Source of the DNA: Beijerinckiaceae bacterium
Lineage (GTDB): Bacteria; Pseudomonadota; Alphaproteobacteria; Rhizobiales; Beijerinckiaceae
Assembly (NCBI GenBank): GCA_024304885.1
Contig: JALJOM010000003.1
Span: forward strand, 66,296 to 130,295
DNA: 64,000 nucleotides
Direction: 5' to 3'
Part shown: positions 1-64,000 of the stretch, in pieces
How the letters are laid out: each line of letters opens with the position of its first letter
Numbering within the stretch: position 1 is the first letter of the stretch
Made by a program: the position numbers and the translations under genes
Notes under the pieces: model-generated
The model's input: only the letters and a program-made list of their open reading frames with translations
Database searches by the model: none
What the model was told of the DNA's origin: nothing

Positions 1-50
1 AAGTCGCGTTTCGCCGGTAGCTTTCCGAAAAGGCCGCAGCGCATCGGGAT

Positions 51-3000
51 TCAGGCTCCGCTCGGGCAGTGGAAGCTTCGCAGCTTGGTCAAGTTCAACG
101 GGTTGATGGATCCGCTCGGATTGAAGCGATATTGCAGCCGCTTGCCTCCGACGGTGAAGGTCGCGACTGTCCCGTCTGCCGAGACTCGCCCCACATCGAG
201 TAGCCTGAAAAGGGCCCATTCGCCTGTGCGCTCGATCACGGTCGGCGTACCGCCGGGCGAGGTCACGACGAGGGCTGCGCGCTGCCTGTCCGCCGCGGCG
301 GGCCAGCGAATGGTCGTCGCGGGTGTCGAGGAGCCGTCGCTCGCGACGACGGTCCCGTCGATCTCGAGCTTGGCTGTGCCGGTCGATGGCGCGGTGACGC
401 TCACGCTGAAGCCCGGTATCTCGCGGTCGTCGGCGAAGAAGGCTCGGCGGAGCTCCGCCGCACGCTGAAAATCCGCGAGCGCAGTGGGGGCGAAGCGCTT
501 CGCGAGAGGGCTGCCCTCGCGCCATTTCCAGACGGGTCCGGAGCGGTCGATGGCGCGGTCGAGATGCTCGCTCACGAATTTCGCGATACGGCCCTGCGGG
601 CCGAGAATGCGGGCGAGGTCCTCGAGCGACACCGCCTGGTCGGCGTCGCGCGCGAACGGGTAGCGGCCGGTGATCCTTTCCCGGCAGGGGCCGGTGATCG
701 TCCTCTGCAGGCTCTCGAGCGATCCCGCGCCGGCGTCCCCGGCGACCTCGCGATCGATATCGGCCGCGACCGTTGCCATCATCTCGGCGAAAGGTCGCGG
801 GAACGTCTCGGCGGCGGTCTCGAGCAGCCGGGCCTCCTTGGTCACCCGCGCGGCCAGCGTCGCGGCCTCGTCGCCGCCTGCCGCGAGGCGCACGAGGTCG
901 CCCCGGATCCGATCGAGCCTCGCCAGGACGAGGTCGATCGGCCGCCGCCCGGGCGGCCCTTCCACGAGGAGATGATAGGGCCGAAGCGTGGCATCGATCC
1001 TCGGTGCGGGTGTCGCCTCCTTCGCCGCCTCGCCTGCGGGCGGCCCCTCGGGCAAGGTCGTCTCCTCACGGATCGATTCGAGCAACCGGGCGATCGGCGA
1101 GGTCGCCGACGCCGCGGCGGCCATCAGCGGATAGGTCGGCCGATCGGCGGTCAGCCGGTGGATCGACAAGCGGTCGATCGCGTCCTGCCACGAGGCGATG
1201 AAGGCCTTTGCGTAGAGGTCCGCGAGGTCGGGCAGGAGCCTCTGGTAGCGCGCGGCGACGGCGGGGTCCTCGCCCGCGGGGCCGAGAACCCGGCGATCGC
1301 GGGCCATCTCGGCCTCGAGCCCGCCGAGCTTCTCCAGATAGGCGCGGACGTAGCCGGCCTTGGTATGGAAATAGGGCACCTCGATCGAGTCGATTTTATC
1401 GTCGAACACGACGAGCGTCCCCGATCCGCCGTTCCGGGCGGCGATCCAGTTGTCGTGAAGGCTCGCCTTCGCCCGGTCGGCGAGCAACCGATAGGCCCGC
1501 TCGGCGACATCGACGCGCGCGAGCTCGGCGCGTGTCCTTTCGATGAGCGGGCCGTTCAGGCCGACGGCGGGGGCGAGCCCCGGATCGAGGTCGAGCAGGG
1601 CGACGAGATGCTCCGCGAGCTCCTTGCGACCTTCGCTGTTGCGCGGTCCCGGATAGAGATTTTCCGCCCAGTCGCGCTCCATCCAGGTGATCAGGAACTG
1701 CCGGTCGGCGGTGACGAGGCCGCCGAGCATGAGGTAGGCGTCGAGCGCTCCGAAGAGGAAATTCGGATCGCCCGCCTTGGCCTCGATCTGCTCCTCGAGG
1801 CGCAAGAGCAGCCGCGGTCGCAGGAGCCGCAGGAGACCGTGGTCGTAGGCGGTCCTCGCCGCCGATCCGAGCCTCGCATCCTGGCCGAGCCCGAATCCTT
1901 CGAAGCCTCCTGCCGCGGGGGCCGGGTCCGAGGCGCCACCGGGCAGGTCGCGCAGGGCGTGGAGCGCGGGCAGGACCTTGCGCAGGTCGGTGTCGGTCAC
2001 TGTGGCGGAGCCCGAAAGCGGCGCGGCGGTCTCGGCATAGGCGGCGGCGGCCTTCTCGACGCGCTCGATCTTCGCGCTCGTGCCGGCATAGCTCGTCCAC
2101 CAGGCGCCGACCACGAGCGGGGCGGCGACGGCGAGGCCGGCGAGGCCGGCGAGGTGGACCAGGCGGCGGCTGCGACTCGTCGAGACCCATCCGGCCTCGC
2201 CGATCACCACCTTCTTGACGAGGTCGGTCAGGAAGAAGCTCTTGCCTTGGCCGGAATAGGCCGGCGTCCCCACCGCCTGCGCGCCGAAGCCCTTGGTGAG
2301 CGCGCCGAGCAATTGGTCGATCGGCGTGCCGAGCTGGGTCCCCGAGGTGAAGTAGAAGCCGCGCAAGGTCGCGCCGATGCGTTTCTCGGTCGGCTCGAAG
2401 ACTTGGTCGAGGAAGGACGTGAGCTGCGATCGCAAGGCCGCGACCTGGCTGGGAAAGCCGAACAGCAGGACCCGGCTGGTCGCGTCCCTCTCCTCGGCGA
2501 GGCGCTCCGCGAGACCGCGGGTCAGCCGCTCGACCAAGGCGTCGAACTCGGCCGGGACCTCGCCGAGCATCGAGCGGGTCTTGTCCATCGTCTGGAACGT
2601 GGTGCCGAAGACCTGCCGTCGGCCGGCCTCGTCGAGCTCGCCGAAATATTCCATGAAGCCGCTGACGAGGTCGGCCTTGGTGAAGAGCGCATAGACCGGG
2701 AAATCGACCTCGAGCCTGGCATGCAGCTCGGCGAGACGGGCCCGGATCGCCTTGGCATGGGCGGCGATCTCCGCCTCCGGCAGGGTGAGCAAGTCCTCGA
2801 GGCTGATCGCCACGAGCACCCCGTTGATCGGCTGGCGCGGCCTGTTGCGGTGGAGGAGATCGAGGAAGGCGAGCCAGCTCCTCTCGTCGAAGCGCGCGTC
2901 GGAATCCTGCGTCGTATAGCGGCCGGCGGTATCGATCAGGACGGCGTCCTCGGTGAACCACCAGTCGCAATAGCGGGTTCCGCCGACCCCTTTGAGCTTG

Positions 3001-3434
3001 TCCGGCACGATGCCCTTGGCGAGGGGAAACTCGAGCCCCGAGTTGACGAGCGCGGTGGTCTTGCCCGAGCCCGGCGGGCCGATCAGGAGGTACCACGGCA
3101 GATCGTAGAGGTAGCTCGCCTTGCCGCCGCGCAAGCCGCGCAGCTTGGCGAGAGCTTCCTTCATGCGCTCCGCGAGCACCGGCTCGTCGCTCTCGTCGGC
3201 GCGCATGCCGGAGGCGATACGCTCCGCCCCGACGCGGCGGCGCCAGGTGTGCAGCGCCGCCACGCCGCCCGCGAGCGCGAGGAGGCCGGCGATGACCGCG
3301 AGCCGCGGACCCTGGTCCTCGAGCGGGCGGCTGCCCTCGAAGGACAGGAGCGGCCCGGCGAGCCAGATCAGCGCCGTGACGGCGACGATGCCGGAAAGGC
3401 CGACGAGGATGCGCAGACTAGATGCTTTCTTCAT
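51..3434 (-). CDS. tssM: Type VI secretion inner-membrane protein TssM (IcmF family)
   Basis: TssM spans the inner membrane and, with TssL and TssJ, forms the membrane complex that anchors the contractile type VI machine. The product is about 1127 residues, the normal size for the family. Visible features are two N-terminal membrane segments (about residues 8-30 and 44-62), a cytoplasmic P-loop GPPGSGKTT near residue 119, a third membrane segment around residue 430, and a long periplasmic part ending in the family's usual beta-rich tail. The reading frame is open 27 codons further upstream, but the Met followed by KKASSLRIL directly before the first membrane helix is the likelier start. It lies downstream of tssL on the same strand, separated by a repeat-filled gap of about 630 bases. 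Identification is firm; the exact start is less so. Confidence 0.93.
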   Translation of the reverse strand: MKKASSLRILVGLSGIVAVTALIWLAGPLLSFEGSRPLEDQGPRLAVIAGLLALAGGVAALHTWRRRVGAERIASGMRADESDEPVLAERMKEALAKLRGLRGGKASYLYDLPWYLLIGPPGSGKTTALVNSGLEFPLAKGIVPDKLKGVGGTRYCDWWFTEDAVLIDTAGRYTTQDSDARFDERSWLAFLDLLHRNRPRQPINGVLVAISLEDLLTLPEAEIAAHAKAIRARLAELHARLEVDFPVYALFTKADLVSGFMEYFGELDEAGRRQVFGTTFQTMDKTRSMLGEVPAEFDALVERLTRGLAERLAEERDATSRVLLFGFPSQVAALRSQLTSFLDQVFEPTEKRIGATLRGFYFTSGTQLGTPIDQLLGALTKGFGAQAVGTPAYSGQGKSFFLTDLVKKVVIGEAGWVSTSRSRRLVHLAGLAGLAVAAPLVVGAWWTSYAGTSAKIERVEKAAAAYAETAAPLSGSATVTDTDLRKVLPALHALRDLPGGASDPAPAAGGFEGFGLGQDARLGSAARTAYDHGLLRLLRPRLLLRLEEQIEAKAGDPNFLFGALDAYLMLGGLVTADRQFLITWMERDWAENLYPGPRNSEGRKELAEHLVALLDLDPGLAPAVGLNGPLIERTRAELARVDVAERAYRLLADRAKASLHDNWIAARNGGSGTLVVFDDKIDSIEVPYFHTKAGYVRAYLEKLGGLEAEMARDRRVLGPAGEDPAVAARYQRLLPDLADLYAKAFIASWQDAIDRLSIHRLTADRPTYPLMAAAASATSPIARLLESIREETTLPEGPPAGEAAKEATPAPRIDATLRPYHLLVEGPPGRRPIDLVLARLDRIRGDLVRLAAGGDEAATLAARVTKEARLLETAAETFPRPFAEMMATVAADIDREVAGDAGAGSLESLQRTITGPCRERITGRYPFARDADQAVSLEDLARILGPQGRIAKFVSEHLDRAIDRSGPVWKWREGSPLAKRFAPTALADFQRAAELRRAFFADDREIPGFSVSVTAPSTGTAKLEIDGTVVASDGSSTPATTIRWPAAADRQRAALVVTSPGGTPTVIERTGEWALFRLLDVGRVSADGTVATFTVGGKRLQYRFNPSGSINPLNLTKLRSFHCPSGA

Positions 3435-3563
3435 CGATAGGACCGCGGCGAGCCCTCGCGCCTTTTCCGACGAGGTGGAGGCAGGGTCGCATTTCTTCGG
3501 TGATGTTTTGCGCATGCGATCTCGACGTTTCGAAAGATCGACCTCGGTGATCCGTCGATACTC

Positions 3564-3662
3564 GAGCGGTTTCCGATCCGGTCGAATCGGAAACCCGCTC
3601 TACATTCTTGTTTTATCGCAATTTCACGACGCGACCCGGCATCCGCTTCGCTGGAAATTGCG
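3564..3662 (+). repeat. Interspersed repeat family A, full copy
   Basis: This is one of about a dozen related intergenic elements in the window. It starts with an inverted repeat (GAGCGGTTTCCGATCC facing ATCGGAAACC), then TCTACATTCTTGTTTT, and ends with TTCGCTGGAAATTGC. Near-identical units lie at 20841-20941, 25576-25674 and 49370-49471. It is non-coding and lies between tssL and tssM. Confidence 0.85.
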
Positions 3663-3884
3663 CTACGACGTGCCGGCTCGAATGCGCGGGTCCGCCGCCC
3701 GGTTCCTTCGCGGCCGAGGCGCCGGAGCGCGAGCGAGGCGGGCGCGATGGCATTGTGAACGGCCGCGGGCGACGGTCGGGCACGAGCCGACCGCCGTCTC
3801 GGTCGCGCTCCGGCGCGTCGCGTGGCCGAAGCGACCGCGTCGGGCTGGCGCTTCGCGCTCGTCCCGGGCATGGCCAGATCAGTC

Positions 3885-4066
3885 TCCAGCGAAGTGGTCT
3901 CCCGTTCGCATCTCGATGCTTCGATTGTTCGCCATCTCGATCTCGATGTTTCGATAGATCGACATCATGATCTCGATGTTTCGCTAGATCGACATCGATG
4001 CGCAATTGCCACAGGACGAGAATGCAGAGCCGGCTTCCGGTTCGGCCGGATCAAGGACCGCTCTAG
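3885..4066 (-). repeat. Family A repeat, reverse copy with tandem internal units
   Basis: This is a reverse-oriented family A element whose middle is expanded. Units of about 30 bases reading ATCTCGATGTTTCGATAGA with TCGACATC occur two to three times in tandem (about 3905-3995), and each unit is close to palindromic. The outer end, GCTCTAG, overlaps the tssL stop codon. With the copy at 3564-3662 it fills most of the tssM-tssL gap, in which I see no gene. Confidence 0.75.
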
Positions 4067-5505
4067 TCGCTTCTCGGGATGACGATATCGATCCGTGCCT
4101 TGCTGCCGCGCGCGTCCGGCCCATCGTCAAAGGCGACCGGCGCGTCCGCGCCCCTTCCCTCGGCACTCACCCGGGAGGGATCGGAGAGGGACCCCGCGAG
4201 GAGCGAGGCGACGCTGCGCGCGCGCTCCTCCGACAGCTCGAAGCCCGTGGCGAAACGCGTGCCGACGACCGACGACGATTCGACATGCCCGAGGACCTTG
4301 ACGGGGCCTTTCTCGACGTCGAGGGCGTAGCCCACGAGCATCACGAGCGGGCGTGCGTCGTCGAGGACGCTCGCCCTGCCCGGCAGGAACAAGGCTTTCT
4401 CCGGGATTTGGACGAGAATCTGGTTGGGCGTCGCCACGACCGCGAGCGCGCCCGAGGCGATGCTCGGCTCGAGGACCTTGCGGATGTGCTCGAGCTGGGA
4501 GGCCTGCGCGGCGCTTGGCTGCGGCGGCTGCGGCGGCGCGACGGGCTCCTTGCGGATCTCGATCCGCGCCGGCGGCCCGAGATCGAGCAGGGCCGTGGCC
4601 ACGGCCTCGGCGCGCCCGCCGAGGGAGACCCGCAACCCGATGAAGATCCCGAAGAGCGCGAGCGCAACGAAGCTCGCGGCGGCCCAAAGGGGGACCCGCA
4701 CATGCGCCGCCTGGCCCGGCAGCGGCTGGCCCTCCCAGCGCGGCGAGAGCGGCAGGGATCGCGCGGGCCGCGCCTGCCGCAACCGCTCGTGGAGGTCCTG
4801 GCGGAGGTCCTTCAGGGTTGCCGGGCCGCCGAGCACCGACATGTGCCCGCCCTGGAAGCAGAGCTCCAGGCAGGCATGGAACAATTCGAGCTCGAAGTAG
4901 TGCTCCACGGGATTTTCCCGGGCTCGATCGAGCGAGTCGAGGAACTTTCTACCACCGTCGCCTTCGCCGAAGAAGCGGGTCAGGAGCCCCGACTGTTGGG
5001 TCGGGTCGTGGTCCCCGCGCGGAAGGTTCGCGAGGACCTCGTCGGCCGTCACGCAGAGGATGAACTTGACCGTGCGCACGTCCTCGGCAGGGATGTCGGC
5101 GGCCTGCAGCTCCCGCTCGCACGTTTCGATCCCTGCTGCGATTTGCGGCACGAGCGACGAATCGGTCGCCCGCAGGAGCGAGGTCCGTAGGCGGCCGAGC
5201 AGGAGCAGGAGCGGTGCGGCGGCCCGCAAGAGCGGGTTCTCGTTGGCGGCTTCGAGGTCCGAGCTCTGGACCGTCGATTGCCGCGGCGGCGGAGGCGCTC
5301 CGAGCTCGGGTCGCCGCGCCGGCCCCGGGCTCCCCGGGCGGCGCAGGTTCGCACCCGGCCGGATGATGGTTCGATCGTCCGCAGGCTCCGGGGCGTGAAG
5401 CCCGGCGACCACCGTCGTCTCGTCGCCGCCGGGCTGCGGCCCGGGCAGGAACAAGGTGCGGTCGTCCTCGTCCTCGATGCGCGCGCGGGGGTTCTGCTCG
5501 CTCAT
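4063..5505 (-). CDS. tssL: Type VI secretion protein TssL (DotU) with C-terminal OmpA domain
   Basis: TssL partners TssM in the inner membrane, and its OmpA-like C-terminus holds the complex to peptidoglycan. The product is about 480 residues. It has a disordered, Pro- and acid-rich N-terminus of about 100 residues, a cytoplasmic DotU domain, a single membrane segment (around LALFGIFIGLRV), and then an OmpA-type domain containing ELSEERARSVASLL and the closing ARIDIVIP. I chose the Met at MSEQNPRARIEDED; the frame runs on upstream but that part is low-complexity and overlaps the next gene. The stop codon lies inside the end of a family A repeat. It follows tagH on the same strand with a gap of about 100 bases, consistent with one transcription unit. 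Confidence 0.92.
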   Translation of the reverse strand: MSEQNPRARIEDEDDRTLFLPGPQPGGDETTVVAGLHAPEPADDRTIIRPGANLRRPGSPGPARRPELGAPPPPRQSTVQSSDLEAANENPLLRAAAPLLLLLGRLRTSLLRATDSSLVPQIAAGIETCERELQAADIPAEDVRTVKFILCVTADEVLANLPRGDHDPTQQSGLLTRFFGEGDGGRKFLDSLDRARENPVEHYFELELFHACLELCFQGGHMSVLGGPATLKDLRQDLHERLRQARPARSLPLSPRWEGQPLPGQAAHVRVPLWAAASFVALALFGIFIGLRVSLGGRAEAVATALLDLGPPARIEIRKEPVAPPQPPQPSAAQASQLEHIRKVLEPSIASGALAVVATPNQILVQIPEKALFLPGRASVLDDARPLVMLVGYALDVEKGPVKVLGHVESSSVVGTRFATGFELSEERARSVASLLAGSLSDPSRVSAEGRGADAPVAFDDGPDARGSKARIDIVIPRSD

Positions 5506-5602
5506 GCTTTCGTCCCAGGGGTCGTGCTCGGCCGGGGCCGGCCCGGGTCCTCGACAAGAAGCCGACGCGATGACCTCGGGCGCGCCGACGGTGGTCGCAC
5601 CG

Positions 5603-6859
5603 TCAGTGCATGTTGGCTTCCTTGGCTTCGTCGAAGCATTGGCCGAAATAGCGCAAAAAGGCGCCCGCGAGGCCGTCGTCGTGGCGCAGCGTCTGGGCGC
5701 GCCAGCGCGCGACATAGAGGTCCCAGAGCCTCGCCTTGCGCGATCCGAGCAGGTTCGCGAGCCCGTGGTCCGGTCCCGCCGCCTCGTCGATCGCCTTCGG
5801 ATCGAAATCCTCGACGAGCATCCGGACCGCCTGCTGCATGGCCGCGAAAGTATAGACCTGATGGGTCTTCAGATCCGTAAACGCGGCCTCGATGGCACGT
5901 CTCGCATCGAGGAATCCGCGCGTGCGCGGCCCGAACATGATCCGCAACGCATCCTCTGTGCTCGGCGAGAACTTCAGCGGATTGTTGTCGAGCGCCTGGA
6001 CCGTGGTTTGCGACGACACGCCGGCGGTCCGGCCGACGTCCGAGCGCGCCCGGAGCAGCTGCGTGAGATTCTCGGTCGTCAAGCGCAGGAGCACCCCGAG
6101 CTCCTCGGCGAGCTCCAAGCTGTCGCGGCGCGCGAAAATCTGCTCGGGAACCCCGGCGCCGGCGGCGAAGCGGCGCACGAACTCGTCCGCGCCGGTTTCG
6201 GGCTCGGCAGTCGCCGGCTCGTGCCGGGCATGCGGTGACGGGGCCACCGGCTCGCTCCAGGCTTGCCGGCGTGGCGGTGGCGGCACCGGCTCGCTCCAAG
6301 CCGGCGACGAGGCCACCGGCTCGTTCCAGTCCTGCGGAGGCGGGGACACGGGTTCGCTCCAGTCCTGCTGCGGCGAGGGCGTCGGCTCGTGCCAGGCTCG
6401 CTCCTCGACCACCCGCAGGTCGTCGGCCGCGCTCGGCCCCGGAACCGCAGGCCCGGGTGCCCAATCCTGCTCCCCGGCGGGGACGGTCTCGGCCATCGGC
6501 GCATGCGCGAAGGCGCCGAGGTGCTCGTCGGGCTCGTCGCCATGCTCGATCGCGACGGAGATGTCATAGTTGCCGATTACGAAACGGTCGCCGTGCTGGA
6601 GCCGGTGCGGGGCTTGCAGCCGGCCCGAGCTTCCGTTGAGATAGGTCCCGTTGGCGGAGATGTCGTAGAGCCAGTAGGACTCGTCGCGATAGCGGACCTC
6701 GCAATGCTTGCTGGAGATGAACCGCGACGGATCGGGCAGGCACCAATCCTGGCTCGCGCCGCGGCCGATATCGAGCCCGCCGCCCGGTCCCAGGCTGACG
6801 CTCACCGGTGCGCCGTTCGGCAAGCTTTCCTCGTTCTCGATCGTCAGGACCAGCCGCAT
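5603..6859 (-). CDS. tagH: Type VI secretion FHA-domain protein TagH
   Basis: TagH proteins carry a phosphothreonine-binding FHA domain and take part in post-translational control of type VI secretion by Ser/Thr kinases. The 418-residue product starts with an FHA domain in residues 1-100, recognisable by DIGRG, SRFISSKHCEV and the NGTYLNG loop. A Pro/Ser/Trp-rich linker with repeated WSEPV and WNEPV motifs covers about residues 110-210, and a conserved C-terminal T6SS-FHA region follows. It is the first gene of the tagH-tssL-tssM run. No kinase or phosphatase gene lies in the window. Confidence 0.88.
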   Translation of the reverse strand: MRLVLTIENEESLPNGAPVSVSLGPGGGLDIGRGASQDWCLPDPSRFISSKHCEVRYRDESYWLYDISANGTYLNGSSGRLQAPHRLQHGDRFVIGNYDISVAIEHGDEPDEHLGAFAHAPMAETVPAGEQDWAPGPAVPGPSAADDLRVVEERAWHEPTPSPQQDWSEPVSPPPQDWNEPVASSPAWSEPVPPPPRRQAWSEPVAPSPHARHEPATAEPETGADEFVRRFAAGAGVPEQIFARRDSLELAEELGVLLRLTTENLTQLLRARSDVGRTAGVSSQTTVQALDNNPLKFSPSTEDALRIMFGPRTRGFLDARRAIEAAFTDLKTHQVYTFAAMQQAVRMLVEDFDPKAIDEAAGPDHGLANLLGSRKARLWDLYVARWRAQTLRHDDGLAGAFLRYFGQCFDEAKEANMH

Positions 6860-7344
6860 CGCGAAAGCTCCGAATTCTCGTCATGAGAAACTTGATGAAA
6901 TCCGGGCAGCAATCAAGCTCGGGCTCGCCGTCGCGTCGCTGCAGCGCATGCCGCTCCGCGTGGCGGCGCGCGTCGAGGGTAACGCCTCGCGGCACGACTC
7001 GATCGGTCGCGGTCGAGCCCGTTCCGGAGCGGTCGCCCTCGCGAAAGCCTAGGGGCCGGCACCGAGACTCCGAAGCATCATTGTATAATCCTTAATCCGA
7101 ACTTGTTCTGGCGTCGATAGCTCCCGCGTGCAGAGTGCTTGCTTCCGCCGTCGCGAAGAGAGCCGATGCTGCGAGGACCGCGCGCTGCCGTGGCTGCCCT
7201 CTCGTGGAGCCTCCTCGCGCGTTCGGCCCCGGTCGCCGCGGCGGGTCGCGGTCGACGTCGCGGCGGCGCTGAAGGCGCTCGGTTTTCGAGGTGCACTCGG
7301 CGGTCGATACCGACAAGGCCGCGACCGGCCGGGCGATCGAGATC
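6860..7344. other. Intergenic region upstream of tagH
   Basis: This stretch of 485 bases separates tagH from the exported-protein gene. I see no convincing coding potential or family A/B repeat. An AT-rich patch at 7080-7100 (TTGTATAATCCTTAATCC) contains TATAAT on one strand and TACAAT on the other and may hold a promoter for tagH, but no good -35 element could be assigned. Confidence 0.4.
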
Positions 7345-7929
7345 TCAGTAGTCGCAAGCCTCTCGGGGGACCTTGTCCCTGGACCAGTCTGCGAGCTTCA
7401 CGGGCAGGAACTTCGTCGCAAGAGTCTCGGCTTTGCCCCGGAGCCCTCGCGAAGCGACGCCTCTACCTGAGAGGAAGTTTATGTCACAGCTTCCTATGCT
7501 TTCCCGGGTATCCCAGCTCTTCGTGAACCCGGCAACCACGAACTCGCCGTCGCGGTAGAGGATTTTGACGGTCGTCTCCCAAGAGTTGCTTCCGCTCCAG
7601 CCATATCCGACGAGCAGCGATCCTTTACGATTGCTTTCGAGGGTATGATTGCCGGCCGTGCCTCGCCCAGGGACGAAGTGCTTCCTGAAAAATGTCGGTT
7701 TGCGCGAAAGATCGAGCCTATCATCGCCGAACGCGAGGTAGAGGTAGAGATCCGCATCTTCACCCCAGCGATTTTGCGCCAGCACGAAGCGATCCGATAT
7801 TCCGTCCTTGTCGATGTCGACAGCGACCTCGGCCAATATCTCGGGCGCACCCTGGATATCGGCACGGGCGGGGGGCACTGCGAGGCCGAAAGCGATAGCG
7901 GGAAGCAAAAGGCAAAGCCGCACGTTCAT
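7345..7929 (-). CDS. Exported protein with an FG-GAP/VCBS-like segment, unknown function
   Basis: I do not recognise this gene. The 194-residue product has a clear signal peptide (MNVRLCLLLPAIAFGLAVPP, cleavage near ARA-DI). It is followed by VAVDIDKDGISDRFVL, which resembles the Asp-rich calcium-binding turn of VCBS/FG-GAP repeats, and an aromatic-rich beta pattern (DLYLYLAFG, LLVGYGWSG). Two Cys near the C-terminus (in GSCDINF and REACDY) could pair in the periplasm. Base composition is lower in G+C than the neighbours, suggesting acquisition or weak constraint. It stands alone on the minus strand. Confidence 0.7.
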   Translation of the reverse strand: MNVRLCLLLPAIAFGLAVPPARADIQGAPEILAEVAVDIDKDGISDRFVLAQNRWGEDADLYLYLAFGDDRLDLSRKPTFFRKHFVPGRGTAGNHTLESNRKGSLLVGYGWSGSNSWETTVKILYRDGEFVVAGFTKSWDTRESIGSCDINFLSGRGVASRGLRGKAETLATKFLPVKLADWSRDKVPREACDY

Positions 7930-8093
7930 GACGGGCTCATTGGTGGAACATTGCAGTATCGCTAGCGCGAGCATGCGCGCGGTAGCAAGCCCGACGAGCG
8001 TGAGATCGGCATCGTTCGATAGACCGTAAGGCAGCTGCCCGAGCGTCGAGCGCACGTATCCCGTCCAAACGTCGCGTACCGCATGACGGCCGG

Positions 8094-9485
8094 TTACGGA
8101 GTGCTCGGCAGCTCGCGCGGCGTTGCGATCCGCTTCGCCGCGGTCCAAAGTCCCTCGCAGGCGAGGGCCGCGAGGATCGTCGCGCCGACCAAGGGGAACA
8201 GGATCCCCGCGACGGCGACGATGGCCAGAACGCCGAGAGCGGCTCTCCGGTCCGCGGCCGGCGGCGGCACGGCGAGCGAGCCCTTCGGCCGGCGCTTCCA
8301 CCACATGATCGGCGCCGATATCACGAGGAGCACGATCGCGACGCATCCGGCGAGCATCACATATCGATTGACGGCGCCGTATTGCTCGCCCTGGTGCACG
8401 CTGATGCCCCATTCGATCGCCTTCGCCGCCGGGCCGTAGTCCAAGAAGCGCACGTCACCGAGGATTTTTCCGGTGAACTGATCGACGTAGATCGTTCGCG
8501 TCCGCTCGACCTCGGCCGGGCGGAAGGTGCCGACATAGGCGCCTTTGGGGCCGGTAGGCAGCGCGACGCCGAACGGCCGCTCGAGCCCTTGCTCCGCGAG
8601 GATCGCGATGGCCTGGTCGAGGCCGAGGCCCGGCCGGCCCGTCGCCTGCGGGTCCGAAACGGGCGGCGCGGCCTGCTCCAGCGCCCAAGGCAGGTTCGCG
8701 CGAGGGCTCGTGGCATGGTCGTGATGCTCCGAGGCGGGCGCGGGCTTCTCGTGCACGGAGCGTGCCTCGACCGGGGGCGCCGGCCGTCCGAGCCCCGCAG
8801 ACGTGGTCCATTGCTGGACGGTCTTGCCCCAGATCGGCGACCAGGGCATGCCGGTCACGGCGAGGAACAAGATCACGCCGCTCGCGAAGGCCCCGGTCAC
8901 GGCGTGCAGGTCGCGCCAAAAGAAGCGGGACCTCGGGGTTGCACGGATCGTGACGACGCCCCCCTTCCTGCCGCGCGGCCACCAGAGATAGAGCCCGGTC
9001 AGGACCAGAACCACGACCCAGCCCGCGGCGATCTCGATCAGGCAATTGGCGAAGAAGCCGAAGAACTCGAGGCTGTGCAGCTTCCTCACGACGGCCATCA
9101 CGCCGCCTTGCGGGAGAGTGCCGAGGACCGTCCCGTCGTAGGGATCGAGATAGGCCGTGCGCCGCTCCCCCGAGGGCGCCTGGATCGAGAGCGCCATCGA
9201 GCGCGTCGGCTCGGCGGGGAGCGTGAGCTGCAGGACCTTGCCGGCGGTTTGTTGTTCCGCTTGCTCGACGAGCGTGCTCGCGGGCAGGGGCGCGGCCTCG
9301 CGCGCGGAGATGGTCTCGAGCGAGCGGTAGAGGAGACCATCGATCTCGGGGTGGAAGAGATAGAGCGCGCCGGTCACCGCGAGGTTCAAGAGAAACGGCA
9401 GCGCGAGCAGCCCGGCGATGAAATGCCAGCGCCAGACCGCGTTGTAGAGCGAGACCTGACCACCCGCTGCCCTCGGCTCTCTCAT
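8094..9485 (-). CDS. PepSY-associated transmembrane protein
   Basis: The 463-residue product belongs to the PepSY_TM family, inner-membrane proteins often found with siderophore or metal uptake systems and proposed to act as membrane reductases. The N-terminus has WRWHFIAGLLALPFLL, typical of the first helix. There is a PepSY-like periplasmic segment (residues about 60-170), two central helices, a His-rich loop containing EHHDHAT, a second PepSY-like segment, and two C-terminal helices ending near residue 460. The Met before REPRAAGGQ fits the start of homologues better than the longer upstream frame. No receptor gene is adjacent; the TonB receptor in this window is 50 kb away. Confidence 0.83.
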   Translation of the reverse strand: MREPRAAGGQVSLYNAVWRWHFIAGLLALPFLLNLAVTGALYLFHPEIDGLLYRSLETISAREAAPLPASTLVEQAEQQTAGKVLQLTLPAEPTRSMALSIQAPSGERRTAYLDPYDGTVLGTLPQGGVMAVVRKLHSLEFFGFFANCLIEIAAGWVVVLVLTGLYLWWPRGRKGGVVTIRATPRSRFFWRDLHAVTGAFASGVILFLAVTGMPWSPIWGKTVQQWTTSAGLGRPAPPVEARSVHEKPAPASEHHDHATSPRANLPWALEQAAPPVSDPQATGRPGLGLDQAIAILAEQGLERPFGVALPTGPKGAYVGTFRPAEVERTRTIYVDQFTGKILGDVRFLDYGPAAKAIEWGISVHQGEQYGAVNRYVMLAGCVAIVLLVISAPIMWWKRRPKGSLAVPPPAADRRAALGVLAIVAVAGILFPLVGATILAALACEGLWTAAKRIATPRELPSTP

Positions 9486-9518
9486 GCTCGTCTCTCCTGT
9501 CGCAGGCACGCATGGCGC

Positions 9519-9606
9519 GGAGCAATTTCCCGCGAAGTGGAGACCACTTCGCGTCGCGAAATTGCGACCAAGCAAGGATGTCGAGCTAGTTTCGGACGCA
9601 ACCCGA
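9519..9606 (-). repeat. Family A repeat, reverse and shortened copy
   Basis: Reads AGCAATTTCCCGCGAAGTGG then a near-palindromic centre (GAAGTGGAGACCACTTC) and GCGAAATTGCGACCAAGCAA, matching the reverse complement of the family A 3' part. It sits between the PepSY gene start and higB. Confidence 0.6.
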
Positions 9607-9735
9607 CCCAAACTTGAAACGGACGAGGCGGGCAAAACGCGACAGGGAAAATTTGCGCTATGTGGGCGAAGGCTCGGCCAAACAAGAGCGTATAGCGTCG
9701 CATTACGGTATACCGGTTGCCGGATAGGCTCGCGG

Positions 9736-10022
9736 ATGAAGATCAGGAACGTGATTCACAAGGGGCTTCGACGCTCCATCGCGGACGACGACAGCTCGGC
9801 TTGCCGCCCGCCGTCGGACCGAAAGTCCGCAAGATCGTGTCCTTTCTTCAGGATATGGAGCACGAAAGCGAGCTGCGGACCGTGCCGGTCTGGAAAACCC
9901 ATCAATTGACGGGCGACCGGAAAGGGACCTGGAGCCTGCTCGTCACCAAGAACTGGCGCATCACCTTCGCGATCGATCAAGCCGAGATCGAGATCATCGA
10001 TCTCGATTACGAGGATTATCAC
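9736..10022 (+). pseudogene. higB: HigB/RelE-type toxin, frameshifted
   Basis: HigB toxins are small ribosome-dependent mRNA endonucleases. The N-terminal part (Met-KIRNVIHKGLRRSIADDD) is in one frame. The rest (GLPPAVGPKVRKIV through [19 protein letters not shown] and LDYEDYH) continues in another frame from about 9795, which needs a one-base deletion or equivalent. The usual stop just after EDYH is also missing in that frame, so translation would run on into higA. The toxin is therefore probably inactive, unless the shift is a sequencing error or is bypassed. It directly precedes an intact antitoxin gene. Confidence 0.75.
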
Positions 10023-10038
10023 CGAGGAGGCGAAAGCT

Positions 10039-10368
10039 ATGGCGCAGGGCATTCGCATGAAGACCCCGGCTCATCCCGGCGGGTTCGTGAAGACCGAGAT
10101 CCTCGAGCCGCTCGGGCTCTCGGTGACCGGCGCCGCGCAGGCCCTCGGGGTGACGAGGGCGGCGCTTTCGGCCTTCCTGAACGAACGCGCCTCGCTTTCT
10201 CCCGAAATGGCGATCCGGATTCAGAAAGCTTTCGGGGTCTCGATGGAAACGCTGATGCGGATGCAGAATAGCTTCGACATCGCCCGTGCCCACGAGCGAG
10301 AGAGAGACATTCACGTTCAGCCGTACGTGGCCGAGGCCAAGAGCGAGCTGCAGCCGAGAGCTTCTTGA
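10039..10368 (+). CDS. higA: HigA-type antitoxin, helix-turn-helix
   Basis: This 109-residue protein is the DNA-binding antitoxin of a HigBA module. [20 protein letters not shown] is the standard start of the XRE-type domain, and [16 protein letters not shown] is the recognition helix region. The C-terminal tail after residue 85 is polar and variable. The start is supported by a GAGG stretch upstream in the overlapping end of higB. In intact modules HigA binds HigB and represses the shared promoter; here the partner is frameshifted, so the gene may persist as a stand-alone regulator. Confidence 0.88.
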
Positions 10369-10444
10369 TACATGATTTCACGAAATACGAGCTGGGGTCC
10401 GGGGCGACCCCGCCTGTCGAGCCCTTTGGAAGAAGCGCCATTGC

Positions 10445-10599
10445 CTAGATCACGATGAGTTTGGATCGAATCGATCCAAGGTCATGAAACGTGATCGATT
10501 CCAAAAGCTTAGAGCGGGATAGGCAGATAAGTTCACGCAATCTGCGTAAACGCGATTGCGCCGGAATACCGCTATACGCTTTTCCTCATTCCGCTCTAG
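10445..10599 (+). repeat. Interspersed repeat family B, full copy
   Basis: The element begins CTAGATCACGATGA and contains the palindrome TTTGGATCGAATCGATCCAA. It continues with TCATGAAACGTGATCGATTC, an AGAGCGGGATAGGCAGATAA segment and GCGTAAACGCGATTGC, and ends CCGCTCTAG. Related copies are at 12312-12460, 51552-51623 (partial) and 56048-56202. Its outer end lies 16 bases from the carbonic anhydrase stop codon. Confidence 0.85.
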
Positions 10600-10614
10600 A
10601 AGGAACGTCCCCGC

Positions 10615-11361
10615 TCAGAACCGCGGCGCGGCGAAAGCTCGAGCGTGCGCTGCCGCCGCCACCGGCGCGAACCTCCCCGTCGTCTCGTCGAGCGCGAGAA
10701 GCATCCCGTCCGCGATGCCGAAATAGGCCCCGTGCAGCGCGAGCTTGCCTTGCGCCTCGCGGGCCGCGATCGCGGGAAAGCTGCGCAGGTTGGCGAGGCC
10801 CTGGACGATCGAGGCCCGCGCGAGACGTTCGGAATAAGGCTCGAGCGGCTCCTCGGCCGGTCCGATCCGTACTGCGGCCGGCTCGATCAGGCTCATCCAT
10901 TTGCCGATGAAATCGCCGGGCGAGAGCGGTTTCTGGCCGGGATCGCGCGCGGCATCGACATAGGCCCGCACGCCGCCGCATCGAGCATGACCCATGACCA
11001 CGATATGCTCGACCTCGAGCGCCAGCACGGCATATTCCAGCGCCGCAGACGTGCCGTGGAGGTCGTCGTTCGGCGCATAGGGCGGCACGAGGTTCGCCAC
11101 GTTGCGCAAGACGAAAATCTCGCCGGGGCCGGCGTCGAAGATCACCTCGGGGGAGACCCGCGAGTCGCAGCAGGCGATCATCATGATGCGCGGATTTTGC
11201 CCGGTCTCGGCGAGATGGCGGAAGCGATCCTGCTCGCGCGCGAAGCGCCCGCCTAGAAAGGCCTCGTAGCCCATGACGAGCCGCTCCGGCAGAATCGGCC
11301 GGCGCGGTGTCTCGGCGTCGTTCTGCGGCATCTCGCCGGAGGTTTCGAGCAAGCCTGGCAT
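10615..11361 (-). CDS. Beta-class carbonic anhydrase
   Basis: It interconverts CO2 and bicarbonate in the cytoplasm using a Cys2His-bound zinc. The ligands are visible as CCDSRVSP and GHARCGG; the Asp-Arg dyad of CDSR is intact. Length is about 248 residues, of which the first 30 are a variable leader. A Met 10 codons downstream (MPQNDAETP) is an alternative start. In a methane oxidiser a carbonic anhydrase would supply bicarbonate for carboxylation steps, but nothing nearby ties it to a pathway. A family B repeat follows its 3' end. Confidence 0.93.
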   Translation of the reverse strand: MPGLLETSGEMPQNDAETPRRPILPERLVMGYEAFLGGRFAREQDRFRHLAETGQNPRIMMIACCDSRVSPEVIFDAGPGEIFVLRNVANLVPPYAPNDDLHGTSAALEYAVLALEVEHIVVMGHARCGGVRAYVDAARDPGQKPLSPGDFIGKWMSLIEPAAVRIGPAEEPLEPYSERLARASIVQGLANLRSFPAIAAREAQGKLALHGAYFGIADGMLLALDETTGRFAPVAAAAHARAFAAPRF

Positions 11362-11600
11362 GGAACCTCGCCTGCGACGAGAAATGTCGGGACCCATGTT
11401 ACAGCAGCGGGCTCCGCCGCAGTCAATGCGAGCCGGCGCACCCCGTGCCTGCCGCGGCCGCAAATCGTGCAGAAAGGAATTTATTTGATCACGCGGCGAT
11501 CCCGCGGATAAGGTCCGCGGGCGGGCATATGACACGAAAGTGACGGAGTCCGAGCGAGACGGCCCCGCGTCGCTCGGACCAAGCGGGAGCTCTGGCACCT

Positions 11601-12302
11601 GTGCAAGAGGAAACGGTTCCGAATTCAGCCGTGATCGGAGATGTCGTGACCGGCGGAGAGACGGATGTCCCCGTTCTCGACAAGCAGCACGTCGCGAAGG
11701 CCTATGCGCGATGGGCGCCGTTCTATGACCTCGCGTTCACGCTCGTTTTCTGGCCCGGCCGCAAGGCCGTGGTCGCGGCGGCGAACCGACCGGGCGCCAT
11801 CGTGCTCGACGTCGGGGTCGGCACCGGCCTCGAGCTGCCGATGTTCGACCCCGGGACGCGATTGGTCGGCGTCGATCTCAGCGAGCCGATGCTGCGGCGC
11901 GCCGCCTCGCGCGTGCGTGCGAAGAGCCTCGGCAATGTCGCGGGGCTCGGCGTCATGGATGCGACGCGGCTCGGCTTCCCCGATGCCTCCTTCGATGTGG
12001 TCGTCGCGCCCTTCTTCATCACAGTCGTGCCGCAGCCGTATCTCGCGCTCGCCGAGATGGCGCGCGTGGTGAAGAAGGGCGGCGAGATCCTTCTCGTCAA
12101 CCATGTCGGCGCGGAAGGCGGACCGATCGCTTGGATCGAGGCTTGGCTGGACCGCCACAGCGCCGAGCTCGGCTGGCATGTCCAGTTTCCCTGGTCGATC
12201 CTCGGCGACTGGATCGACACTCGTCCCGACTTGAGGCTCGTCGAGCGGCGCAGAATCGCCCCGCTCGGGCTCTTCACCTTCGCGCGGCTCGAGAAGCTCT
12301 GA
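11601..12302 (+). CDS. pmtA: Phosphatidylethanolamine N-methyltransferase (PmtA-like)
   Basis: This soluble class I SAM methyltransferase is predicted to convert phosphatidylethanolamine stepwise to phosphatidylcholine at the inner membrane. The 233-residue product has AKAYARWAPFYDLAF at the start, the SAM loop VLDVGVGTGLELP (about residues 68-80), GVDLSEPMLRRA, and RVVKKGGEILLVNH. These match the alphaproteobacterial PmtA type better than ubiquinone or generic methyltransferases. Translation appears to start at GTG. The gene is monocistronic; repeats follow its end. Confidence 0.82.
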   Translation: MQEETVPNSAVIGDVVTGGETDVPVLDKQHVAKAYARWAPFYDLAFTLVFWPGRKAVVAAANRPGAIVLDVGVGTGLELPMFDPGTRLVGVDLSEPMLRRAASRVRAKSLGNVAGLGVMDATRLGFPDASFDVVVAPFFITVVPQPYLALAEMARVVKKGGEILLVNHVGAEGGPIAWIEAWLDRHSAELGWHVQFPWSILGDWIDTRPDLRLVERRRIAPLGLFTFARLEKL

Positions 12303-12311
12303 TTCGTCGCT

Positions 12312-12460
12312 CTGGATCACGATGAATTTGGATCGAACCGATCCAAATTCATGAACGTGATCGATTCTCGAGACTTGGCGCGGGAAAAGCAGATACGTTC
12401 ACGCAATCTGCGTAAACTCGATTGTGCCGGAAAACCGGTATCCACTTTTCGTCAGCCCGC
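12312..12460 (+). repeat. Family B repeat
   Basis: Shares GATCACGATGAATTTGGATC, the central palindrome, GTTCACGCAATCTGCGTAAA and CCGGAAAACCG with the copy at 10445-10599, with scattered differences. It begins about 10 bases after the pmtA stop codon and is followed directly by a family A element, giving a B-A composite. Confidence 0.8.
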
Positions 12461-12463
12461 GCT

Positions 12464-12596
12464 GAGCGGTTTCCGATCCGGTGGAACCTGAAACCGCTCC
12501 ACATTCTTGTTTTGTCGCAATTTCGCATCGATGTCGATCTATCGAAACATCGAGATCGAAAAGCGAACCAGCGTCCGGTTCGCTGGAAATTGCTCT
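12464..12596 (+). repeat. Family A repeat with one internal 30-base insert
   Basis: It starts GAGCGGTTTCCGATCCGG and ends GTTCGCTGGAAATTGCTCT. The centre carries one extra unit, ATCGATGTCGATCTATCGAA followed by ACATCGAGATCG, the same unit found in tandem at about 3905-3995. Its end is 9 bases from the rpsP stop codon. Confidence 0.8.
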
Positions 12597-12605
12597 CGGG
12601 GCGCC

Positions 12606-12953
12606 TCAGGCGGCCGCTTCGGCGGCCTTGGCCGCGGCGGCGGCGCGTTCTTGCGCCTTCTTCTTGGGCAGGCCCTGCTTCGGATTGTTGTGCGGCTCGC
12701 GCTTCACGAGCCCGAGCGCGTCGAGGAGGCGCGCCACGCGATCCGTCGGCTGGGCGCCCTTGGCGATCCAGGCCTGGACCTTCTCTTGATCGATCACGAC
12801 GCGGTCGGCCGCGTCCTTGGCCTTCAACGGGTCGAAGCTTCCGACGCGCTCGATGAACCTTCCGTCGCGCGGCATGCGCGAATCGGCGACGACGACGCGA
12901 TAAAAGGGGCGCTTCTTGGCGCCGCCGCGAGAGAGGCGAATTTTCAACGACAA
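12606..12953 (-). CDS. rpsP: 30S ribosomal protein S16
   Basis: S16 is an assembly and structural protein of the small ribosomal subunit. The sequence [35 protein letters not shown] and [12 protein letters not shown] is diagnostic. Length is about 115 residues, with an Ala/Lys-rich C-terminal tail usual in Hyphomicrobiales. There is no ATG at the expected position. A TTG giving (M)SLKIRL, preceded by an AGGGA stretch, is the best start. The gene is not followed by rimM, trmD and rplS as in many proteobacteria: a repeat follows it, and beyond that lies an unrelated gene on the other strand. Confidence 0.95.
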
Positions 12954-12993
12954 GGCTGGGTTCCCTGGAAGTCTCCGATCGGCGGATAGACCT

Positions 12994-13788
12994 TCATCCG
13001 CGCGCGAGGTCAAGCCCTTTTTCGCTCTCCGGCTGGTGCGGCCTTCCGCGCGAGGGCGTGGAGCCCCGTCGTTTCCGGCAGACGACCACCTCTGTATATT
13101 CGCCGATGATGCCGTGGGTCTCGTCCCAGAAGCGCGTGATCCTCACGTCGAAGGGCGCCCATTCGGTGATCCGCCTCGAGATGCCATAGCCGTAGTCACA
13201 GGCGACGAGCGCACCCTCCTCGTCGATCGGATTGCGGTGATATTCCGGCACATTGCCGAGATGATCCATCGAGCCGTCGGGATTGCGCACGGCGCGCGGG
13301 GTCCAGGCCTCGACCCGATCCTTCCTGATCGGGAAGGTATGGAGATAATATCCGCCGCCCTTCAAGGTCCGATGAATTTCCCGGTAGACCTTGTCGGGCC
13401 GAAACACGTGCTCCATCACGTCGAGCGTCACGACGAGATCGAAGCTCTCGTCCGCGAATGTCTGGTTCTCGAGATCCTCGTTTCGATAGCCGTCGATTGT
13501 CGCTCCGAGCGGGTGCGCCGGATAATAGTGCGACGCCAGATAGTATGGAGCGTCGGCTGCGAGGCGCTTCGAGATGCCGCGGTCGGCGGGCGAGGATTCG
13601 TGAATCGCGAGCGTTCTCCAGTGCGGGAGGATCTCGCTCAGGACCAGGGCGAGGGCGCGCTCGCGCACGACCGAGTGGCACGTCGCGCATACGAGCTCGT
13701 CGCGATACTCGTCCGAAGCGCACTTGAAGATTTGCCGCGTGTCGCAGCACGGGCAATAGCCGTCGTGCTCGTAGGAGAAGGTCATCAT
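12994..13788 (-). CDS. SAM-dependent methyltransferase with N-terminal zinc-ribbon-like motif
   Basis: The 264-residue product combines two CxxC pairs near the N-terminus (CPCC about residue 12 and CATC about residue 35, a possible zinc ribbon) with a class I methyltransferase domain. That domain has [16 protein letters not shown] and [18 protein letters not shown]. This architecture is seen in methyltransferases of O-antigen and exopolysaccharide clusters. The start is one of two consecutive Met codons after GGGAG. It lies 49 bases downstream of another methyltransferase and the large polysaccharide protein on the same strand, so it probably modifies a surface sugar. The exact substrate is unknown. 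Confidence 0.75.
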
Positions 13789-13837
13789 GCGCTCCCGGCC
13801 GCGGCGCGGCAGATGCGCGCCGGCGGTTACAGCGTGC

Positions 13838-14707
13838 TCAGCCGGCCCTGAGGAAGACATAGATCTGGTAGGGGTCCTCGAGCGAGCGGTCCACCCCGAC
13901 CCGTGTCCAGCCGACCATGTTGTGGTCGATCCATTCGAAGCTCATGCTCGTATCGCCGTAGGTGACGTCGCCGTCGATCGGCGGGCGATCGTGCGGGACG
14001 AAGGCGAAGCCCTGCCCGACATGGTGTTGCTTCAGCCGATCGCGTACCTCGGGCGCCTGCCAGGGTCCTTCGCGGTCCCAATATTCGAGGGGCCGGACGG
14101 TGATGCACAGCACGCCGCCCGGCTTCATATGACGGCGCAGGGCCTCGACCGCGGCGAGCGTCGCGCGGTGCGAAAGATGCGTGAAGACCGAGAAGGCATA
14201 GGCGAGATCGAAGATCGTCTCGGCGACCGGCAGGCTCTCCGGCAGGTAGCCGGACAGGCGGAACCCCGGGCCGAGACCCGCCGCCTCGCATTCGGCGATC
14301 GAGCGGTCCCACGGATCGACCCCGATCACCCGGTCGGTCGCAACGAAATAATACAGGAGCCGTGCGATGCGCCCGTAGCCGCAGCCATAGTCGAGTATGG
14401 CCGTGGCATCCGAGAGCTGCCTCCCTGAGATGCGGGCGTAGTTGTAGCTCAGGGACCGGACGAAGCTGCAGCTTTTTCGGAGCAAGTCGTATCCGCTCTC
14501 GCCGGTCCATTCCTCCTGGACCTCGGGGCTCGCCATGGCCGGCAAGAGCGCGGACAGGCGTGGGAACTCCGGGAGCGGCATGAGCATCAAGGCTTCCCCG
14601 AAATCATCGAGCCCGAGCGTCCTGAGGGCCGCGAAGGCCGCGTCTCGCGAGGCGATGGCCGGATCGTCCTCCACGGCCTTCAGCCAGCCGCGGACATAGC
14701 TCAACAT
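13838..14707 (-). CDS. SAM-dependent methyltransferase of the polysaccharide block
   Basis: The 289-residue product has an all-helical N-terminal region of about 110 residues and a class I SAM domain: AILDYGCGYGRIARLLYYF, VIGVDPWDRSI, and FDLAYAFSVFTHLS for the motif IV region. The C-terminus (VGWTRVGVDRSLEDPYQIYV) is typical of glycan-cluster methyltransferases. It starts 10 bases after the stop of the 1445-residue protein, so the two are probably co-transcribed. The substrate is not evident. Confidence 0.75.
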   Translation of the reverse strand: MLSYVRGWLKAVEDDPAIASRDAAFAALRTLGLDDFGEALMLMPLPEFPRLSALLPAMASPEVQEEWTGESGYDLLRKSCSFVRSLSYNYARISGRQLSDATAILDYGCGYGRIARLLYYFVATDRVIGVDPWDRSIAECEAAGLGPGFRLSGYLPESLPVAETIFDLAYAFSVFTHLSHRATLAAVEALRRHMKPGGVLCITVRPLEYWDREGPWQAPEVRDRLKQHHVGQGFAFVPHDRPPIDGDVTYGDTSMSFEWIDHNMVGWTRVGVDRSLEDPYQIYVFLRAG

Positions 14708-14716
14708 GCCGGTTCC

Positions 14717-17700
14717 TCAACCGTGCCGGAACCGCATGCGACGCGAACGATAGCCGGCGGCCTGCGCCACGTAGCAGATCGACCGCTCCAGCGCATGCAT
14801 GATCGTGCCGTCGATGACCGATCCGGTCCTCGGATCGCGCGGCGCCGTGTCGTCGGGCTCGAAATCCTCGCGCGCGAGACCGAGCTGCAGGAGGGGCGCG
14901 AGCGCGCTCGGACGGAACCAGAACATGGATCCCGTGGGGAACTCCGGTCTCTCGTCGGCATCGACCGCGATGCCGAGCTTTCCGAGGAGCGCGGCCGTCC
15001 GCTCGAAATTGGAGCCCCATTCGACATGCTCGCTGACGGGTCCGAACGGCTCGGCATAGAGAACCCCGAGCGTCTCGTCGCGCGCAAAGGCATCGAGGAT
15101 CGCGCTCACCTCGTGTGGCGAGCCGAGGAGATTGCCGAGCAGGTACTCCCGCCAGCCGGCGAGCTTCGAGCTGTAGGGCGTCTTCTTCGAGTGCACCTTG
15201 CAGCAGAGATCATAGTCGCCGAGGAGCGGAAGCGCGTCGAGCAGGAACGGCCCGATGTCGGCACCGATGTTCCTCACACCGAGAACCTTCGTCTTTCGGG
15301 CTTTCCCGCCGAGCCGGTCACGAAGCGCCGCGAGCACGACGTCCCTCGTCGCCTCGGGTGTCGTTATGACGAGGTCGAGCTCGCCCGGAATGTTGCGGAA
15401 GTGGAGGGTGAGCTCGTCGACGAGGTCGGTGTAGTAGATATGGGCGACGATCGCGACGCGCAGCGACGGATCGGGGGCCTTCGGGGGGCGGTAGTGGTTG
15501 AGTGCTCGCGCGGTCGCATCGAGATAGGCATAGCCGTACTTGCGGTCGGGTTCGAGATAGGCACCCTCCGCCCATTCGTTCCAGGCATTGACGAAGACGA
15601 GCTTCTCGTCTCTCGTCCGCGTGGTGTCCTCGTCCGTCTTCGTGCAGAGGCCTTCGAGCCAGCGCTGATAGCGGTGGGGCGCGGTGTTGATGAAGATCGC
15701 GGCATTGGCACGGCGCGCCGTGCAGTCCCAGTCCGGGATAATTCCACGCAACAGCGTGTAGTCCGCCTTCGGCCGGAACAGCGCCTTGTCGACGAGATGC
15801 TCGTAATCGAAGATTCCGGCATCCGCTCCAGGGTCGTAGAAGTGGACCCGTCGTCTGGCATTGGACAAGCCGAAATTCTGCGGCGGAAACTCGATGGCCG
15901 CGTCGAAACCGTACTTGCGCGGATCCACCGCGCCCTCGAAGCCGGTTTGCATCACTGCCATGTAGGGTTCCCTCAGGCCCGAGCGCAGGCAGCAGTCACG
16001 CCACCGGTCGAGCGTCGCCCGGATGTCCGGAAACAGCGACGGCCGATAGACCGCGAGCAGCGGCCGGCCATCGACCGTGATGTAGCGCCGGTCGTGCAAG
16101 GCCGGCTCGATGTCCCGGAAGAAGGCGATATCGTCCTCGGCGCTGTGCCTCTGGTCGAGGAGCACGCCGGACTGCGTCGAAAGGCCGTCGAAGCGAACCG
16201 TCCAGGGCTCGTTCGCCCAGTGGAGGCAGAACGGGATATCGAGGTCCGGGTTGGCGAGAAGGAGGTCAAAGGGCGCCCGCATCACGGGCTTCCCGTCGAA
16301 GAAGTAGTGATGCAGGCAGAAACCGTGAATCCCGTATTGCCGAGCGAGCTCGATCTGTCGCGCGAGGATCTGCTTCAGCCGCGTGTCGTAGAATCCGAGC
16401 TCGCCGGGGAGGCGCGGCTGGTAGTGGCCTTCGAAGAGCGGCAGCGCCTTTGTTGTGTTGGTCCATTCGGTGAAGCCGCGACCCCAGAACTCGTCGTTCT
16501 CGGCGAAGGGATGGAACTGCGGCAGGTAGAAGGCGATGAGCTTCACGTCCGAGCCGCGGACGACGGGCGCCGTCTCCTCGACGAAGGTTTCCGCTGTCTC
16601 CGCCCTGACATAGGCCTTGTAGAGATCCTCGACGAGGATCGCCCCGGGCAGCGCGGAGGGACGCGTGGGCCGCAAGCCCGAGGCGCGTCCTTCGAGGAGG
16701 TAATGGGCGAGTGGGTTGACGCGCCACCGCAGGGGCGCGGGCATCTGGTGAACGTAATATCTCGTGTTGAAGCCGGCCGAAGGATCGCGCCCTTCCGTCC
16801 AGCCGTTGGCCATCCAATGCTCGAGAGGATCCCTGCCGGCCTCGCGAACGTCGGGGTTCCTGGCGAGGTAATAGGTCGCGTCGAACGCGCCGCTGTCCTC
16901 GATAACCTGCGCGGTCTCGGCGTGCGGACGATCGACATCCGCCAGGGACTCGGGGAGAAACGCCCATCTCATCCCGGCGAGCGCGCAATAGAAGAAGAAG
17001 CACCGCTCCACCGCATGGGCCAGCGTCCCGTCGCGCAGATCGTGTGAGCCCTCGAAGTCGGACCAGCTCGAGCCGAGCTCGAAGAGGGGCAGGAGCGCGC
17101 GAGGCCTGAACCAGAACATCGACCCGCTCGGATATTCGATGTCCTGGCCCGGCACGAGCTCGATGCCGCTTCTTTCGAGCAGGGATTTCATCGGCAGGTA
17201 GTTGTCGCCGATGCCGAGCCAGCCGGCGAGCTCGGGCCAGTGCTTCGCGGCCAGGATGCCGAGATCCGGATTCGCCTCGAACGCGTTGATGATCGCAAAG
17301 GATCGTTGCGTGTCGCCGACCAGCGCGCCGAGCAGGTGGTGTCGCCAGCCTTCGGAAAACTCGGGCGCGTTGTGGCACGACTTCTTGCCGTGGAGCTTGA
17401 GGCAAAGGTCGTGCTGTGCCAATCGGTCCGGAAAGCCGAGAAGAAACGGGCCGATATCGAACCCGCAATTGGGCACGACCGCAGTCTCGGCGTCGAGGCC
17501 GTACCGCGCGAGCGCCTGGTCGATCCAGCCTCGCTTCTCCTCGGTGTCGGTCGTCACGTAGATTTTCTTGTCGACGTCGATCGCGGCGATATAGCTCGCG
17601 ATCTCGTCCGCGACACCCTCGTAGTAAAGGTGGACGAAGACCCCGATCGGACGTGTGAGCCGCGGCGCGGCGGGGTTGTCGAGCGTGATCGTGGTTTCGG

Positions 17701-19054
17701 CCTTGCGCACGTCGATCCCGGACGGCGGGAGCCGCCCCTCGCGCAGCCGCGTCGCGAATTCGATGAAAGGGACCGTATCGGAACCGAGCCCGAATCGGCC
17801 GCGGTGCGAGTCGGGATCGAATGCAGCGCAGGGACGGCGCCGCTCCTTCCAGCCCGCCCTCAGATAATGCGAAAGCGGCTCCTGGCCCGATGCCGCGACA
17901 TCGCCATGGGCCTCGAGGTACCAGCCGGGATCGAACAGCTCGTGGGGTCGCCGCCGCTGCTTCCAACCGGTCGTCACATAGTGGGTGAGCGGATCGATCC
18001 CGAGGGACCGAAAGTCCGGAATCTGCGAGCAATAGAAATCGACGTCGAAGAGCGGATGCGGATCGCGCGACTCGCGCCACCCACAGGTCATGAAATGGGT
18101 CAGCGGCTCCACGCCAGCGCGCAGGAGCTCCGCGTTGCGCTCGAGATAATAGCTCGGCGAGAACAGGGGGTGGGGCGAGCGCAGCTGCCTCCAGCCGTGC
18201 TCCAGATAGTCCTCGATCGTGGCCGTCTCGCGCGATTCGGGATCGCCCGAGGCCCCATACCATTCCGCATCGAAAAGCGGGTGAAGCCCGACCGTCGCGT
18301 CCTGCTTCCCCATCGACTGACGGCGCACGTACCAGGCGTTCGAGAACAAAGGGTGCGGGTCGCGTCCTTCGCCGGCGCCGTGCCGATAGAAATGCTCCAG
18401 CGGGTTGGTTCCGCTCTCACGGACGTCCGGATAGCGTTCGAGATACCAGCTCGTGCTGAAGAACGGGTTGGGATCGCGCCCTTCGGCGCTCCCGTGACGG
18501 AGATAGTGCGTATATGGATCGATCTCGCTCAGCCGGACGTCGGGGTTGTGGTCGAGGTACCACACGCGGTCGAACAACGGGCTTGCGGATCCGTGGCGAA
18601 GCAGGCGCTCCAATCTGGACGCCGTGCGCCGGAACACGCGCCACGGCGCCGCCAGCCGCCACGAGGTGCTCCTCTCCAAGGCCTTCGAGAGCCCGACGGT
18701 ACAACCGGCATCGTGCTCGAGACCTGCGAGCTTCAGCCGCAACGACAGGATCTCGTTCTCGGCGGCGAGGAGGCGAGTGCGCAGCTCGGCGGAAGCGCGT
18801 CGCTCGATGTCCGACGCTGCAACACTCGAATCGGAGTGCTGGGCTTTCGCGTCGCCGGCGGGGGGGACCGCGGCGGACTCCGTGTTGCGCGTCCGTGGTT
18901 GCGCCGTAGTGTGCTGCGGTCCCTCGGGCGGGTATTTTTCCGGCGTGGAGGCAGCTCGCCTGCGTTCGTGCTTCCGCCCGGACGTCCCCCTGACCAGTGC
19001 TCGTATCCCGCGCCATCGAGTGACCCGCCCGATCTCGTGCCCGAGAATGACCAT
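14717..19054 (-). CDS. Giant surface-polysaccharide protein: tandem repeats, two RgpF-like domains and a WbsX (GH99-like) domain
   Basis: The 1445-residue product has at least four parts. Residues about 80-115 form a coiled coil. Residues about 159-415 hold some seven imperfect repeats of 37-39 residues built on LFD..WYL..NPDV and PL.HYL..G..EGR.PHP, and two more repeats occur near residue 760. About residues 460-720 and again 1200-1440 are rhamnan-synthesis-F-like domains (FVHLYYEGVADEIASYI; IVAHIYYTDLVDELTL; both with a KLHGKKS/KVHSKKT-like motif). Between them, about 850-1197, is a WbsX domain (IAFYLPQFHPFAENDEFWG, GFTEW, HWANEPW). Such proteins occur in O-antigen and capsule loci and probably build or trim a surface glycan. 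No signal peptide is seen. It heads a three-gene minus-strand unit with two methyltransferases. Confidence 0.83.
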   Translation of the reverse strand: MVILGHEIGRVTRWRGIRALVRGTSGRKHERRRAASTPEKYPPEGPQHTTAQPRTRNTESAAVPPAGDAKAQHSDSSVAASDIERRASAELRTRLLAAENEILSLRLKLAGLEHDAGCTVGLSKALERSTSWRLAAPWRVFRRTASRLERLLRHGSASPLFDRVWYLDHNPDVRLSEIDPYTHYLRHGSAEGRDPNPFFSTSWYLERYPDVRESGTNPLEHFYRHGAGEGRDPHPLFSNAWYVRRQSMGKQDATVGLHPLFDAEWYGASGDPESRETATIEDYLEHGWRQLRSPHPLFSPSYYLERNAELLRAGVEPLTHFMTCGWRESRDPHPLFDVDFYCSQIPDFRSLGIDPLTHYVTTGWKQRRRPHELFDPGWYLEAHGDVAASGQEPLSHYLRAGWKERRRPCAAFDPDSHRGRFGLGSDTVPFIEFATRLREGRLPPSGIDVRKAETTITLDNPAAPRLTRPIGVFVHLYYEGVADEIASYIAAIDVDKKIYVTTDTEEKRGWIDQALARYGLDAETAVVPNCGFDIGPFLLGFPDRLAQHDLCLKLHGKKSCHNAPEFSEGWRHHLLGALVGDTQRSFAIINAFEANPDLGILAAKHWPELAGWLGIGDNYLPMKSLLERSGIELVPGQDIEYPSGSMFWFRPRALLPLFELGSSWSDFEGSHDLRDGTLAHAVERCFFFYCALAGMRWAFLPESLADVDRPHAETAQVIEDSGAFDATYYLARNPDVREAGRDPLEHWMANGWTEGRDPSAGFNTRYYVHQMPAPLRWRVNPLAHYLLEGRASGLRPTRPSALPGAILVEDLYKAYVRAETAETFVEETAPVVRGSDVKLIAFYLPQFHPFAENDEFWGRGFTEWTNTTKALPLFEGHYQPRLPGELGFYDTRLKQILARQIELARQYGIHGFCLHHYFFDGKPVMRAPFDLLLANPDLDIPFCLHWANEPWTVRFDGLSTQSGVLLDQRHSAEDDIAFFRDIEPALHDRRYITVDGRPLLAVYRPSLFPDIRATLDRWRDCCLRSGLREPYMAVMQTGFEGAVDPRKYGFDAAIEFPPQNFGLSNARRRVHFYDPGADAGIFDYEHLVDKALFRPKADYTLLRGIIPDWDCTARRANAAIFINTAPHRYQRWLEGLCTKTDEDTTRTRDEKLVFVNAWNEWAEGAYLEPDRKYGYAYLDATARALNHYRPPKAPDPSLRVAIVAHIYYTDLVDELTLHFRNIPGELDLVITTPEATRDVVLAALRDRLGGKARKTKVLGVRNIGADIGPFLLDALPLLGDYDLCCKVHSKKTPYSSKLAGWREYLLGNLLGSPHEVSAILDAFARDETLGVLYAEPFGPVSEHVEWGSNFERTAALLGKLGIAVDADERPEFPTGSMFWFRPSALAPLLQLGLAREDFEPDDTAPRDPRTGSVIDGTIMHALERSICYVAQAAGYRSRRMRFRHG

Positions 19055-19373
19055 GCACCGCTCCTGATCGTGACCGTTTTCCGTCGGTCATCAATGCGCT
19101 ACAAGTTAAACGAATATGACGGATATGAACATAGGTCAGGCATGACAATCCACTTGCTCCGGCACGTGCCTGCCGCATTCGCACTCCTCAGGAAGCGGAT
19201 TGTGACAGATCGATCCCGGACGTGCGTCCCGAGAGGGCCCTCCGCGTGGGCCGGAGGACCGCGACGCACGCGGTAGCGGTGCCGAATGACGGCGAGGGAG
19301 CAGACGGTTTTTCTCGTGCGCGTCGAGGTCGCGCAGCGCGCGGCCGGCGGCTCGGGGCAGGAGGGCAACCAAG
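19055..19373. other. Divergent promoter region of the polysaccharide block
   Basis: These 319 bases separate the minus-strand polysaccharide unit from the plus-strand export permease. The part next to the minus-strand gene (about 19090-19150) is notably AT-rich for this genome (CTACAAGTTAAACGAATATG) and probably carries regulatory sites. No motif could be assigned with confidence and no gene is seen. Confidence 0.4.
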
Positions 19374-20165
19374 GTGCAAGCTCGAGCGCTCGCGCGTCCC
19401 GTCATGGCTCGGTGCCGGGTCGTCTACGCCCTCATGCTCCGCGACGCGAGGACCCGGTTGCTCGGCAACGGCCTCGGATTTCTCGGCCTCAGCGTCCTGT
19501 GGCCGCTCGTGCATATCGTCGCTCTACTGGTGATCAATATCTACGTCGGCCGCATGGTCCCGGTCGGCCACAGCATCGTCCTGTTTCTCGCGACCGGCCT
19601 CCTGCCCTTCATGACCTTCAGCTACATGTCACGCTGGATCATGCTCGGCTTCGTGATGAACAAGCCGCTTCTCGCCTTTCCGATCGTCTCCGTCACCGAC
19701 ATCCTCTTCGCTCGTGCGGTGCTCGAGGTCATCGGATCCTTCCTGATGGCTTTGTCGCTCGGCGTCGTCCTGGCGTTCCTGGAGGTGAATTTCGTTCCCT
19801 ACGACATCCCAGAGGCCTGCTACGCCTGGGGCGCCGTGATCCTGCTCGGGCTCGGCATGGGATGCTTGAATTCCGTCGTCGCCATGGCCTTCCACGGATG
19901 GCTGATCGGCTATGCGCTCGTCATCTTCGTCCTCTACGCGGCATCGGGCATCGTCTTCGTGCCCGATGTTCTTCCGGACCCCTATCGCTATTGGCTGAGC
20001 TTCAACCCTGTGCTTCATGCCGTCACCTGGATGCGCTCGGCCTATTATCCGGGCTACGGGACGATCGTCCTCGACAAGCTCTACCTTCTGGGCTGGGCGC
20101 TCTGCTCGATCTTCGCCGGGTTGTTGCTCGAGCGCGCCATACGCGGCCGCCTGCTGCAGGGATGA
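19374..20165 (+). CDS. ABC-2 type polysaccharide export permease
   Basis: The 263-residue integral membrane protein resembles KpsM/Wzm-type permeases, which move finished polysaccharide chains across the inner membrane with an ATPase partner. Six hydrophobic segments are visible. The N-terminal interfacial region (VYALMLRDARTRLLGNGLGF) and the C-terminal NPVLHAVTWMRSAYYPGY are characteristic of the family. The start is GTG; an ATG ten codons downstream (MARCRVV) is an alternative. No ATPase gene is present in the window, so the partner must be encoded elsewhere. Position next to the WbsX/RgpF protein suggests a role in the same glycan pathway. Confidence 0.83.
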   Translation: MQARALARPVMARCRVVYALMLRDARTRLLGNGLGFLGLSVLWPLVHIVALLVINIYVGRMVPVGHSIVLFLATGLLPFMTFSYMSRWIMLGFVMNKPLLAFPIVSVTDILFARAVLEVIGSFLMALSLGVVLAFLEVNFVPYDIPEACYAWGAVILLGLGMGCLNSVVAMAFHGWLIGYALVIFVLYAASGIVFVPDVLPDPYRYWLSFNPVLHAVTWMRSAYYPGYGTIVLDKLYLLGWALCSIFAGLLLERAIRGRLLQG

Positions 20166-20237
20166 GCCCGGGCAGTGCGACAGGGGCACTTCTACGGTTG
20201 CCTCGACCCCGGGGTTCGGGCTAAATTCCCGCGCGCT

Positions 20238-20315
20238 AGGAGTGTAGCTCAATTTGGTTAGAGCACCGGTCTCCAAAACCGGGGGTTGGGGGTTCGAGTC
20301 CCTCCTCTCCTGCCA
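20238..20315 (+). tRNA. tRNA-Trp (CCA anticodon)
   Basis: The acceptor stem pairs AGGAGTG with CTCTCCT (one T-T mismatch), followed by G and an encoded CCA. The D arm reads TAGCTCAATTTGGTTAGAGC. The anticodon stem-loop ACCGGTCTCCAAAACCGGG places CCA at the anticodon, and the T loop is GGTTCGAGTCC. The body is very close to bacterial tRNA-Trp. secE and nusG, which often follow this tRNA, are not here. Confidence 0.95.
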
Positions 20316-20513
20316 CTGAAATCAATAGATCAGACGAAATCTCAGACGCGTTTTCGACCGCAGCGGAACGGTCGCCTCGTTTCCGGTCGGCATTCGACGA
20401 AGGCGGCGGCTGCACCCTTCCGAGCCTCGCGGAGGTCGCGGCCGCGTCCCCTGCTCACGCGATCCCCTCGACGTCCCTCGTCGCCGAGTCTGCCGTAGTG
20501 CGGCGGCCCGACA

Positions 20514-20550
20514 AGAAAATCGCCCGCTCCGAGAGGCGTCGGCGGGCGAT
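20514..20550 (-). terminator. Rho-independent terminator candidate (minus strand)
   Basis: ATCGCCCGC (20519-20527) pairs with GCGGGCGAT (20542-20550). On the minus strand the stem is followed by TTTTCTTGT, as expected for an intrinsic terminator. It would stop transcription coming from the DsbA-like gene, though it is some 420 bases past that stop codon. Confidence 0.45.
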
Positions 20551-20840
20551 GCGAGGATGAATGCTCAGTGCGACGGTTGTCGCACACGAACCTTGCCCCG
20601 AACGTGCGCAAGGTCACGTCGTGCGATTCGACGAGGCCGTTGGAAGGTTCGCGGAGCCACCGCTCTCGAGCGCAGACCGCGACGTGGGGTGGTGGCCGCA
20701 GCGTCTCCTCTCGAAGTCCCTGTCGCGGCGGTCGTCGGACGGCTTCAGGAACGGGGCGGCGCGCACGTGCCCGAGGCTGCCGGATATCGAGAGGCTCTCG
20801 TCTTCGCGCCCCCGCACGAGCTCGCGTGCGACTTCGTCTC

Positions 20841-20941
20841 GAGCGGTCTGCGATCCGACCAAATCGGGAACCGGCTCTACGTCCTTGTTTTGTCACAATT
20901 TCACGACGCGAACTGGTATCCGGTTCGCTGCAAATTGCTCT
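20841..20941 (+). repeat. Family A repeat
   Basis: GAGCGGTCTGCGATCCGACC and AAATCGGGAACCGGCTCTAC form the 5' palindrome, followed by GTCCTTGTTTTGTCACAATT and TTCGCTGCAAATTGCTCT. It ends 34 bases from the stop codon of the DsbA-like gene. Confidence 0.82.
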
Positions 20942-20974
20942 GGCGTGGCAAGGGTCGCGCCGCGCCGACGCCCC

Positions 20975-21805
20975 TCAGCAGACCGCCTTGCCGCATTTGC
21001 GCGTGCTCTCGACCTTGGGCTGAAGCTCGCCGTAGCCGACCGCGCCGATCACGACCTCCTGCCCGACCACATAGGCCGGCGTGCCGTTGATCCCGAGCGA
21101 CTTGGCGAGGCGCTCCGATTCGTCGATGCCGACCATGGCCGCCGCCGCTTCGGCGTCCTTTCCGAGCTTGTCCATGTCCACGCCGAGCGCCTTGGCGGCT
21201 GCGAGCGCCTCCGCCTTGCCGACCTGTCCGCGCGTGGCCATGAGCTTTTGATGAAACTCCCAGAATTTCGGCCCGTCGAGCTGCAGCCGCACCGCATTGG
21301 CGACCCGAGCCGCGGCTTCCGAATTCTCCGAGAGGATCGGCAGGTCGCGAAGCACGACGCGCAGGTCCGGATTGTCCTTCATGAGCCTGGCGAGATCGCC
21401 GACGGCGCGCTTGCAGTAGCCGCAGTTGTAGTCGAAGAACTCGACCAGCGTGACCTTGCCGACGGGATTGCCGATGACCGCCTGGCTCGCGCCGTCGTAG
21501 AGCGTGCCCGCCGGATCCGCGACCACCTTCTCGCGGGCCTTGGCCTCGGCGACCTTGGCGCGCTCGTCGAGAACGCTCGCCGCCTCGCGCAGGACCTCGG
21601 GCTCGCGCAGAAGATAGGCCTTGATGATCGCCTCGATCTCGGTCTTTTGCGCGGGCGTGAACGACTCGGTCGCCGCCGGAACGACCGCCGCGCCGGCGGC
21701 GACGGCCGCCGCGAGGACGAGCCCGCAGGTATAGCCCAGGGCCCGCCGTGCCGCCCGGCCGGCTGCCGGCCGGTTCGATAGTTCTGTGCAAGCCCGCTTC
21801 ATCAT
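20975..21805 (-). CDS. DsbA/DsbG-like periplasmic thiol-disulphide protein
   Basis: The 276-residue product has a signal peptide or N-terminal anchor (ALGYTCGLVLAAAVAAGAAV), a helical linker of about 60 residues, and a DsbA-type thioredoxin fold. The active site is CGYC in EFFDYNCGYCKRA and the cis-proline loop is NGTPAYVVGQEV. The N-terminal helical region is like that of the alphaproteobacterial ScsC/DsbA group (Com1-like), which can act as isomerases through trimerisation. A C-terminal Cys pair (RKCGKAVC) is extra. Two adjacent Met codons are possible starts. It lies downstream of rne on the same strand, separated by about 280 bases. Confidence 0.87.
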   Translation of the reverse strand: MMKRACTELSNRPAAGRAARRALGYTCGLVLAAAVAAGAAVVPAATESFTPAQKTEIEAIIKAYLLREPEVLREAASVLDERAKVAEAKAREKVVADPAGTLYDGASQAVIGNPVGKVTLVEFFDYNCGYCKRAVGDLARLMKDNPDLRVVLRDLPILSENSEAAARVANAVRLQLDGPKFWEFHQKLMATRGQVGKAEALAAAKALGVDMDKLGKDAEAAAAMVGIDESERLAKSLGINGTPAYVVGQEVVIGAVGYGELQPKVESTRKCGKAVC

Positions 21806-22081
21806 TCCCAGTTCCCTGTCTTGGCTCGGTCGCGTTGCGCGCAAGATCGCGCCTGGAACGCGGAGAGCTTGCTCGTCGAGCGCCGCTGCACGGCACTTGA
21901 AGCATGATTTCTCGGTCGGCCGCGATCACTTTGTCGAGGCGGCGGGCCGATGGCCCGGCACGCGCCGCCGGCCACCGCGTCTCGGGCATCCGCCGCCTTC
22001 GAAGCCCGAGTCACGAAGTGAAGCAGGCTACGAAGGCGAAGAAGCGGATACGGCGATACGACCGACGTCCGGGGACCGCGA

Positions 22082-25000
22082 TCAGCTGCGCTGGCTCGCC
22101 TTGGCCCGCTGCCACCAGCCCGATCGCTTCGGACGTTCCTCGGCGCCACTATGGGACACAGGGGGCTCGGGCGCTGCGGGCGGGGGAACCCGGCTTTCCT
22201 CGGACGGTGTCGCCGCGGCTGCGGCATCCGGCAGCTCGGACCGCGTCGCACCTTTGCTCGAGCTGTCGTCTCCTTCCGGAGCGACGGGCTCGGGTTGCGC
22301 CTCCGGTGCGGCGGCGACCACCACCTCCTGCGGAGCCGGGGTGGTTTCGCGCGTACCGTCCAGCGCCTCGGAACCGGCGGGGCCGGCGACAGCGAGGCTC
22401 GTGTCCTCTGCGGCCCCGAGCTGCTCCTCGGCCATGCGTGCCTTGGTCGTGCGGCGCCCGCGCCGCGCTCGTGTCGGGCGTCGCGGCGCCTCACCGGCCT
22501 CGGGTTCCGGGCCCGCGACTGCCGGCTCGGCCTCTGCGTCCGCCGTCGCCTCCCCGTCGGGACGGGCCTCCGGCACGGGCGCGCCGGCGATCTCGTGCCG
22601 CGACCGAGCGCTGCGCCGAGATCTGCGGCGCTCGCCGGTATCGGCGATCTCCGGCGCTGCGGCTGCGGCCTCTGGCTCCGTGACGAGGAGCGGTAGCTCC
22701 AGCTCCGGTTCCGGCTCGCCGCGAGGCGCGGTCGCGGCCTGCGCCTCGAGGCCTCCGAACCTTGCGATGGCGCCCAAGGCATCGTCCGGGGGCTGCGGCG
22801 CATTCGCGGCAATCCCCGAGACCTCGCGGTCGCCCCCGCGCCCCCGGCGCCGCCGACGCCTGCGCCGCCCACGCCCCTCGGCCTCGGACTCGGCTTCGGG
22901 CTCGCGGCCGGTCTCGGAGCCGACGAGCTCCTCGGCTTCGTCGGCGCCGGCCTCGATCTCCGTATCCTGAAGGAAATCGTCGCGCATCGGTTCGGCCGCG
23001 CCGTTCCCACCGAGCATGATCGGACCCGGCACGACCGGTGCCGGCTCGGCGATGCCCGATGCGAGCTCCCCGCGCTCCAGCGCATAATAGGTCGGCCCGG
23101 TCAGGCTCTCGTCGACCTCGATCGTGATCGCGACACCGAAGCGGGCCTCGAGGTTGCGCAGATGCCCACGCTTCTGGTTGAGGATATAGAGCGCGACATG
23201 GGTCCGCGCCTTGACGGTGATGTCGTAGCTCGCGTTCTTGATCAAGGCATCCTCGAGCACGCGCAGGATGTGCAGGGCGATCGAGGCCGTGGATCTCAGC
23301 GTTCCGGAACCGGCGCAATGCGGGCAGACGATCGTCGAGGCCTCGAGCACGCCGCTGCGGATCCTCTGGCGCGACATTTCCAGAAGGCCGAAATGCGAGA
23401 TCGTGCCGACCTGGATTCGTGCCCGGTCGTTCTTCAGCGCATCCTTCAAGCGGCGTTCGACGGCGCGATTGTTGCGGGATTCCTCCATGTCGATGAGGTC
23501 GAGGACGATCAGCCCCGCGAGGTCGCGCAAGCGCAGCTGCCGCGCGATCTCGTCGACGGCCTCGAGATTGGTGCGGAGCGCCGTGTCCTCGATATTGTGC
23601 TCGCGGGTCGAGCGGCCGGAATTGACGTCGATCGCGACCAGGGCCTCGGTCTGGTTGATGACGATATAGCCGCCCGACTTGAGGGTGACCTGGCTGGAGA
23701 ACATCGCGTCGAGCTGGGTCTCGACGCCCTGCTTGGCGAACAGGGGTTGCGGGTCGCGGTAGGGCTGGACGTTCTTGGCATGGCTCGGCATGAGGAGCCG
23801 CATGAACTCCTTCGCCTCGCGGTAGCCGTCGTCGCCGGCGACGACGACCTCGTCGATATCCTTGTTGTAGAGGTCGCGGATGGCTCGCTTGATCAGCGAT
23901 CCTTCCTCGTAGACGAGGGTCGGCGCGGTCGATCGCAAGGTCGTCTCGCGAACCGTCTCCCACATGCGGAGCAGATACTCGAAGTCGCGCTTGACCTCCG
24001 CCTTGGTTCGCGCCGCTCCCGCGGTGCGTAGGATGACGCCCATGCCCTCCGGGACCTCGAGGTCCTGGACGATCGACTTCAGCCTTTGCCGGTCGGTGGC
24101 ATCGGTGATCTTGCGCGAGATTCCGCCGCCGCGCGCCGTGTTCGGCATCAGGACCGAATAGCGGCCGGCGAGCGAGAGATAGGTGGTCAGCGCCGCGCCC
24201 TTGTTGCCGCGCTCCTCCTTCACGACCTGGACGAGCAGGATCTGGCGCCGCTTGATCACCTCTTGAATCTTGTATTGCTTGCGATAGCGATGGCGATGCG
24301 CGGGCACCTCCTCCATCGCGTCGCCGCCGAGCTGCACGACCTCGTCGGTCTCGTCCTCGCTCGCGGCCTCGGGACGGCTCTCCTCCGGCCAGGCCTCGGC
24401 GGGCTCGCCCGTCTCGGACCGCAGCGACCGCGAGGCCGCAGGCGCAACCGCCTCGTCGCCCTCGCCGAGGTCCGGCCATTCCGGCGAGCTCGGCTCGATC
24501 GCGGGCGCACCGGCGCGCGCTTCGAGGGTGTCTTCGTCGCCATCGTCCACGACGGATTCGAGGTGCGCGACGGCCTCGCCGGCCGGCTCGCCGACATCGG
24601 CGGGAACACCCGCGCCGAAGCTTTCGACGTCGGCATCGGCCTCCGCCATGGCTTCGACCGCCGCCGGCGCGTCGAGATCACGGCTCGTCGGCTCGAGGTC
24701 GCCGTCCCGGCCGCTCCCCGCGGCGGCTTGCTCCGGGGAAGCCTCGGGGACCTCGCCGACGACGGCATCCCCGCGTGACTGCTCGTCGCTGCGGCGGCGG
24801 TCGGCACGGCGCTGCTGGGTGCGGTCGCCGTGGCGAAACCGCCGGCTGCGCCGCTGCGATCTCTGCTCGTCCTCGTCCTCGTCGCGCTGCGCCCGGGCCT
24901 CGTCCTCGATCAGGGCCTGCCGGTCCATGACGGGGATCTGGTAGTAGTCGGGATGAATCTCGGGGAAGGCGAGGAAGCCGTGCCTGTTGCCGCCGTAATC

Positions 25001-25177
25001 GACGAAGGCCGCCTGGAGGGACGGTTCGACGCGGGTGACCTTGGCGAGATAGATGTTACCGCGAAGCTGCTTCTTGTCCGCGGACTCGAAGTCGAATTCC
25101 TCGACACGGTTGCCGCGCAGGACGACGACCCGGGTTTCCTCCGGGTGCGACGCATCGATGAGCATTTTGTTGGGCAT
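22082..25177 (-). CDS. rne: Ribonuclease E
   Basis: RNase E is the central endonuclease of mRNA decay and rRNA/tRNA processing. The 1031-residue product starts MPNKMLIDASHPEETRVVVL. Its S1 domain (about residues 35-340) is split by a charged insertion of some 200 residues rich in Arg, Glu and Asp, as in other alphaproteobacteria. The DNase I-like catalytic part shows AIDVNSGRSTREHNIEDTA and LIVLDLIDME (the two catalytic Asp), and the zinc-link is CPHCAGSG. The C-terminal 350 residues are disordered and contain Arg-rich patches (GRRRRRRRR), the expected scaffold for the degradosome. A Met four codons downstream (MLIDASH) is an alternative start. The amidase gene is divergent, a conserved arrangement. 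Confidence 0.95.
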   Translation of the reverse strand: MPNKMLIDASHPEETRVVVLRGNRVEEFDFESADKKQLRGNIYLAKVTRVEPSLQAAFVDYGGNRHGFLAFPEIHPDYYQIPVMDRQALIEDEARAQRDEDEDEQRSQRRSRRFRHGDRTQQRRADRRRSDEQSRGDAVVGEVPEASPEQAAAGSGRDGDLEPTSRDLDAPAAVEAMAEADADVESFGAGVPADVGEPAGEAVAHLESVVDDGDEDTLEARAGAPAIEPSSPEWPDLGEGDEAVAPAASRSLRSETGEPAEAWPEESRPEAASEDETDEVVQLGGDAMEEVPAHRHRYRKQYKIQEVIKRRQILLVQVVKEERGNKGAALTTYLSLAGRYSVLMPNTARGGGISRKITDATDRQRLKSIVQDLEVPEGMGVILRTAGAARTKAEVKRDFEYLLRMWETVRETTLRSTAPTLVYEEGSLIKRAIRDLYNKDIDEVVVAGDDGYREAKEFMRLLMPSHAKNVQPYRDPQPLFAKQGVETQLDAMFSSQVTLKSGGYIVINQTEALVAIDVNSGRSTREHNIEDTALRTNLEAVDEIARQLRLRDLAGLIVLDLIDMEESRNNRAVERRLKDALKNDRARIQVGTISHFGLLEMSRQRIRSGVLEASTIVCPHCAGSGTLRSTASIALHILRVLEDALIKNASYDITVKARTHVALYILNQKRGHLRNLEARFGVAITIEVDESLTGPTYYALERGELASGIAEPAPVVPGPIMLGGNGAAEPMRDDFLQDTEIEAGADEAEELVGSETGREPEAESEAEGRGRRRRRRRRGRGGDREVSGIAANAPQPPDDALGAIARFGGLEAQAATAPRGEPEPELELPLLVTEPEAAAAAPEIADTGERRRSRRSARSRHEIAGAPVPEARPDGEATADAEAEPAVAGPEPEAGEAPRRPTRARRGRRTTKARMAEEQLGAAEDTSLAVAGPAGSEALDGTRETTPAPQEVVVAAAPEAQPEPVAPEGDDSSSKGATRSELPDAAAAATPSEESRVPPPAAPEPPVSHSGAEERPKRSGWWQRAKASQRS

Positions 25178-26614
25178 GTGTGACTCGTCTCGACCCGGCA
25201 TGCGCTGCGACGCCGTCCCCGAATGCTCGCGAGAGCTGCGGACGGAGCGGGCGCGACCGAAGCCTGCGCGCACCAAGGGTCAGTGGTGAGAAGATTGGTC
25301 GAAAGGCCGTGCATTCCGGCCGGTGAAAGACGCGTGGGCGAGAGCTGCGAGAGGCCAGGCTCGGCGTGGGACGGCTCGAGACCGAAACGCGGGTGTTCCG
25401 CGCCTGACTGCAGCGGCGCGCTCGGATCGCGAGAGCCGGAGAACCGGCGAGGACGCCCGTCCGGCCGCGCGTGCGGGTAGCAAATTGAGCACCGTGCTTG
25501 ACGGTCCATGCCGGACGCGTCGAACTGAATGCCATGTCGACGTTACCTGAGTACTCGATTCCTACGCGATACCTGGAGCGGCTTCCGATCCGGCTGAATC
25601 GGAAACCGGCTCTACATTCTTGTTTTGTCGCAATTTCGCGCCGCGAACTGGAGTCCACTTCGCTGGAAATTGCTGTAATCGAAGCTCCCTCGGCGCAGCG
25701 ACGCCCTCGGGCGTCTTGCAAGCTCCGGCCGAACCACGGGATTCGGGGCACACGTCACCGGTCCGACGATCGGTGACCTCCGGCTCCATCCTGCATGCGG
25801 GCATCTTTGCGGCGGCGGAAGGTCCTGCCTCTCGCGGCTCGCCCGAGCGAGCCCTGCGTGAGGGATGATCGGACCCAACCGAAAAACCCGATGGCCAATC
25901 GAGGCAAACCCGAGGGGTGCCAGCATGAATACCCTCCCATATCGTGCTTGTCTCGCGCTTGGCAAGTGTTTCCATGACCTGTGCCTGTGCCGTACCTCGA
26001 TTTTCCCGCCTTTTCCGAGCGCGATATACGGCGCAGCTCCACAATGATCCTGCGGCCGGTGCCTCGGGTCTCGGACGCGCTCGGATTCGACCGGGACGGC
26101 ATGCGATCCCGCGTTCTCGCCCTCTCGACTGCTGGAAATCGGAAGTCGGCCCCGGTTCCGCGCCGGAGACCCGCGGCCGGGCGCGGTTCCCGATCGGGTG
26201 GGAACGGGTCCGCCCGTGCGATGCGGCACCGACGGACCCGGTCCGGCGCGGCGAGCGGAGGGAGGGGGCCGCCCGCCGGGCCGAAAGCTTCGCGCTGGTT
26301 CGACCACGAACGTGCACCTTGGCGCGGAGGCCGGATGTGCGCCTGCGCACACCACCGACCGGCATGCCGGAGGTCGCCGCGAGCCACCGATGCCGGCGAA
26401 GATCGCTCGCGATGCGCGAGGCCTTCGCGATTTCGTCGGGCACGACATATTCGTAAACTTTTATCATATAGGCTCTGCGATATTTTTCCTCGCGCGAGAT
26501 CGTTTCGCCGAGGCTGGCACCGCGTCTCGCAGACTCGCGGAATTCTGATTGATTAGCAATATGGTCATTGATCCTTAGTCGCAGCGAATCTCGGTCGAGG
26601 GTGGAGCGGACGCC
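25178..26614. other. Long rne-amiC intergenic region
   Basis: This 1.4-kb divergent region holds the rne leader, where autoregulation by RNase E on its own 5' UTR would be expected, and a family A repeat at 25576-25674. An AT-rich patch occurs at about 26450-26580 before amiC. A low-G+C open frame on the minus strand begins at 26467 (MIKVYEYVVPDEIAKASRIA) but soon degenerates into shadow sequence, so I do not call it a gene. Confidence 0.5.
25576..25674 (+). repeat. Family A repeat, near-consensus copy
   Basis: GAGCGGCTTCCGATCCGGCT facing AATCGGAAACCGGCTC, then TACATTCTTGTTTTGTCGCA, ending CTTCGCTGGAAATTGCT. It is almost identical to the copy at 3564-3662. Confidence 0.85.
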
Positions 26615-27982
26615 ATGTCGAAAAGGGTCGGGTTCTCGTCGCCTGTCACGCGTCTCGCGCGGGGGCTCGGCTTGGCCGTCGCGGTCCTGCTCGCGTCCGG
26701 GCTGCATGCGCAGGAGGCTGTGCCCGCGGTGCGCGCCGGCGCCGATGCACGTCTCGTCGCGAGCTCCGTAGAGCTCGAGCAATTCGACGACCGGGCTCGG
26801 CTGGTGCTCGACCTCTCCTCGGCCGTGGATGCTTCTGCGTTCCTGCTTTCCGACCCCGATCGCGCGATCATCGATCTTCCCGAGATCGATTTCGCGGTGC
26901 CGCCTCCCACGGCGACGCCTCGGCCGCGATCCCGCCGTCGCGGCCTGGACCGGGCCAAGCCCGTGGGCCTCGTCGCCTCCTACCGGTTCGGTCGCCTCGG
27001 ACCCGGACGCTCGCGCGTGATCCTGAATCTCTCGGCGCCGGCACGGATCCAGCGCGCCGCTTGCGAGCCGGGGGGCGCCGGCCGCGGCTCGCGCCTCGTC
27101 GTCGAGCTGGCGAGAACCGATCCGGCGAGCTTTCGAGCCGCCGTGCAAGCTGCCCGCGCGACCATGGTCGGGGCTTGGACCGGGACGAGGACCAGCCCGC
27201 GGCCGGGCACGGACCAGAGCCCGGCCGCGCCATCCGGCAAGCCCGTCGTCGTGATCGATCCGGGCCATGGCGGAATCGACAGCGGCGCCATCGTCAACGG
27301 ATCGGTCGAGAAGGAGCTCGTGCTCGGCTTCGCCAAGTCGGTCGCGAGCAAGCTCGAGGCCGACGGAAGGCTCGCGGTCGTCCTCACCCGCCAGGACGAC
27401 ACCTTCGTTCCGCTGGCCGAGCGGGTTCGGCTCGCGCGCGAAAGCGGAGCCTTGCTCTTCGTCTCGATCCATGCCGACACCCTGGCCGAGGCGACCGACG
27501 TCGCGGGCGCGACCGTCTACACGGTGTCGGAACGTGCCTCCGATGCCACCGCGGCGCGTCTCGCCGAGAAGGAGAACAGCGCCGACGCCGCCGCCGGGCT
27601 CGACCAGCGGCCGGAGGCGAGCGAGGTCTCCACCATCTTACAGGATCTGACCCGGCGCGAGACGCGAGCCTTGAGCCACGTGTTCGCGCGAACGCTGCTG
27701 ACCTATTGGAAGGTCGCCGGGCGGCTGAACAAGAACCCGCAGCGCTCGGCGGGCTTCCTGGTCCTGAAGGCGCCGGACGTGCCTTCGGTTCTGCTCGAGC
27801 TCGGCTATCTCACGAACCGGAGGGACGACCAGGCCCTGTCCTCGTCGGAATGGCGCGACGCGACAGCGACCCGGGTCGCCGAGGCGATCACCGCATTTCT
27901 CGTCGCGCGGGAGAGCTCCGTCGCTTCGACCGCGCCGTCCCGCGGCGGCGCCGAGGAGGCCCCGATCGGCGCCAAGCCGTAA
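26615..27982 (+). CDS. amiC: N-acetylmuramoyl-L-alanine amidase, AmiC type
   Basis: It cleaves the amide bond between MurNAc and the stem peptide in the periplasm and so helps separate daughter cells. The 455-residue product has a signal peptide (residues 1-33, cleavage near LHAQ), an AMIN domain (about 45-170) that targets the septum or cell wall, and an Amidase_3 zinc hydrolase domain (about 215-435). The catalytic motifs are VIDPGHGGIDSGAI, SVEKELVLGFA, FVSIHAD and VLLELGYLTNR. An insertion between the second and third motifs resembles the regulatory helix that blocks the active site in septal amidases. Divergent from rne. Confidence 0.93.
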   Translation: MSKRVGFSSPVTRLARGLGLAVAVLLASGLHAQEAVPAVRAGADARLVASSVELEQFDDRARLVLDLSSAVDASAFLLSDPDRAIIDLPEIDFAVPPPTATPRPRSRRRGLDRAKPVGLVASYRFGRLGPGRSRVILNLSAPARIQRAACEPGGAGRGSRLVVELARTDPASFRAAVQAARATMVGAWTGTRTSPRPGTDQSPAAPSGKPVVVIDPGHGGIDSGAIVNGSVEKELVLGFAKSVASKLEADGRLAVVLTRQDDTFVPLAERVRLARESGALLFVSIHADTLAEATDVAGATVYTVSERASDATAARLAEKENSADAAAGLDQRPEASEVSTILQDLTRRETRALSHVFARTLLTYWKVAGRLNKNPQRSAGFLVLKAPDVPSVLLELGYLTNRRDDQALSSSEWRDATATRVAEAITAFLVARESSVASTAPSRGGAEEAPIGAKP

Positions 27983-27991
27983 CCCCCGGCC

Positions 27992-28018
27992 CGACCGCGG
28001 AGCGCTCGCCTGCGGTCG
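27992..28018. terminator. Hairpin between convergent genes
   Basis: CGACCGC pairs with GCGGTCG across a 13-base loop, in the 61-base space between the 3' ends of amiC and the convergent PmoD-like gene. There is no T tract, so it may only act as a weak bidirectional terminator. Confidence 0.35.
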
Positions 28019-28043
28019 CCACCAAGGGGGGAGGCCGATGGCG

Positions 28044-28628
28044 TCAGCCGCTCGTCGGCTGCGGCTTCCTGCGGCGCTCGCCGCGGAAATAGAAGAAGGC
28101 GGCCACGGCGAGCACGAGGACGGCCCCGACCGGAACATAGACCCATTTCTCGACCCCGCTCGAGATGGTCATGACATGCGTCGCCGCCATTTCCATCGGA
28201 CCGTCCCTGAGGGTGACGAGGAGCGCATATTGGCCGGGAGAGGCGAGATCTACCGCGAATGTGGTGACCCCGGTCGGATAGCGCTGCGGCGGGAGATGCG
28301 CGAGCGTGACGGGATCGGGCGTGGTGCCGTCGCCCGTCACGAGCTTGATCTCGGTCGTCATGTCGCGAATTTCCGGCGACACGGCATCGAGTGTGATCGA
28401 GATCCTCCCGGTCCCGGGGATCTCCGCGCAGAGCTCCTCGAGGACGCCGCTCGAGGGATGGTAGGCGGCGACATGCATCTCGTGCATGCCGCCGACCATC
28501 AGCGGGCACGTATTGTTGGGGTTGCCATGATGCTCGTGGCCGGAGCCCTGGGCTTGCGCCTGTCCCACGAGCAACAGAGCCGAAAGCATCGCCATCGAAC
28601 CGATCGATCGGAATTCAGCTAGCCGCAC
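28044..28628 (-). CDS. Membrane-anchored periplasmic protein divergent from pmoC (possible PmoD/AmoD-type)
   Basis: The 194-residue product has a signal peptide (MLSALLLVGQAQAQ), then GHEHHGNPNN, a periplasmic domain of about 130 residues, and one C-terminal membrane helix (VYVPVGAVLVLAVAAFF) with a short basic tail. The domain begins TCPLMVGGMHEMHVAAYHP and continues ELCAEIPGTG, ITLDAV and IRDMTTEI. The same pattern occurs in the protein after pmoB, so the two are paralogues. The Met/His/Cys-rich start suggests copper binding. Membrane-anchored PmoD/AmoD proteins of similar layout accompany pmo and amo operons, and this could be a member, but I cannot confirm it from sequence alone. The GTG start is favoured by a GGAGGA site five bases away. 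Confidence 0.65.
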   Translation of the reverse strand: MRLAEFRSIGSMAMLSALLLVGQAQAQGSGHEHHGNPNNTCPLMVGGMHEMHVAAYHPSSGVLEELCAEIPGTGRISITLDAVSPEIRDMTTEIKLVTGDGTTPDPVTLAHLPPQRYPTGVTTFAVDLASPGQYALLVTLRDGPMEMAATHVMTISSGVEKWVYVPVGAVLVLAVAAFFYFRGERRRKPQPTSG

Positions 28629-28638
28629 CTCATCCTCC
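28629..28638 (-). promoter_or_regulatory. Ribosome binding site fixing a GTG start
   Basis: GGAGGATGAG lies directly before the GTG at 28628. No comparable site precedes the in-frame ATG codons 11 and 13 codons further in. This supports the longer signal peptide (MRLAEFRSIGSMAM). Confidence 0.6.
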
Positions 28639-28895
28639 ACGAGAAGCCTGTCCCGCCGGGATCCCGAATCCCGGTCGCCTCGATCCGGCGTGAAGCGGAC
28701 GCCGAGGCGTGTCCCCTCCGCCGGGAAGCGCCGCAATCTGCCATCTCGGGACGGGCTCGGCAATCATTGCGATCGGCAGGGTCTCGGGGTCCGTCTCGGG
28801 ACCGGCGCCGGCCCGGTCCTGCCCGCGTCGGCGCGACGACAGGACTGGACAAAACCTACCCGTTCGGGCGAGAGGCGACCCCACCTGACCGAATA

Positions 28896-28924
28896 TTGTC
28901 GCCGATCGTACAGCGTTCTAATCG
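28896..28924 (+). promoter_or_regulatory. Candidate sigma-70-like promoter of pmoCAB
   Basis: TTGTCG (28896-28901) and TAATCG (28919-28924) are spaced by exactly 17 bases and lie about 155 bases before the pmoC start. The match to TTGACA/TATAAT is moderate. No binding site for a copper- or methane-responsive regulator could be recognised in the 450-base divergent region. Confidence 0.35.
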
Positions 28925-29080
28925 TAGCCTCGGATGATCGACCAATCCGTCGTCATCTCGGCCGAAAGGCTGTGGAGAGACGACCGGCACAAACCGTTCC
29001 GCGAACAAGGTTACGGCTGGGCCGGGGTCCGATCCCAAGAAGCTTGGAAACAAAACCCCAAGATCCGAGAGGCACATCTC

Positions 29081-29860
29081 ATGAGTCTAGTAACCGAAAC
29101 AGCAGGTGCGAGCGCCCTAGAGGCCTCCGCCGCGAAGCCCATCTGGGACTGGAAGCCCAGCATCTTCTTCAGCGCGGCGATCTGCGTCTACTACGTCATC
29201 GTCCGGATCTACGAGCAATACTACGGCTGGTACGCCGGGCTCGACTCGTTCGATCCCAAGTTCAACCAGTATTGGATGACGATCCTGTGGACCGAGCTGC
29301 CCCTCGAGGCGGTCTCCTTCCTCGGCCTCTGCGGCTACCTCTGGAAGACCCGCGACAAGGACCTCGCCAACGTCGCTCCGCGCGAGGAGCTGCGCCGGTT
29401 CTACTATCTCCTCGGCTGGATTCTCGTCTATGCCGTGGCGATCTACTGGGGCGCCAGCTACTTCACCGAGCAGGACGGCACCTGGCACCAGACCGTCATC
29501 CGTGACAACGACTTCACGCCGAGCCACATCATCGAGTTCTACATGAGCTACCCGATGTACATCGTCGTGGGCGTCGGCGGCTTCATGTTCGCTCGGACCC
29601 GTCTCCCGATCTTCGCCTTGAAGGGCTACTCGATCTCCTACCTGCTGCTCTTCATCGGCCCGTTCATGATCTTCCCGAACGTCGCGCTCAACGAGTGGGG
29701 CCACACGTTCTGGTTCATGGAAGAGCTGTTCGTGGCGCCGCTGCACTGGATGTTCGTGTTCTTCGGCTGGTTCGCGCTCGCCGTGTTCGGCGTGTCGCTG
29801 CAGATCCTCGGCCGCATGGGCGAGCTGTTCGAGAGCCAGAAGGACCTCTGCGGTCTCTGA
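29081..29860 (+). CDS. pmoC: Particulate methane monooxygenase subunit C
   Basis: PmoC is a membrane subunit of the copper enzyme that oxidises methane to methanol. The 259-residue product has six to seven helices and the family signature RDNDFTPSHIIEFYMSYP. The metal-site residues match those of Methylococcus: D132, H136 and H149 (equivalent to D156, H160, H173), and N204, H208 and H222 for the second site described in this subunit. NEWGHTFWFMEELFVAPLHW is intact. The ATG after AGAGG at 29081 gives the canonical length; the open frame extends 49 codons upstream without family similarity. It is the first gene of a C-A-B operon, the order of pmo/amo and not of pxmABC. Confidence 0.96.
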   Translation: MSLVTETAGASALEASAAKPIWDWKPSIFFSAAICVYYVIVRIYEQYYGWYAGLDSFDPKFNQYWMTILWTELPLEAVSFLGLCGYLWKTRDKDLANVAPREELRRFYYLLGWILVYAVAIYWGASYFTEQDGTWHQTVIRDNDFTPSHIIEFYMSYPMYIVVGVGGFMFARTRLPIFALKGYSISYLLLFIGPFMIFPNVALNEWGHTFWFMEELFVAPLHWMFVFFGWFALAVFGVSLQILGRMGELFESQKDLCGL

Positions 29861-30062
29861 GATCGGGATGCAATCGGCGGGAGTTCGGTGATGCTCGCCT
29901 GAGGTCACCGGACCGCGCATCCGACCGCGGAATCGGCCGCTCGCAGGGAACCCGAGGTTCGGCGAACGGCCGGCTCGAAGCGGCCGGGTCGGAATCGAGA
30001 CCCAACTTCTACTCGCTCCACTTGTCCGGTCCACGAGGCCGGGGAGCATCAGGGAGGACAGT

Positions 30063-30935
30063 ATGTCGTTTTTGTTCAGAAAGGCGCCAAAGATCGGCGG
30101 CACACCGGTGGTGCCCGAATCGATCTCCGCGTCCCCCGGAATCGAGGGGGGAGCCGGCGCGTCCAAGAAAGTGATGGCAGCGGACGCAGGCGCCGCCATC
30201 GCGGGAAGCCCGTTCAATTCCAAGGCCGAAGCCGCCGGGCTCATCAAGGTGGCCGATTGGCTCCTCTTGGTATCCCTCTTCTTCATCATCCTCGGCGGAT
30301 ATCACATCCACTTCATGCTCACCGCCGGCGACTGGGACTTCTGGGTCGACTGGAAGGATCGCCGCTTCTGGCCGACGGTCATCCCGATCATGGGCGTGAC
30401 CTTCATCGCCGCGTGCCAGTCCTATTTCTGGCTGAACTTCAAGCTGCCGTTCGGCGGCACGATCGCGGTGCTCGGGCTGCTCTTCGGTGAATGGGTCAAC
30501 CGCTACAACAATTTCTGGCAGTGGACCTGGTTCCCGATCAACCTCGTGTTCCCGACCCAGCTGATCCCGGGCGCGCTCTTCATCGACTGCGTGCTCCTGC
30601 TCAGCAACAGCTACATCATCACGGCGGTGGTGGGCGCGCTGGGATGGGGCCTTCTCATGTATCCCAGCAACTGGCAGATCCTCGCTCAGTTCCATCAGGG
30701 CGTCGAGGTCCAGGGCCTTCTGATGAGCGTCGCCGACCTGATCGGCTTCGAGTATGTGCGCACCTCGACCCCCGAGTACATCCGCATGGTCGAGCGCGGT
30801 ACGATGCGTACGTTCGGTAAGGACGTCGTGCCGGTCGCAGCGTTCTTCTCGGGCTTCGTGTCGATGATCGTCTACTTCGTCTGGTGGTATGTCGGTCTCA
30901 TGTTCTCGACCACCAAGTACACGAAGTCGTTCTGA
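30063..30935 (+). CDS. pmoA: Particulate methane monooxygenase subunit A, with N-terminal extension
   Basis: PmoA is a membrane subunit and the usual marker gene for methane oxidisers. From residue about 49 the sequence is classic: PFNSKAEAAG, GGYHIHFMLTAGDWDFWVDW, KLPFGGTIAVLGLLFGEW, SADLIGFEYVRTS-type text and PEYIRMVERGTMRTFGK. The C-terminal half resembles alphaproteobacterial (type II/USC-alpha-like) PmoA more than the gammaproteobacterial form. The product is 290 residues, while family members are near 250; the extra 37 or so residues form an Ala/Gly/Pro-rich leader. GGGAGGACAGT directly before the ATG at 30063 supports the long form. An internal ATG at 30174 would give a normal 253-residue protein but lacks a clear ribosome binding site. 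Confidence 0.95.
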   Translation: MSFLFRKAPKIGGTPVVPESISASPGIEGGAGASKKVMAADAGAAIAGSPFNSKAEAAGLIKVADWLLLVSLFFIILGGYHIHFMLTAGDWDFWVDWKDRRFWPTVIPIMGVTFIAACQSYFWLNFKLPFGGTIAVLGLLFGEWVNRYNNFWQWTWFPINLVFPTQLIPGALFIDCVLLLSNSYIITAVVGALGWGLLMYPSNWQILAQFHQGVEVQGLLMSVADLIGFEYVRTSTPEYIRMVERGTMRTFGKDVVPVAAFFSGFVSMIVYFVWWYVGLMFSTTKYTKSF

Positions 30936-30991
30936 TTGCCGGCCCGCGTAATCGAGCGGCGATAGGATCGTCAGAAGAACTAGAACAAGAC

Positions 30992-31006
30992 CACGGCTAA
31001 GCCGTG
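30992..31006 (+). promoter_or_regulatory. Perfect hairpin in the pmoA-pmoB spacer
   Basis: CACGGCTAAGCCGTG is a perfect inverted repeat lying just before the pmoB ribosome binding site (GGGAGAGAG). It could protect pmoCA mRNA or mark a processing site between pmoA and pmoB, giving different subunit mRNA levels. The function is inferred. Confidence 0.5.
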
Positions 31007-31019
31007 TGGGAGAGAGTAC

Positions 31020-32303
31020 ATGTTGAAGACAATGCTCAGTGCAGTGACGCGAGGCGCGAAACGCCACGCAACGCGGCTGGTCGCTCTGGGGCTTGCCGCT
31101 GGCGTCGCGGCCGTCGCGGGTGTCGCCTCGGTCGGGACCGCCGAAGCCCATGGTGAGAAGTCGCAGGCCGCCTTCCTCCGCATGCGTACCCTCGGCTGGT
31201 ACGACATGAAGTGGTCGAAGAAGGTCGTGAACGTCAACGAGGAGTTCGAGATCACCGGCAAGCTGCGCATCATGAATGCGTGGCCGGTCGCGGTCAGGAC
31301 CCCGGAAACCGCCTTCCTCAATGTCGGCGAGCCCGGCCCGGTCGCCGTCAGAAAGGTCGCGATCGTCGGCGGTCAGTTCCAGCCCCGCTCCCTCGCTCTG
31401 GAAGTGGGTAAGGAATACGAGTTCAGGATCGTGCTCAAGGCCCGTCGTGAAGGCCGTTGGCACATCCACAGCCAGCTCAGCGTCGAGACCGGCGGCCCGA
31501 TTCCCGGACCGGGCGAATGGATCGAGATCAAGGGCAGCATGAACGACTTCCGGAATCCCGTGACGCTCCTCAACGGGACCACGATCGATCTCGAGACCTA
31601 CGGAATCGGCGAGATCTATATGTGGCACCTCTTGTGGTTCATCCTCGGATTCGCCTGGCTCTTCTACTGGTTCAGCCAGAAGGGCTTCGTCGGGCGGTTC
31701 CTCTGGGTCGCCTCGGGACGTGGCGAAGAGCTGATCGGCCCGAACGAGATCCGGATCGGTGTCGGTGCCCTCGTCGGCGTGTTGCTCGTCGTCGGCATTA
31801 CCTGGGGCTGGGCCGCGGCCAAGTACCCGAACACGATCCCTCTGCAGGCCGGTAACCTGAAGAACATCGTGCCGATCGCGGACACCGACGCGCCGATCAA
31901 GATCAAGTACGAAGGCGGTGACTACAAGGTGCCGGGACGTGAGCTCGCGGCCACCTACACGATCACCAACAACGCCAAGGAGCCGATCCGGATCGGCGAG
32001 TTCATCACCGCCGGGTTGCGGTTCCTGAACCCCGACGTCTATACCCAGAAGGTCGACTATCCCGACTACATCCTGGCCGACAAGGGTCTGTTGCTGAGCG
32101 ACAACACCCCGATCGGACCTGGCGAGACGCGCAAGATCACCATCACCGCCAAGGACGCGCGGTGGGACATCGAGCGTCTCTCGGGCCTGTCCTACGACGT
32201 CGACAGCTCGTTCGCCGGTATCCTGTTCTTCTTCACGCCGAGCGGCACGCGCTACCATCAGGAAGTCAGCGGGTTCGTCCTGCCGACCTTCATCTCGGGC
32301 TGA
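31020..32303 (+). CDS. pmoB: Particulate methane monooxygenase subunit B
   Basis: PmoB is the largely periplasmic subunit with two cupredoxin-like domains joined by two membrane helices. The 427-residue product has a long signal sequence ending TAEA-HGEKSQ, so the mature N-terminus would be His. The copper ligands of the CuB site are all present: H44, H148 and H150 (equivalent to H33, H137, H139), in AHGEKSQ and RWHIHSQ. MWHLLWFILGFAWLFYWF is the first helix and the second is around VGALVGVLLVVGITWGW. The C-terminal domain ends SGTRYHQEVSGFVLPTF. Together with intact pmoC and pmoA sites, this predicts a functional enzyme. Confidence 0.96.
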   Translation: MLKTMLSAVTRGAKRHATRLVALGLAAGVAAVAGVASVGTAEAHGEKSQAAFLRMRTLGWYDMKWSKKVVNVNEEFEITGKLRIMNAWPVAVRTPETAFLNVGEPGPVAVRKVAIVGGQFQPRSLALEVGKEYEFRIVLKARREGRWHIHSQLSVETGGPIPGPGEWIEIKGSMNDFRNPVTLLNGTTIDLETYGIGEIYMWHLLWFILGFAWLFYWFSQKGFVGRFLWVASGRGEELIGPNEIRIGVGALVGVLLVVGITWGWAAAKYPNTIPLQAGNLKNIVPIADTDAPIKIKYEGGDYKVPGRELAATYTITNNAKEPIRIGEFITAGLRFLNPDVYTQKVDYPDYILADKGLLLSDNTPIGPGETRKITITAKDARWDIERLSGLSYDVDSSFAGILFFFTPSGTRYHQEVSGFVLPTFISG

Positions 32304-32351
32304 GCGGGCTCTGCTGCAAGGCATAAGCGAAATGGTCTCGTAAGAAGACTG

Positions 32352-32383
32352 CCCCCGCCGGAGCCGAAGGGCCTCGGCGGGGG
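32352..32383 (+). terminator. Terminator or attenuator after pmoB
   Basis: CCCCCGCCG (32352-32360) pairs with CGGCGGGGG (32375-32383), followed by TTAATGTTT. The strong stem lies between pmoB and the PmoD-like gene only 24 bases before the latter's start. It probably ends most pmoCAB transcripts and leaves partial read-through for the downstream gene. Confidence 0.6.
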
Positions 32384-32407
32384 TTAATGTTTCGAGGAGG
32401 ACGATTC

Positions 32408-33013
32408 ATGATCCGCCGAGCCATGTGCACGGCAGGCCTGGTCATGCCGCTTCTTGCATCCACCGCACTCGGGCATGGCGGTGTCAGCATCGAGAACGAT
32501 CTTTGCATCCTCAGGGTCGGCCCGAGCACGGTCCATTTCACCGGCTACCAGCCGGCACGCAGCTACAAGGAGTTCTGCGAGGATATTCCCCATACGGGGA
32601 TGACGATCATCGTCCTGGACCTGGTCGATTCCGACTTGCGCAACATGGAGACGGAAGTTCGCGTCGTGCGAGATCCGGGCGGTGGCGGGGTCCCGATCGG
32701 CCGGAGGATGTTGAGCGAGGCGGAGATCAAGAGCAGCGAGGTTCTCGCGGCGACCGAAGCCTACATGCCTCCGTCCCTCTATCCGAATGGAACCCTCAAG
32801 TTCGAGCACGACTTCAAGAATGCCGGTCAATATATCGGTATCGTCACGGTCCGGAACGAGCACGGCCAGGAATACGTCTCTCAGTTCCCCTTCATCGTCG
32901 GTCCGGATTGGAGCAAGATCGTCCCCTTCTATAGCCTGATCGCTTTGGCCGTCGGGCTCTGCGGCTTTCTCGTCTGGAAGCTCGGCTGGCAGAGGAGGTT
33001 CAAGACCAAGTAG
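32408..33013 (+). CDS. Membrane-anchored periplasmic protein downstream of pmoB (possible PmoD/AmoD-type)
   Basis: The 201-residue product has a signal peptide (residues 1-22, cleavage near ALG-HGG), a periplasmic domain, and a C-terminal membrane helix (YSLIALAVGLCGFLVWKL) with a basic tail. ENDLCILRVGPSTVHFTGYQP, EFCEDIPHTG, IIVLDLVDSDL and RNMETEV align with the protein encoded divergently upstream of pmoC, as does YPNGTLKFEHDF...AGQY. The shared Cys pair and His could hold a metal. Position directly after pmoB fits pmoD/amoD, whose products have the same topology. Family assignment is an inference. GAGGAGGACGATTC before the ATG is a strong ribosome binding site. Confidence 0.7.
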   Translation: MIRRAMCTAGLVMPLLASTALGHGGVSIENDLCILRVGPSTVHFTGYQPARSYKEFCEDIPHTGMTIIVLDLVDSDLRNMETEVRVVRDPGGGGVPIGRRMLSEAEIKSSEVLAATEAYMPPSLYPNGTLKFEHDFKNAGQYIGIVTVRNEHGQEYVSQFPFIVGPDWSKIVPFYSLIALAVGLCGFLVWKLGWQRRFKTK

Positions 33014-33533
33014 GCTTCGACCCTCCTGCCGGAACCGCACTGGACCGGCGTCGTCAGGGTGCTATCTTGCCCGCGACGAAGACGAGGGCGTCTCCCCCGA
33101 TCGAAAGCCGCGGTCGCCCCGGAGGCATGCTCCGCCCGAGGCGGTGCGTTGCCGGATCGCCTTCGAAGGCGGGGGCGTGCGCTTTTTCCAGCGAGTTCTC
33201 CTCCGGTTCGCGTTGCGCTGGCGATGGATCGCGACAGCGACATAGCGATGCGAAAATGCAAGGATCGAGAGTTGCTTTCCGCAGCTGGATCGGAAACCGG
33301 CTCCAATCCCGATCCTCGTGATCGATCCGAGCCGGGGCCAATTTGCCGGCCTCTCGAAGTCGATCCGGCGGCTGCGCCGAGCCGCATTTCCCGAACGATC
33401 CGGGCTTGGTGTCGTGGCGCTGCGACGACCGAAAGCTCGAGTGGCTTTTTCCGCACCGATCGGATCGAGACGTCACTTCGGTCGGAAAAGCCGACCGTCC
33501 GATCCGAGCGCCAACCTCAACGCCGAGCGTCCC
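33014..33533. other. Intergenic region after the PmoD-like gene
   Basis: I see no gene in these 520 bases. A degenerate family A fragment lies at 33271-33304 (GTTGCTTTCCGCAGCTGGAT with CGGAAACCGGCTCC). Open frames on both strands lack family features. Confidence 0.45.
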
Positions 33534-34073
33534 ATGCAGATCAAACTCCCGTTCAACATCAAGCTTCCGACGGATCTCGAGAAGATCGTCCTCATCCTTC
33601 GCGCCGAGCTCGGTCCGGATTCCCTGCCTGTCTCCCAGCCCTTGCTCGGGGCCTGCCTCGCGGCCTATGCCTTCGGCCTGTTCATGAACTTGGTCCTCTA
33701 CAAGTCCATCCCTCAAGCCATCGGCATCGCAGTGACCGGGGTCGTGCTGCTCGTGGTGCTCACTGGCGGCAGCCTCTACCTGCTCGGTTACGTCAAGCGA
33801 CTGCACCAGACCCTCACGGCCCTCGCCGGAACCGGCGCTCTCGTCGCGATCGTGACCTTCGGCGTCCGTCTCGTCCTCACCATCGGCATGCCCGAGGAAG
33901 TCGTGACCGTGAATCTCATGCGGTTCCTGATGCTTCCCTTGTTCTTGTGGAATGTCCTCGTCTTCATGGCGATCCTGCGGATCGCATTCTCCGGGCGATT
34001 GATCCCCGGACTTGCCGTGGCGGCCGCCTACATGGTCATGCTCGAGTTCCTCGTTCCGCTCTATTTCGGCTGA
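33534..34073 (+). CDS. Small polytopic membrane protein near the pmo operon, unknown function
   Basis: I do not recognise this 179-residue protein. After an amphipathic N-terminus (MQIKLPFNIKLPTDLEKIVL) it has five hydrophobic segments, roughly at residues 40-60, 63-85, 95-115, 128-148 and 155-175. It has no obvious catalytic motif. It lies 520 bases after the PmoD-like gene on the same strand, and codon use agrees with the neighbours. A link to methane oxidation is only suggested by location. The Met at MQIKLPF is chosen because the upstream part of the frame is Arg-rich shadow sequence. Confidence 0.7.
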   Translation: MQIKLPFNIKLPTDLEKIVLILRAELGPDSLPVSQPLLGACLAAYAFGLFMNLVLYKSIPQAIGIAVTGVVLLVVLTGGSLYLLGYVKRLHQTLTALAGTGALVAIVTFGVRLVLTIGMPEEVVTVNLMRFLMLPLFLWNVLVFMAILRIAFSGRLIPGLAVAAAYMVMLEFLVPLYFG

Positions 34074-34227
34074 ATCGGGTGCGCGGGCCGGGTGGGGTCG
34101 CGAGGCCGATCGGGGCCCCGGCCGAGCCCCGGCCGGCGTGACGAGGAGATGTGCTGCGCGCTACTGTGGCGGATGCAGCGGGCCGTGCGGGTCTTTCGCG
34201 GTGTAGGAGGCGTCTGCGCGACGCCGG

Positions 34228-34767
34228 TCAAGCGGGCGTCGCGGCTCTCGCGCGATCTATCGCCTGGCGAACCAGGCGCCTGGCCTCCGCGGCGTCACCC
34301 CAACCTTTGATCTCGACCCATTTTCCGGGCTCGAGATCCTTGTAATGCGCAAAGAAATGCTCGATCTGCCGCAACGTGATGTCGGGCAGATCGGTGTAGT
34401 TCTCGACAGTCTCGTAGCGTCGCGTCAGCCGGGACGAGGGGACGGCGAGAATCTTCTCGTCCCCGCCCGCCTCGTCCCGCATGAGCAGGACGCCGACGAC
34501 CTTGCAGCTCAAGACCGCTCCCGGGACGATCGCCCGCGTATTGGCGACGATGACGTCGCAAGGATCGCCGTCCTCCGACAGGGTATGGGGGATGAACCCG
34601 TAGTTTCCGGGATAGCGCATCGACGTGTACAGGAATCGATCGACCACGAGAACGCCCGCGGCCTTGTCGAGCTCGTACTTGATCGGTTCCCCTCCGATCG
34701 GGACCTCGACGAGGACGTTCACGATGTCGGGCGGGTTTTCGCCGGTCGAGATGGCGTCGAGACGCAT
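34228..34767 (-). CDS. ppa: Inorganic pyrophosphatase (family I)
   Basis: It hydrolyses pyrophosphate to phosphate in the cytoplasm and pulls biosynthetic reactions forward. The 179-residue product carries the family I signature: [27 protein letters not shown], and the metal site DGDPCDVIV. The C-terminal [17 protein letters not shown] is also conserved. Length is standard for the bacterial hexameric enzyme. It stands alone on the minus strand and converges with the membrane protein gene. Confidence 0.97.
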
Positions 34768-35098
34768 GAGCTACTCCGAGGATTCAGAAATTCGAGCCGA
34801 GCCGAAGCCTCACCCCGAGCTTCGAGCCGATTGCATCTCGCCCGGCCGCCGGCCCGACCTCGGGCCGGGGTGAACCGCGACGAGGCGAGAGGCGCAGCAC
34901 GAGCGAGGTCTGTACTCTGCATGCTCGAGCGCGCATGATCGAGCGGAACAGGCCCGTGAACCATTCACCCTCCGTCCCGGCCGGACGTGTTGACCGCCGG
35001 AGCGATTTTTTGGTGAAGCTTCGCCCCATCGCCGCAAGATACCGCGCTGCTCGATCATGGCTTCGTATCCTTCGACCCCTTCTGAAGACAAATCGCCG
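34768..35098. other. Divergent intergenic region, ppa and caspase-like gene
   Basis: These 331 bases hold the promoters of two divergent genes. I could not assign -35/-10 elements with confidence, and no small gene or family A/B repeat is seen. Confidence 0.35.
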
Positions 35099-36703
35099 AT
35101 GAGCGTCACACTGAGCAATGCTCGCAGCGTCATGGGACTCGTCGCGGCCCTCGCCGCCTGCGTGGCGATCGGGTTCGCCGGGCCCGGCACGGCGACGGCC
35201 GAGCCGATCTTCACAGGAGCCAAGCACGCCCTCGTCATCGGCAATGGCAGCTACGCCGCCGGGGAGGCCCCCATGAACGTCCCGGTGAGGAATGCCCAGA
35301 GCCTCGCCGAGGAGCTCCGACGCAACGGGTTCATGGTCGAGCTGCACGAAAATCTCCGCAAGGATGCCATGGAGCGGGTCGTACGCACCTTCGCGGAGAG
35401 GATCGAGCGGGGCGATTGTGTACTTCTCTTCTTCAGCGGCTACGCCGTCCAGGTCGAGAGATCGATCTACCTGGTGCCGGTCGATGCCGATATCTGGACG
35501 GCGCGGGAAGTCGGCCTGCAATCGATCGCCCTCGCCGCAGTCACCGGAGCTTTCGAGGATGCCGGGGCAAAGGTCAAGCTCTTGATCCTCGACGCGTCGC
35601 GCCGCAATCCGTTCGAGAGGCGGTTTCGGACCTTGTCGTCGGGGCTCGCCCCGACCGCTCTGCCCGATGGGAGCGTCTTGATCTCCGCGGCGGGAGCCGG
35701 CGAGGTCGCGGACGACGGCGACGGCGAGACCAGCATCTTCCTCGGCGAGCTCTTGAAGGAGATGCGCGCGCCGGATCTCACCGTACAGGACATATTCGAC
35801 CGGACCCGGATCGGGGTCGACCGCGCCACGAACGGCGCCCAGCGACCCTTCGTCCTTTCCACCCTCGGGCAAGATCTCTATCTCGCACCGCGCAAGGGCG
35901 CCCCCGTGCCGGCGCCGACGGAGCCCGAGCCGTCGCCTGCCGCCATGCCGGCAGGCGAGCCGACGCCGGGCTCGGTCTTTCGGGACTGCGAGAGATGTCC
36001 CGATGTCGTGGTGATCGCGCCCGGCGCCTTCGCCATGGGCTCCGACGATTTCGAGACCGAGAAGCCGGTTCATCGTGCCGTGATCGCGAAACCTTTCGCC
36101 ATGGGCCGCTCCGAGGTCACGCTCGCGCAATGGGACGCCTGCGTCGCGGACGGGGGCTGCACCGGCCGGCCGAACGGCCAGGGCCGCGGTCCCGGCAACT
36201 TGCCTGCGGCCGCGCTGAGCTGGCACGACGCCGTGGCCTATGTCACATGGCTGAGCCGCGTTTCCGGCCACACCTATCGGCTCCCGACCGAGACCGAATG
36301 GGAATATGCCGCGCGCGGCGGAACCGCCACGGCCTATTGGTGGGGTGCCGACGCGGGCGTGGGATTCGCCAATTGCCGCGGTTGTGGCGGGGACGGCGGC
36401 CGCCGGGCCGTGGCGGTCGGAACCTACCGGCCCAATCCCTTCGGGCTCGTCGATACCGCCGGAAACGTCGCGGAATGGGTCGCAGATTGCTGGACCGAGT
36501 CCTATCGCGACGCCCGAGGCGAAGCGGGCATGCGCGCGACCGGTGCCTGCAAGCAGAGGGTCGTGCGCGGGGGCTCGTTCGACAGCGGTCCGCGCTATGT
36601 CCGCTCGGCGTCACGATTTCCTTATGATCCCGACCTGCGCTATTACGCGAACGGGGTGCGGGTCCTACGCGAGCTGCCTCGGGCGGAAGAAAACATACGA
36701 TAG
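35099..36703 (+). CDS. Secreted pseudo-caspase fused to a formylglycine-generating-enzyme (SUMF1-like) domain
   Basis: The 534-residue product (from MSVTLSNARS) has a signal peptide ending ATA-EP. A peptidase C14 (caspase-like) domain covers about residues 38-260, a Pro/Ala linker follows, and an FGE-sulfatase domain covers about 295-525 (APGAFAMGSDDFETEKP, RLPTETEWEYAARGG, GNVAEWVADCW, RVVRGGSF). In the caspase fold the catalytic His position, usually S/AGHG, reads FFSGYAVQ. The catalytic Cys position, usually LDACR, reads LILDASRRNPF. Both catalytic residues are therefore replaced (Tyr and Ser), so protease activity is unlikely. Such fusions occur in secreted or signalling proteins; the FGE-like part may bind rather than modify a partner. 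An in-frame ATG 14 codons upstream is possible. Confidence 0.85.
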   Translation: MSVTLSNARSVMGLVAALAACVAIGFAGPGTATAEPIFTGAKHALVIGNGSYAAGEAPMNVPVRNAQSLAEELRRNGFMVELHENLRKDAMERVVRTFAERIERGDCVLLFFSGYAVQVERSIYLVPVDADIWTAREVGLQSIALAAVTGAFEDAGAKVKLLILDASRRNPFERRFRTLSSGLAPTALPDGSVLISAAGAGEVADDGDGETSIFLGELLKEMRAPDLTVQDIFDRTRIGVDRATNGAQRPFVLSTLGQDLYLAPRKGAPVPAPTEPEPSPAAMPAGEPTPGSVFRDCERCPDVVVIAPGAFAMGSDDFETEKPVHRAVIAKPFAMGRSEVTLAQWDACVADGGCTGRPNGQGRGPGNLPAAALSWHDAVAYVTWLSRVSGHTYRLPTETEWEYAARGGTATAYWWGADAGVGFANCRGCGGDGGRRAVAVGTYRPNPFGLVDTAGNVAEWVADCWTESYRDARGEAGMRATGACKQRVVRGGSFDSGPRYVRSASRFPYDPDLRYYANGVRVLRELPRAEENIR

Positions 36704-36708
36704 GGCGC

Positions 36709-36745
36709 TGTCCGATCGATTCGAACCGGAAAGCAGCTCGGGTGT
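36709..36745 (+). repeat. Degenerate family A fragment
   Basis: GCGCTGTCCGATCGATTCGA with ACCGGAAAGCAGCTCG resembles the 5' palindrome of family A. It starts six bases after the stop codon of the caspase-like gene. Confidence 0.45.
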
Positions 36746-36819
36746 CGCGACGTCGCTCGTTCTCGAATGGAGCTCGTGCCGACCTCGCCGAAGGAGGCTC
36801 CAGCCGTGACAGGCTCGCC

Positions 36820-37902
36820 ATGAGATCGCCTGGCTCCCTCTCGAGCTCGATCCGGCCGCGTCGGCTCGCTCGGGCGCTGTCCGATCCGGCCGCGCCGGAC
36901 GGCGGCTGCGGACTCTCGCTCTTTCGTATTCACCCGCAACCGGCGTCGGTCCGGCGCCCTGCACGATGCCTCGGCGGCCTCGCTGCCTTGGTTCTCGGGG
37001 GCCTTGCTGCCGCGGGAACCGCGGTGGCCGAAGAGCAGGCCCGCCCGCCTGTCGGCCAAGTGACGGGGACGCCGGTCATGGTCGCCCGTGCCTCGCGCGG
37101 CTGCTTTTCCTCGATCGTCCATGCGACCGGCTATCTCGTCGCCCGGGCGGAGGCGGTCACCGAATTTCCGATCGAGGGCTACGAGGTCGCGGAGATTCTC
37201 GCCCGGGACGGCGAGGCCGTCGTCGAGCGCCAGCCGCTGATGCGCCTCGTCCGTGCACCGGGGCAGGGCCTCGGCGGCCAATCGAACGTCGCCGCCGCGC
37301 TTCCGGCGACGATCGTGCTCAAGGCACTCGTCCCCGGGCGAATCATCATGTCGACGGCCGTCGTCGGTGCCCTCACCTCGCCCCGCTCGCCCCCTCTCTT
37401 GCGAATCGCGATCGACAGTCGGATCGAGGCGGACGTCGAGGTCTCGACCATCTACCTCCACAGGATCAGGGCCGGTCAACCCGCCGAGGTCACGCCCGAA
37501 GGCGCACGCGAGATCGCCGGCCGGGTACGCACGATCGCCGGAGCGGTCGACCCCGTGTCCCAGATGGGTCATGTCCGGATCGCGCTCGAAGGTGAGGCCC
37601 TGCTCGCGGCGGGGCGTTTCGTGCGCACGGCCATCGATACCGGAGAAAGTTGCGGGATCTCGGTCCCGCTCGCGGCCGTGAACCGGACGACCGAAGGCAC
37701 GAGCGTCCAGATCGTGCGCGGCAATCTCGTCGAGACGGTCAGGGTGAGGGTCGGCGAAATCTCGAACGATCGCATCGAGGTCCAGGCCGGGCTGCGCGAG
37801 GGCGACGTCGTCGTCGCCCATGCAGGCACCACGCTCAGGGACGGCGATCGGGTGGTTCCGGATTTTCTTCGAGAGCCGGCACAAGCGACGGGACACCGCT
37901 GA
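36820..37902 (+). CDS. RND efflux periplasmic adaptor subunit
   Basis: The 360-residue product is a membrane-fusion protein that links an RND pump to an outer-membrane channel. It has an N-terminal anchor or signal (LGGLAALVLGGLAAAGTAVA), a barrel-sandwich hybrid region (GYLVARAEAVTEFPIEGYEV, ILARDGEAVVERQPLM), a beta-barrel domain and a C-terminal membrane-proximal domain (VQAGLREGDVVVAHAGTTLRDGDRV). The alpha-hairpin is very short (GQGLGGQSNVAAAL), which is unusual for drug-pump adaptors. The ATG at MRSPGSL is uncertain. Its stop codon overlaps the next start (TGATG), so the two genes are translationally coupled. No outer-membrane factor is adjacent. Confidence 0.87.
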   Translation: MRSPGSLSSSIRPRRLARALSDPAAPDGGCGLSLFRIHPQPASVRRPARCLGGLAALVLGGLAAAGTAVAEEQARPPVGQVTGTPVMVARASRGCFSSIVHATGYLVARAEAVTEFPIEGYEVAEILARDGEAVVERQPLMRLVRAPGQGLGGQSNVAAALPATIVLKALVPGRIIMSTAVVGALTSPRSPPLLRIAIDSRIEADVEVSTIYLHRIRAGQPAEVTPEGAREIAGRVRTIAGAVDPVSQMGHVRIALEGEALLAAGRFVRTAIDTGESCGISVPLAAVNRTTEGTSVQIVRGNLVETVRVRVGEISNDRIEVQAGLREGDVVVAHAGTTLRDGDRVVPDFLREPAQATGHR

Positions 37903-40900
37903 TGGCCATCAATGTCTCCGCCTGGTCGATCCGGCGTCCGCTGCCGGCCATCGTCTTCGCCTTGGTGACGCTTGCGCTCGGCGCCGCGAGCTTCAGGACG
38001 CTGCCGGTCACTCTTCTTCCGAACGTCGATCAGCCGATCATCACGATCGTCATTGCCCAGTTCGGCGCGGCTCCAGCCGAGCTCGAGATCCAGGTCACCA
38101 AGCCGGTCGAGGACGCGGTCTCGGGCGTGGAAGGCGTCCGTCATATCCAGTCCCAGGTCACCGACGGCGTCTCGACGACGACGATCACCTTGGCCCTCGA
38201 TGCCGACACGGATCGCGCCCTGAACGACGTGAAGGACGCGATCACGCGAATCCGGGGCACGTTGCCCCGGGCGATCAACGAGCCCCTGATCCGCCAGGTC
38301 GGCGTCGTCGGATCGAGCATCCTGACCTATGCCGCGATCTCTCCCGGCAAGACGCCGGAGCAGGTCTCCAATTTCGTCGACGAGGTCGTCCGGCGGCAGC
38401 TGCAAGAGATTCGCGGGATCGGCAATGTCGAGCGGGTCGGCGGCGTCGATCGCGAGATTCTCGTCTCGCTGGATCCGGCCCGGCTCGATGCCTTCGGCCT
38501 CACCGCGGCGGATGTCAGCCGAAGGTTGCGTGGGATCAACCTCGACCTGACCGGCGGGCAGGCCGAGCTCGGCGGGCAGGATCAGTCGATAAGGACCATC
38601 GCCGGAGCCCGCACGCTCGCCGAGCTCGCCGGCACCATGCTGAGCCTGCCGCGCGGCGGCGAGGTGCGGCTCGACGATCTCGGCATGGTGACCGATACGA
38701 TCGCGGAGCCCCGGACCTTCGCGCGGCTCGACGGCGCGCCGGTCGTCGCCTTCAGCATCATGCGCTCGAAGGGCGCGAGCGATGTCGCCGTCGCGGCCGC
38801 GGTCGAGGAGCGGATCGCCGAGATCGCGAAATCCCACCCCGACTTCACCTTGAAGCTGATCGACACCTCCGTCGCCTATACGGAGGGCAACTATCATTCC
38901 GCGATCCACACCTTCTTCGAAGGTGCGGCGCTCGCCGTGATCGTGGTCTTCGTCTTCCTGCGCGATTTCCGCGCGACCGTGATCGCGGCGATCGCGCTGC
39001 CATTGTCGATCCTGCCCGCTTTCTTCGTCATGGATGCGTTGGGGTTCTCCTTGAACCTCGTCAGCCTTCTCGCGATCACGCTCGCGACCGGGATCCTGGT
39101 CGACGACGCGATCGTCGAGATCGAGAATATCGTCCGCCACATGCGGATGGGAAAATCGGCCTATCAGGCCGCGATCGACGCCGCCGACGAGATCGGTCTC
39201 GCCGTCATCGCGATCAGCCTCACGATCGTCGCGGTCTTCGTCCCCGTCAGCTTCATGAACAATATCGCGGGGCAATATTTCAAGCAGTTCGGCCTGACCG
39301 TCGCGGCCGAGGTCTTCTTCTCGCTGCTCGCCGCGCGCCTCATCACGCCGATGCTCGCCGCCTATTTCCTGAAGCCGCATGCTCGCCACGAGGAGTCCGT
39401 CGGACCGCTCTCGCGCCGCTACGGGCGTCTCGTCGAATGGTCGGTCGAGAATCGCTATGTGACGGTCGCGATCGGCCTCGTCCTGTTCGTGCTCTCGATC
39501 CTCAGCCTCGGGCTCGTCGGCACCGACTTCCAGCCGAACCAGGACCAGGGACGCTCGCACCTCGCGATCGAGCTGCATTCCGGCGCCTCCCTCGCCGATA
39601 CCGCGAAAGTCACGGAGCAGATCTCGAGCAAGCTGCGCCGGCATCCCGAGATCACCCATGTCTTCATCGACGGCGGGCGGATCCCTCCGATGACGGTCGA
39701 TGTGCGCAAGGCCGAGCTCGTGATCAACTATGTGCCGAGGACGGAGCGCAAGCTGAGCGTGCACGAGCTCGAGCGCAGGATCGGCAAGGAGCTCGAGGAC
39801 GTCCCCGACATTCGCGCCTGGTTCGTCGACGACTACGGCCAGAGGCCGGTCTCGTATGTCGTGACCGGCCAGGACCCGGTGACGGTCGCCAATTTCGCCT
39901 TGGAGCTCGCCGGCCAGATGCGGCGCATCCCGCTCGTGGCCGATGTCGTCCCCTCGACCTCGCTGGAGCGACCCGAGCTCCTCGTCAAGCTCGACCGCGA
40001 CCTCGCCGCCCGGATGGGGGTCTCGACCGAGGCCTTGTCCGAGACGCTGCGCATCGCGACGATCGGCGACATGGGACCTGCGCTCGCGAAGTTCGATGCC
40101 GGGGACCGGCTCGTGCCGATCCGCGTGCAGCTCCAGAGCGAGGCGCGGACCGACCGGCAGGTGCTCGAGAACCTGAAGGTTCCGACCGGGGCCGGCGCCG
40201 CGGTGCCGCTACGGACGATCGCCGTGGTCGAGCTCGGCCAGGGCGTGGCCACGATCGACCGCTTCGATCGCGAGCGCCAGGCGACGATCCAGGCCGATCT
40301 CGCGCCGGGCGCCACCTTGAGCGAGGCGGAGACCGCGATCTATGCCCTGCCGCTCATGAAGAAGCCCCCGCCCGGGATCGAGGTGGCGAAGTCGGGCGAC
40401 GCCGAGGCCATGGCCGAATTGTTCGCGGGCTTCGGCGAGGCCATGCGCTACGGCCTTCTCGCGGTCTATGCGGTGCTCGTCATCCTGTTCGCGAGCTTCC
40501 TCCAGCCGGTCACCATCCTGTTCTCCTTGCCGCTGTCGATCGGCGGCGCGATACTCGGGCTTCTCGTCATGAGGCTGCCGATGAGCATGCCGGTCATCAT
40601 CGGCATCCTGATGCTCATGGGCATCGTGACCAAGAACGCGATCATGCTGGTCGATTTCTCGATCGACGCCATGAAGAGCGGCATGGCCCGGACGCCGGCG
40701 ATCGTCGAGGCCGGCATGAAGCGCGCGAGGCCCATCGTCATGACGACCGTCGCCATGGTCGCCGGCATGATCCCGAGCGCCTTCGCGATCGGCGCGGGCG
40801 GCGAGTTCCGCTCGCCCATGGCGATCGCCGTCATCGGCGGCCTCGTCGTCTCGACCTTGCTGTCGCTCCTGTTCGTGCCGGCCTTCTTCGCCGTGATGGA

Positions 40901-41042
40901 CGACGTCGGGCTCGCGATCAAGCAATCGTGGGACCGCTTCACCGCGCCGGCGACGCGCACGCCCGAGCCCGCGATGGCCAAGGGAGGCACCGAGCTCGCC
41001 GCGCACCGCAAGGGCGGCGTGACCGGGCGGCCCGCGGAATAG
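37902..41042 (+). CDS. RND efflux inner-membrane transporter (HAE-1/AcrB family)
   Basis: The 1046-residue product is a proton-driven RND transporter, probably trimeric, that exports small hydrophobic molecules. The first helix region reads WSIRRPLPAIVFALVTLALG. There are two large periplasmic loops (about residues 40-330 and 560-850). The proton-relay residues are present: the Asp pair in GILVDDAIVEIENI of TM4 and Lys in GIVTKNAIMLVDF of TM10. Length and twelve-helix layout are standard. It is coupled to the adaptor gene. An imperfect stem-loop at 41076-41113 follows. The substrate cannot be predicted from sequence. Confidence 0.95.
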   Translation: MAINVSAWSIRRPLPAIVFALVTLALGAASFRTLPVTLLPNVDQPIITIVIAQFGAAPAELEIQVTKPVEDAVSGVEGVRHIQSQVTDGVSTTTITLALDADTDRALNDVKDAITRIRGTLPRAINEPLIRQVGVVGSSILTYAAISPGKTPEQVSNFVDEVVRRQLQEIRGIGNVERVGGVDREILVSLDPARLDAFGLTAADVSRRLRGINLDLTGGQAELGGQDQSIRTIAGARTLAELAGTMLSLPRGGEVRLDDLGMVTDTIAEPRTFARLDGAPVVAFSIMRSKGASDVAVAAAVEERIAEIAKSHPDFTLKLIDTSVAYTEGNYHSAIHTFFEGAALAVIVVFVFLRDFRATVIAAIALPLSILPAFFVMDALGFSLNLVSLLAITLATGILVDDAIVEIENIVRHMRMGKSAYQAAIDAADEIGLAVIAISLTIVAVFVPVSFMNNIAGQYFKQFGLTVAAEVFFSLLAARLITPMLAAYFLKPHARHEESVGPLSRRYGRLVEWSVENRYVTVAIGLVLFVLSILSLGLVGTDFQPNQDQGRSHLAIELHSGASLADTAKVTEQISSKLRRHPEITHVFIDGGRIPPMTVDVRKAELVINYVPRTERKLSVHELERRIGKELEDVPDIRAWFVDDYGQRPVSYVVTGQDPVTVANFALELAGQMRRIPLVADVVPSTSLERPELLVKLDRDLAARMGVSTEALSETLRIATIGDMGPALAKFDAGDRLVPIRVQLQSEARTDRQVLENLKVPTGAGAAVPLRTIAVVELGQGVATIDRFDRERQATIQADLAPGATLSEAETAIYALPLMKKPPPGIEVAKSGDAEAMAELFAGFGEAMRYGLLAVYAVLVILFASFLQPVTILFSLPLSIGGAILGLLVMRLPMSMPVIIGILMLMGIVTKNAIMLVDFSIDAMKSGMARTPAIVEAGMKRARPIVMTTVAMVAGMIPSAFAIGAGGEFRSPMAIAVIGGLVVSTLLSLLFVPAFFAVMDDVGLAIKQSWDRFTAPATRTPEPAMAKGGTELAAHRKGGVTGRPAE

Positions 41043-41075
41043 GGAGGCGCCGCCGCCTCGGTCGGCTTCTGACCC

Positions 41076-41113
41076 TAGCCTGTTTGCTGGCCAAAGGACG
41101 ATGTAACAGGCTA
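41076..41113 (+). terminator. Stem-loop between the RND gene and hisB
   Basis: TAGCCTGTT (41076-41084) pairs exactly with AACAGGCTA (41105-41113). There is no T tract. It could be a terminator of the efflux operon or part of the his leader; no leader peptide with a His run is seen. Confidence 0.4.
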
Positions 41114-41163
41114 GAAGGCATCGCCTTCGAGATCCCTGTTTCATCTTGCCCCGCTGAGCCGAC

Positions 41164-41757
41164 ATGCGCACCGCCGCCATAGCCCGAAAGACCAAGGAAA
41201 CCGAGATCGCGGTCGAGGTCACGCTCGACGGCACCGGCAAGGCCCAAATCTCGACGGGAATCGGCTTCTTCGACCATATGCTGGAGCAGCTCGCCAAGCA
41301 TTCGCTGATCGACATGACGATCAGTGCCAAGGGCGATCTGCACATCGACTTTCATCATACCGTCGAGGATACGGGCATCGCGCTCGGCCAGGCGGTCCGA
41401 ACGGCGCTCGCCGACATGGCCGGCATCACCCGCTTCGCCGACGTGCTGATCCCGATGGACGAGACGCTGACCCGTGTCGCGGTCGATGTCTCGGGCCGGC
41501 CCTTCCTCGTTTTCCGCACGAGGTTCGAGCGCGCCAAGATCGGCACTTTCGATACCGAGCTCGTGCGCGAGTTCTTTCAGGCCTTTACCATGCACGCCGG
41601 CATGAATATTCATGTCGAGACGCTCTATGGCGAGAACTCGCACCATATCGCCGAATCGTCGTTCAAGGGCCTCGCCCGCTGCCTGAAGGCCGCGGTCGCG
41701 CTGGACCCGCGCCAGGCGGGCGTCATACCCTCGACCAAGGGCGCGCTCGGCGGCTGA
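41164..41757 (+). CDS. hisB: Imidazoleglycerol-phosphate dehydratase
   Basis: It catalyses the dehydration of imidazoleglycerol phosphate to imidazoleacetol phosphate, step six of histidine synthesis. The 197-residue product is the monofunctional form without a phosphatase domain. The manganese-binding motifs [37 protein letters not shown] and [10 protein letters not shown] are intact. It opens the his gene run of this window (hisB-DUF2628-hisH-hisA-hisF-hisE). Confidence 0.97.
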
Positions 41758-41885
41758 GCCGGTCGGCAGCCCCGTTACGCCGCGCCCAGCTTACGGCTCC
41801 CTCGTCCCGAGGAGGACCCGAGGGGGTCGTCTCGAAGGGCAGGCAAGCTCGCATCCGTTCGCTGCAGGCCATAAGGAGCCGGACC

Positions 41886-42293
41886 TTGGCCATCTATCGG
41901 ATTCATTCTCGCGGTCCCGAGCCCGACGCCCTCCGCGACGCGCTTTTCCTGCGCGACGGATTTTCCTTCGGTGCCTTCTGGCTCGGGCCGATCTGGCTTC
42001 TGCGGCACGGGCTCTATGCCCGCTGCGTGATCTGGGCCCTGGCGCTTGCGATCGTCGCGCTTGCCGCCGGCACGATCCTGTCGCCGGCCGCGGCCGTAGG
42101 TGTCGTTCTCGCGCTCCAGGCCTTGCTCGGCCTCGAGGCGGATGACCTGCTCCAGGGCAAGCTCGCCGGAGCCGGCTATCTCCTCGTCGATATCGTCGCG
42201 GCGCGAAACCTCGACGAGGCCGAGGTCACGTTCTTCCGGCGTTACGCGCCCGCGCGCACCTGTGCCGTTCCCGATTCCGAGGCAGGCCCTTGA
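41886..42293 (+). CDS. DUF2628 membrane protein in the his operon
   Basis: The 135-residue product belongs to DUF2628, short membrane proteins commonly found between hisB and hisH in Hyphomicrobiales. It has an amphipathic start ([19 protein letters not shown]), the conserved [19 protein letters not shown], and two following hydrophobic segments. No function is known. The best start is TTG at 41886, preceded by a strong AAGGAG; the initiating residue would be Met. Its stop codon overlaps the hisH start. Confidence 0.88.
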
Positions 42294-42940
42294 CCGTCGC
42301 CATCATCGACTACGGATCCGGCAACCTCCATTCCGCGCACAAGGCCTTCGAGCGGGCCGCGCGCGAATCCGCCTCGGCCGAGGACATCGTCGTGACCAGC
42401 GACCCCGAGGTGGTCGCGCGGGCGGAAAGGCTCGTCCTGCCGGGGGTCGGCGCCTTCGCCGATTGCCGCAGGGGCCTCGCCGCCGTGCCCGGCATGGTCG
42501 CGGCCATGACGGAGGCCGTGCAAGAGAAGGCGCGACCCTTCCTCGGGATTTGCGTCGGCATGCAGCTTCTCGCGACACGCGGCCTCGAGCACGGGGTGAC
42601 CGAGGGCCTCGACTGGATCGGCGGCGACGTCGCCGCGATCGATGCGCAAGGGGGCCGGCTGCGCATCCCGCACATGGGCTGGAACACGCTCGAGCTCAGG
42701 CGCACCCATCCGCTGCTGGCCGGCATTCCGACAGGACCCGAGGGGCTGCACGCCTATTTCGTGCATTCCTATGCTTTCCGTCCCACAGAGGAGGACCATG
42801 TCATCGCCGCGACGGACTACGGCTCTCCCCTCGCCGCGCTGATCGGGCGCGACAATATCGCAGGCGTCCAGTTCCATCCCGAGAAGAGCCAGGCGCTCGG
42901 CCTTGCCCTCATCGCCAATTTCCTGAGGTGGCGGCCATGA
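42290..42940 (+). CDS. hisH: Imidazole glycerol phosphate synthase, glutaminase subunit
   Basis: HisH hydrolyses glutamine and passes ammonia to HisF. The 216-residue class I amidotransferase has the nucleophile Cys in [15 protein letters not shown] and the His-Glu pair in [25 protein letters not shown] forms the oxyanion strand. It appears to start at TTG, overlapping the stop of the preceding gene by four bases, and overlaps hisA at its end (ATGA), so the three are translationally coupled. Confidence 0.96.
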
Positions 42941-43689
42941 TCTTGATCCCGGCGATCGACCTCAAGGACGGAAAATGCGTGCGCCTGGAGCAGGGCGACA
43001 TGGCGAGGGCGACGATCTTCAACGTCGACCCGGCGGCTCAAGCGAGGACTTTCGAGCGGCAGGGCTTCACCTTTCTCCATGTGGTCGACCTCGACGGCGC
43101 CTTCGCCGGAAAGCCGATGAATGCCGAGGCGGTGGACGCGATCGTTGCGGCCGTGAAGCTGCCCATTCAGCTCGGCGGCGGCATCCGCGACCTCGCGACG
43201 ATCGAGGGCTGGCTCGGCAAGGGCGTGGCGCGGGTCATCATCGGGACCGCCGCGGTGCGCGATCCGAGCCTCGTCCGTTCGGCGGCGCGGGCCTTTCCCG
43301 GGCAGGTCGCGGTCGGGATCGACGCGCGTGACGGCTATGTCGCGGTCGAAGGCTGGGCGACGACGGCGGCGATCACGGCGCGGGAGCTCGGCCGGCGGTT
43401 CGAGGACGCCGGCGTCGCCGCGATCGTCTATACCGACATCGCCCGCGACGGCGTCTTGCGCGGGTTGAACATCGAGGGCACGCTCGCCCTCGCGAATGCG
43501 CTCTCGATCCCGGTCATCGCCTCGGGCGGTCTCGCATCGCTCGCCGACGTCGAGCGCCTGCTCCAGCCCGATTGCGCCAAGCTCGAAGGCGCGATCACGG
43601 GCCGCGCGCTCTACGACGGGCGGCTCGACGCGGCGGCGGCTTTGGCCTTGATCCGCGCCCAGCCGGCCGCGCATTCGGCCTCGACATAG
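42937..43689 (+). CDS. hisA: ProFAR isomerase
   Basis: This (beta-alpha)8 barrel enzyme isomerises the ProFAR aminoaldose to PRFAR, step four of histidine synthesis. The 250-residue product has the catalytic Asp in [18 protein letters not shown] and the second in [13 protein letters not shown], and the phosphate-binding loops QLGGGIRDL and [11 protein letters not shown]. The start overlaps the hisH stop. It is followed by hisF ten bases on. Confidence 0.97.
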
Positions 43690-43698
43690 ACGGACGAG

Positions 43699-44505
43699 AT
43701 GCTCAAAGCCCGCGTCATCCCCTGCCTCGACGTCAAGGACGGCCGCGTCGTCAAGGGCGTCAATTTCGTCGATCTGCGAGATGCCGGCGACCCGGTCGCC
43801 TGCGCGATCGCCTATGATGCGGCCGGCGCCGACGAGCTCTGCTTTCTCGACATCACGGCGAGCCACGAGGACCGCGGCATCCTCCTCGAGGTCGTGCGCC
43901 GCACCGCGGAAGCCTGCTTCATGCCGCTGACCGTCGGCGGCGGCGTGCGCACGATCGACGACATCCGCGCCCTGCTTCTCGCCGGCGCCGACAAGGTGTC
44001 GATCATGACGGCGGCCGTCGCCAACCGCGATTTCGTCCGCGAGGGCGCGGAGAAATTCGGCAGCCAGTGCATCGTGGTCGCGATCGACGCGAAGGAGACC
44101 GCGCCGGGACGCTGGGAAATTTTCACGCACGGCGGGAGGAAGCCGACCGGCCTCGACGCCATCGCCTATGCGCAAGAAGTCGTCGCCCTCGGAGCCGGCG
44201 AAATCCTCCTCACCTCGATGGATCGCGACGGAACCAAGGCGGGTTTCGACCTCGCGCTCACCCGCGCAGTCACGCAGGCGGTCAACGTGCCCGTGATCGC
44301 CTCCGGCGGCGTCGGAACGCTCGACCATCTCGTCGAGGGCATCAGGGACGGCGGGGCGACGGCCGTGCTCGCCGCCTCGATCTTCCATTTCGGCGAATAC
44401 ACGATCGCGGAAGCCAAGCGCTACATGGCCGGCAAAGGGCTCGCGATGCGCCTCGACCCCGCCGCGAGCGCGGCCCCGGCCGAGCCGGCCCGGCACCCGT
44501 CCTGA
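43699..44505 (+). CDS. hisF: Imidazole glycerol phosphate synthase, cyclase subunit
   Basis: HisF uses ammonia from HisH to convert PRFAR to imidazoleglycerol phosphate and AICAR. The 268-residue barrel has the catalytic Asp residues in [16 protein letters not shown] and VVAIDAKE, and the phosphate sites [11 protein letters not shown] and [15 protein letters not shown] short Ala/Pro-rich tail extends past the fold. A gap of 135 bases separates it from hisE. Confidence 0.97.
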
Positions 44506-44640
44506 TTTGGCAAAATTCGGCTCGAGGCTTATATCTTTCGAGGTTTTCCTGCTACGGCAGCGTCCCTGCATCGCGTATTGTCCCCGGATGAAAGCCGAAA
44601 TCGAGCGTGCCTTCCCTGGCGCTTCGCTCCGGAGGGGTCG

Positions 44641-44976
44641 ATGAGCCGTTTCTCCTTGGACGATCTCGCTGCCGTCATCGCATCTCGGGCGGAGACGACG
44701 GCGGAGAAGTCCTACACGCGCTCGCTTCTCGACGGCGGGGCGCCGCGCGTAGCGAAGAAGCTCGGCGAGGAGGCGATCGAATGCGTGATCGCCGCCCTCG
44801 ACACCGACCGCGCCGCTCTCGTCGGCGAAGCCGCCGACCTCCTCTATCACCTGATGGTGCTCCTGCATCTGCAGGGCGTCGCGTTCGACGAGATCCTCGC
44901 CGAGCTCGAGCGGCGCACGGCTCGCTCCGGTCACGAGGAGAAGGCCGCACGCGCCAAGGTCGCGGGGGGCGCGTGA
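44641..44976 (+). CDS. hisE: Phosphoribosyl-ATP pyrophosphatase
   Basis: HisE removes pyrophosphate from phosphoribosyl-ATP, step two of the pathway. The 111-residue, all-helical product has the MazG-like metal site [15 protein letters not shown] and [13 protein letters not shown]. The Met at [10 protein letters not shown] gives the usual start; the longer upstream frame has no family similarity. HisI (the cyclohydrolase) is not in the window, so it is encoded separately. The stop overlaps the coaA start by one base. Confidence 0.95.
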
Positions 44977-45938
44977 TGGACGCCCACGCCCCGACCACGG
45001 CGGCGGATCTGTCACCCTACCATCATTTCTCGCGCGCCGAATGGGCCGCGCTGCGCGCCGACACGCCGCTGACCTTGTCCATGGGGGACCTCGTCCGGCT
45101 GCGCTCGCTCAACGACCCGATCTCGCTCGAGGAGGTGGTGGAGATCTACCTGCCCTTGTCGCGCTTGCTCGCGCTTTATGTCGCTGCGACGCAAGGGCTC
45201 TACAAGGCCACGCAACGCTTTCTCGGCGCCGACGGCGGCAATGTCCCCTATATCATCGGGGTCGCGGGCTCGGTCTCGGTCGGAAAATCCACGCTCTCGC
45301 GGGTGATGCAGGCGCTTCTCGCGCGCTGGCCCAACACGCCGAAGGTCCAGCTCGTCACGACGGACGGCTTCCTCCACGCCAATGCCGTGCTCACCGCGGA
45401 AGGCCTGATGGACAAGAAGGGCTTTCCGGAGAGCTACGACGGAACGGCTCTGATCCGCTTTCTCTCCGACGTGAAGGCCGGCAAGCGCAATGTGCAGGCA
45501 CCGGTCTATTCTCATGTCACCTATGACATCATCCCGGGCGAGAGCGTGCTCGTCGATCGGCCGGACATCCTCATCGTCGAAGGGCTCAACGTGCTGCAGC
45601 CGAGCCGGCCCGCGAAGGACGGTCGCGCCGTGCCTTTCGTGTCGGACTTCTTCGACTTCACGGTCTATCTCCACGCCGAGGAGGCCGATCTCGAGCGCTG
45701 GTACATCGACCGCTTCATGCGGCTGCGCCTGACCTCGTTTCGCGATCCCTTGTCCTTCTTCAAGAAATACGCCGATGCCGACGACGTCGAGGCCGAGGCC
45801 ATCGCACGCGACATCTGGACGAGAATCAACCTGCGCAACCTGCGCGACAATATCCTCCCCACAAAGGCCCGCGCCGATCTCGTGCTGACCAAGGGGTCGA
45901 GCCACCACATCGAGGAGGTCGAGCTCAGGAAGCTGTGA
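44976..45938 (+). CDS. coaA: Pantothenate kinase type I
   Basis: CoaA phosphorylates pantothenate, the first and usually feedback-inhibited step of coenzyme A synthesis. The 320-residue product has the Walker A loop [15 protein letters not shown], the pantothenate-binding region [22 protein letters not shown], and the C-terminal FFKKYAD with [14 protein letters not shown]. The length matches the Escherichia coli enzyme. It overlaps hisE, a conserved hisE-coaA arrangement in alphaproteobacteria, so both are probably expressed from one message. Confidence 0.96.
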
Positions 45939-46413
45939 GGGCGTAGCATCCATCCCGCTCGGGCGTAGGCGGATGCGACGCGGCCGGGTGGGGCCGAGCC
46001 GGCCAGCACCGCATCGGCACCGGCTCCCCGGGACGCGAGCAGGCTCTCCGTCATCGCCCGGGCGCCGATCGATCCGAGCATGGCCCGCCGAGGCCATGAT
46101 CATCGGCGTCGGGACGACGGTGCGAGGACGGCTCCACGTTTTTCCGCTGCCGACGTCATAGCGGATATCTTGCACCGGGCTCGGCCAGGGACGATATCGA
46201 GGGCGCAGCTATCGCCTGCTGCCGCAGCCGCTTGCGCTCGAGGTCTGCCGGGTCGCGGCCTCGCTCCGACGAGGCGCCTCGCCGGTCGCAGGGCGGCAGA
46301 GGCGATCGCCCTGCTCTTCATGCAAGTCGGTGCGCAGCGTCGCCGCCGCGCGGACCTGCCGGTCGCGGGTCGCGACGCCGTCGCGAGAGCATATCGGGAA
46401 GGAGGTCTCGGGA
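45939..46413. other. Intergenic region before htpG
   Basis: I see no gene or family A/B repeat in these 475 bases. The last 15 bases carry the strong htpG ribosome binding site (GGAAGGAGG). A heat-shock promoter is plausible here but no consensus could be read with confidence. Confidence 0.35.
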
Positions 46414-48372
46414 ATGGTGCAAGCGGTCGGTGAGGTGCAAGCGTTTCGAGCCGATGTGGCGAAGCTCCTGCACCTGATGGTGCATTCGGTCTATTCGGAC
46501 CGCGATATCTTCCTGCGCGAGCTCTTGTCCAATGCCGCCGATGCCTGCGAGAAGCTGCGCTACGAGGCGCTGGCCGATCCGGGCCTCGCCGCCGCTCCCT
46601 TCCTGATCACGATCGCGATCGACAAGGAAGCTGGAACGCTCGCGATCGAGGACAACGGCATCGGCATGTCCGCGGACGAGCTCGCCGACCAGCTCGGCAC
46701 CATCGCCAGCTCCGGGACCCGCGCCTTTCTCGAGCGCGCCGGCGTGTTGCGCACTCCGGCGGCGGAGCCCGATGAAGCTCCCGAAAGCGAAGCCGACACC
46801 CTCGAGCGGGACGCGTCCGCGGACGCGCGCAGCCTCGACCTCGTCGGCCAGTTCGGCATCGGCTTCTACTCGGCCTTCATGGTCGCCGACCATGTGGACG
46901 TCGTGTCGCGGCGTGCCGGCGTGACCGAGGCCTTCGCGTGGCGCTCCGACGGCAAGGGCACCTTCTCGATCGAGCCCCGCACGCTTTCCGAGGCTCCGGC
47001 CCAGGGCACGAGGGTCGTCCTGCACCTTTCCTCTGCCGCGAAGGACTACCTCGAGGCGACGCGGATCGAGCGGATCGTGCGCGAGCATTCGAGCGCGCTC
47101 ACCGTGCCGATCGAGCTGCGGGAGGCGGTCGGCGCGGAGCCACGCCGCCTGACCGACGGCTCGGCGCTCTGGACCAAGCCGAAAGCGACCATCTCCGCCG
47201 AGGACTATGCGGAGTTCTACCACTCGCTCGGGGGCGTTTTCGACGAGCCGGCCTTGACCGTGCATTGGCGCGCCGAAGGGCGGCAGGAATATACCGTGCT
47301 GGCCTTCGTCCCCGGCTCCCGGCCGTTCGACCTGTTCGACCCGGCGCGTCAAGGTCGGGGCAAGCTCTATGTGCGCAAGGTCCTGATCACGGACGATGCC
47401 GAGCTGCTGCCGCGCTGGCTGCGCTTCGTGCGCCTCGTCGTCGATTCGGCGGACCTGCCCTTGAACGTTTCGCGCGAGATGATCCAGGAGAGCCCGCTCC
47501 TCGGCGCCATCAAGAAAGGCGTCGCCAACCGCATCCTCCAGGAGCTCCGCAAGCTCGCCGAGACGGAGCCGGAAAAGCTCGACGCGATCTGGAACAATTT
47601 CGGCGTCGTCCTGAAGGAAGGCCTCTACGAGGAGCCGGAGCGGCGCGACGCCCTCTTCGAGATCGCGCGCTTTTCGACCTCGACCCACCCCGACGGCGGC
47701 CGCACGCTCTCGGCTTATGTCGCCGGGCTCAAGACCAACCAGACCGCGATCTACTACCTTCTCGGCGAGGATGCGAAGCGACTCGCCGCGAGCCCGCAGC
47801 TCGAAGGCTTCCGCGCCCGCGGGATCGAGGTCCTGCTTCTCCCCGACCCGGTCGATGCCTTCTGGGTCGCGAGCGCGGTCGGCTTCGACGGCAAGCCGTT
47901 CAAGTCGGTCACCCAAGGCGCGGCCGATATCAAGGCGGTGCCGCTCCTCGACGAGAAAGCCGAGACCCCGAGCGAGCCGCCGGCCGCCGGCCTCGCGACC
48001 CTCTATGCGCTGATGAAGCAGGTCCTCGGCGAGGCGGTGGCCGATGTCCGCGCCTCGGACCGGCTGTCGGAGAGCCCGGCCTGCCTCGTCGCCGCCGACC
48101 ACGGCCCCGACCGGCGGCTCGAGCGCATGCTCGCCGAGCATGGCCGGCTCGGCGCCACCTCGAAGCCCGTGCTCGAGGTCAACCCCGCTCACCCGCTGAT
48201 CAAGAGCCTCGTCGGGATGGTCTCCGCGCCCGACAAGCGCAAGGTCGAGGATGTCATCTGGCTCGTCCTCGACGAGGCGCGGCTGATGGAAGGCGACACG
48301 CCGACGAGCGCGAGCGAGTTCGCGGCGAGGTTGACCCGGATCTTGGTCGACGCTTGCGCGGCGGCGGAATGA
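46414..48372 (+). CDS. htpG: Molecular chaperone HtpG (Hsp90)
   Basis: HtpG is the bacterial Hsp90, an ATP-driven dimeric chaperone. The 652-residue product shows the GHKL ATP pocket (IFLRELLSNAADACEKLRYE, IEDNGIGMSADEL, GQFGIGFYSAFMVAD), the middle domain (LPLNVSREMIQE) and the dimerisation domain. Between the ATP lid start (TIASSGTRAFLERA) and GQFGIGF there is an acidic insertion of about 35 residues rich in Glu, Ala and Pro that most HtpG proteins lack or have shorter. AAGGAGG before the ATG fixes the start. The stop overlaps prmC. Confidence 0.97.
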   Translation: MVQAVGEVQAFRADVAKLLHLMVHSVYSDRDIFLRELLSNAADACEKLRYEALADPGLAAAPFLITIAIDKEAGTLAIEDNGIGMSADELADQLGTIASSGTRAFLERAGVLRTPAAEPDEAPESEADTLERDASADARSLDLVGQFGIGFYSAFMVADHVDVVSRRAGVTEAFAWRSDGKGTFSIEPRTLSEAPAQGTRVVLHLSSAAKDYLEATRIERIVREHSSALTVPIELREAVGAEPRRLTDGSALWTKPKATISAEDYAEFYHSLGGVFDEPALTVHWRAEGRQEYTVLAFVPGSRPFDLFDPARQGRGKLYVRKVLITDDAELLPRWLRFVRLVVDSADLPLNVSREMIQESPLLGAIKKGVANRILQELRKLAETEPEKLDAIWNNFGVVLKEGLYEEPERRDALFEIARFSTSTHPDGGRTLSAYVAGLKTNQTAIYYLLGEDAKRLAASPQLEGFRARGIEVLLLPDPVDAFWVASAVGFDGKPFKSVTQGAADIKAVPLLDEKAETPSEPPAAGLATLYALMKQVLGEAVADVRASDRLSESPACLVAADHGPDRRLERMLAEHGRLGATSKPVLEVNPAHPLIKSLVGMVSAPDKRKVEDVIWLVLDEARLMEGDTPTSASEFAARLTRILVDACAAAE

Positions 48373-49382
48373 CCCGCGACGGCGGCGGCGAAAGGCTCGG
48401 GAGGCTCGGGCCCGCGACGACCCGGGAGCAGGCCCGCCGGGCCTTGGCCGATGCGTTCGAGGCTGCGGGCCTGCCTTGCGCCGGCCTCGACGCCCGCGTG
48501 CTCACCTGCGCTGCGCTGGGGATCGACCATGCCGATCTCGTGCGCGAGCCGGACCGCGCGGTCGGACCTGCCGGCGAGGCTCTGCGCGAGCTCGCGCGGC
48601 GGCGGTTGCGCCGTGAGCCGGTATCTCGAATCGTCGGCGTCAGGGAATTCTGGGGCTTGCGGCTCGAGATCGATCGCCATGTGCTCGACCCGCGCCCGGA
48701 CACCGAAACCCTGGTCGAGGCCGTCCTTGCGCGCGCCGTGGCGCGCGGCGCGGAAACCTTGCGGATTCTGGACCTCGGCACGGGCTCGGGTGCAATCCTT
48801 TGCGGCTTGCTCCGCGGCTTGCCCGAAGCGTTCGGGGTCGGCGTCGATGCCTCGGCCGGCGCCTGCGCCACCGCGCGCAGGAACCTGATCGCCACGGGTC
48901 TTTCCGGGCGTGCCGCGATCCTCTGCGGCAATTGGTCCGACGCGCTTTGCGGGCGCTTCGACATCATCGTATCGAATCCACCCTATATTCCGAGCAGCGA
49001 GATCGGCTCGCTCGACGAGGAGGTTTTCGCCCACGATCCTCTCCTCGCGCTGGACGGTGGCGAGGATGGTCTCGACGCCTATCGCGCCATCGCACCGCGG
49101 CTCGCGTCATGCCTTGCCGCGGACGGGCTCGTGGCCTTGGAGATCGGCGCCACGCAATCGGCGAGCGTCTCGGCGATCATCGGCTCCGCCGGGTTCTCGC
49201 CGCCGGAGACGGTTCGCGACCTCGCCGGCCGCGATCGGGTCGTCTTGGCCGAGCGCGAGGACGCTGCCCGACCCCAACCGGCAAGCAGAACCGAAAAGGT
49301 CGGACGCAGCGCGGCACGGCGTGTCGCCACAGAGGGCGCGATGCGACAGAGGCTTGCGCTCTCGGCCTCGAGCGGTTTTTGA
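48369..49382 (+). CDS. prmC: Peptide chain release factor N5-glutamine methyltransferase
   Basis: PrmC methylates the Gln of the GGQ motif in release factors RF1 and RF2. The product is 337 residues. It has the N-terminal helical domain (residues 15-90), the SAM loop ILDLGTGSGAILCGLL, and the substrate motif IVSNPPYIPSSEI. The methyltransferase core ends near residue 290. The last 45 residues are basic and atypical, and the final codons and stop (SSGF-stop) are read from the start of a family A repeat, so the natural C-terminus may have been replaced by repeat insertion. The start overlaps the htpG stop. Confidence 0.93.
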   Translation: MTRDGGGERLGRLGPATTREQARRALADAFEAAGLPCAGLDARVLTCAALGIDHADLVREPDRAVGPAGEALRELARRRLRREPVSRIVGVREFWGLRLEIDRHVLDPRPDTETLVEAVLARAVARGAETLRILDLGTGSGAILCGLLRGLPEAFGVGVDASAGACATARRNLIATGLSGRAAILCGNWSDALCGRFDIIVSNPPYIPSSEIGSLDEEVFAHDPLLALDGGEDGLDAYRAIAPRLASCLAADGLVALEIGATQSASVSAIIGSAGFSPPETVRDLAGRDRVVLAEREDAARPQPASRTEKVGRSAARRVATEGAMRQRLALSASSGF

Positions 49383-49471
49383 TCCAGCCGAATCGGAATG
49401 CTGCTCTACGTTTCTGATTTTTCGCATTTTCGCAACGCGAAGTGGGATCCGGTTGGCTGGAAAATGCTCGA
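49370..49471 (+). repeat. Family A repeat overlapping the prmC stop
   Basis: GAGCGGTTTTTGATCCAGCC, then AATCGGAATGCTGCTCTACG and TTTCTGATTTTTCGCATTTT, ending GGTTGGCTGGAAAATGCTCG. The TGA within the first 13 bases terminates prmC. Confidence 0.82.
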
Positions 49472-50008
49472 GTGCGGCATGGCACTACGGCGGGAGCTTC
49501 GGCGCCATAGGGTAGCGAATGCGCCGTGGCAAAATCGCCACGGTGAGGTCAGCGCGGAGAATATTTTCGGAAAAGGCCTTGGCGTTCGGGCCGAAAGACT
49601 ATAGGTTCCCTCGCCAGAGACCACCTTTTCGCTCTCGAGGAAATTTTCGCTCTCGAGAAGAGCTGTGGCAGGCGTCGAGATCCTCCCATTCGCGCGACGA
49701 AGGTCGTGATCGGAGGGACCTGATGATTTCCGCCTCCGGCGAAGCCCGGTCCGTCCGGGGATGAAGCCCGGTACACCCGGGACGAAACCCGGGAACCCGG
49801 TAAAATGCCACTGACGCTTCCATTCTCCTCGGCCGAGAGTGGAATGCCCGTGTTGCGGTTCTCCCGTGGTCGGCACCGACACGGCACGAGAGCCACAAGC
49901 CCGCTCGCACCTACGTGGTTGAAGGAAAGGTTCGATAAGAACCGTGAACGACACGTCGATCGGGTGATTCCCGAAGGTCGCGACGACGATGCCACTCAAG
50001 GAACATCG
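49472..50008. other. prmC-DUF4167 spacer
   Basis: There is no convincing gene. It holds a short direct repeat TTTTCGCTCTCGAG at about 49627 and 49644 and the tandem hairpin units at 49741-49800. In relatives prmC and the DUF4167 gene are closer, so this spacer has grown. Confidence 0.45.
49741..49800 (+). repeat. Three tandem GAARCCCGG units
   Basis: GAAGCCCGGT (49741), GAAGCCCGGT (49763) and GAAACCCGGG (49784) recur every 21-22 bases. Each is followed by a CCGGG that can pair with the CCCGG, giving a row of small stem-loops upstream of the DUF4167 gene. Confidence 0.6.
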
Positions 50009-50917
50009 ATGAGACCTGGACAAAACAAGCAACGCATGCGCGGCCGCCCCAACAACCGCAAAGGTCCCAATCCTCTGACCAGGACCTACGAATCGAGCGG
50101 TCCCGATGTGAAGATTCGCGGCACCGCGCTTCATATCGGCGAGAAATATCTGCAATTGGCGCGCGATGCCCAATCCTCCGGCGATCCGGTCATGGCGGAG
50201 AGCTATCTCCAGCATGCCGAGCACTATTTCCGCCTGATCGCCAGCGCCCAGCAGGCCCAGCAGCAAAGCGCGCTCGGCTACATTCGCCAGCCGGGGGAGC
50301 CGATCCTCGAGGACGAGGACGAGAGCGACGAGCTCGCCGGCATTCCCGATCGGTTCGCCTCGCCGCAGGAGCGCTTCGTCGCGCCGCCCCAGCCGGCCTT
50401 CGTGCCGCCCGCAGCCCTCGCCTCCGCGCCGCAGCCGAGCCTCGATCGGGGCTTCTTTCCGACCTCGGATCGGCCGGCCTACGAGCGGCAGGAGCGGATG
50501 CCGCGGCAGGAGCGCCCGTTCCAGGAGAAGCCCTATCAGGAGCGCCCCTACGGCGAGCGGCAGTTCCACGGGCGTGATCCCGAGAGCCGGGGTCCGCGCG
50601 GTGGGCGTGGGCCCCGTGACTTTTCGAGCGAGCAAGGCTCTCGCGGCGAGCCGCGCGCGCCGGCAGAGGATCTCGATCGCAAGGGCTTGCCCGCGTTCAT
50701 TACCGCGCCGGTTCGGCCTCAACCCGAGAGCCAGGACGACAGTTCACCCGCGATTCATTCCTTGTCCGCGGTTCTCGACGACCAGCCGGAGCCGGAGCGC
50801 GAGGTGAACGGCTTTCATCTGCGGCCCCGCCGCCGCCGCCGGACCAAGCCCGACCTCGTCCTGAACCAGGACGCGCGAATCGAGGACACCGACGCGCGGG
50901 ATCCGGTGGGAGAGTGA
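50009..50917 (+). CDS. DUF4167 protein
   Basis: The 302-residue product has the conserved DUF4167 N-terminus: MRPGQNKQRMRGRPNNRKGP, SSGPDVKIRGTALHIGEKY and GDPVMAESYLQHAEHYFRLI (residues 1-85). The rest is low-complexity, rich in Pro, Arg, Glu and Gln with short repeats of RQERP and YQERPYGE, and ends in a basic RPRRRRRTKPD patch. The basic N-terminus suggests RNA binding, but the function is not established. The order prmC, DUF4167, clpB is conserved in Hyphomicrobiales. Confidence 0.9.
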   Translation: MRPGQNKQRMRGRPNNRKGPNPLTRTYESSGPDVKIRGTALHIGEKYLQLARDAQSSGDPVMAESYLQHAEHYFRLIASAQQAQQQSALGYIRQPGEPILEDEDESDELAGIPDRFASPQERFVAPPQPAFVPPAALASAPQPSLDRGFFPTSDRPAYERQERMPRQERPFQEKPYQERPYGERQFHGRDPESRGPRGGRGPRDFSSEQGSRGEPRAPAEDLDRKGLPAFITAPVRPQPESQDDSSPAIHSLSAVLDDQPEPEREVNGFHLRPRRRRRTKPDLVLNQDARIEDTDARDPVGE

Positions 50918-50930
50918 ACGTCGCGCGGCC

Positions 50931-50981
50931 TAGAGCAATTTCGCGACGCGGACCTGTAATCCCTCCGCTGGAAATTGCTCG
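50931..50981 (+). repeat. Family A repeat, 3' half only
   Basis: TAGAGCAATTTCGCGACGCG through CCGCTGGAAATTGCTCGAG is the 3' palindrome of family A without the 5' half. It begins 14 bases after the DUF4167 stop codon. Confidence 0.7.
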
Positions 50982-51130
50982 AGGCAGCCGATCCCGTCGT
51001 GGGGTCACCCCCTACCATCGTGGGAGGCCGCCGATGTCCACCCGACCGAATATGTGGCCCGACCGAAATGCCCGCCGGCTCGACGAACCGGCGCGCTCGA
51101 TCTCGTGGGGTCTCAGCCGATCCTGAACTA

Positions 51131-51861
51131 TGCGCCGCGTCGATGCGGCGCACGATGAGGCGCACCAGGTAGAGCCGAATTCCGCGTTCTGGAAGTAGAG
51201 CTGCTCGAACTGCTCGCTGGTCATGGCGAGCAGCCTCACGTCGCCGGCGCATACCGCGGATGCCGTTCGGCGGCCGCTGACCGTGAACAGCGCCATCTCG
51301 CCGAAGATCGTTCCGGGCTCGATCGCCACCGATTTCTCGGGGATGACGACCTGTCCTTCCACGAGCACGAAGGCTTCCCCGGCTTCGTCCCCCTGCGCGA
51401 ATATCCTCGTGCCGGCCCGAAGCGCGCGCGGATGCAGGAACGGCTTCAGCCATTCGAGCTTCGGGTCGGTTTCGCTCGCCTTGCGAACCTTCGCGACGAG
51501 GCGGTTCATCTCGCGCAATCGCGCCGCGTCGAGCGGAAGATTCAGGACATCCCGCTCTAAACTTTTGGAATCGATCACGTTTCATGACTTTGGATCGATT
51601 CGATCCAAAGTCGTCGTGATCTAGCGTCGCGAGGTTGCCGGAGCCAAAGCCCGCAACGACACCGAGCACATTGGCGAGCATGGCCATCGTCCGCAGCAAG
51701 ATCATGCGCTTGGCGTAGGCCGCGCAAACCGCCGGCAGGGCCTCGACCCAGAGCATGACCTCGACAATGTGGGGCATATGGTTGCTGACGACCCCGTGCA
51801 TCCATTCGAGAGCATGGGGGACCAGCACGGTCAAGTAGAGCGCAGGGCCGAGCATGTGCAT
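51131..51861 (-). pseudogene. Membrane-anchored cyclic-nucleotide-binding protein, disrupted
   Basis: The remains encode an N-terminal membrane region (MHMLGPALYLTVLVPHALEW, then AAYAKRMILLRTMAMLANVL and GVVAGFGSGNLA), followed by a cNMP-binding domain (LRAGTRIFAQGDEAGEAFVL, GTIFGEMALFTVSGRRTASA, TSEQFEQLYFQNAEFG) and YLVRLIVRRIDAA. The first part and the cNMP domain are in different frames, because a family B repeat (51552-51623) lies between them. A second shift near 51171-51178, apparently one missing base, separates QNAEFG from YLVRLIV. No full-length product is possible. A truncated cNMP protein could start inside the repeat (MIDSKSLERDVLNL). The 3' end of the old gene is uncertain. Confidence 0.8.
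51552..51623 (-). repeat. Family B repeat inside the disrupted cNMP gene
   Basis: CCCGCTCTAAACTTTTGGAA, ATCGATCACGTTTCATGACT, TTGGATCGATTCGATCCAAA and GTCGTGATCTAG match the reverse complement of the first half of the copy at 10445-10599. The copy is bounded by CTCTAA and CTAG. Confidence 0.85.
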
Positions 51862-51888
51862 CCTCACGGAGGTGCCTCGGCTTACCGG

Positions 51889-51966
51889 AGCGCTTTCCGA
51901 TCCGTTCGAATCGAAACCCGGCTCTGCATTCTTGCTTCGGCGTGGTCCGCTTCGCGGGAAAATGCG
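51889..51966 (+). repeat. Family A repeat, diverged copy
   Basis: GAGCGCTTTCCGATCCGTTC, GAATCGAAACCCGGCTCTGC, ATTCTTGCTTC and TCCGCTTCGCGGGAAAATGC follow the family A order with deletions. It fills part of the 420-base space before clpB, in which no gene is seen. Confidence 0.65.
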
Positions 51967-52283
51967 CGCCGAGATCGATCTTGCGAGGCAGGCGCGACGC
52001 ATTCCTGCCTCGATGAAGATTGGCACAGTCCCCCTCGCCCCCGGCTCGTCGGACGATTTGATCGACCGCATTTCCGCGCGGCCCGAGTTGCGCTTCAGGT
52101 GTGAGGAGCACGGCAGCCGCGGCGCGCGGTTTGCGCCGTCTCGGGCGCCTTTCGCGGCTTCCGCTCTAGCCGTCACGGGTTTCGTTCCTACATCACGGCA
52201 GGAGACGGCCGCCGCGGGGGGCCTGAACGCGAGTGCCGCTGGATCGCCGCTTCGGGACGGTCCTTCGGGCTGGAGGACGAGGC

Positions 52284-54878
<2,595 letters not shown>

Positions 54879-54888
54879 GGATAGAGAA

Positions 54889-54917
54889 GTCCGGAAGACC
54901 TCCGTCGTCTTCCGGAC
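54889..54917 (+). terminator. Stem-loop after clpB
   Basis: GTCCGGAAGAC (54889-54899) pairs perfectly with GTCTTCCGGAC (54907-54917) over a 7-base loop. It starts 11 bases past the clpB stop. The stem is strong but no T run follows. Confidence 0.6.
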
Positions 54918-55062
54918 CCTTGAAGGTGCCGCAACAAGCTTTCTCTATGCTGTTGTTGGCCTCGAACGTTTGAATATGGCTCCGTTTCCGCCTTGTCGCG
55001 GCGATTTCGGTCTGTTATTTGCTTCGGCTCGATTGGAGAGCTGAACCAGAGGAGACCCGAAT

Positions 55063-55551
55063 ATGCAGCTTGCCGAGGCCTATGCGTCGAAGAGCGTGGA
55101 CGAGATCAAGGCGGCGCTCGCGGGCGCGACCCTGCGAGTCTATTCCTGCCCGCAGCCCGCGACGCCCGACAAGCCGATCATCCGCAACCAGATTCTGGCA
55201 GAGTTCGTGCTCAGCTCGCCCGCCTTCGACGGCGACAACGTCGTAGCAGAAGCAGTTCCTGCCAAATATGTGGGCACCCCGCTCTTCGGTCGCGCGACCG
55301 CCGCGGACGGCACGGTCGTCGGCGATTTCAGCGCCGGTCCGGGTGACTCGGACATCAAGCTGAACGAAGTGTCCACCACCAAAGACTCGCCCATCAAGCT
55401 GACGCGGTTCCGCATCGACGCCAATATCGGCAACGGCGTGACCCCGATCAATCCGACCGACAAGATGCGCGAGCGGATGGGCACCCACCAAATCTCGCAC
55501 GAGAACACCTACGCCTGGAACCACGACTTCGCCGAGCGCAAGACGAAATGA
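55063..55551 (+). CDS. Phage-structural-like protein, first of a tandem pair
   Basis: The 162-residue product is cytoplasmic in appearance and shares most of its length with the next gene (VDEIKAALAGATLRVYSCPQ; ILAEFVLSSPAF; PLFGRATAADGTVVGDFSAG; DIKLNEVSTTKDSPIKLTRF). The layout, with a short helix, 'ATLRVYS..QPATPD', 'LAEF.LS.PAF' and a final 'D..LN..S...D.PI.LT.F.I' strand, resembles small beta-sandwich proteins of phage virions. A role as a domesticated phage protein is an inference; no other phage gene is present. The last 35 residues (RERMGTHQISHENTYAWNHD) are specific to this copy. Confidence 0.7.
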   Translation: MQLAEAYASKSVDEIKAALAGATLRVYSCPQPATPDKPIIRNQILAEFVLSSPAFDGDNVVAEAVPAKYVGTPLFGRATAADGTVVGDFSAGPGDSDIKLNEVSTTKDSPIKLTRFRIDANIGNGVTPINPTDKMRERMGTHQISHENTYAWNHDFAERKTK

Positions 55552-55628
55552 GACGGCACGCCTGCCGCCTCCCATGACGGCGGGCACTCGTTTCGGGCTC
55601 TCGGCCCTCCGCCGGAAAGGCTCGGCGC

Positions 55629-56051
55629 ATGAAGCTCGCCAAGGCTTATGAAGGGTGCGGGGTCGAGGAGATCAAGGCAGCGCTCGGCGGCGCGACCTTG
55701 CATGTCTATTCCTGCGCGCAGCCGGCCTCCCCGGAGGCCTCGCTGTTTCGCAATCGGTTCCTCGCCGAGTTCGTGCTCGATTCCCCGGCCTTCGACGGGG
55801 AATCGATCAAGCCTCTGCATAATCCCGTTACCGGCAAGGATGTCGGCGTGCCGCTCTTCGTGCGCGCCTCGAAGCCGGATGGTGCCGTCATCGCGGATTT
55901 CTCCGCGGGACCGGGCGACATGGACGTGAAGTTCGCTACGACCTCCTGCACCGCCGGGGCGCCGGTCGAGATCACCAAGTTCAGGGTCCGCGCGGGCGCC
56001 GCCGACCCGCCACGTTTCGTGAGCCCACGCGACCGCGCCCTCGGGCGCTAG
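55629..56051 (+). CDS. Phage-structural-like protein, second of a tandem pair
   Basis: The 140-residue product is a diverged duplicate of the preceding one: VEEIKAALGGATLHVYSCAQ, FLAEFVLDSPAF, PLFVRASKPDGAVIADFSAG, DMDVKFATTSCTAGAPVEIT. The pair lies 77 bases apart on the same strand. The second copy lacks the C-terminal extension of the first and its stop codon (TAG) is the first triplet of a family B repeat, so its original end may have been replaced. Function unknown. Confidence 0.68.
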   Translation: MKLAKAYEGCGVEEIKAALGGATLHVYSCAQPASPEASLFRNRFLAEFVLDSPAFDGESIKPLHNPVTGKDVGVPLFVRASKPDGAVIADFSAGPGDMDVKFATTSCTAGAPVEITKFRVRAGAADPPRFVSPRDRALGR

Positions 56052-56202
56052 GTCACGATGACTATGGATCAAATCGATCAATCGTCATGAAAGGTGATCG
56101 ATGCCAAAAGCTCAGAGCGGGATAGGCAGATAAGTTTACGCTATCTGCGTAAACGCGATTGCACCGGAAAACCGCTGTACGCTTTTCCTCGTCCTGCTCT
56201 AG
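56048..56202 (+). repeat. Family B repeat overlapping a stop codon
   Basis: CTAGGTCACGATGACTATGG, the palindrome around ATCAAATCGAT, CAGAGCGGGATAGGCAGATA, GCGTAAACGCGATTGCACCG and the end CTGCTCTAG. The leading CTAG supplies the stop of the second phage-like gene. A family A element follows at once. Confidence 0.85.
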
Positions 56203-56464
56203 CGCAATTTCCAGCGAGGCGGTTGCCGCTTCGCATATCGCTCTCGATGTTGCGCGAGGCCCTTCTCCGAGCGCGTTTCGTCCGAAGGGGAGGAAGAAAA
56301 GCGCGAAGGGGGCGAGGACGGCTCCGCAAGGACCCGTGCTTTCGCAACGGAAGGACGGGCGCGGAAGCCTCCGAAGGCGAGGATAGATCGACATCGATGC
56401 GAAATTGCGACAAGACGGGATTTTAGCGCCGGATTCCGAATCGATCGGATCGCACAAGCGCTCT
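56203..56464 (-). repeat. Family A repeat, reverse copy split by an insertion
   Basis: GCAATTTCCAGCGAGGCGGT (56203 on) is the 3' end. AGATCGACATCGATGCGAAA, TTGCGACAAGACGGGATTTT and CCGAATCGATCGGAT (56388-56450) are the 5' part. About 150 bases of unrelated sequence lie between. The outer end overlaps the arsC stop. Confidence 0.65.
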
Positions 56465-56897
56465 AGCCAGAAGACCCCTTCTTCCGCGTTGTCGCGCGAT
56501 CCCCCGTCGCTGCCGTGCCTTTCGCGGGAGGCGGCACCGTCGAGCTGCCCGGCAGCAAGGCATGCACCTTTTCCGGCGGTCGGCACAGAGCCGCGCCGTG
56601 ATCCGTCACGACGATCGGCCGCTCGATGAGAATCGGGTGCTTCACCATCGCCTCGATCAAGGCGGCGTCCGACAGGCTCTCGTCTCCGAGCCCCAGCTCG
56701 TCATAGGGCGTTCCCCGCCGCCGCAGAAGATCGCGCGGCGCGAGCTTCATGCGCGCGAGAAGATCGGCGAGTTCCGCCGCGGTCGGCGGCTCCTTCACGT
56801 AAGGGATGATCTTCGGCTCGATCCCGGTGTCGCGGATGAAGCCGAGGACCTTGCGCGAGGTCGCGCAGGAGGGATTGTGGTAGATCGTGACCTTCAT
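56463..56897 (-). CDS. arsC: ArsC-family reductase (arsenate reductase, glutaredoxin-coupled type)
   Basis: The 144-residue product has the ArsC fold with catalytic Cys in YHNPSCATSRKVL, KEPPTAAELADLLARM, DLLRRRGTPYDELG, and the arsenate-binding region HPILIERPIVV (conserved Arg). It would reduce arsenate to arsenite with glutaredoxin. There is no arsB, acr3 or arsR nearby, so it may act alone or have another thiol-reductase role. The C-terminal 25 residues are a Pro/Thr/Lys tail not seen in most members, and the stop codon comes from the edge of a repeat. Confidence 0.9.
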   Translation of the reverse strand: MKVTIYHNPSCATSRKVLGFIRDTGIEPKIIPYVKEPPTAAELADLLARMKLAPRDLLRRRGTPYDELGLGDESLSDAALIEAMVKHPILIERPIVVTDHGAALCRPPEKVHALLPGSSTVPPPAKGTAATGDRATTRKKGSSG

Positions 56898-57010
56898 GAC
56901 GGCACAAGTTAGGCCGTGGAGAGAGGCACTGCTACGCAAAAACGAGAAGCGCGATCGGCGCCGATGCGCTTATCCACCTTTCGGGAGCGTGCTCGGGTCA
57001 CCGGCAAGCG

Positions 57011-57526
57011 TCAGGACTGCCCGACCGCGAGCACCGTGACCGCGCGCCTGTTCTGCGACCAGCAGGAAATGTCGTTGCAGACCGCCACGGGGCGTTCCTT
57101 GCCGTAGCTCACGGTATGGATCCGCGCCCCGGGAATTCCGCGCGCCACCAGATAGTTCTTGGTCGCCTCGGCACGGCGGGCACCCAAGGCGAAATTATAT
57201 TCGCGGGTTCCGCGCTCGTCGGCGTGACCCTCGATCGTGAAGTTGAAGCGCGCGTATTGCTGGAGCCAACGCGCCTGCTTGTCGAGCGTCGCCTGAGCCG
57301 TCGAGGTCAATTCGCTCGAGTCGCTTTCGAAAAAGACCCTGTCCCCGACATTCACCGCGAAATCCTGCGGGCTGCCGGGTGTCGCGGCCCCGCCGCCGCC
57401 GGCGCCCCTGTAGCTCGCGAGCGCGCTCGGATCCTCGGCCGGAGTCTTCGCGCAGGCCGTGATCGCAAGGGCGGCGCCGAGCACGGCGGCGCATTTCAGC
57501 TCGCCCAACCGTTCGAGAAAGCTCAT
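57011..57526 (-). CDS. pal: Peptidoglycan-associated lipoprotein Pal
   Basis: Pal is the outer-membrane lipoprotein of the Tol-Pal system, needed for membrane constriction in division. The 171-residue product has a lipoprotein signal with lipobox ITACA (Cys25), a short Gly/Ala linker, and an OmpA-like domain with FFESDSSELTSTAQATLDKQ, IEGHADERGTREYNFALGAR and RAEATKNYLVARGI. AAGGAGACACGAG precedes the ATG. tolB and the other tol genes are not adjacent here, an unusual isolation. Confidence 0.95.
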   Translation of the reverse strand: MSFLERLGELKCAAVLGAALAITACAKTPAEDPSALASYRGAGGGGAATPGSPQDFAVNVGDRVFFESDSSELTSTAQATLDKQARWLQQYARFNFTIEGHADERGTREYNFALGARRAEATKNYLVARGIPGARIHTVSYGKERPVAVCNDISCWSQNRRAVTVLAVGQS

Positions 57527-58128
57527 CTCGTGTCTCCTTGTCTGGCCTCACGATAGGACCCGTCCTATCGTCTGTTGGTTAATGCAAGGTTCTGTCAACT
57601 TTGATCCAAGCTTCACGAAATGCGTTGCATTCGAGCAATCGGTCCGGATGGTTAATCGCCAGTTGATGGCGGCAATGGGGCATAGGCACAGCCTTCTGCC
57701 ACGATTGCAATTCTTTTCGACGCTCGACGTCGCTCCGGACCGGAGCTGGATTTTACACGCAAGTCGAGCAACTTCCCGCGCACCGGCGCCCCGAGCATCT
57801 TCCGGCGAACCGAGCACCGGCTCGAGGGGCGAAAATGCGACGAATCGAGAACGTCGAGCCGCTTTCCGATTCGCCTGGATCGGACGGTACTCCAGTTCGC
57901 CGGAAATCGCGCGAAGGACAGGGATATTGCCAGTGGACAGATCGCAAGTTTCAGTCGCCGCGTCGGAGCCCGAGACGCCGGCAGCCGCGGTGACCTCGAG
58001 AGCGATCCGGCGCACGCCTCGATCCCGGCGAGCTGCTGGATCGAGGCGCCCCGTCGATCGAGTCCGACGGCTTTCGTGCGGCGGCTCCTTCGGCATAGGA
58101 TCGCTGTGCGACGTCCGGAGCGCATCCC
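57527..58128. other. Intergenic region upstream of pal
   Basis: I see no gene in these 600 bases. It includes a degenerate family A fragment at 57857-57913 (GAGCCGCTTTCCGATTCGCC with CGCCGGAAATCGCG). A low-G+C patch near 57555-57625 (CGTCTGTTGGTTAATGCAAG) probably contains the pal promoter. Confidence 0.4.
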
Positions 58129-58914
58129 ATGCCGTACAAAGCGACCTGCTTTCTTCTCGCCTCCCTGGCATTCCTGCTCATGGCGCCGGCTCGCGCGCAG
58201 GACATGATGCGCGGTGTCGATCTCTCCGGGCCGAGGTTCACGAGCGCGGAGACGACCCGGGGTGAGATCGAAGCAGCCATCGCCGCGGCGCGCGGGCAAC
58301 CGATCGATCTCGCAGGAAAAAGCCTCAACGGGCTCGATCTCTCCGGGCTCGATCTCCGCGGCGCCAACCTCCGCGCCGCACGGCTGAACAAGGCACGGCT
58401 TTCGGGCGCGCAGCTCGAGGGGGCCGTTCTCGACCAGATCTTTGCGATCGGCGCGGACTTCTCGGCCGCCGACCTCCGCAGCGCGAGCCTCTTTGGAAGC
58501 CAGATGCGCGAGGCGCGGCTCGACGGCGCGGATCTCTCGGGAGCCCGGATCACGGCCGATCTCACCCGCGCGAGCTTGCGCGAGGCGAAGCTGCGCGGCG
58601 CGAATCTCGCCGCCGACATGAAGAACCAATCCATGGGCCTGATGCGCGGGGTCCTGAAGTCGGCTCGGGCTCGTGGCGCGGACTTCGAGGGCGCGAACCT
58701 GGCCTCGACGGATCTCGAGTTCGCCGATCTCTCGGGCGCGAACTTCACCAGAGCCTCTCTCGTGAACGCACTGTGCGGCGGCGCCGATTTGCGTGGGGCG
58801 GTGCTCGACGCGGCCGATTTCACCGGCGCGGATCTCACCTCGACGCGGATCGACCCCGGGAAAAAGGATGCTTTCGCAGGCGCGAAGAATCTCGCGCGGG
58901 CGCTCGAGGAATGA
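58129..58914 (+). CDS. Exported pentapeptide-repeat protein
   Basis: The 261-residue product has a signal peptide (CFLLASLAFLLMAPARAQ, cleavage near residue 23) and then about 35 pentapeptide repeats of the A(D/N)LXX type (LDLSGLDLRGANLRAARLNK, GADFEGANLASTDLEFADLS), interrupted by MKNQSMGLMRGVL around residue 165. Such proteins fold into a right-handed quadrilateral beta helix. Unlike the cytoplasmic DNA-mimic members, this one is secreted. The target is unknown. It stands 600 bases after the divergent pal gene and before the metal-related cluster. Confidence 0.85.
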   Translation: MPYKATCFLLASLAFLLMAPARAQDMMRGVDLSGPRFTSAETTRGEIEAAIAAARGQPIDLAGKSLNGLDLSGLDLRGANLRAARLNKARLSGAQLEGAVLDQIFAIGADFSAADLRSASLFGSQMREARLDGADLSGARITADLTRASLREAKLRGANLAADMKNQSMGLMRGVLKSARARGADFEGANLASTDLEFADLSGANFTRASLVNALCGGADLRGAVLDAADFTGADLTSTRIDPGKKDAFAGAKNLARALEE

Positions 58915-59077
58915 AGAATGATGTGTGGCTCTTCTGCCGCAGGACGTCGTGAACTTCTCGACGTGGTGAGCGCATGCTTGCGCGACCTCCGGTTGCGCGC
59001 ATAGGAATAGCGACGATCGCGCAGCGCCGCTTTGCGGTGCAGGTTGTCGCCAAGAAAACTCGAGCTCGGCAAGTCCC

Positions 59078-59443
59078 ATGCGTCGCGGCCCCCTCGGAGC
59101 CATCATCTTCGGCCTCGCGCTGCTGATGCAGCTGCTCGTGCCGGCTATGGCGGCGCAGGGGCATGTGGTCGGTTCGGCTAGTCACTCGGTGGTCTGCGTC
59201 GACGCGGGCTCGAGCGACAGCGCGGACGGCTCGAGCTCGGGCAGGGCACCACATCACGAGCACTGCGGGCTATGCCAAATCGTGTGTAGCCCGGTGGGTC
59301 TGCTCGAGTTCCTGTCGGCCTGGATCTCGCTCGGCTCGCCCACAGAAAGCAGGGTTGCTGCCTGGACGCTCGAGCTCGAGCGCAAGGCCCGATTCGGCTT
59401 CGACCAGCACGAGGTCCCGCGCGGACCGCCCTCTCTCGCCTGA
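59078..59443 (+). CDS. DUF2946-type small membrane/exported protein
   Basis: The 121-residue product has an N-terminal hydrophobic segment (GAIIFGLALLMQLLVPAMA) and a metal-ligand-like motif HHEHCGLCQIVCSP in the middle, as in DUF2946 proteins, which often sit next to TonB receptors and copper genes. The His/Cys arrangement suggests copper binding. It is the first gene of a plus-strand run with a TonB receptor, a BNR protein and a TlpA-like protein. Function in metal handling is inferred. Confidence 0.75.
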   Translation: MRRGPLGAIIFGLALLMQLLVPAMAAQGHVVGSASHSVVCVDAGSSDSADGSSSGRAPHHEHCGLCQIVCSPVGLLEFLSAWISLGSPTESRVAAWTLELERKARFGFDQHEVPRGPPSLA

Positions 59444-59515
59444 ACGCAACGTACCGAGCCCGACCGGTGCTGCCGGCCGGAATCCTTTGGCGTCCTTCAG
59501 CCGAGATCCCGAACC

Positions 59516-61816
59516 ATGTCTCTCGCCCACCGCGCCTGCAAGCGCGCGCCCCTGCTTGCCGCTCTCATGGCGACCACCTCGCTCGTACCCCACGGCGCGA
59601 AGGCGCAGGATGCGCAAGCGGTAACGCTTCCCGTCATCGATGTCTCGACGCCCCTTACCTTGCTCTACCAGCAGCCGACCGGCCAGACCGAGACGACGGT
59701 CCCACGGCAGAATGTCCTCACCAATACCAAGGCCTTCTCGACCTGGGAGGCGCTGCGCGACAGCCCCGGCGTCACCTTGAAGCAGGGAAATGGGGCGCGC
59801 GACGTCGGCATCTCGATCCGTGGCTCGAATGCGCGGAACGGGTTCGGGATCCGAAATATCGTCATCTACGAGGACGGCTTCCCGGTCACCCAACCGGACG
59901 GGCTTTCGCGCGGTGACCTGATCGATCTCCATGCCTATAGCGGAATCGATGTCATCAGAGGCCCGTCCTCGGCCCTCTTCGGCAATTACGCGACCGGCGG
60001 CGCGGTCAATTTCCGCCTGCGGCGCGGTTCCGAGATCAACGGGCTCGACGTCGGCACCGAGGGTGGCAGCTTCGGCTACCTGAACAATTACTTCGCCTAC
60101 GGCAGCCACGGCGAGAACTGGGACTCGTCTGTGTTCTTCAGCAACATCATCGGGAACGGGCCGACGAATCACAACCTGTTCAACACCCAGACCCTGAACT
60201 TCCTCATCTCCTACGAGCCGACGCCGAACGACCGATTCTTCGTCAAGGGCATCAATAATACACTCTACAATGACCTCTCGTTCCGGCTGAGCCTCAACCA
60301 GTTCTACCAGAATCCGTACCAGACGAATTGCTACGACGCGGCGTCCTCTCCTCTCGGCTGTGCGACCCAGAACTTCCTGGTGAACGGTCGCAATGGAGCT
60401 CGTGTACCGCTGACCGCCTTCCAGTCCGGAGCCAAGCGCGAGGATCGCCGCTCGATTCTCGGTTTGCGCTGGGAACACGACATCGACAACGATACTGTAT
60501 TCCGGGTGCAAGCTGTTCTCGACGACAAGCGCATCAACCAACCGACGGGAGTGACCTCTGCGATCGGCGGCGAGCCGGCATTCAACTTGGTCACCGACAT
60601 CACGGGCAAGGGAAAGCTATTCGGGCTGGACACCCTCTATTTCGGCGGCCTCTACGCTAATATGGAAAGCCAGACCAGCTACTCCTACTTCGTGAAGCCG
60701 GGCGGCAACGCGAATCTCGGCAGCCTGAACACGGTGACCCCGTCACGTCAATCGAACTGGGGCCTGCGTAGCCGAGCCGAGGTGCAGCTCACCGATACAT
60801 TGACGGCAGTGGCCGGTATCGCCGCCGAATATACGACGCTCGTCGGGACTCAGCTTGCCTATGCCTATCCGGCCACCGGCCCTCTCGCGGGATCGGTCAC
60901 GACGAGGACGACGGAGGCCAACAACTTCTATCTGAACGTCGCCCCTGAAGGCGCGTTGCTGTGGCGGCCGGTTCAGGAATGGCAGGTGCGTGGTCGCGTC
61001 GGGACCGGCTACGGCACCCCTAACGTCGGCAACCTTTTCACGCTCCCGGACGGAAGCCCCGGCAACAATACCCAGCTCAAGACGCAAACCAATGTCGGGT
61101 TCGACCTCGGCGTCACCTATTCGCCGGCACCCAACATCTTCCTCGACGTCACCGGATTCTACGAGTTCTTCTCCAACGAGATCGTGTCGCAGGTCGTCAT
61201 CAACCCGACCAGGGGTCAGCAGTCCTTTTTCTTCAATGCCCCGAAGTCGGAGCACCGCGGCGTCGAGGTCCTAGGCGAATGGCAGTTCCTGCCCGGGTGG
61301 AAATTCCGCGCGATCTATACATATCTGAACCAAATCTATACCGAGTATACCGAAAATCTCGCGTTTACGCCCGTCGGGCAGGCTTCACGGCTCGCGTCGT
61401 TCAATCGTGCCGGCAACTGGATTCCGGGCGTCGTCCCGAACAGCCTCACGCTCCGCCTCGGCTATGACGTTCCCGATGGTCCTCTGCAGGGCCTCGGCGC
61501 ATTCGCGGAGTATTTTAACAACGACTCCTATTACATCGACAACGGTAACCTGCTGAGGCTGCCCGGCTACCAAATCGTCAACCTGAACTTCCATTACAAC
61601 ACCGAACTCACGAACAACTTCTTCCACAAGATCGGAGGATTCTTCGAAATTCGAAACATAGGCAACGCGACCTATATCGCCGGAGGGAACAATATTACCA
61701 ATACACTGAATGCACAGGGAGTGCAGAATGGGGCCGCCGTCCTCGCCAACTCGACGGGGTCGATCTATGCCGGCTTCCCGCGGACCTTCGTCGGTGGCCT
61801 CAAGCTGACATTCTGA
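59516..61816 (+). CDS. TonB-dependent outer-membrane receptor
   Basis: The 766-residue product is a gated beta-barrel that takes up a scarce ligand with energy from TonB. It has a signal peptide (residues 1-30, ending AKA-QD), a plug domain (about 60-190: ALRDSPGVTLKQGNGARDVG, IDVIRGPSSALFGNYATGGA) and a 22-strand barrel ending KLTF with a terminal Phe. The closest visible layout is the FecA/copper (OprC/NosA) or siderophore receptor group, but the ligand cannot be read from sequence. No N-terminal signalling domain is present. Neighbours with Cys/His-rich motifs favour a metal ligand. Confidence 0.93.
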   Translation: MSLAHRACKRAPLLAALMATTSLVPHGAKAQDAQAVTLPVIDVSTPLTLLYQQPTGQTETTVPRQNVLTNTKAFSTWEALRDSPGVTLKQGNGARDVGISIRGSNARNGFGIRNIVIYEDGFPVTQPDGLSRGDLIDLHAYSGIDVIRGPSSALFGNYATGGAVNFRLRRGSEINGLDVGTEGGSFGYLNNYFAYGSHGENWDSSVFFSNIIGNGPTNHNLFNTQTLNFLISYEPTPNDRFFVKGINNTLYNDLSFRLSLNQFYQNPYQTNCYDAASSPLGCATQNFLVNGRNGARVPLTAFQSGAKREDRRSILGLRWEHDIDNDTVFRVQAVLDDKRINQPTGVTSAIGGEPAFNLVTDITGKGKLFGLDTLYFGGLYANMESQTSYSYFVKPGGNANLGSLNTVTPSRQSNWGLRSRAEVQLTDTLTAVAGIAAEYTTLVGTQLAYAYPATGPLAGSVTTRTTEANNFYLNVAPEGALLWRPVQEWQVRGRVGTGYGTPNVGNLFTLPDGSPGNNTQLKTQTNVGFDLGVTYSPAPNIFLDVTGFYEFFSNEIVSQVVINPTRGQQSFFFNAPKSEHRGVEVLGEWQFLPGWKFRAIYTYLNQIYTEYTENLAFTPVGQASRLASFNRAGNWIPGVVPNSLTLRLGYDVPDGPLQGLGAFAEYFNNDSYYIDNGNLLRLPGYQIVNLNFHYNTELTNNFFHKIGGFFEIRNIGNATYIAGGNNITNTLNAQGVQNGAAVLANSTGSIYAGFPRTFVGGLKLTF

Positions 61817-61876
61817 TAAATTTCGAGGCTTCGGTGCCACCCGAGCCTCGAAGGTCGTCCGTTGGAGAACACGACG

Positions 61877-63100
61877 ATGTCGCATGCTCTCGCTCTGATT
61901 TTCGGAACGCTCGCTCTCGTCGCGGGCGTCCCGGCGCAGGCTCAGATGACCCACGAGCACAAGGCCGCCGAGACCTGCACGGATCTCGCGCTCGCCTGCG
62001 CTGCCAGCGTGACGCCGACCTTCGCGGCGGACGGCACCTTGTGGATCGTGGCGCGGACGAGCGACCGCGTCTTCGTGGCGAAATCCGCCGATCGCGGCAA
62101 GAGCTTCTCCGAGCCGGTCGCCGTCACGCCCGAGCCGATGCCGCTCGACACGGGTCCCGACTCGCGGCCGAAGATCGTCGTCGATCGCAAGGGACGCGTC
62201 GTCGTTGCCTTCGCCGTGCGCGACAAGAAGTTCAAGGGACGGGTCTTCGTCAGCCGGTCGAGCGACAAGGGCAAGAGCTTCTCGCCGCCGGATCCGATCA
62301 CCGCGAGCGACGAGAGCCAGAGATTCGAGACCCTCACCCTCGATGCAGACGGGCGAGTCTTCGCGGCCTGGATCGACAAGCGCAATCGTGCCGCGGCGCG
62401 AGAGACGGGGCCGGAGAAAGGCGAGGCGCCCAAAGGTGCGGCGCTCGCCTTCGCCTGGTCGGGCGATCACGGCGCGACCTTCTCGGAGGCTCGGATCGCG
62501 CAGGATCAGACCTGCGAATGCTGCCGGATCGCCGTGGCCTTTGCGGGCCCGGGGCGGCCCGTGGTCGTCTTCCGCAATATCTTCGAGGGGTCGGTGCGCG
62601 ACCACGCGATCGTGACCTTTGCCGATCGCGAGACGCCTGGCCCGGTGCACCGCGTGAGCACCGATGATTGGGCGATCGAGTCCTGCCCGCATCACGGCCC
62701 GAGCCTCGCCGTCGCCAAGAACGGCACCTACCATGTCGCCTGGTTCACCAAGGGACGCGCGCGGCAAGGCCTCTTCTACGCCCGCTCGAGCGATGCCGGC
62801 GCCACCTTCTCCGATCCGCTTCCGATCGGCCGGCCCGAGACCGCGCCGGGCCGCCCGAGCCTTCTTTCGGTCGGCGGCACGGCCTATCTCGCCTGGAAGG
62901 AATTCGACGGCGCCGTGACCAGCATCACGGTCATGACCTCGCACGACGACGGCGCGCATTGGAGCACGCCGCGCGCAATCGCCACGACGAGCGAGGACTC
63001 CGACCACCCGATTCTCGTCGGGGACGGACGCCGCGCTTATCTGTCGTGGCAGGCACGCGAGGACGGCTATCGCCTGCTTCCGCTCGGAGACGCATCATGA
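61877..63100 (+). CDS. Exported BNR/sialidase-like repeat protein with Cys/His motifs
   Basis: The 407-residue product has a signal peptide (ALALIFGTLALVAGVPAQA) and a six-bladed propeller with Asp-box motifs (SADRGKSFS, SSDKGKSFS, SGDHGATFS, SSDAGATFS, SHDDGAHWS). The conserved Arg triad and Asp of true sialidases are not evident. Unusual features are MTHEHKAAETCTDLALAC at the mature N-terminus, TCECCRIAVAF in the middle and ESCPHHGPSLAV; these may bind metal or form disulphides handled by the next gene. The ATG at 61877 is preceded by GGAG; an in-frame TTG five codons earlier is possible. Its stop overlaps the next start. Confidence 0.8.
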   Translation: MSHALALIFGTLALVAGVPAQAQMTHEHKAAETCTDLALACAASVTPTFAADGTLWIVARTSDRVFVAKSADRGKSFSEPVAVTPEPMPLDTGPDSRPKIVVDRKGRVVVAFAVRDKKFKGRVFVSRSSDKGKSFSPPDPITASDESQRFETLTLDADGRVFAAWIDKRNRAAARETGPEKGEAPKGAALAFAWSGDHGATFSEARIAQDQTCECCRIAVAFAGPGRPVVVFRNIFEGSVRDHAIVTFADRETPGPVHRVSTDDWAIESCPHHGPSLAVAKNGTYHVAWFTKGRARQGLFYARSSDAGATFSDPLPIGRPETAPGRPSLLSVGGTAYLAWKEFDGAVTSITVMTSHDDGAHWSTPRAIATTSEDSDHPILVGDGRRAYLSWQAREDGYRLLPLGDAS

Positions 63101-63594
63101 GGCGGTTTCGTCTCGCGGCTGTTCTCCTCGCCGCGCTCTGCTTTTCGGCGGGTCTCGCCATGGCGGGGCCACTCGAGCCTTTCGGGCGGGGCACCTGGAA
63201 AAGTATCCTGAAGGCCCATGCCGGGCGCCCGCTGGTGGTGCATTTCTGGGGGCTGAGCTGCGCGCCCTGCCGCAAGGAAATGCCCCGCTGGGGCGAGATT
63301 CTGGCGAGGAAGCCGAACGCGCCGATCGTGATGATCAATGCCGATCTCGTCCCCAATCTCGTCGAGGACGCCGAGAAGTTCCTGGAGCAGTCGGGCCTCG
63401 CCGGCGCCGAGAACTGGATCTTCGAGGATCGGTTCGTGGAGCGCCTGCGCTACGAGGTCGATCCGCAATGGCAGGGCGAGATTCCGCTCACCCTTCTGAT
63501 CGCGGCCGATGGAAGACGGACCACGATCGAAGGTGCGGCGCCGGCGAGCGCGGTCCTCGACTGGCTCGATGTGCAGGCCGCTGCCGAGAAGTGA
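63097..63594 (+). CDS. TlpA-like periplasmic thioredoxin-family protein
   Basis: The 165-residue product has a signal peptide (LAAVLLAALCFSAGLAMAG) and a thioredoxin fold with the active site in VVHFWGLSCAPCRKEMPRWG (CAPC) and the cis-Pro in GEIPLTLLI. Periplasmic thiol-reductases of this type keep Cys residues of copper chaperones and oxidases reduced. ATGA overlap with the BNR gene indicates translational coupling, so the likely client is that Cys-rich protein or another product of the cluster. Confidence 0.88.
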   Translation: MRRFRLAAVLLAALCFSAGLAMAGPLEPFGRGTWKSILKAHAGRPLVVHFWGLSCAPCRKEMPRWGEILARKPNAPIVMINADLVPNLVEDAEKFLEQSGLAGAENWIFEDRFVERLRYEVDPQWQGEIPLTLLIAADGRRTTIEGAAPASAVLDWLDVQAAAEK

Positions 63595-63601
63595 GCCGTG
63601 G

Positions 63602-64000
63602 TCACAGGGTCCCGAGGAAGCCCGCGAAGCGCATCAGCCCCTCGGGCCAAGGGCCATGCCCGCTCTCGACATTGATATGGCCGGAGAGACCCGCATCGGC
63701 GAGCTCGGCGCCGAGCGCCCGGGCCAAGGCTTCGCTCTCCTCGAAGGCCGCGAACGGATCGTCGCGGCTCGCGACCACGAGCGACCGAAAGGGCAGCGGC
63801 GCGAGCGGTGCCAAAAAGGCCGGCTCGACCGCATCGAGCGGCGCTAGCCCCTTCGCGGAGGGCGGCGCGACCAAGAAGGCGCCAGCGACCTTACCTTCGA
63901 GACGAGGCCCGGCATGGGCGGACGCCAGAGCGCCGAGGCTATGGGCGACCAGCACCACCGGGCGGGTCGCTCTCGCGACCTCCTCGACGATGCGGGCGCG
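63602..64000 (-). CDS. Alpha/beta hydrolase, RBBP9/YdeN-like (truncated by window edge)
   Basis: The C-terminal 132 residues are visible. VVLVAHSLGALAS is the nucleophile elbow (Ser), ASRDDPFAAFEES contains the acid, and GHINVESGHGPWPEG contains the catalytic His. This matches the small serine hydrolases of the RBBP9/YdeN family, of unknown physiological substrate. The N-terminus lies beyond the window. It converges with the TlpA-like gene with only seven bases between their ends. Confidence 0.85.
   Translation of the reverse strand, partial: RARIVEEVARATRPVVLVAHSLGALASAHAGPRLEGKVAGAFLVAPPSAKGLAPLDAVEPAFLAPLAPLPFRSLVVASRDDPFAAFEESEALARALGAELADAGLSGHINVESGHGPWPEGLMRFAGFLGTL

Follow-up and report, generated by a model that had tools for sequence, protein, structure and literature searches.

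Background

Among characterised PmoD proteins, those of two Methylocystis strains that carry the motif Cx7MxHxnC form a CuA centre, which is abolished when its Met or His is changed to Ala. The genes of a second class, Cx8MxnC, lie close to those for multicopper oxidase, PCuAC, and ABC transporters, and the one tested protein of this class bound copper and formed no CuA. A specific role for PmoD is described as unproven even in model strains (all from Fisher et al. 2018, PMC6189053). The PmoD of Methylocystis sp. Rockwell (Met49242_1452, PDB 6cpd) is encoded in its operon and is of the CuA type, and the beta-proteobacterial AmoE and AmoD offer a case in which two PmoD-family genes adjoin one monooxygenase operon, in tandem and downstream of it.

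Here, we analysed a 64,000-nucleotide stretch of a Beijerinckiaceae contig (hereafter the window), which contains a pmoCAB operon with a PmoD-family gene on each side. Our overall reading, to which we give about an even chance, is that the pmoCAB-pmoD operon of a soil methanotroph of the Methylocapsa lineage, whose genome matches the MO3_YZ.1 MAG, has come to lie beside a divergent and long-separate PmoD gene, and that the two encode putative copper proteins.

Results and discussion

Two PmoD-family proteins flank the operon

An earlier note on the window had described two mutually homologous, membrane-anchored proteins around pmoCAB and had taken them for a duplicated copper-delivery pair; both open reading frames were found where it had placed them (Table 1).

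Table 1. Features of the pmo locus, in window coordinates
Feature	Position	Strand	Basis
P0001, PmoD-family, Methylocapsa 'MHEM' subfamily	28044..28628	-	sequence, trees, AlphaFold model
Divergent intergenic region, 452 bp	28629..29080		between P0001 gene and pmoC
ACCTACC, -227 from pmoC	28854..28860	+	comparison with operon pmoC upstreams of the genus
Promoter-like signature TTGT-N17-TCTAAT, -185 from pmoC	28896..28922	+	comparison of pmoC upstreams
pmoC	29081..29860	+	Pfam, NCBIfam
pmoA, 873 bp	30063..30935	+	Pfam, NCBIfam
pmoB	31020..32303	+	Pfam, NCBIfam
P0002, in-operon PmoD	32408..33013	+	motif Cx9HxnC (CILRVGPSTVHF), trees, model
Hydrophobic protein, no Pfam family, start codon picked by eye	33534..34073	+	conserved neighbour of pmo

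P0001 and P0002 are PmoD/AmoD-family proteins with a predicted membrane anchor, and they belong to different subfamilies. They matched each other in pairwise BLASTP (E 6e-19, 31% over 148 columns), and hhalign aligned the P0001 subfamily (10 rows) with the P0002-type alignment (15 rows) far better than random (probability 100, E 6e-41). Neither had a usable family in Pfam or NCBIfam, and the only significant PDB match by sequence for both was 6cpd, with E-values over the periplasmic domain of 4.3e-10 for P0001 (6.8e-22 with its subfamily profile) and 2.6e-25 for P0002. The same structure was the best Foldseek match of both AlphaFold models (target TM 0.82 for P0001 and 0.88 for P0002), each of which has an N-terminal helix, a beta-sandwich of cupredoxin-like fold as in 6cpd, and a single C-terminal helix; signal peptides were read from the sequence and the model's N-terminal helix rather than from a dedicated predictor. 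The common topology and the PmoD identity that the earlier note had proposed were borne out, as were the motifs that it had found in both proteins (CxLxVG, YxP, ExCxxIPxTG, LDxV, R(D/N)MxTE, YPxG, and GQY) and the two, HEHHG and MHEMH, that occur in P0001 and are absent from P0002.

The P0001 gene starts with GTG at 28628, preceded by GGAGG, and encodes a predicted signal peptide, the cupredoxin-like domain, and then the C-terminal helix and a basic tail. Its domain holds C41/C67, M44, HEHHG, MHEMH, and M145xM147, and residues C41, M44, H49, E50, C67, M145, and M147 are invariant in all ten subfamily members. In P0002, the conserved Cys pair is C33/C57.

Both proteins resemble Rockwell PmoD in fold, in two Cys, in an N-terminal signal and C-terminal helix, and in adjacency to pmoCAB, but P0002 lacks the CuA Met (Cx9H), while P0001 has a loop that is one residue longer, with MHEMH, and falls in another clade. 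The P0001 motif (CPLMVGGMHEMH) contains no Cys-x7-Met-x-His CuA ligand set. The C-x8-M of the Cx8MxnC class is found in six of the nine P0001 orthologs, with C-x9-M-H in P0001 itself because of a one-residue insertion. Unlike that class, P0001 has a His after the Met, and its HEHHG takes the place of a Met-rich MDMNM(N/D)M run present in eight of the nine orthologs.

A conserved, probable operon promoter region between the divergent genes

With the start of pmoC refined to 29081, the divergent gap measures 452 bp. Within its pmoC-proximal half, some stretches match the operon upstreams of M. acidiphila and M. palsarum (75 columns at 77% for M. acidiphila, E 2e-6 in a small comparison), and no match was seen in the P0001-proximal part. 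We compared pmoC upstreams after leaving out 3 of 19 pmoC matches as truncated or partial, with 2 others unreadable and the operon pmoC of G538, G608, G621, and G600 not included. In this set, the promoter-like signature occurred in five of six operon upstreams (the window and four other genomes), while all 11 upstreams of lone pmoC lacked it. The ACCTACC element recurs at -224 to -227 before three other operon pmoC of the genus, in two of them within a palindrome, ACCTACC/GGTAGGT. No promoter emerged from a scan for the sigma-70 consensus, in which chance alone would give 1.0.

Because the genes are divergent and the conserved operon promoter region lies between them, P0001 is likely transcribed separately from the operon, in agreement with the separate regulation that had been suggested before. 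An operon-specific promoter signature together with an operator-like element would also provide a handle on pmo regulation.

The P0001 subfamily is tied to pMMO by genome and mostly not by position

PmoD was present in all 51 pmoA-bearing genomes of a family sample of 397 genomes, where PmoD was seen in 60 genomes and 9 of these had no visible pmoA; within the genus, it occurs in exactly the 10 of 15 genomes that have pmoA. The window's genome has four PmoD, three pmoC, and one pmoA genes. Every one of the ten pmoA-bearing Methylocapsa-genus genomes has a single member of the P0001 subfamily and the five without pmoA have none, and hence the subfamily is tied to pMMO at the genome level. By position the picture differs: in the DNA around the ortholog, 9/9 other genomes had no pmo gene. 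The earlier note had named, as an outcome against its reading, homologues of the upstream gene lying mostly away from pmo/amo loci, and this is the case for the upstream subfamily (9/10). In G538 and G608 only 1.5-1.9 kb separate the ortholog from a contig end on one side, and in G538 and G600 a contig begins inside the pmo operon, so the unlinked position in these three is judged from the other side and from conserved neighbours (9 kb were examined on each side in G600). Further, 62 of 85 distinct pmo/amo loci surveyed offered 3 kb or more of DNA upstream (23 had less), and at none of the 62 did a divergent PmoD gene lie upstream of pmoC.

The P0001 gene sits within a tRNA-Trp/dsbA/rne/amiC neighbourhood, as does its ortholog in G588, where pmo is 1.07 Mb away. 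From this common neighbourhood, it was most likely pmoCAB-pmoD that moved next to P0001, probably keeping its own promoter. The juxtaposition, unique in our survey, is most likely derived; for the direction of the move we rely on a single PmoB tree, where the window forms a long branch.

As to function, the two most likely represent different copper-holding proteins for pMMO that are transcribed separately. P0002 would be made together with pMMO, and its Cys pair and His may hold copper beside PmoB. P0001, expressed from a promoter of its own, would offer a site richer in His, Met, and Cys (HEHHG, M44, MHEMH, and MxM) and might buffer periplasmic copper, hand it to P0002 or PmoB, or serve in general copper handling. 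We count in favour of a copper-holding P0001 that the gene context of its orthologs resembles that of Cx8MxnC PmoDs, with ABC-transporter genes adjoining in six of nine relatives and a multicopper-oxidase gene too in four of these. P0001 itself adjoins pmo, and a search of its genome for such a cluster, for which the permease was the only query, found none (best match 26% identical over a partial query, E 8e-8, taken as unrelated), a point that we count against our reading.

It is possible, though we rather doubt it, that the adjacency has no functional meaning, i.e., that the operon landed beside a general periplasmic copper or redox protein that is not specific to pMMO. The neighbourhood that P0001 has in common with G588, the promoter retained by the operon, and the pmo-free surroundings of all nine other orthologs fit this account, and we count the location of those orthologs and the lack of a pmo promoter on P0001 against a role as pMMO partner; the confinement of the subfamily to pmoA-bearing genomes of the genus (10/10 vs 0/5) speaks for such a role. 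A PmoD that is linked to pmo in one species and unlinked in nine relatives would make it possible to compare regulation and function cleanly.

Old relatives rather than a duplicated pair

Two trees were built, the first from 74 domain rows out of 105 (those removed by hand were mostly near-duplicates) and the second with 30 of 95 matches placed, namely those with loci, none of which joined the P0001 clade. The ten P0001 members from across the genus form a clade with support of 100/100 in one tree and 100/99 in the other, and in both it excludes P0002, AmoE, and AmoD. P0001 and P0002 both fall outside the beta-proteobacterial AmoE and AmoD clades; P0002 groups with other Methylocapsa in-operon PmoDs in one tree (91/85), and the other gave no resolution there. 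On the basis of both trees, we reject AmoE as the identity of P0001, and likewise a recent local duplication.

The earlier note's model, an amoE/amoD-like duplicated pair split across the two sides of the operon with its labour divided, could draw on the common fold and motifs and on Nitrosospira, in which two tandem PmoD-family genes follow amoCAB. Given the old and separate subfamily of P0001, we consider this model highly improbable. P0001 also differs from the tandem, downstream AmoE and AmoD in its upstream, divergent position. Judged from the trees, P0001 and P0002 are old relatives and not a fresh duplicate; most likely they were brought together by rearrangement.

A possible pMMO lineage without CuA-type PmoD

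The CuA-forming PmoDs of the two Methylocystis strains (PMC6189053) speak for a reading in which the PmoDs pass electrons to pMMO by way of a CuA centre, but we give it very little credence here. Neither P0001 nor P0002 has Cx7MxH, and none of the 37 Methylocapsa PmoD rows whose motif could be read shows it (of 40 rows, three without a readable motif; in some cases a broken gene contributes its two pieces as separate rows, and row L050, misparsed by the pattern, is Cx8M by eye). The P0002 stretch CILRVGPSTVH has Thr at the Met position and lacks the full CuA ligand set, and loss of that Met kills CuA in the characterised protein.

More speculatively, Methylocapsa and MO3 (reported to be pMMO-only) might run pMMO without a CuA-type PmoD, using AmoD-like and Methylocapsa-specific Met/His-rich PmoDs. 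In MO3, the second of these would have been drawn to the pmo locus to load copper as a dedicated partner under separate regulation, and its Met-rich arm would have changed into a His-rich one; we regard this whole scenario as rather unlikely. A genus living by pMMO in this way would offer a natural test of whether pMMO can do without CuA.

The junction and its surroundings

Exact repeats in the three pmoC could have joined a wrong upstream flank to pmoCAB during assembly: the operon pmoC has exact 263- and 326-bp stretches in common with two orphan pmoC, both longer than the 150-base reads that PMC9145241 gives for the likely source, MO3_YZ.1, and in the G628 MAG, a relative, the operon upstream is without the signature and matches, over 41 bp, the flank of an orphan pmoC in the window's genome. 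We hold such an artefact to be very improbable, and a swap with an orphan pmoC unlikely, since the window's pmoC upstream has the signature of operon copies and the M. acidiphila match described above, and no 20-mer is repeated on the same strand of the window at 27900-29300. Only short repeats were found at 28550-29100.

Dispersed repeats of ~100 bp occur near the locus, none of them at the junction. Downstream of P0002, the gene for the hydrophobic protein is kept beside pmo in Methylocapsa, and in Skermanella and G212 it lies on the other side of pmoC.

Two PmoD-family proteins on either side of pmoCAB

The pmoCAB operon of the window, which sits on contig C3 of a 3.82-Mb genome in 8 contigs, lies between two proteins, namely P0001, encoded upstream in divergent orientation, and P0002, encoded in the operon downstream of pmoB. 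Sequence searches against PDB returned PmoD (6cpd) as the only significant relative of each (E 4.3e-10 for P0001 and 2.6e-25 for P0002), and the two matched one another by pairwise BLASTP (E 6e-19) and by hhalign comparison of P0001-type and P0002-type alignments (E 6e-41). AlphaFold models built from 27-row alignments (mean pLDDT 85.5 and 86.2, respectively) both comprised an N-terminal helix, a beta-sandwich domain, and a C-terminal helix, and Foldseek placed 6cpd first for each. Hence, both are PmoD-family proteins, and the earlier note was right that two mutually homologous membrane-anchored proteins bracket pmoCAB.

The genome carries two pmoC beyond the operon copy and a single pmoA (873 bp), whose closest named relative is that of Methylocapsa acidiphila (76% identity), with M. 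palsarum and M. aurea also among the relatives. One pmo operon, two orphan pmoC, and an 873-bp pmoA have been described for the MAG MO3_YZ.1 in a paper whose main text does not mention pmoD (PMC9145241), and Methylocapsa-like genomes are reported to hold a single pmoCAB plus one to three orphan pmoC (PMC10672854).

Features of the pmo region and of orphan pmoC (window positions unless a fetched locus, L, is named)
Feature	Position	Strand	Length or assignment
P0001 ORF	28044-28628	minus	194 aa
ACCTACC element	28854-28860
TTGT-N17-TCTAAW signature	28896-28922
pmoC	29081-29860		Pfam and NCBIfam
pmoA	30063-30935		Pfam and NCBIfam
pmoB	31020-32303		Pfam and NCBIfam
P0002 ORF	32408-33013	plus	201 aa
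Hydrophobic protein	33534-34073		no Pfam family
Dispersed repeat copies	3556, 9521, 12464, 20838, 25573, 49367 and others		~100 bp
Two orphan pmoC of the genome, one near the PmoD P0003	L007 6494-7315 and 8545-9330; L137 7686-8576

P0001 belongs to an old, genus-wide subfamily

The earlier note had further suggested, with AmoE and AmoD in mind, that the two proteins are a duplicated copper-delivery pair, which neither the trees nor the gene neighborhoods bear out. In a phylogeny of 74 PmoD domains built with IQ-TREE, P0001 and nine others, one protein per other pmo-bearing genome of the genus, formed one clade (support 100/100) that held neither P0002 nor AmoE nor AmoD and stayed exclusive (100/99) in a second tree, to which Methylocystis, Methylosinus, and two other genera picked by similarity to the P0001 subfamily were added. 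P0002 grouped with Methylocapsa in-operon PmoDs in the first tree (91/85), a grouping without resolution in the second, and Nitrosospira AmoE and AmoD were placed apart from both proteins. Given these placements, P0001 and P0002 are two old paralogues, not a local duplication.

Further, pmoCAB was not found adjoining the P0001 ortholog in any of the nine other genomes. On single contigs the two lay 408 kb (M. acidiphila B2), 1.55 Mb (G562), and 1.07 Mb (G588) apart, six genomes had them on different contigs, and no pmo genes occurred within 9-19 kb around each ortholog (one side only 1.5-1.9 kb in G538 and G608). Among 85 distinct pmo/amo loci surveyed, a divergent upstream PmoD was present in 0 of the 62 CAB loci with at least 3 kb upstream of pmoC, and two loci had a same-strand upstream PmoD (L118 at 1.4 kb and L260 at 6.6 kb); the open-licence papers searched yielded no description of one in divergent orientation.

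Across a family sample of 397 genomes, pmoA (PF02461) was found in 51 and PmoD in 60, including all 51 with pmoA; the nine without a pmoA match were eight Methylocystis-like genomes and G546 (weak PmoD match, E 6e-4). Those eight (G443, G542, G611, G663, G688, G708, G718, and G727) had 4-8 PmoD matches each, perhaps with multicopy pmo operons lost in assembly. Within the window's genus, 10 of 15 genomes had pmoA, and exactly those 10 had PmoD and a P0001 ortholog.

Probable relocation of the pmo operon

Six of the nine relatives share a neighborhood around the P0001 ortholog, with GH25 and an ABC permease and ATPase in 6/6, FAD oxidase and tRNA-Trp in five each, and multicopper oxidase in four (named by Pfam, using a single representative per gene). 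In G588, tRNA-Trp is followed by dsbA, rne, and amiC, with an amiC-PmoD span of ~16 kb end to end. The window has tRNA-Trp (20238), dsbA (20978), rne (22085, assigned by eye), and amiC (26579), followed by P0001. P0001 thus occupies the same neighborhood as its orthologs, albeit on the side of amiC, and a search of the window's genome did not recover the ABC permease. Upstream of pmoC, M. acidiphila, M. palsarum, G562, and G588 have in common a conserved ORF, an M48 peptidase, and a solute symporter, none of which was matched by a window ORF. In a PmoB tree, which has the window row on a long branch, M. acidiphila and M. aurea fell outside the window's clade (100/97), so the simplest reading is that the pmo operon relocated within the lineage of the window.

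Alternatively, the assembler could have exchanged pmoC upstream flanks and so put the operon beside P0001, as the operon pmoC is identical to the two orphan pmoC over stretches of 263 and 326 bp. However, the signature TTGT-N17-TCTAAW, found 159-188 bp upstream of operon pmoC in G588, G562, M. palsarum, M. acidiphila, and the window (5/6 examined, the exception being the fragmentary MAG G628), was absent upstream of all 11 lone pmoC of the genus, taken with 1.5 kb of flank on each side and no pmoA motif therein. The window's pmoC upstream flank is thus operon-type, which makes a flank swap unlikely. ACCTACC lies ~40-65 bp further upstream (-224 to -227 from pmoC in 4/5 signature-bearing operons; palindromic in two relatives), and both elements form a candidate pmo regulatory site.

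In G628 (L214), the region upstream of the operon pmoC has a 41-bp match to the flank preceding orphan pmoC2 in the window's genome, a possible pmoC-repeat misassembly. One orphan pmoC of the window genome lies near another PmoD, P0003, which lacks known ligand motifs, and two regulators, LysR-type by eye; in G588, G562, and M. acidiphila, orphan pmoC have a PmoD directly after them.

Copper ligands and proposed roles

CuA formation requires the Cys, Met, and His of Cx7MxHxnC, the only class in which CuA was found and one that alpha-proteobacterial in-operon PmoDs are said to carry (Fisher et al. 2018, PMC6189053). Nine of ten Methylocystis/Methylosinus in-operon PmoDs fit this motif, as CMVMFGY(D/E)MIH; the misfit, Cx8M, belongs to one pmo copy of the Methylosinus-genus genome G577 (L116 4457-5200), which has another PmoD of CuA type. 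Cx7MxH occurred in 0/37 motif-readable Methylocapsa PmoD rows from ten genomes, so Methylocapsa departs from the rule; no mention of this absence was found in the open-licence papers searched. In-operon motifs there were Cx8M(F/Y), or Cx8MH in M. palsarum and M. aurea, and Cx9H in P0002, with Thr replacing Met, a loss with precedent in Methylacidiphilum PmoDs (PMC8764830); the fetched M. acidiphila pmo locus held no PmoD. The P0001 subfamily has invariant C41, M44, H49, E50, C67, M145, and M147. A Met-rich MDMNM(N/D)M run precedes the first Cys in 8/9 orthologs; P0001 has HEHHG at that position and MHEMH after the first Cys.

We propose that P0001 and P0002 would keep copper on the periplasmic side of the inner membrane, close to PmoB, with P0002 produced together with the operon and P0001, with its larger putative His/Met site, transcribed separately from a Methylocapsa-specific gene. 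The adjacency of P0001 and pmo may reflect dedicated service or may be incidental.

In four Methylocystis genomes (G238, G495, G567, and G617), a second PmoD with a Cx8MH motif is encoded ~10-11 kb away from pmoA, on the strand opposite the operon; as in the window, two PmoDs surround one pmo locus, here with a second one from a different subfamily. The hydrophobic protein is kept directly after pmoB/pmoD in Methylocapsa, and its homologs in Skermanella and G212 lie upstream of pmoC on the opposite strand (L198 12541-13284; L219 7793-8395). The dispersed repeat has inverted segments, with copies about 76-91% alike and many in the window and other genome stretches, and consecutive genes at window positions 58099-63097 encode a pentapeptide-repeat protein, a TonB-dependent receptor, and a BNR-repeat protein.
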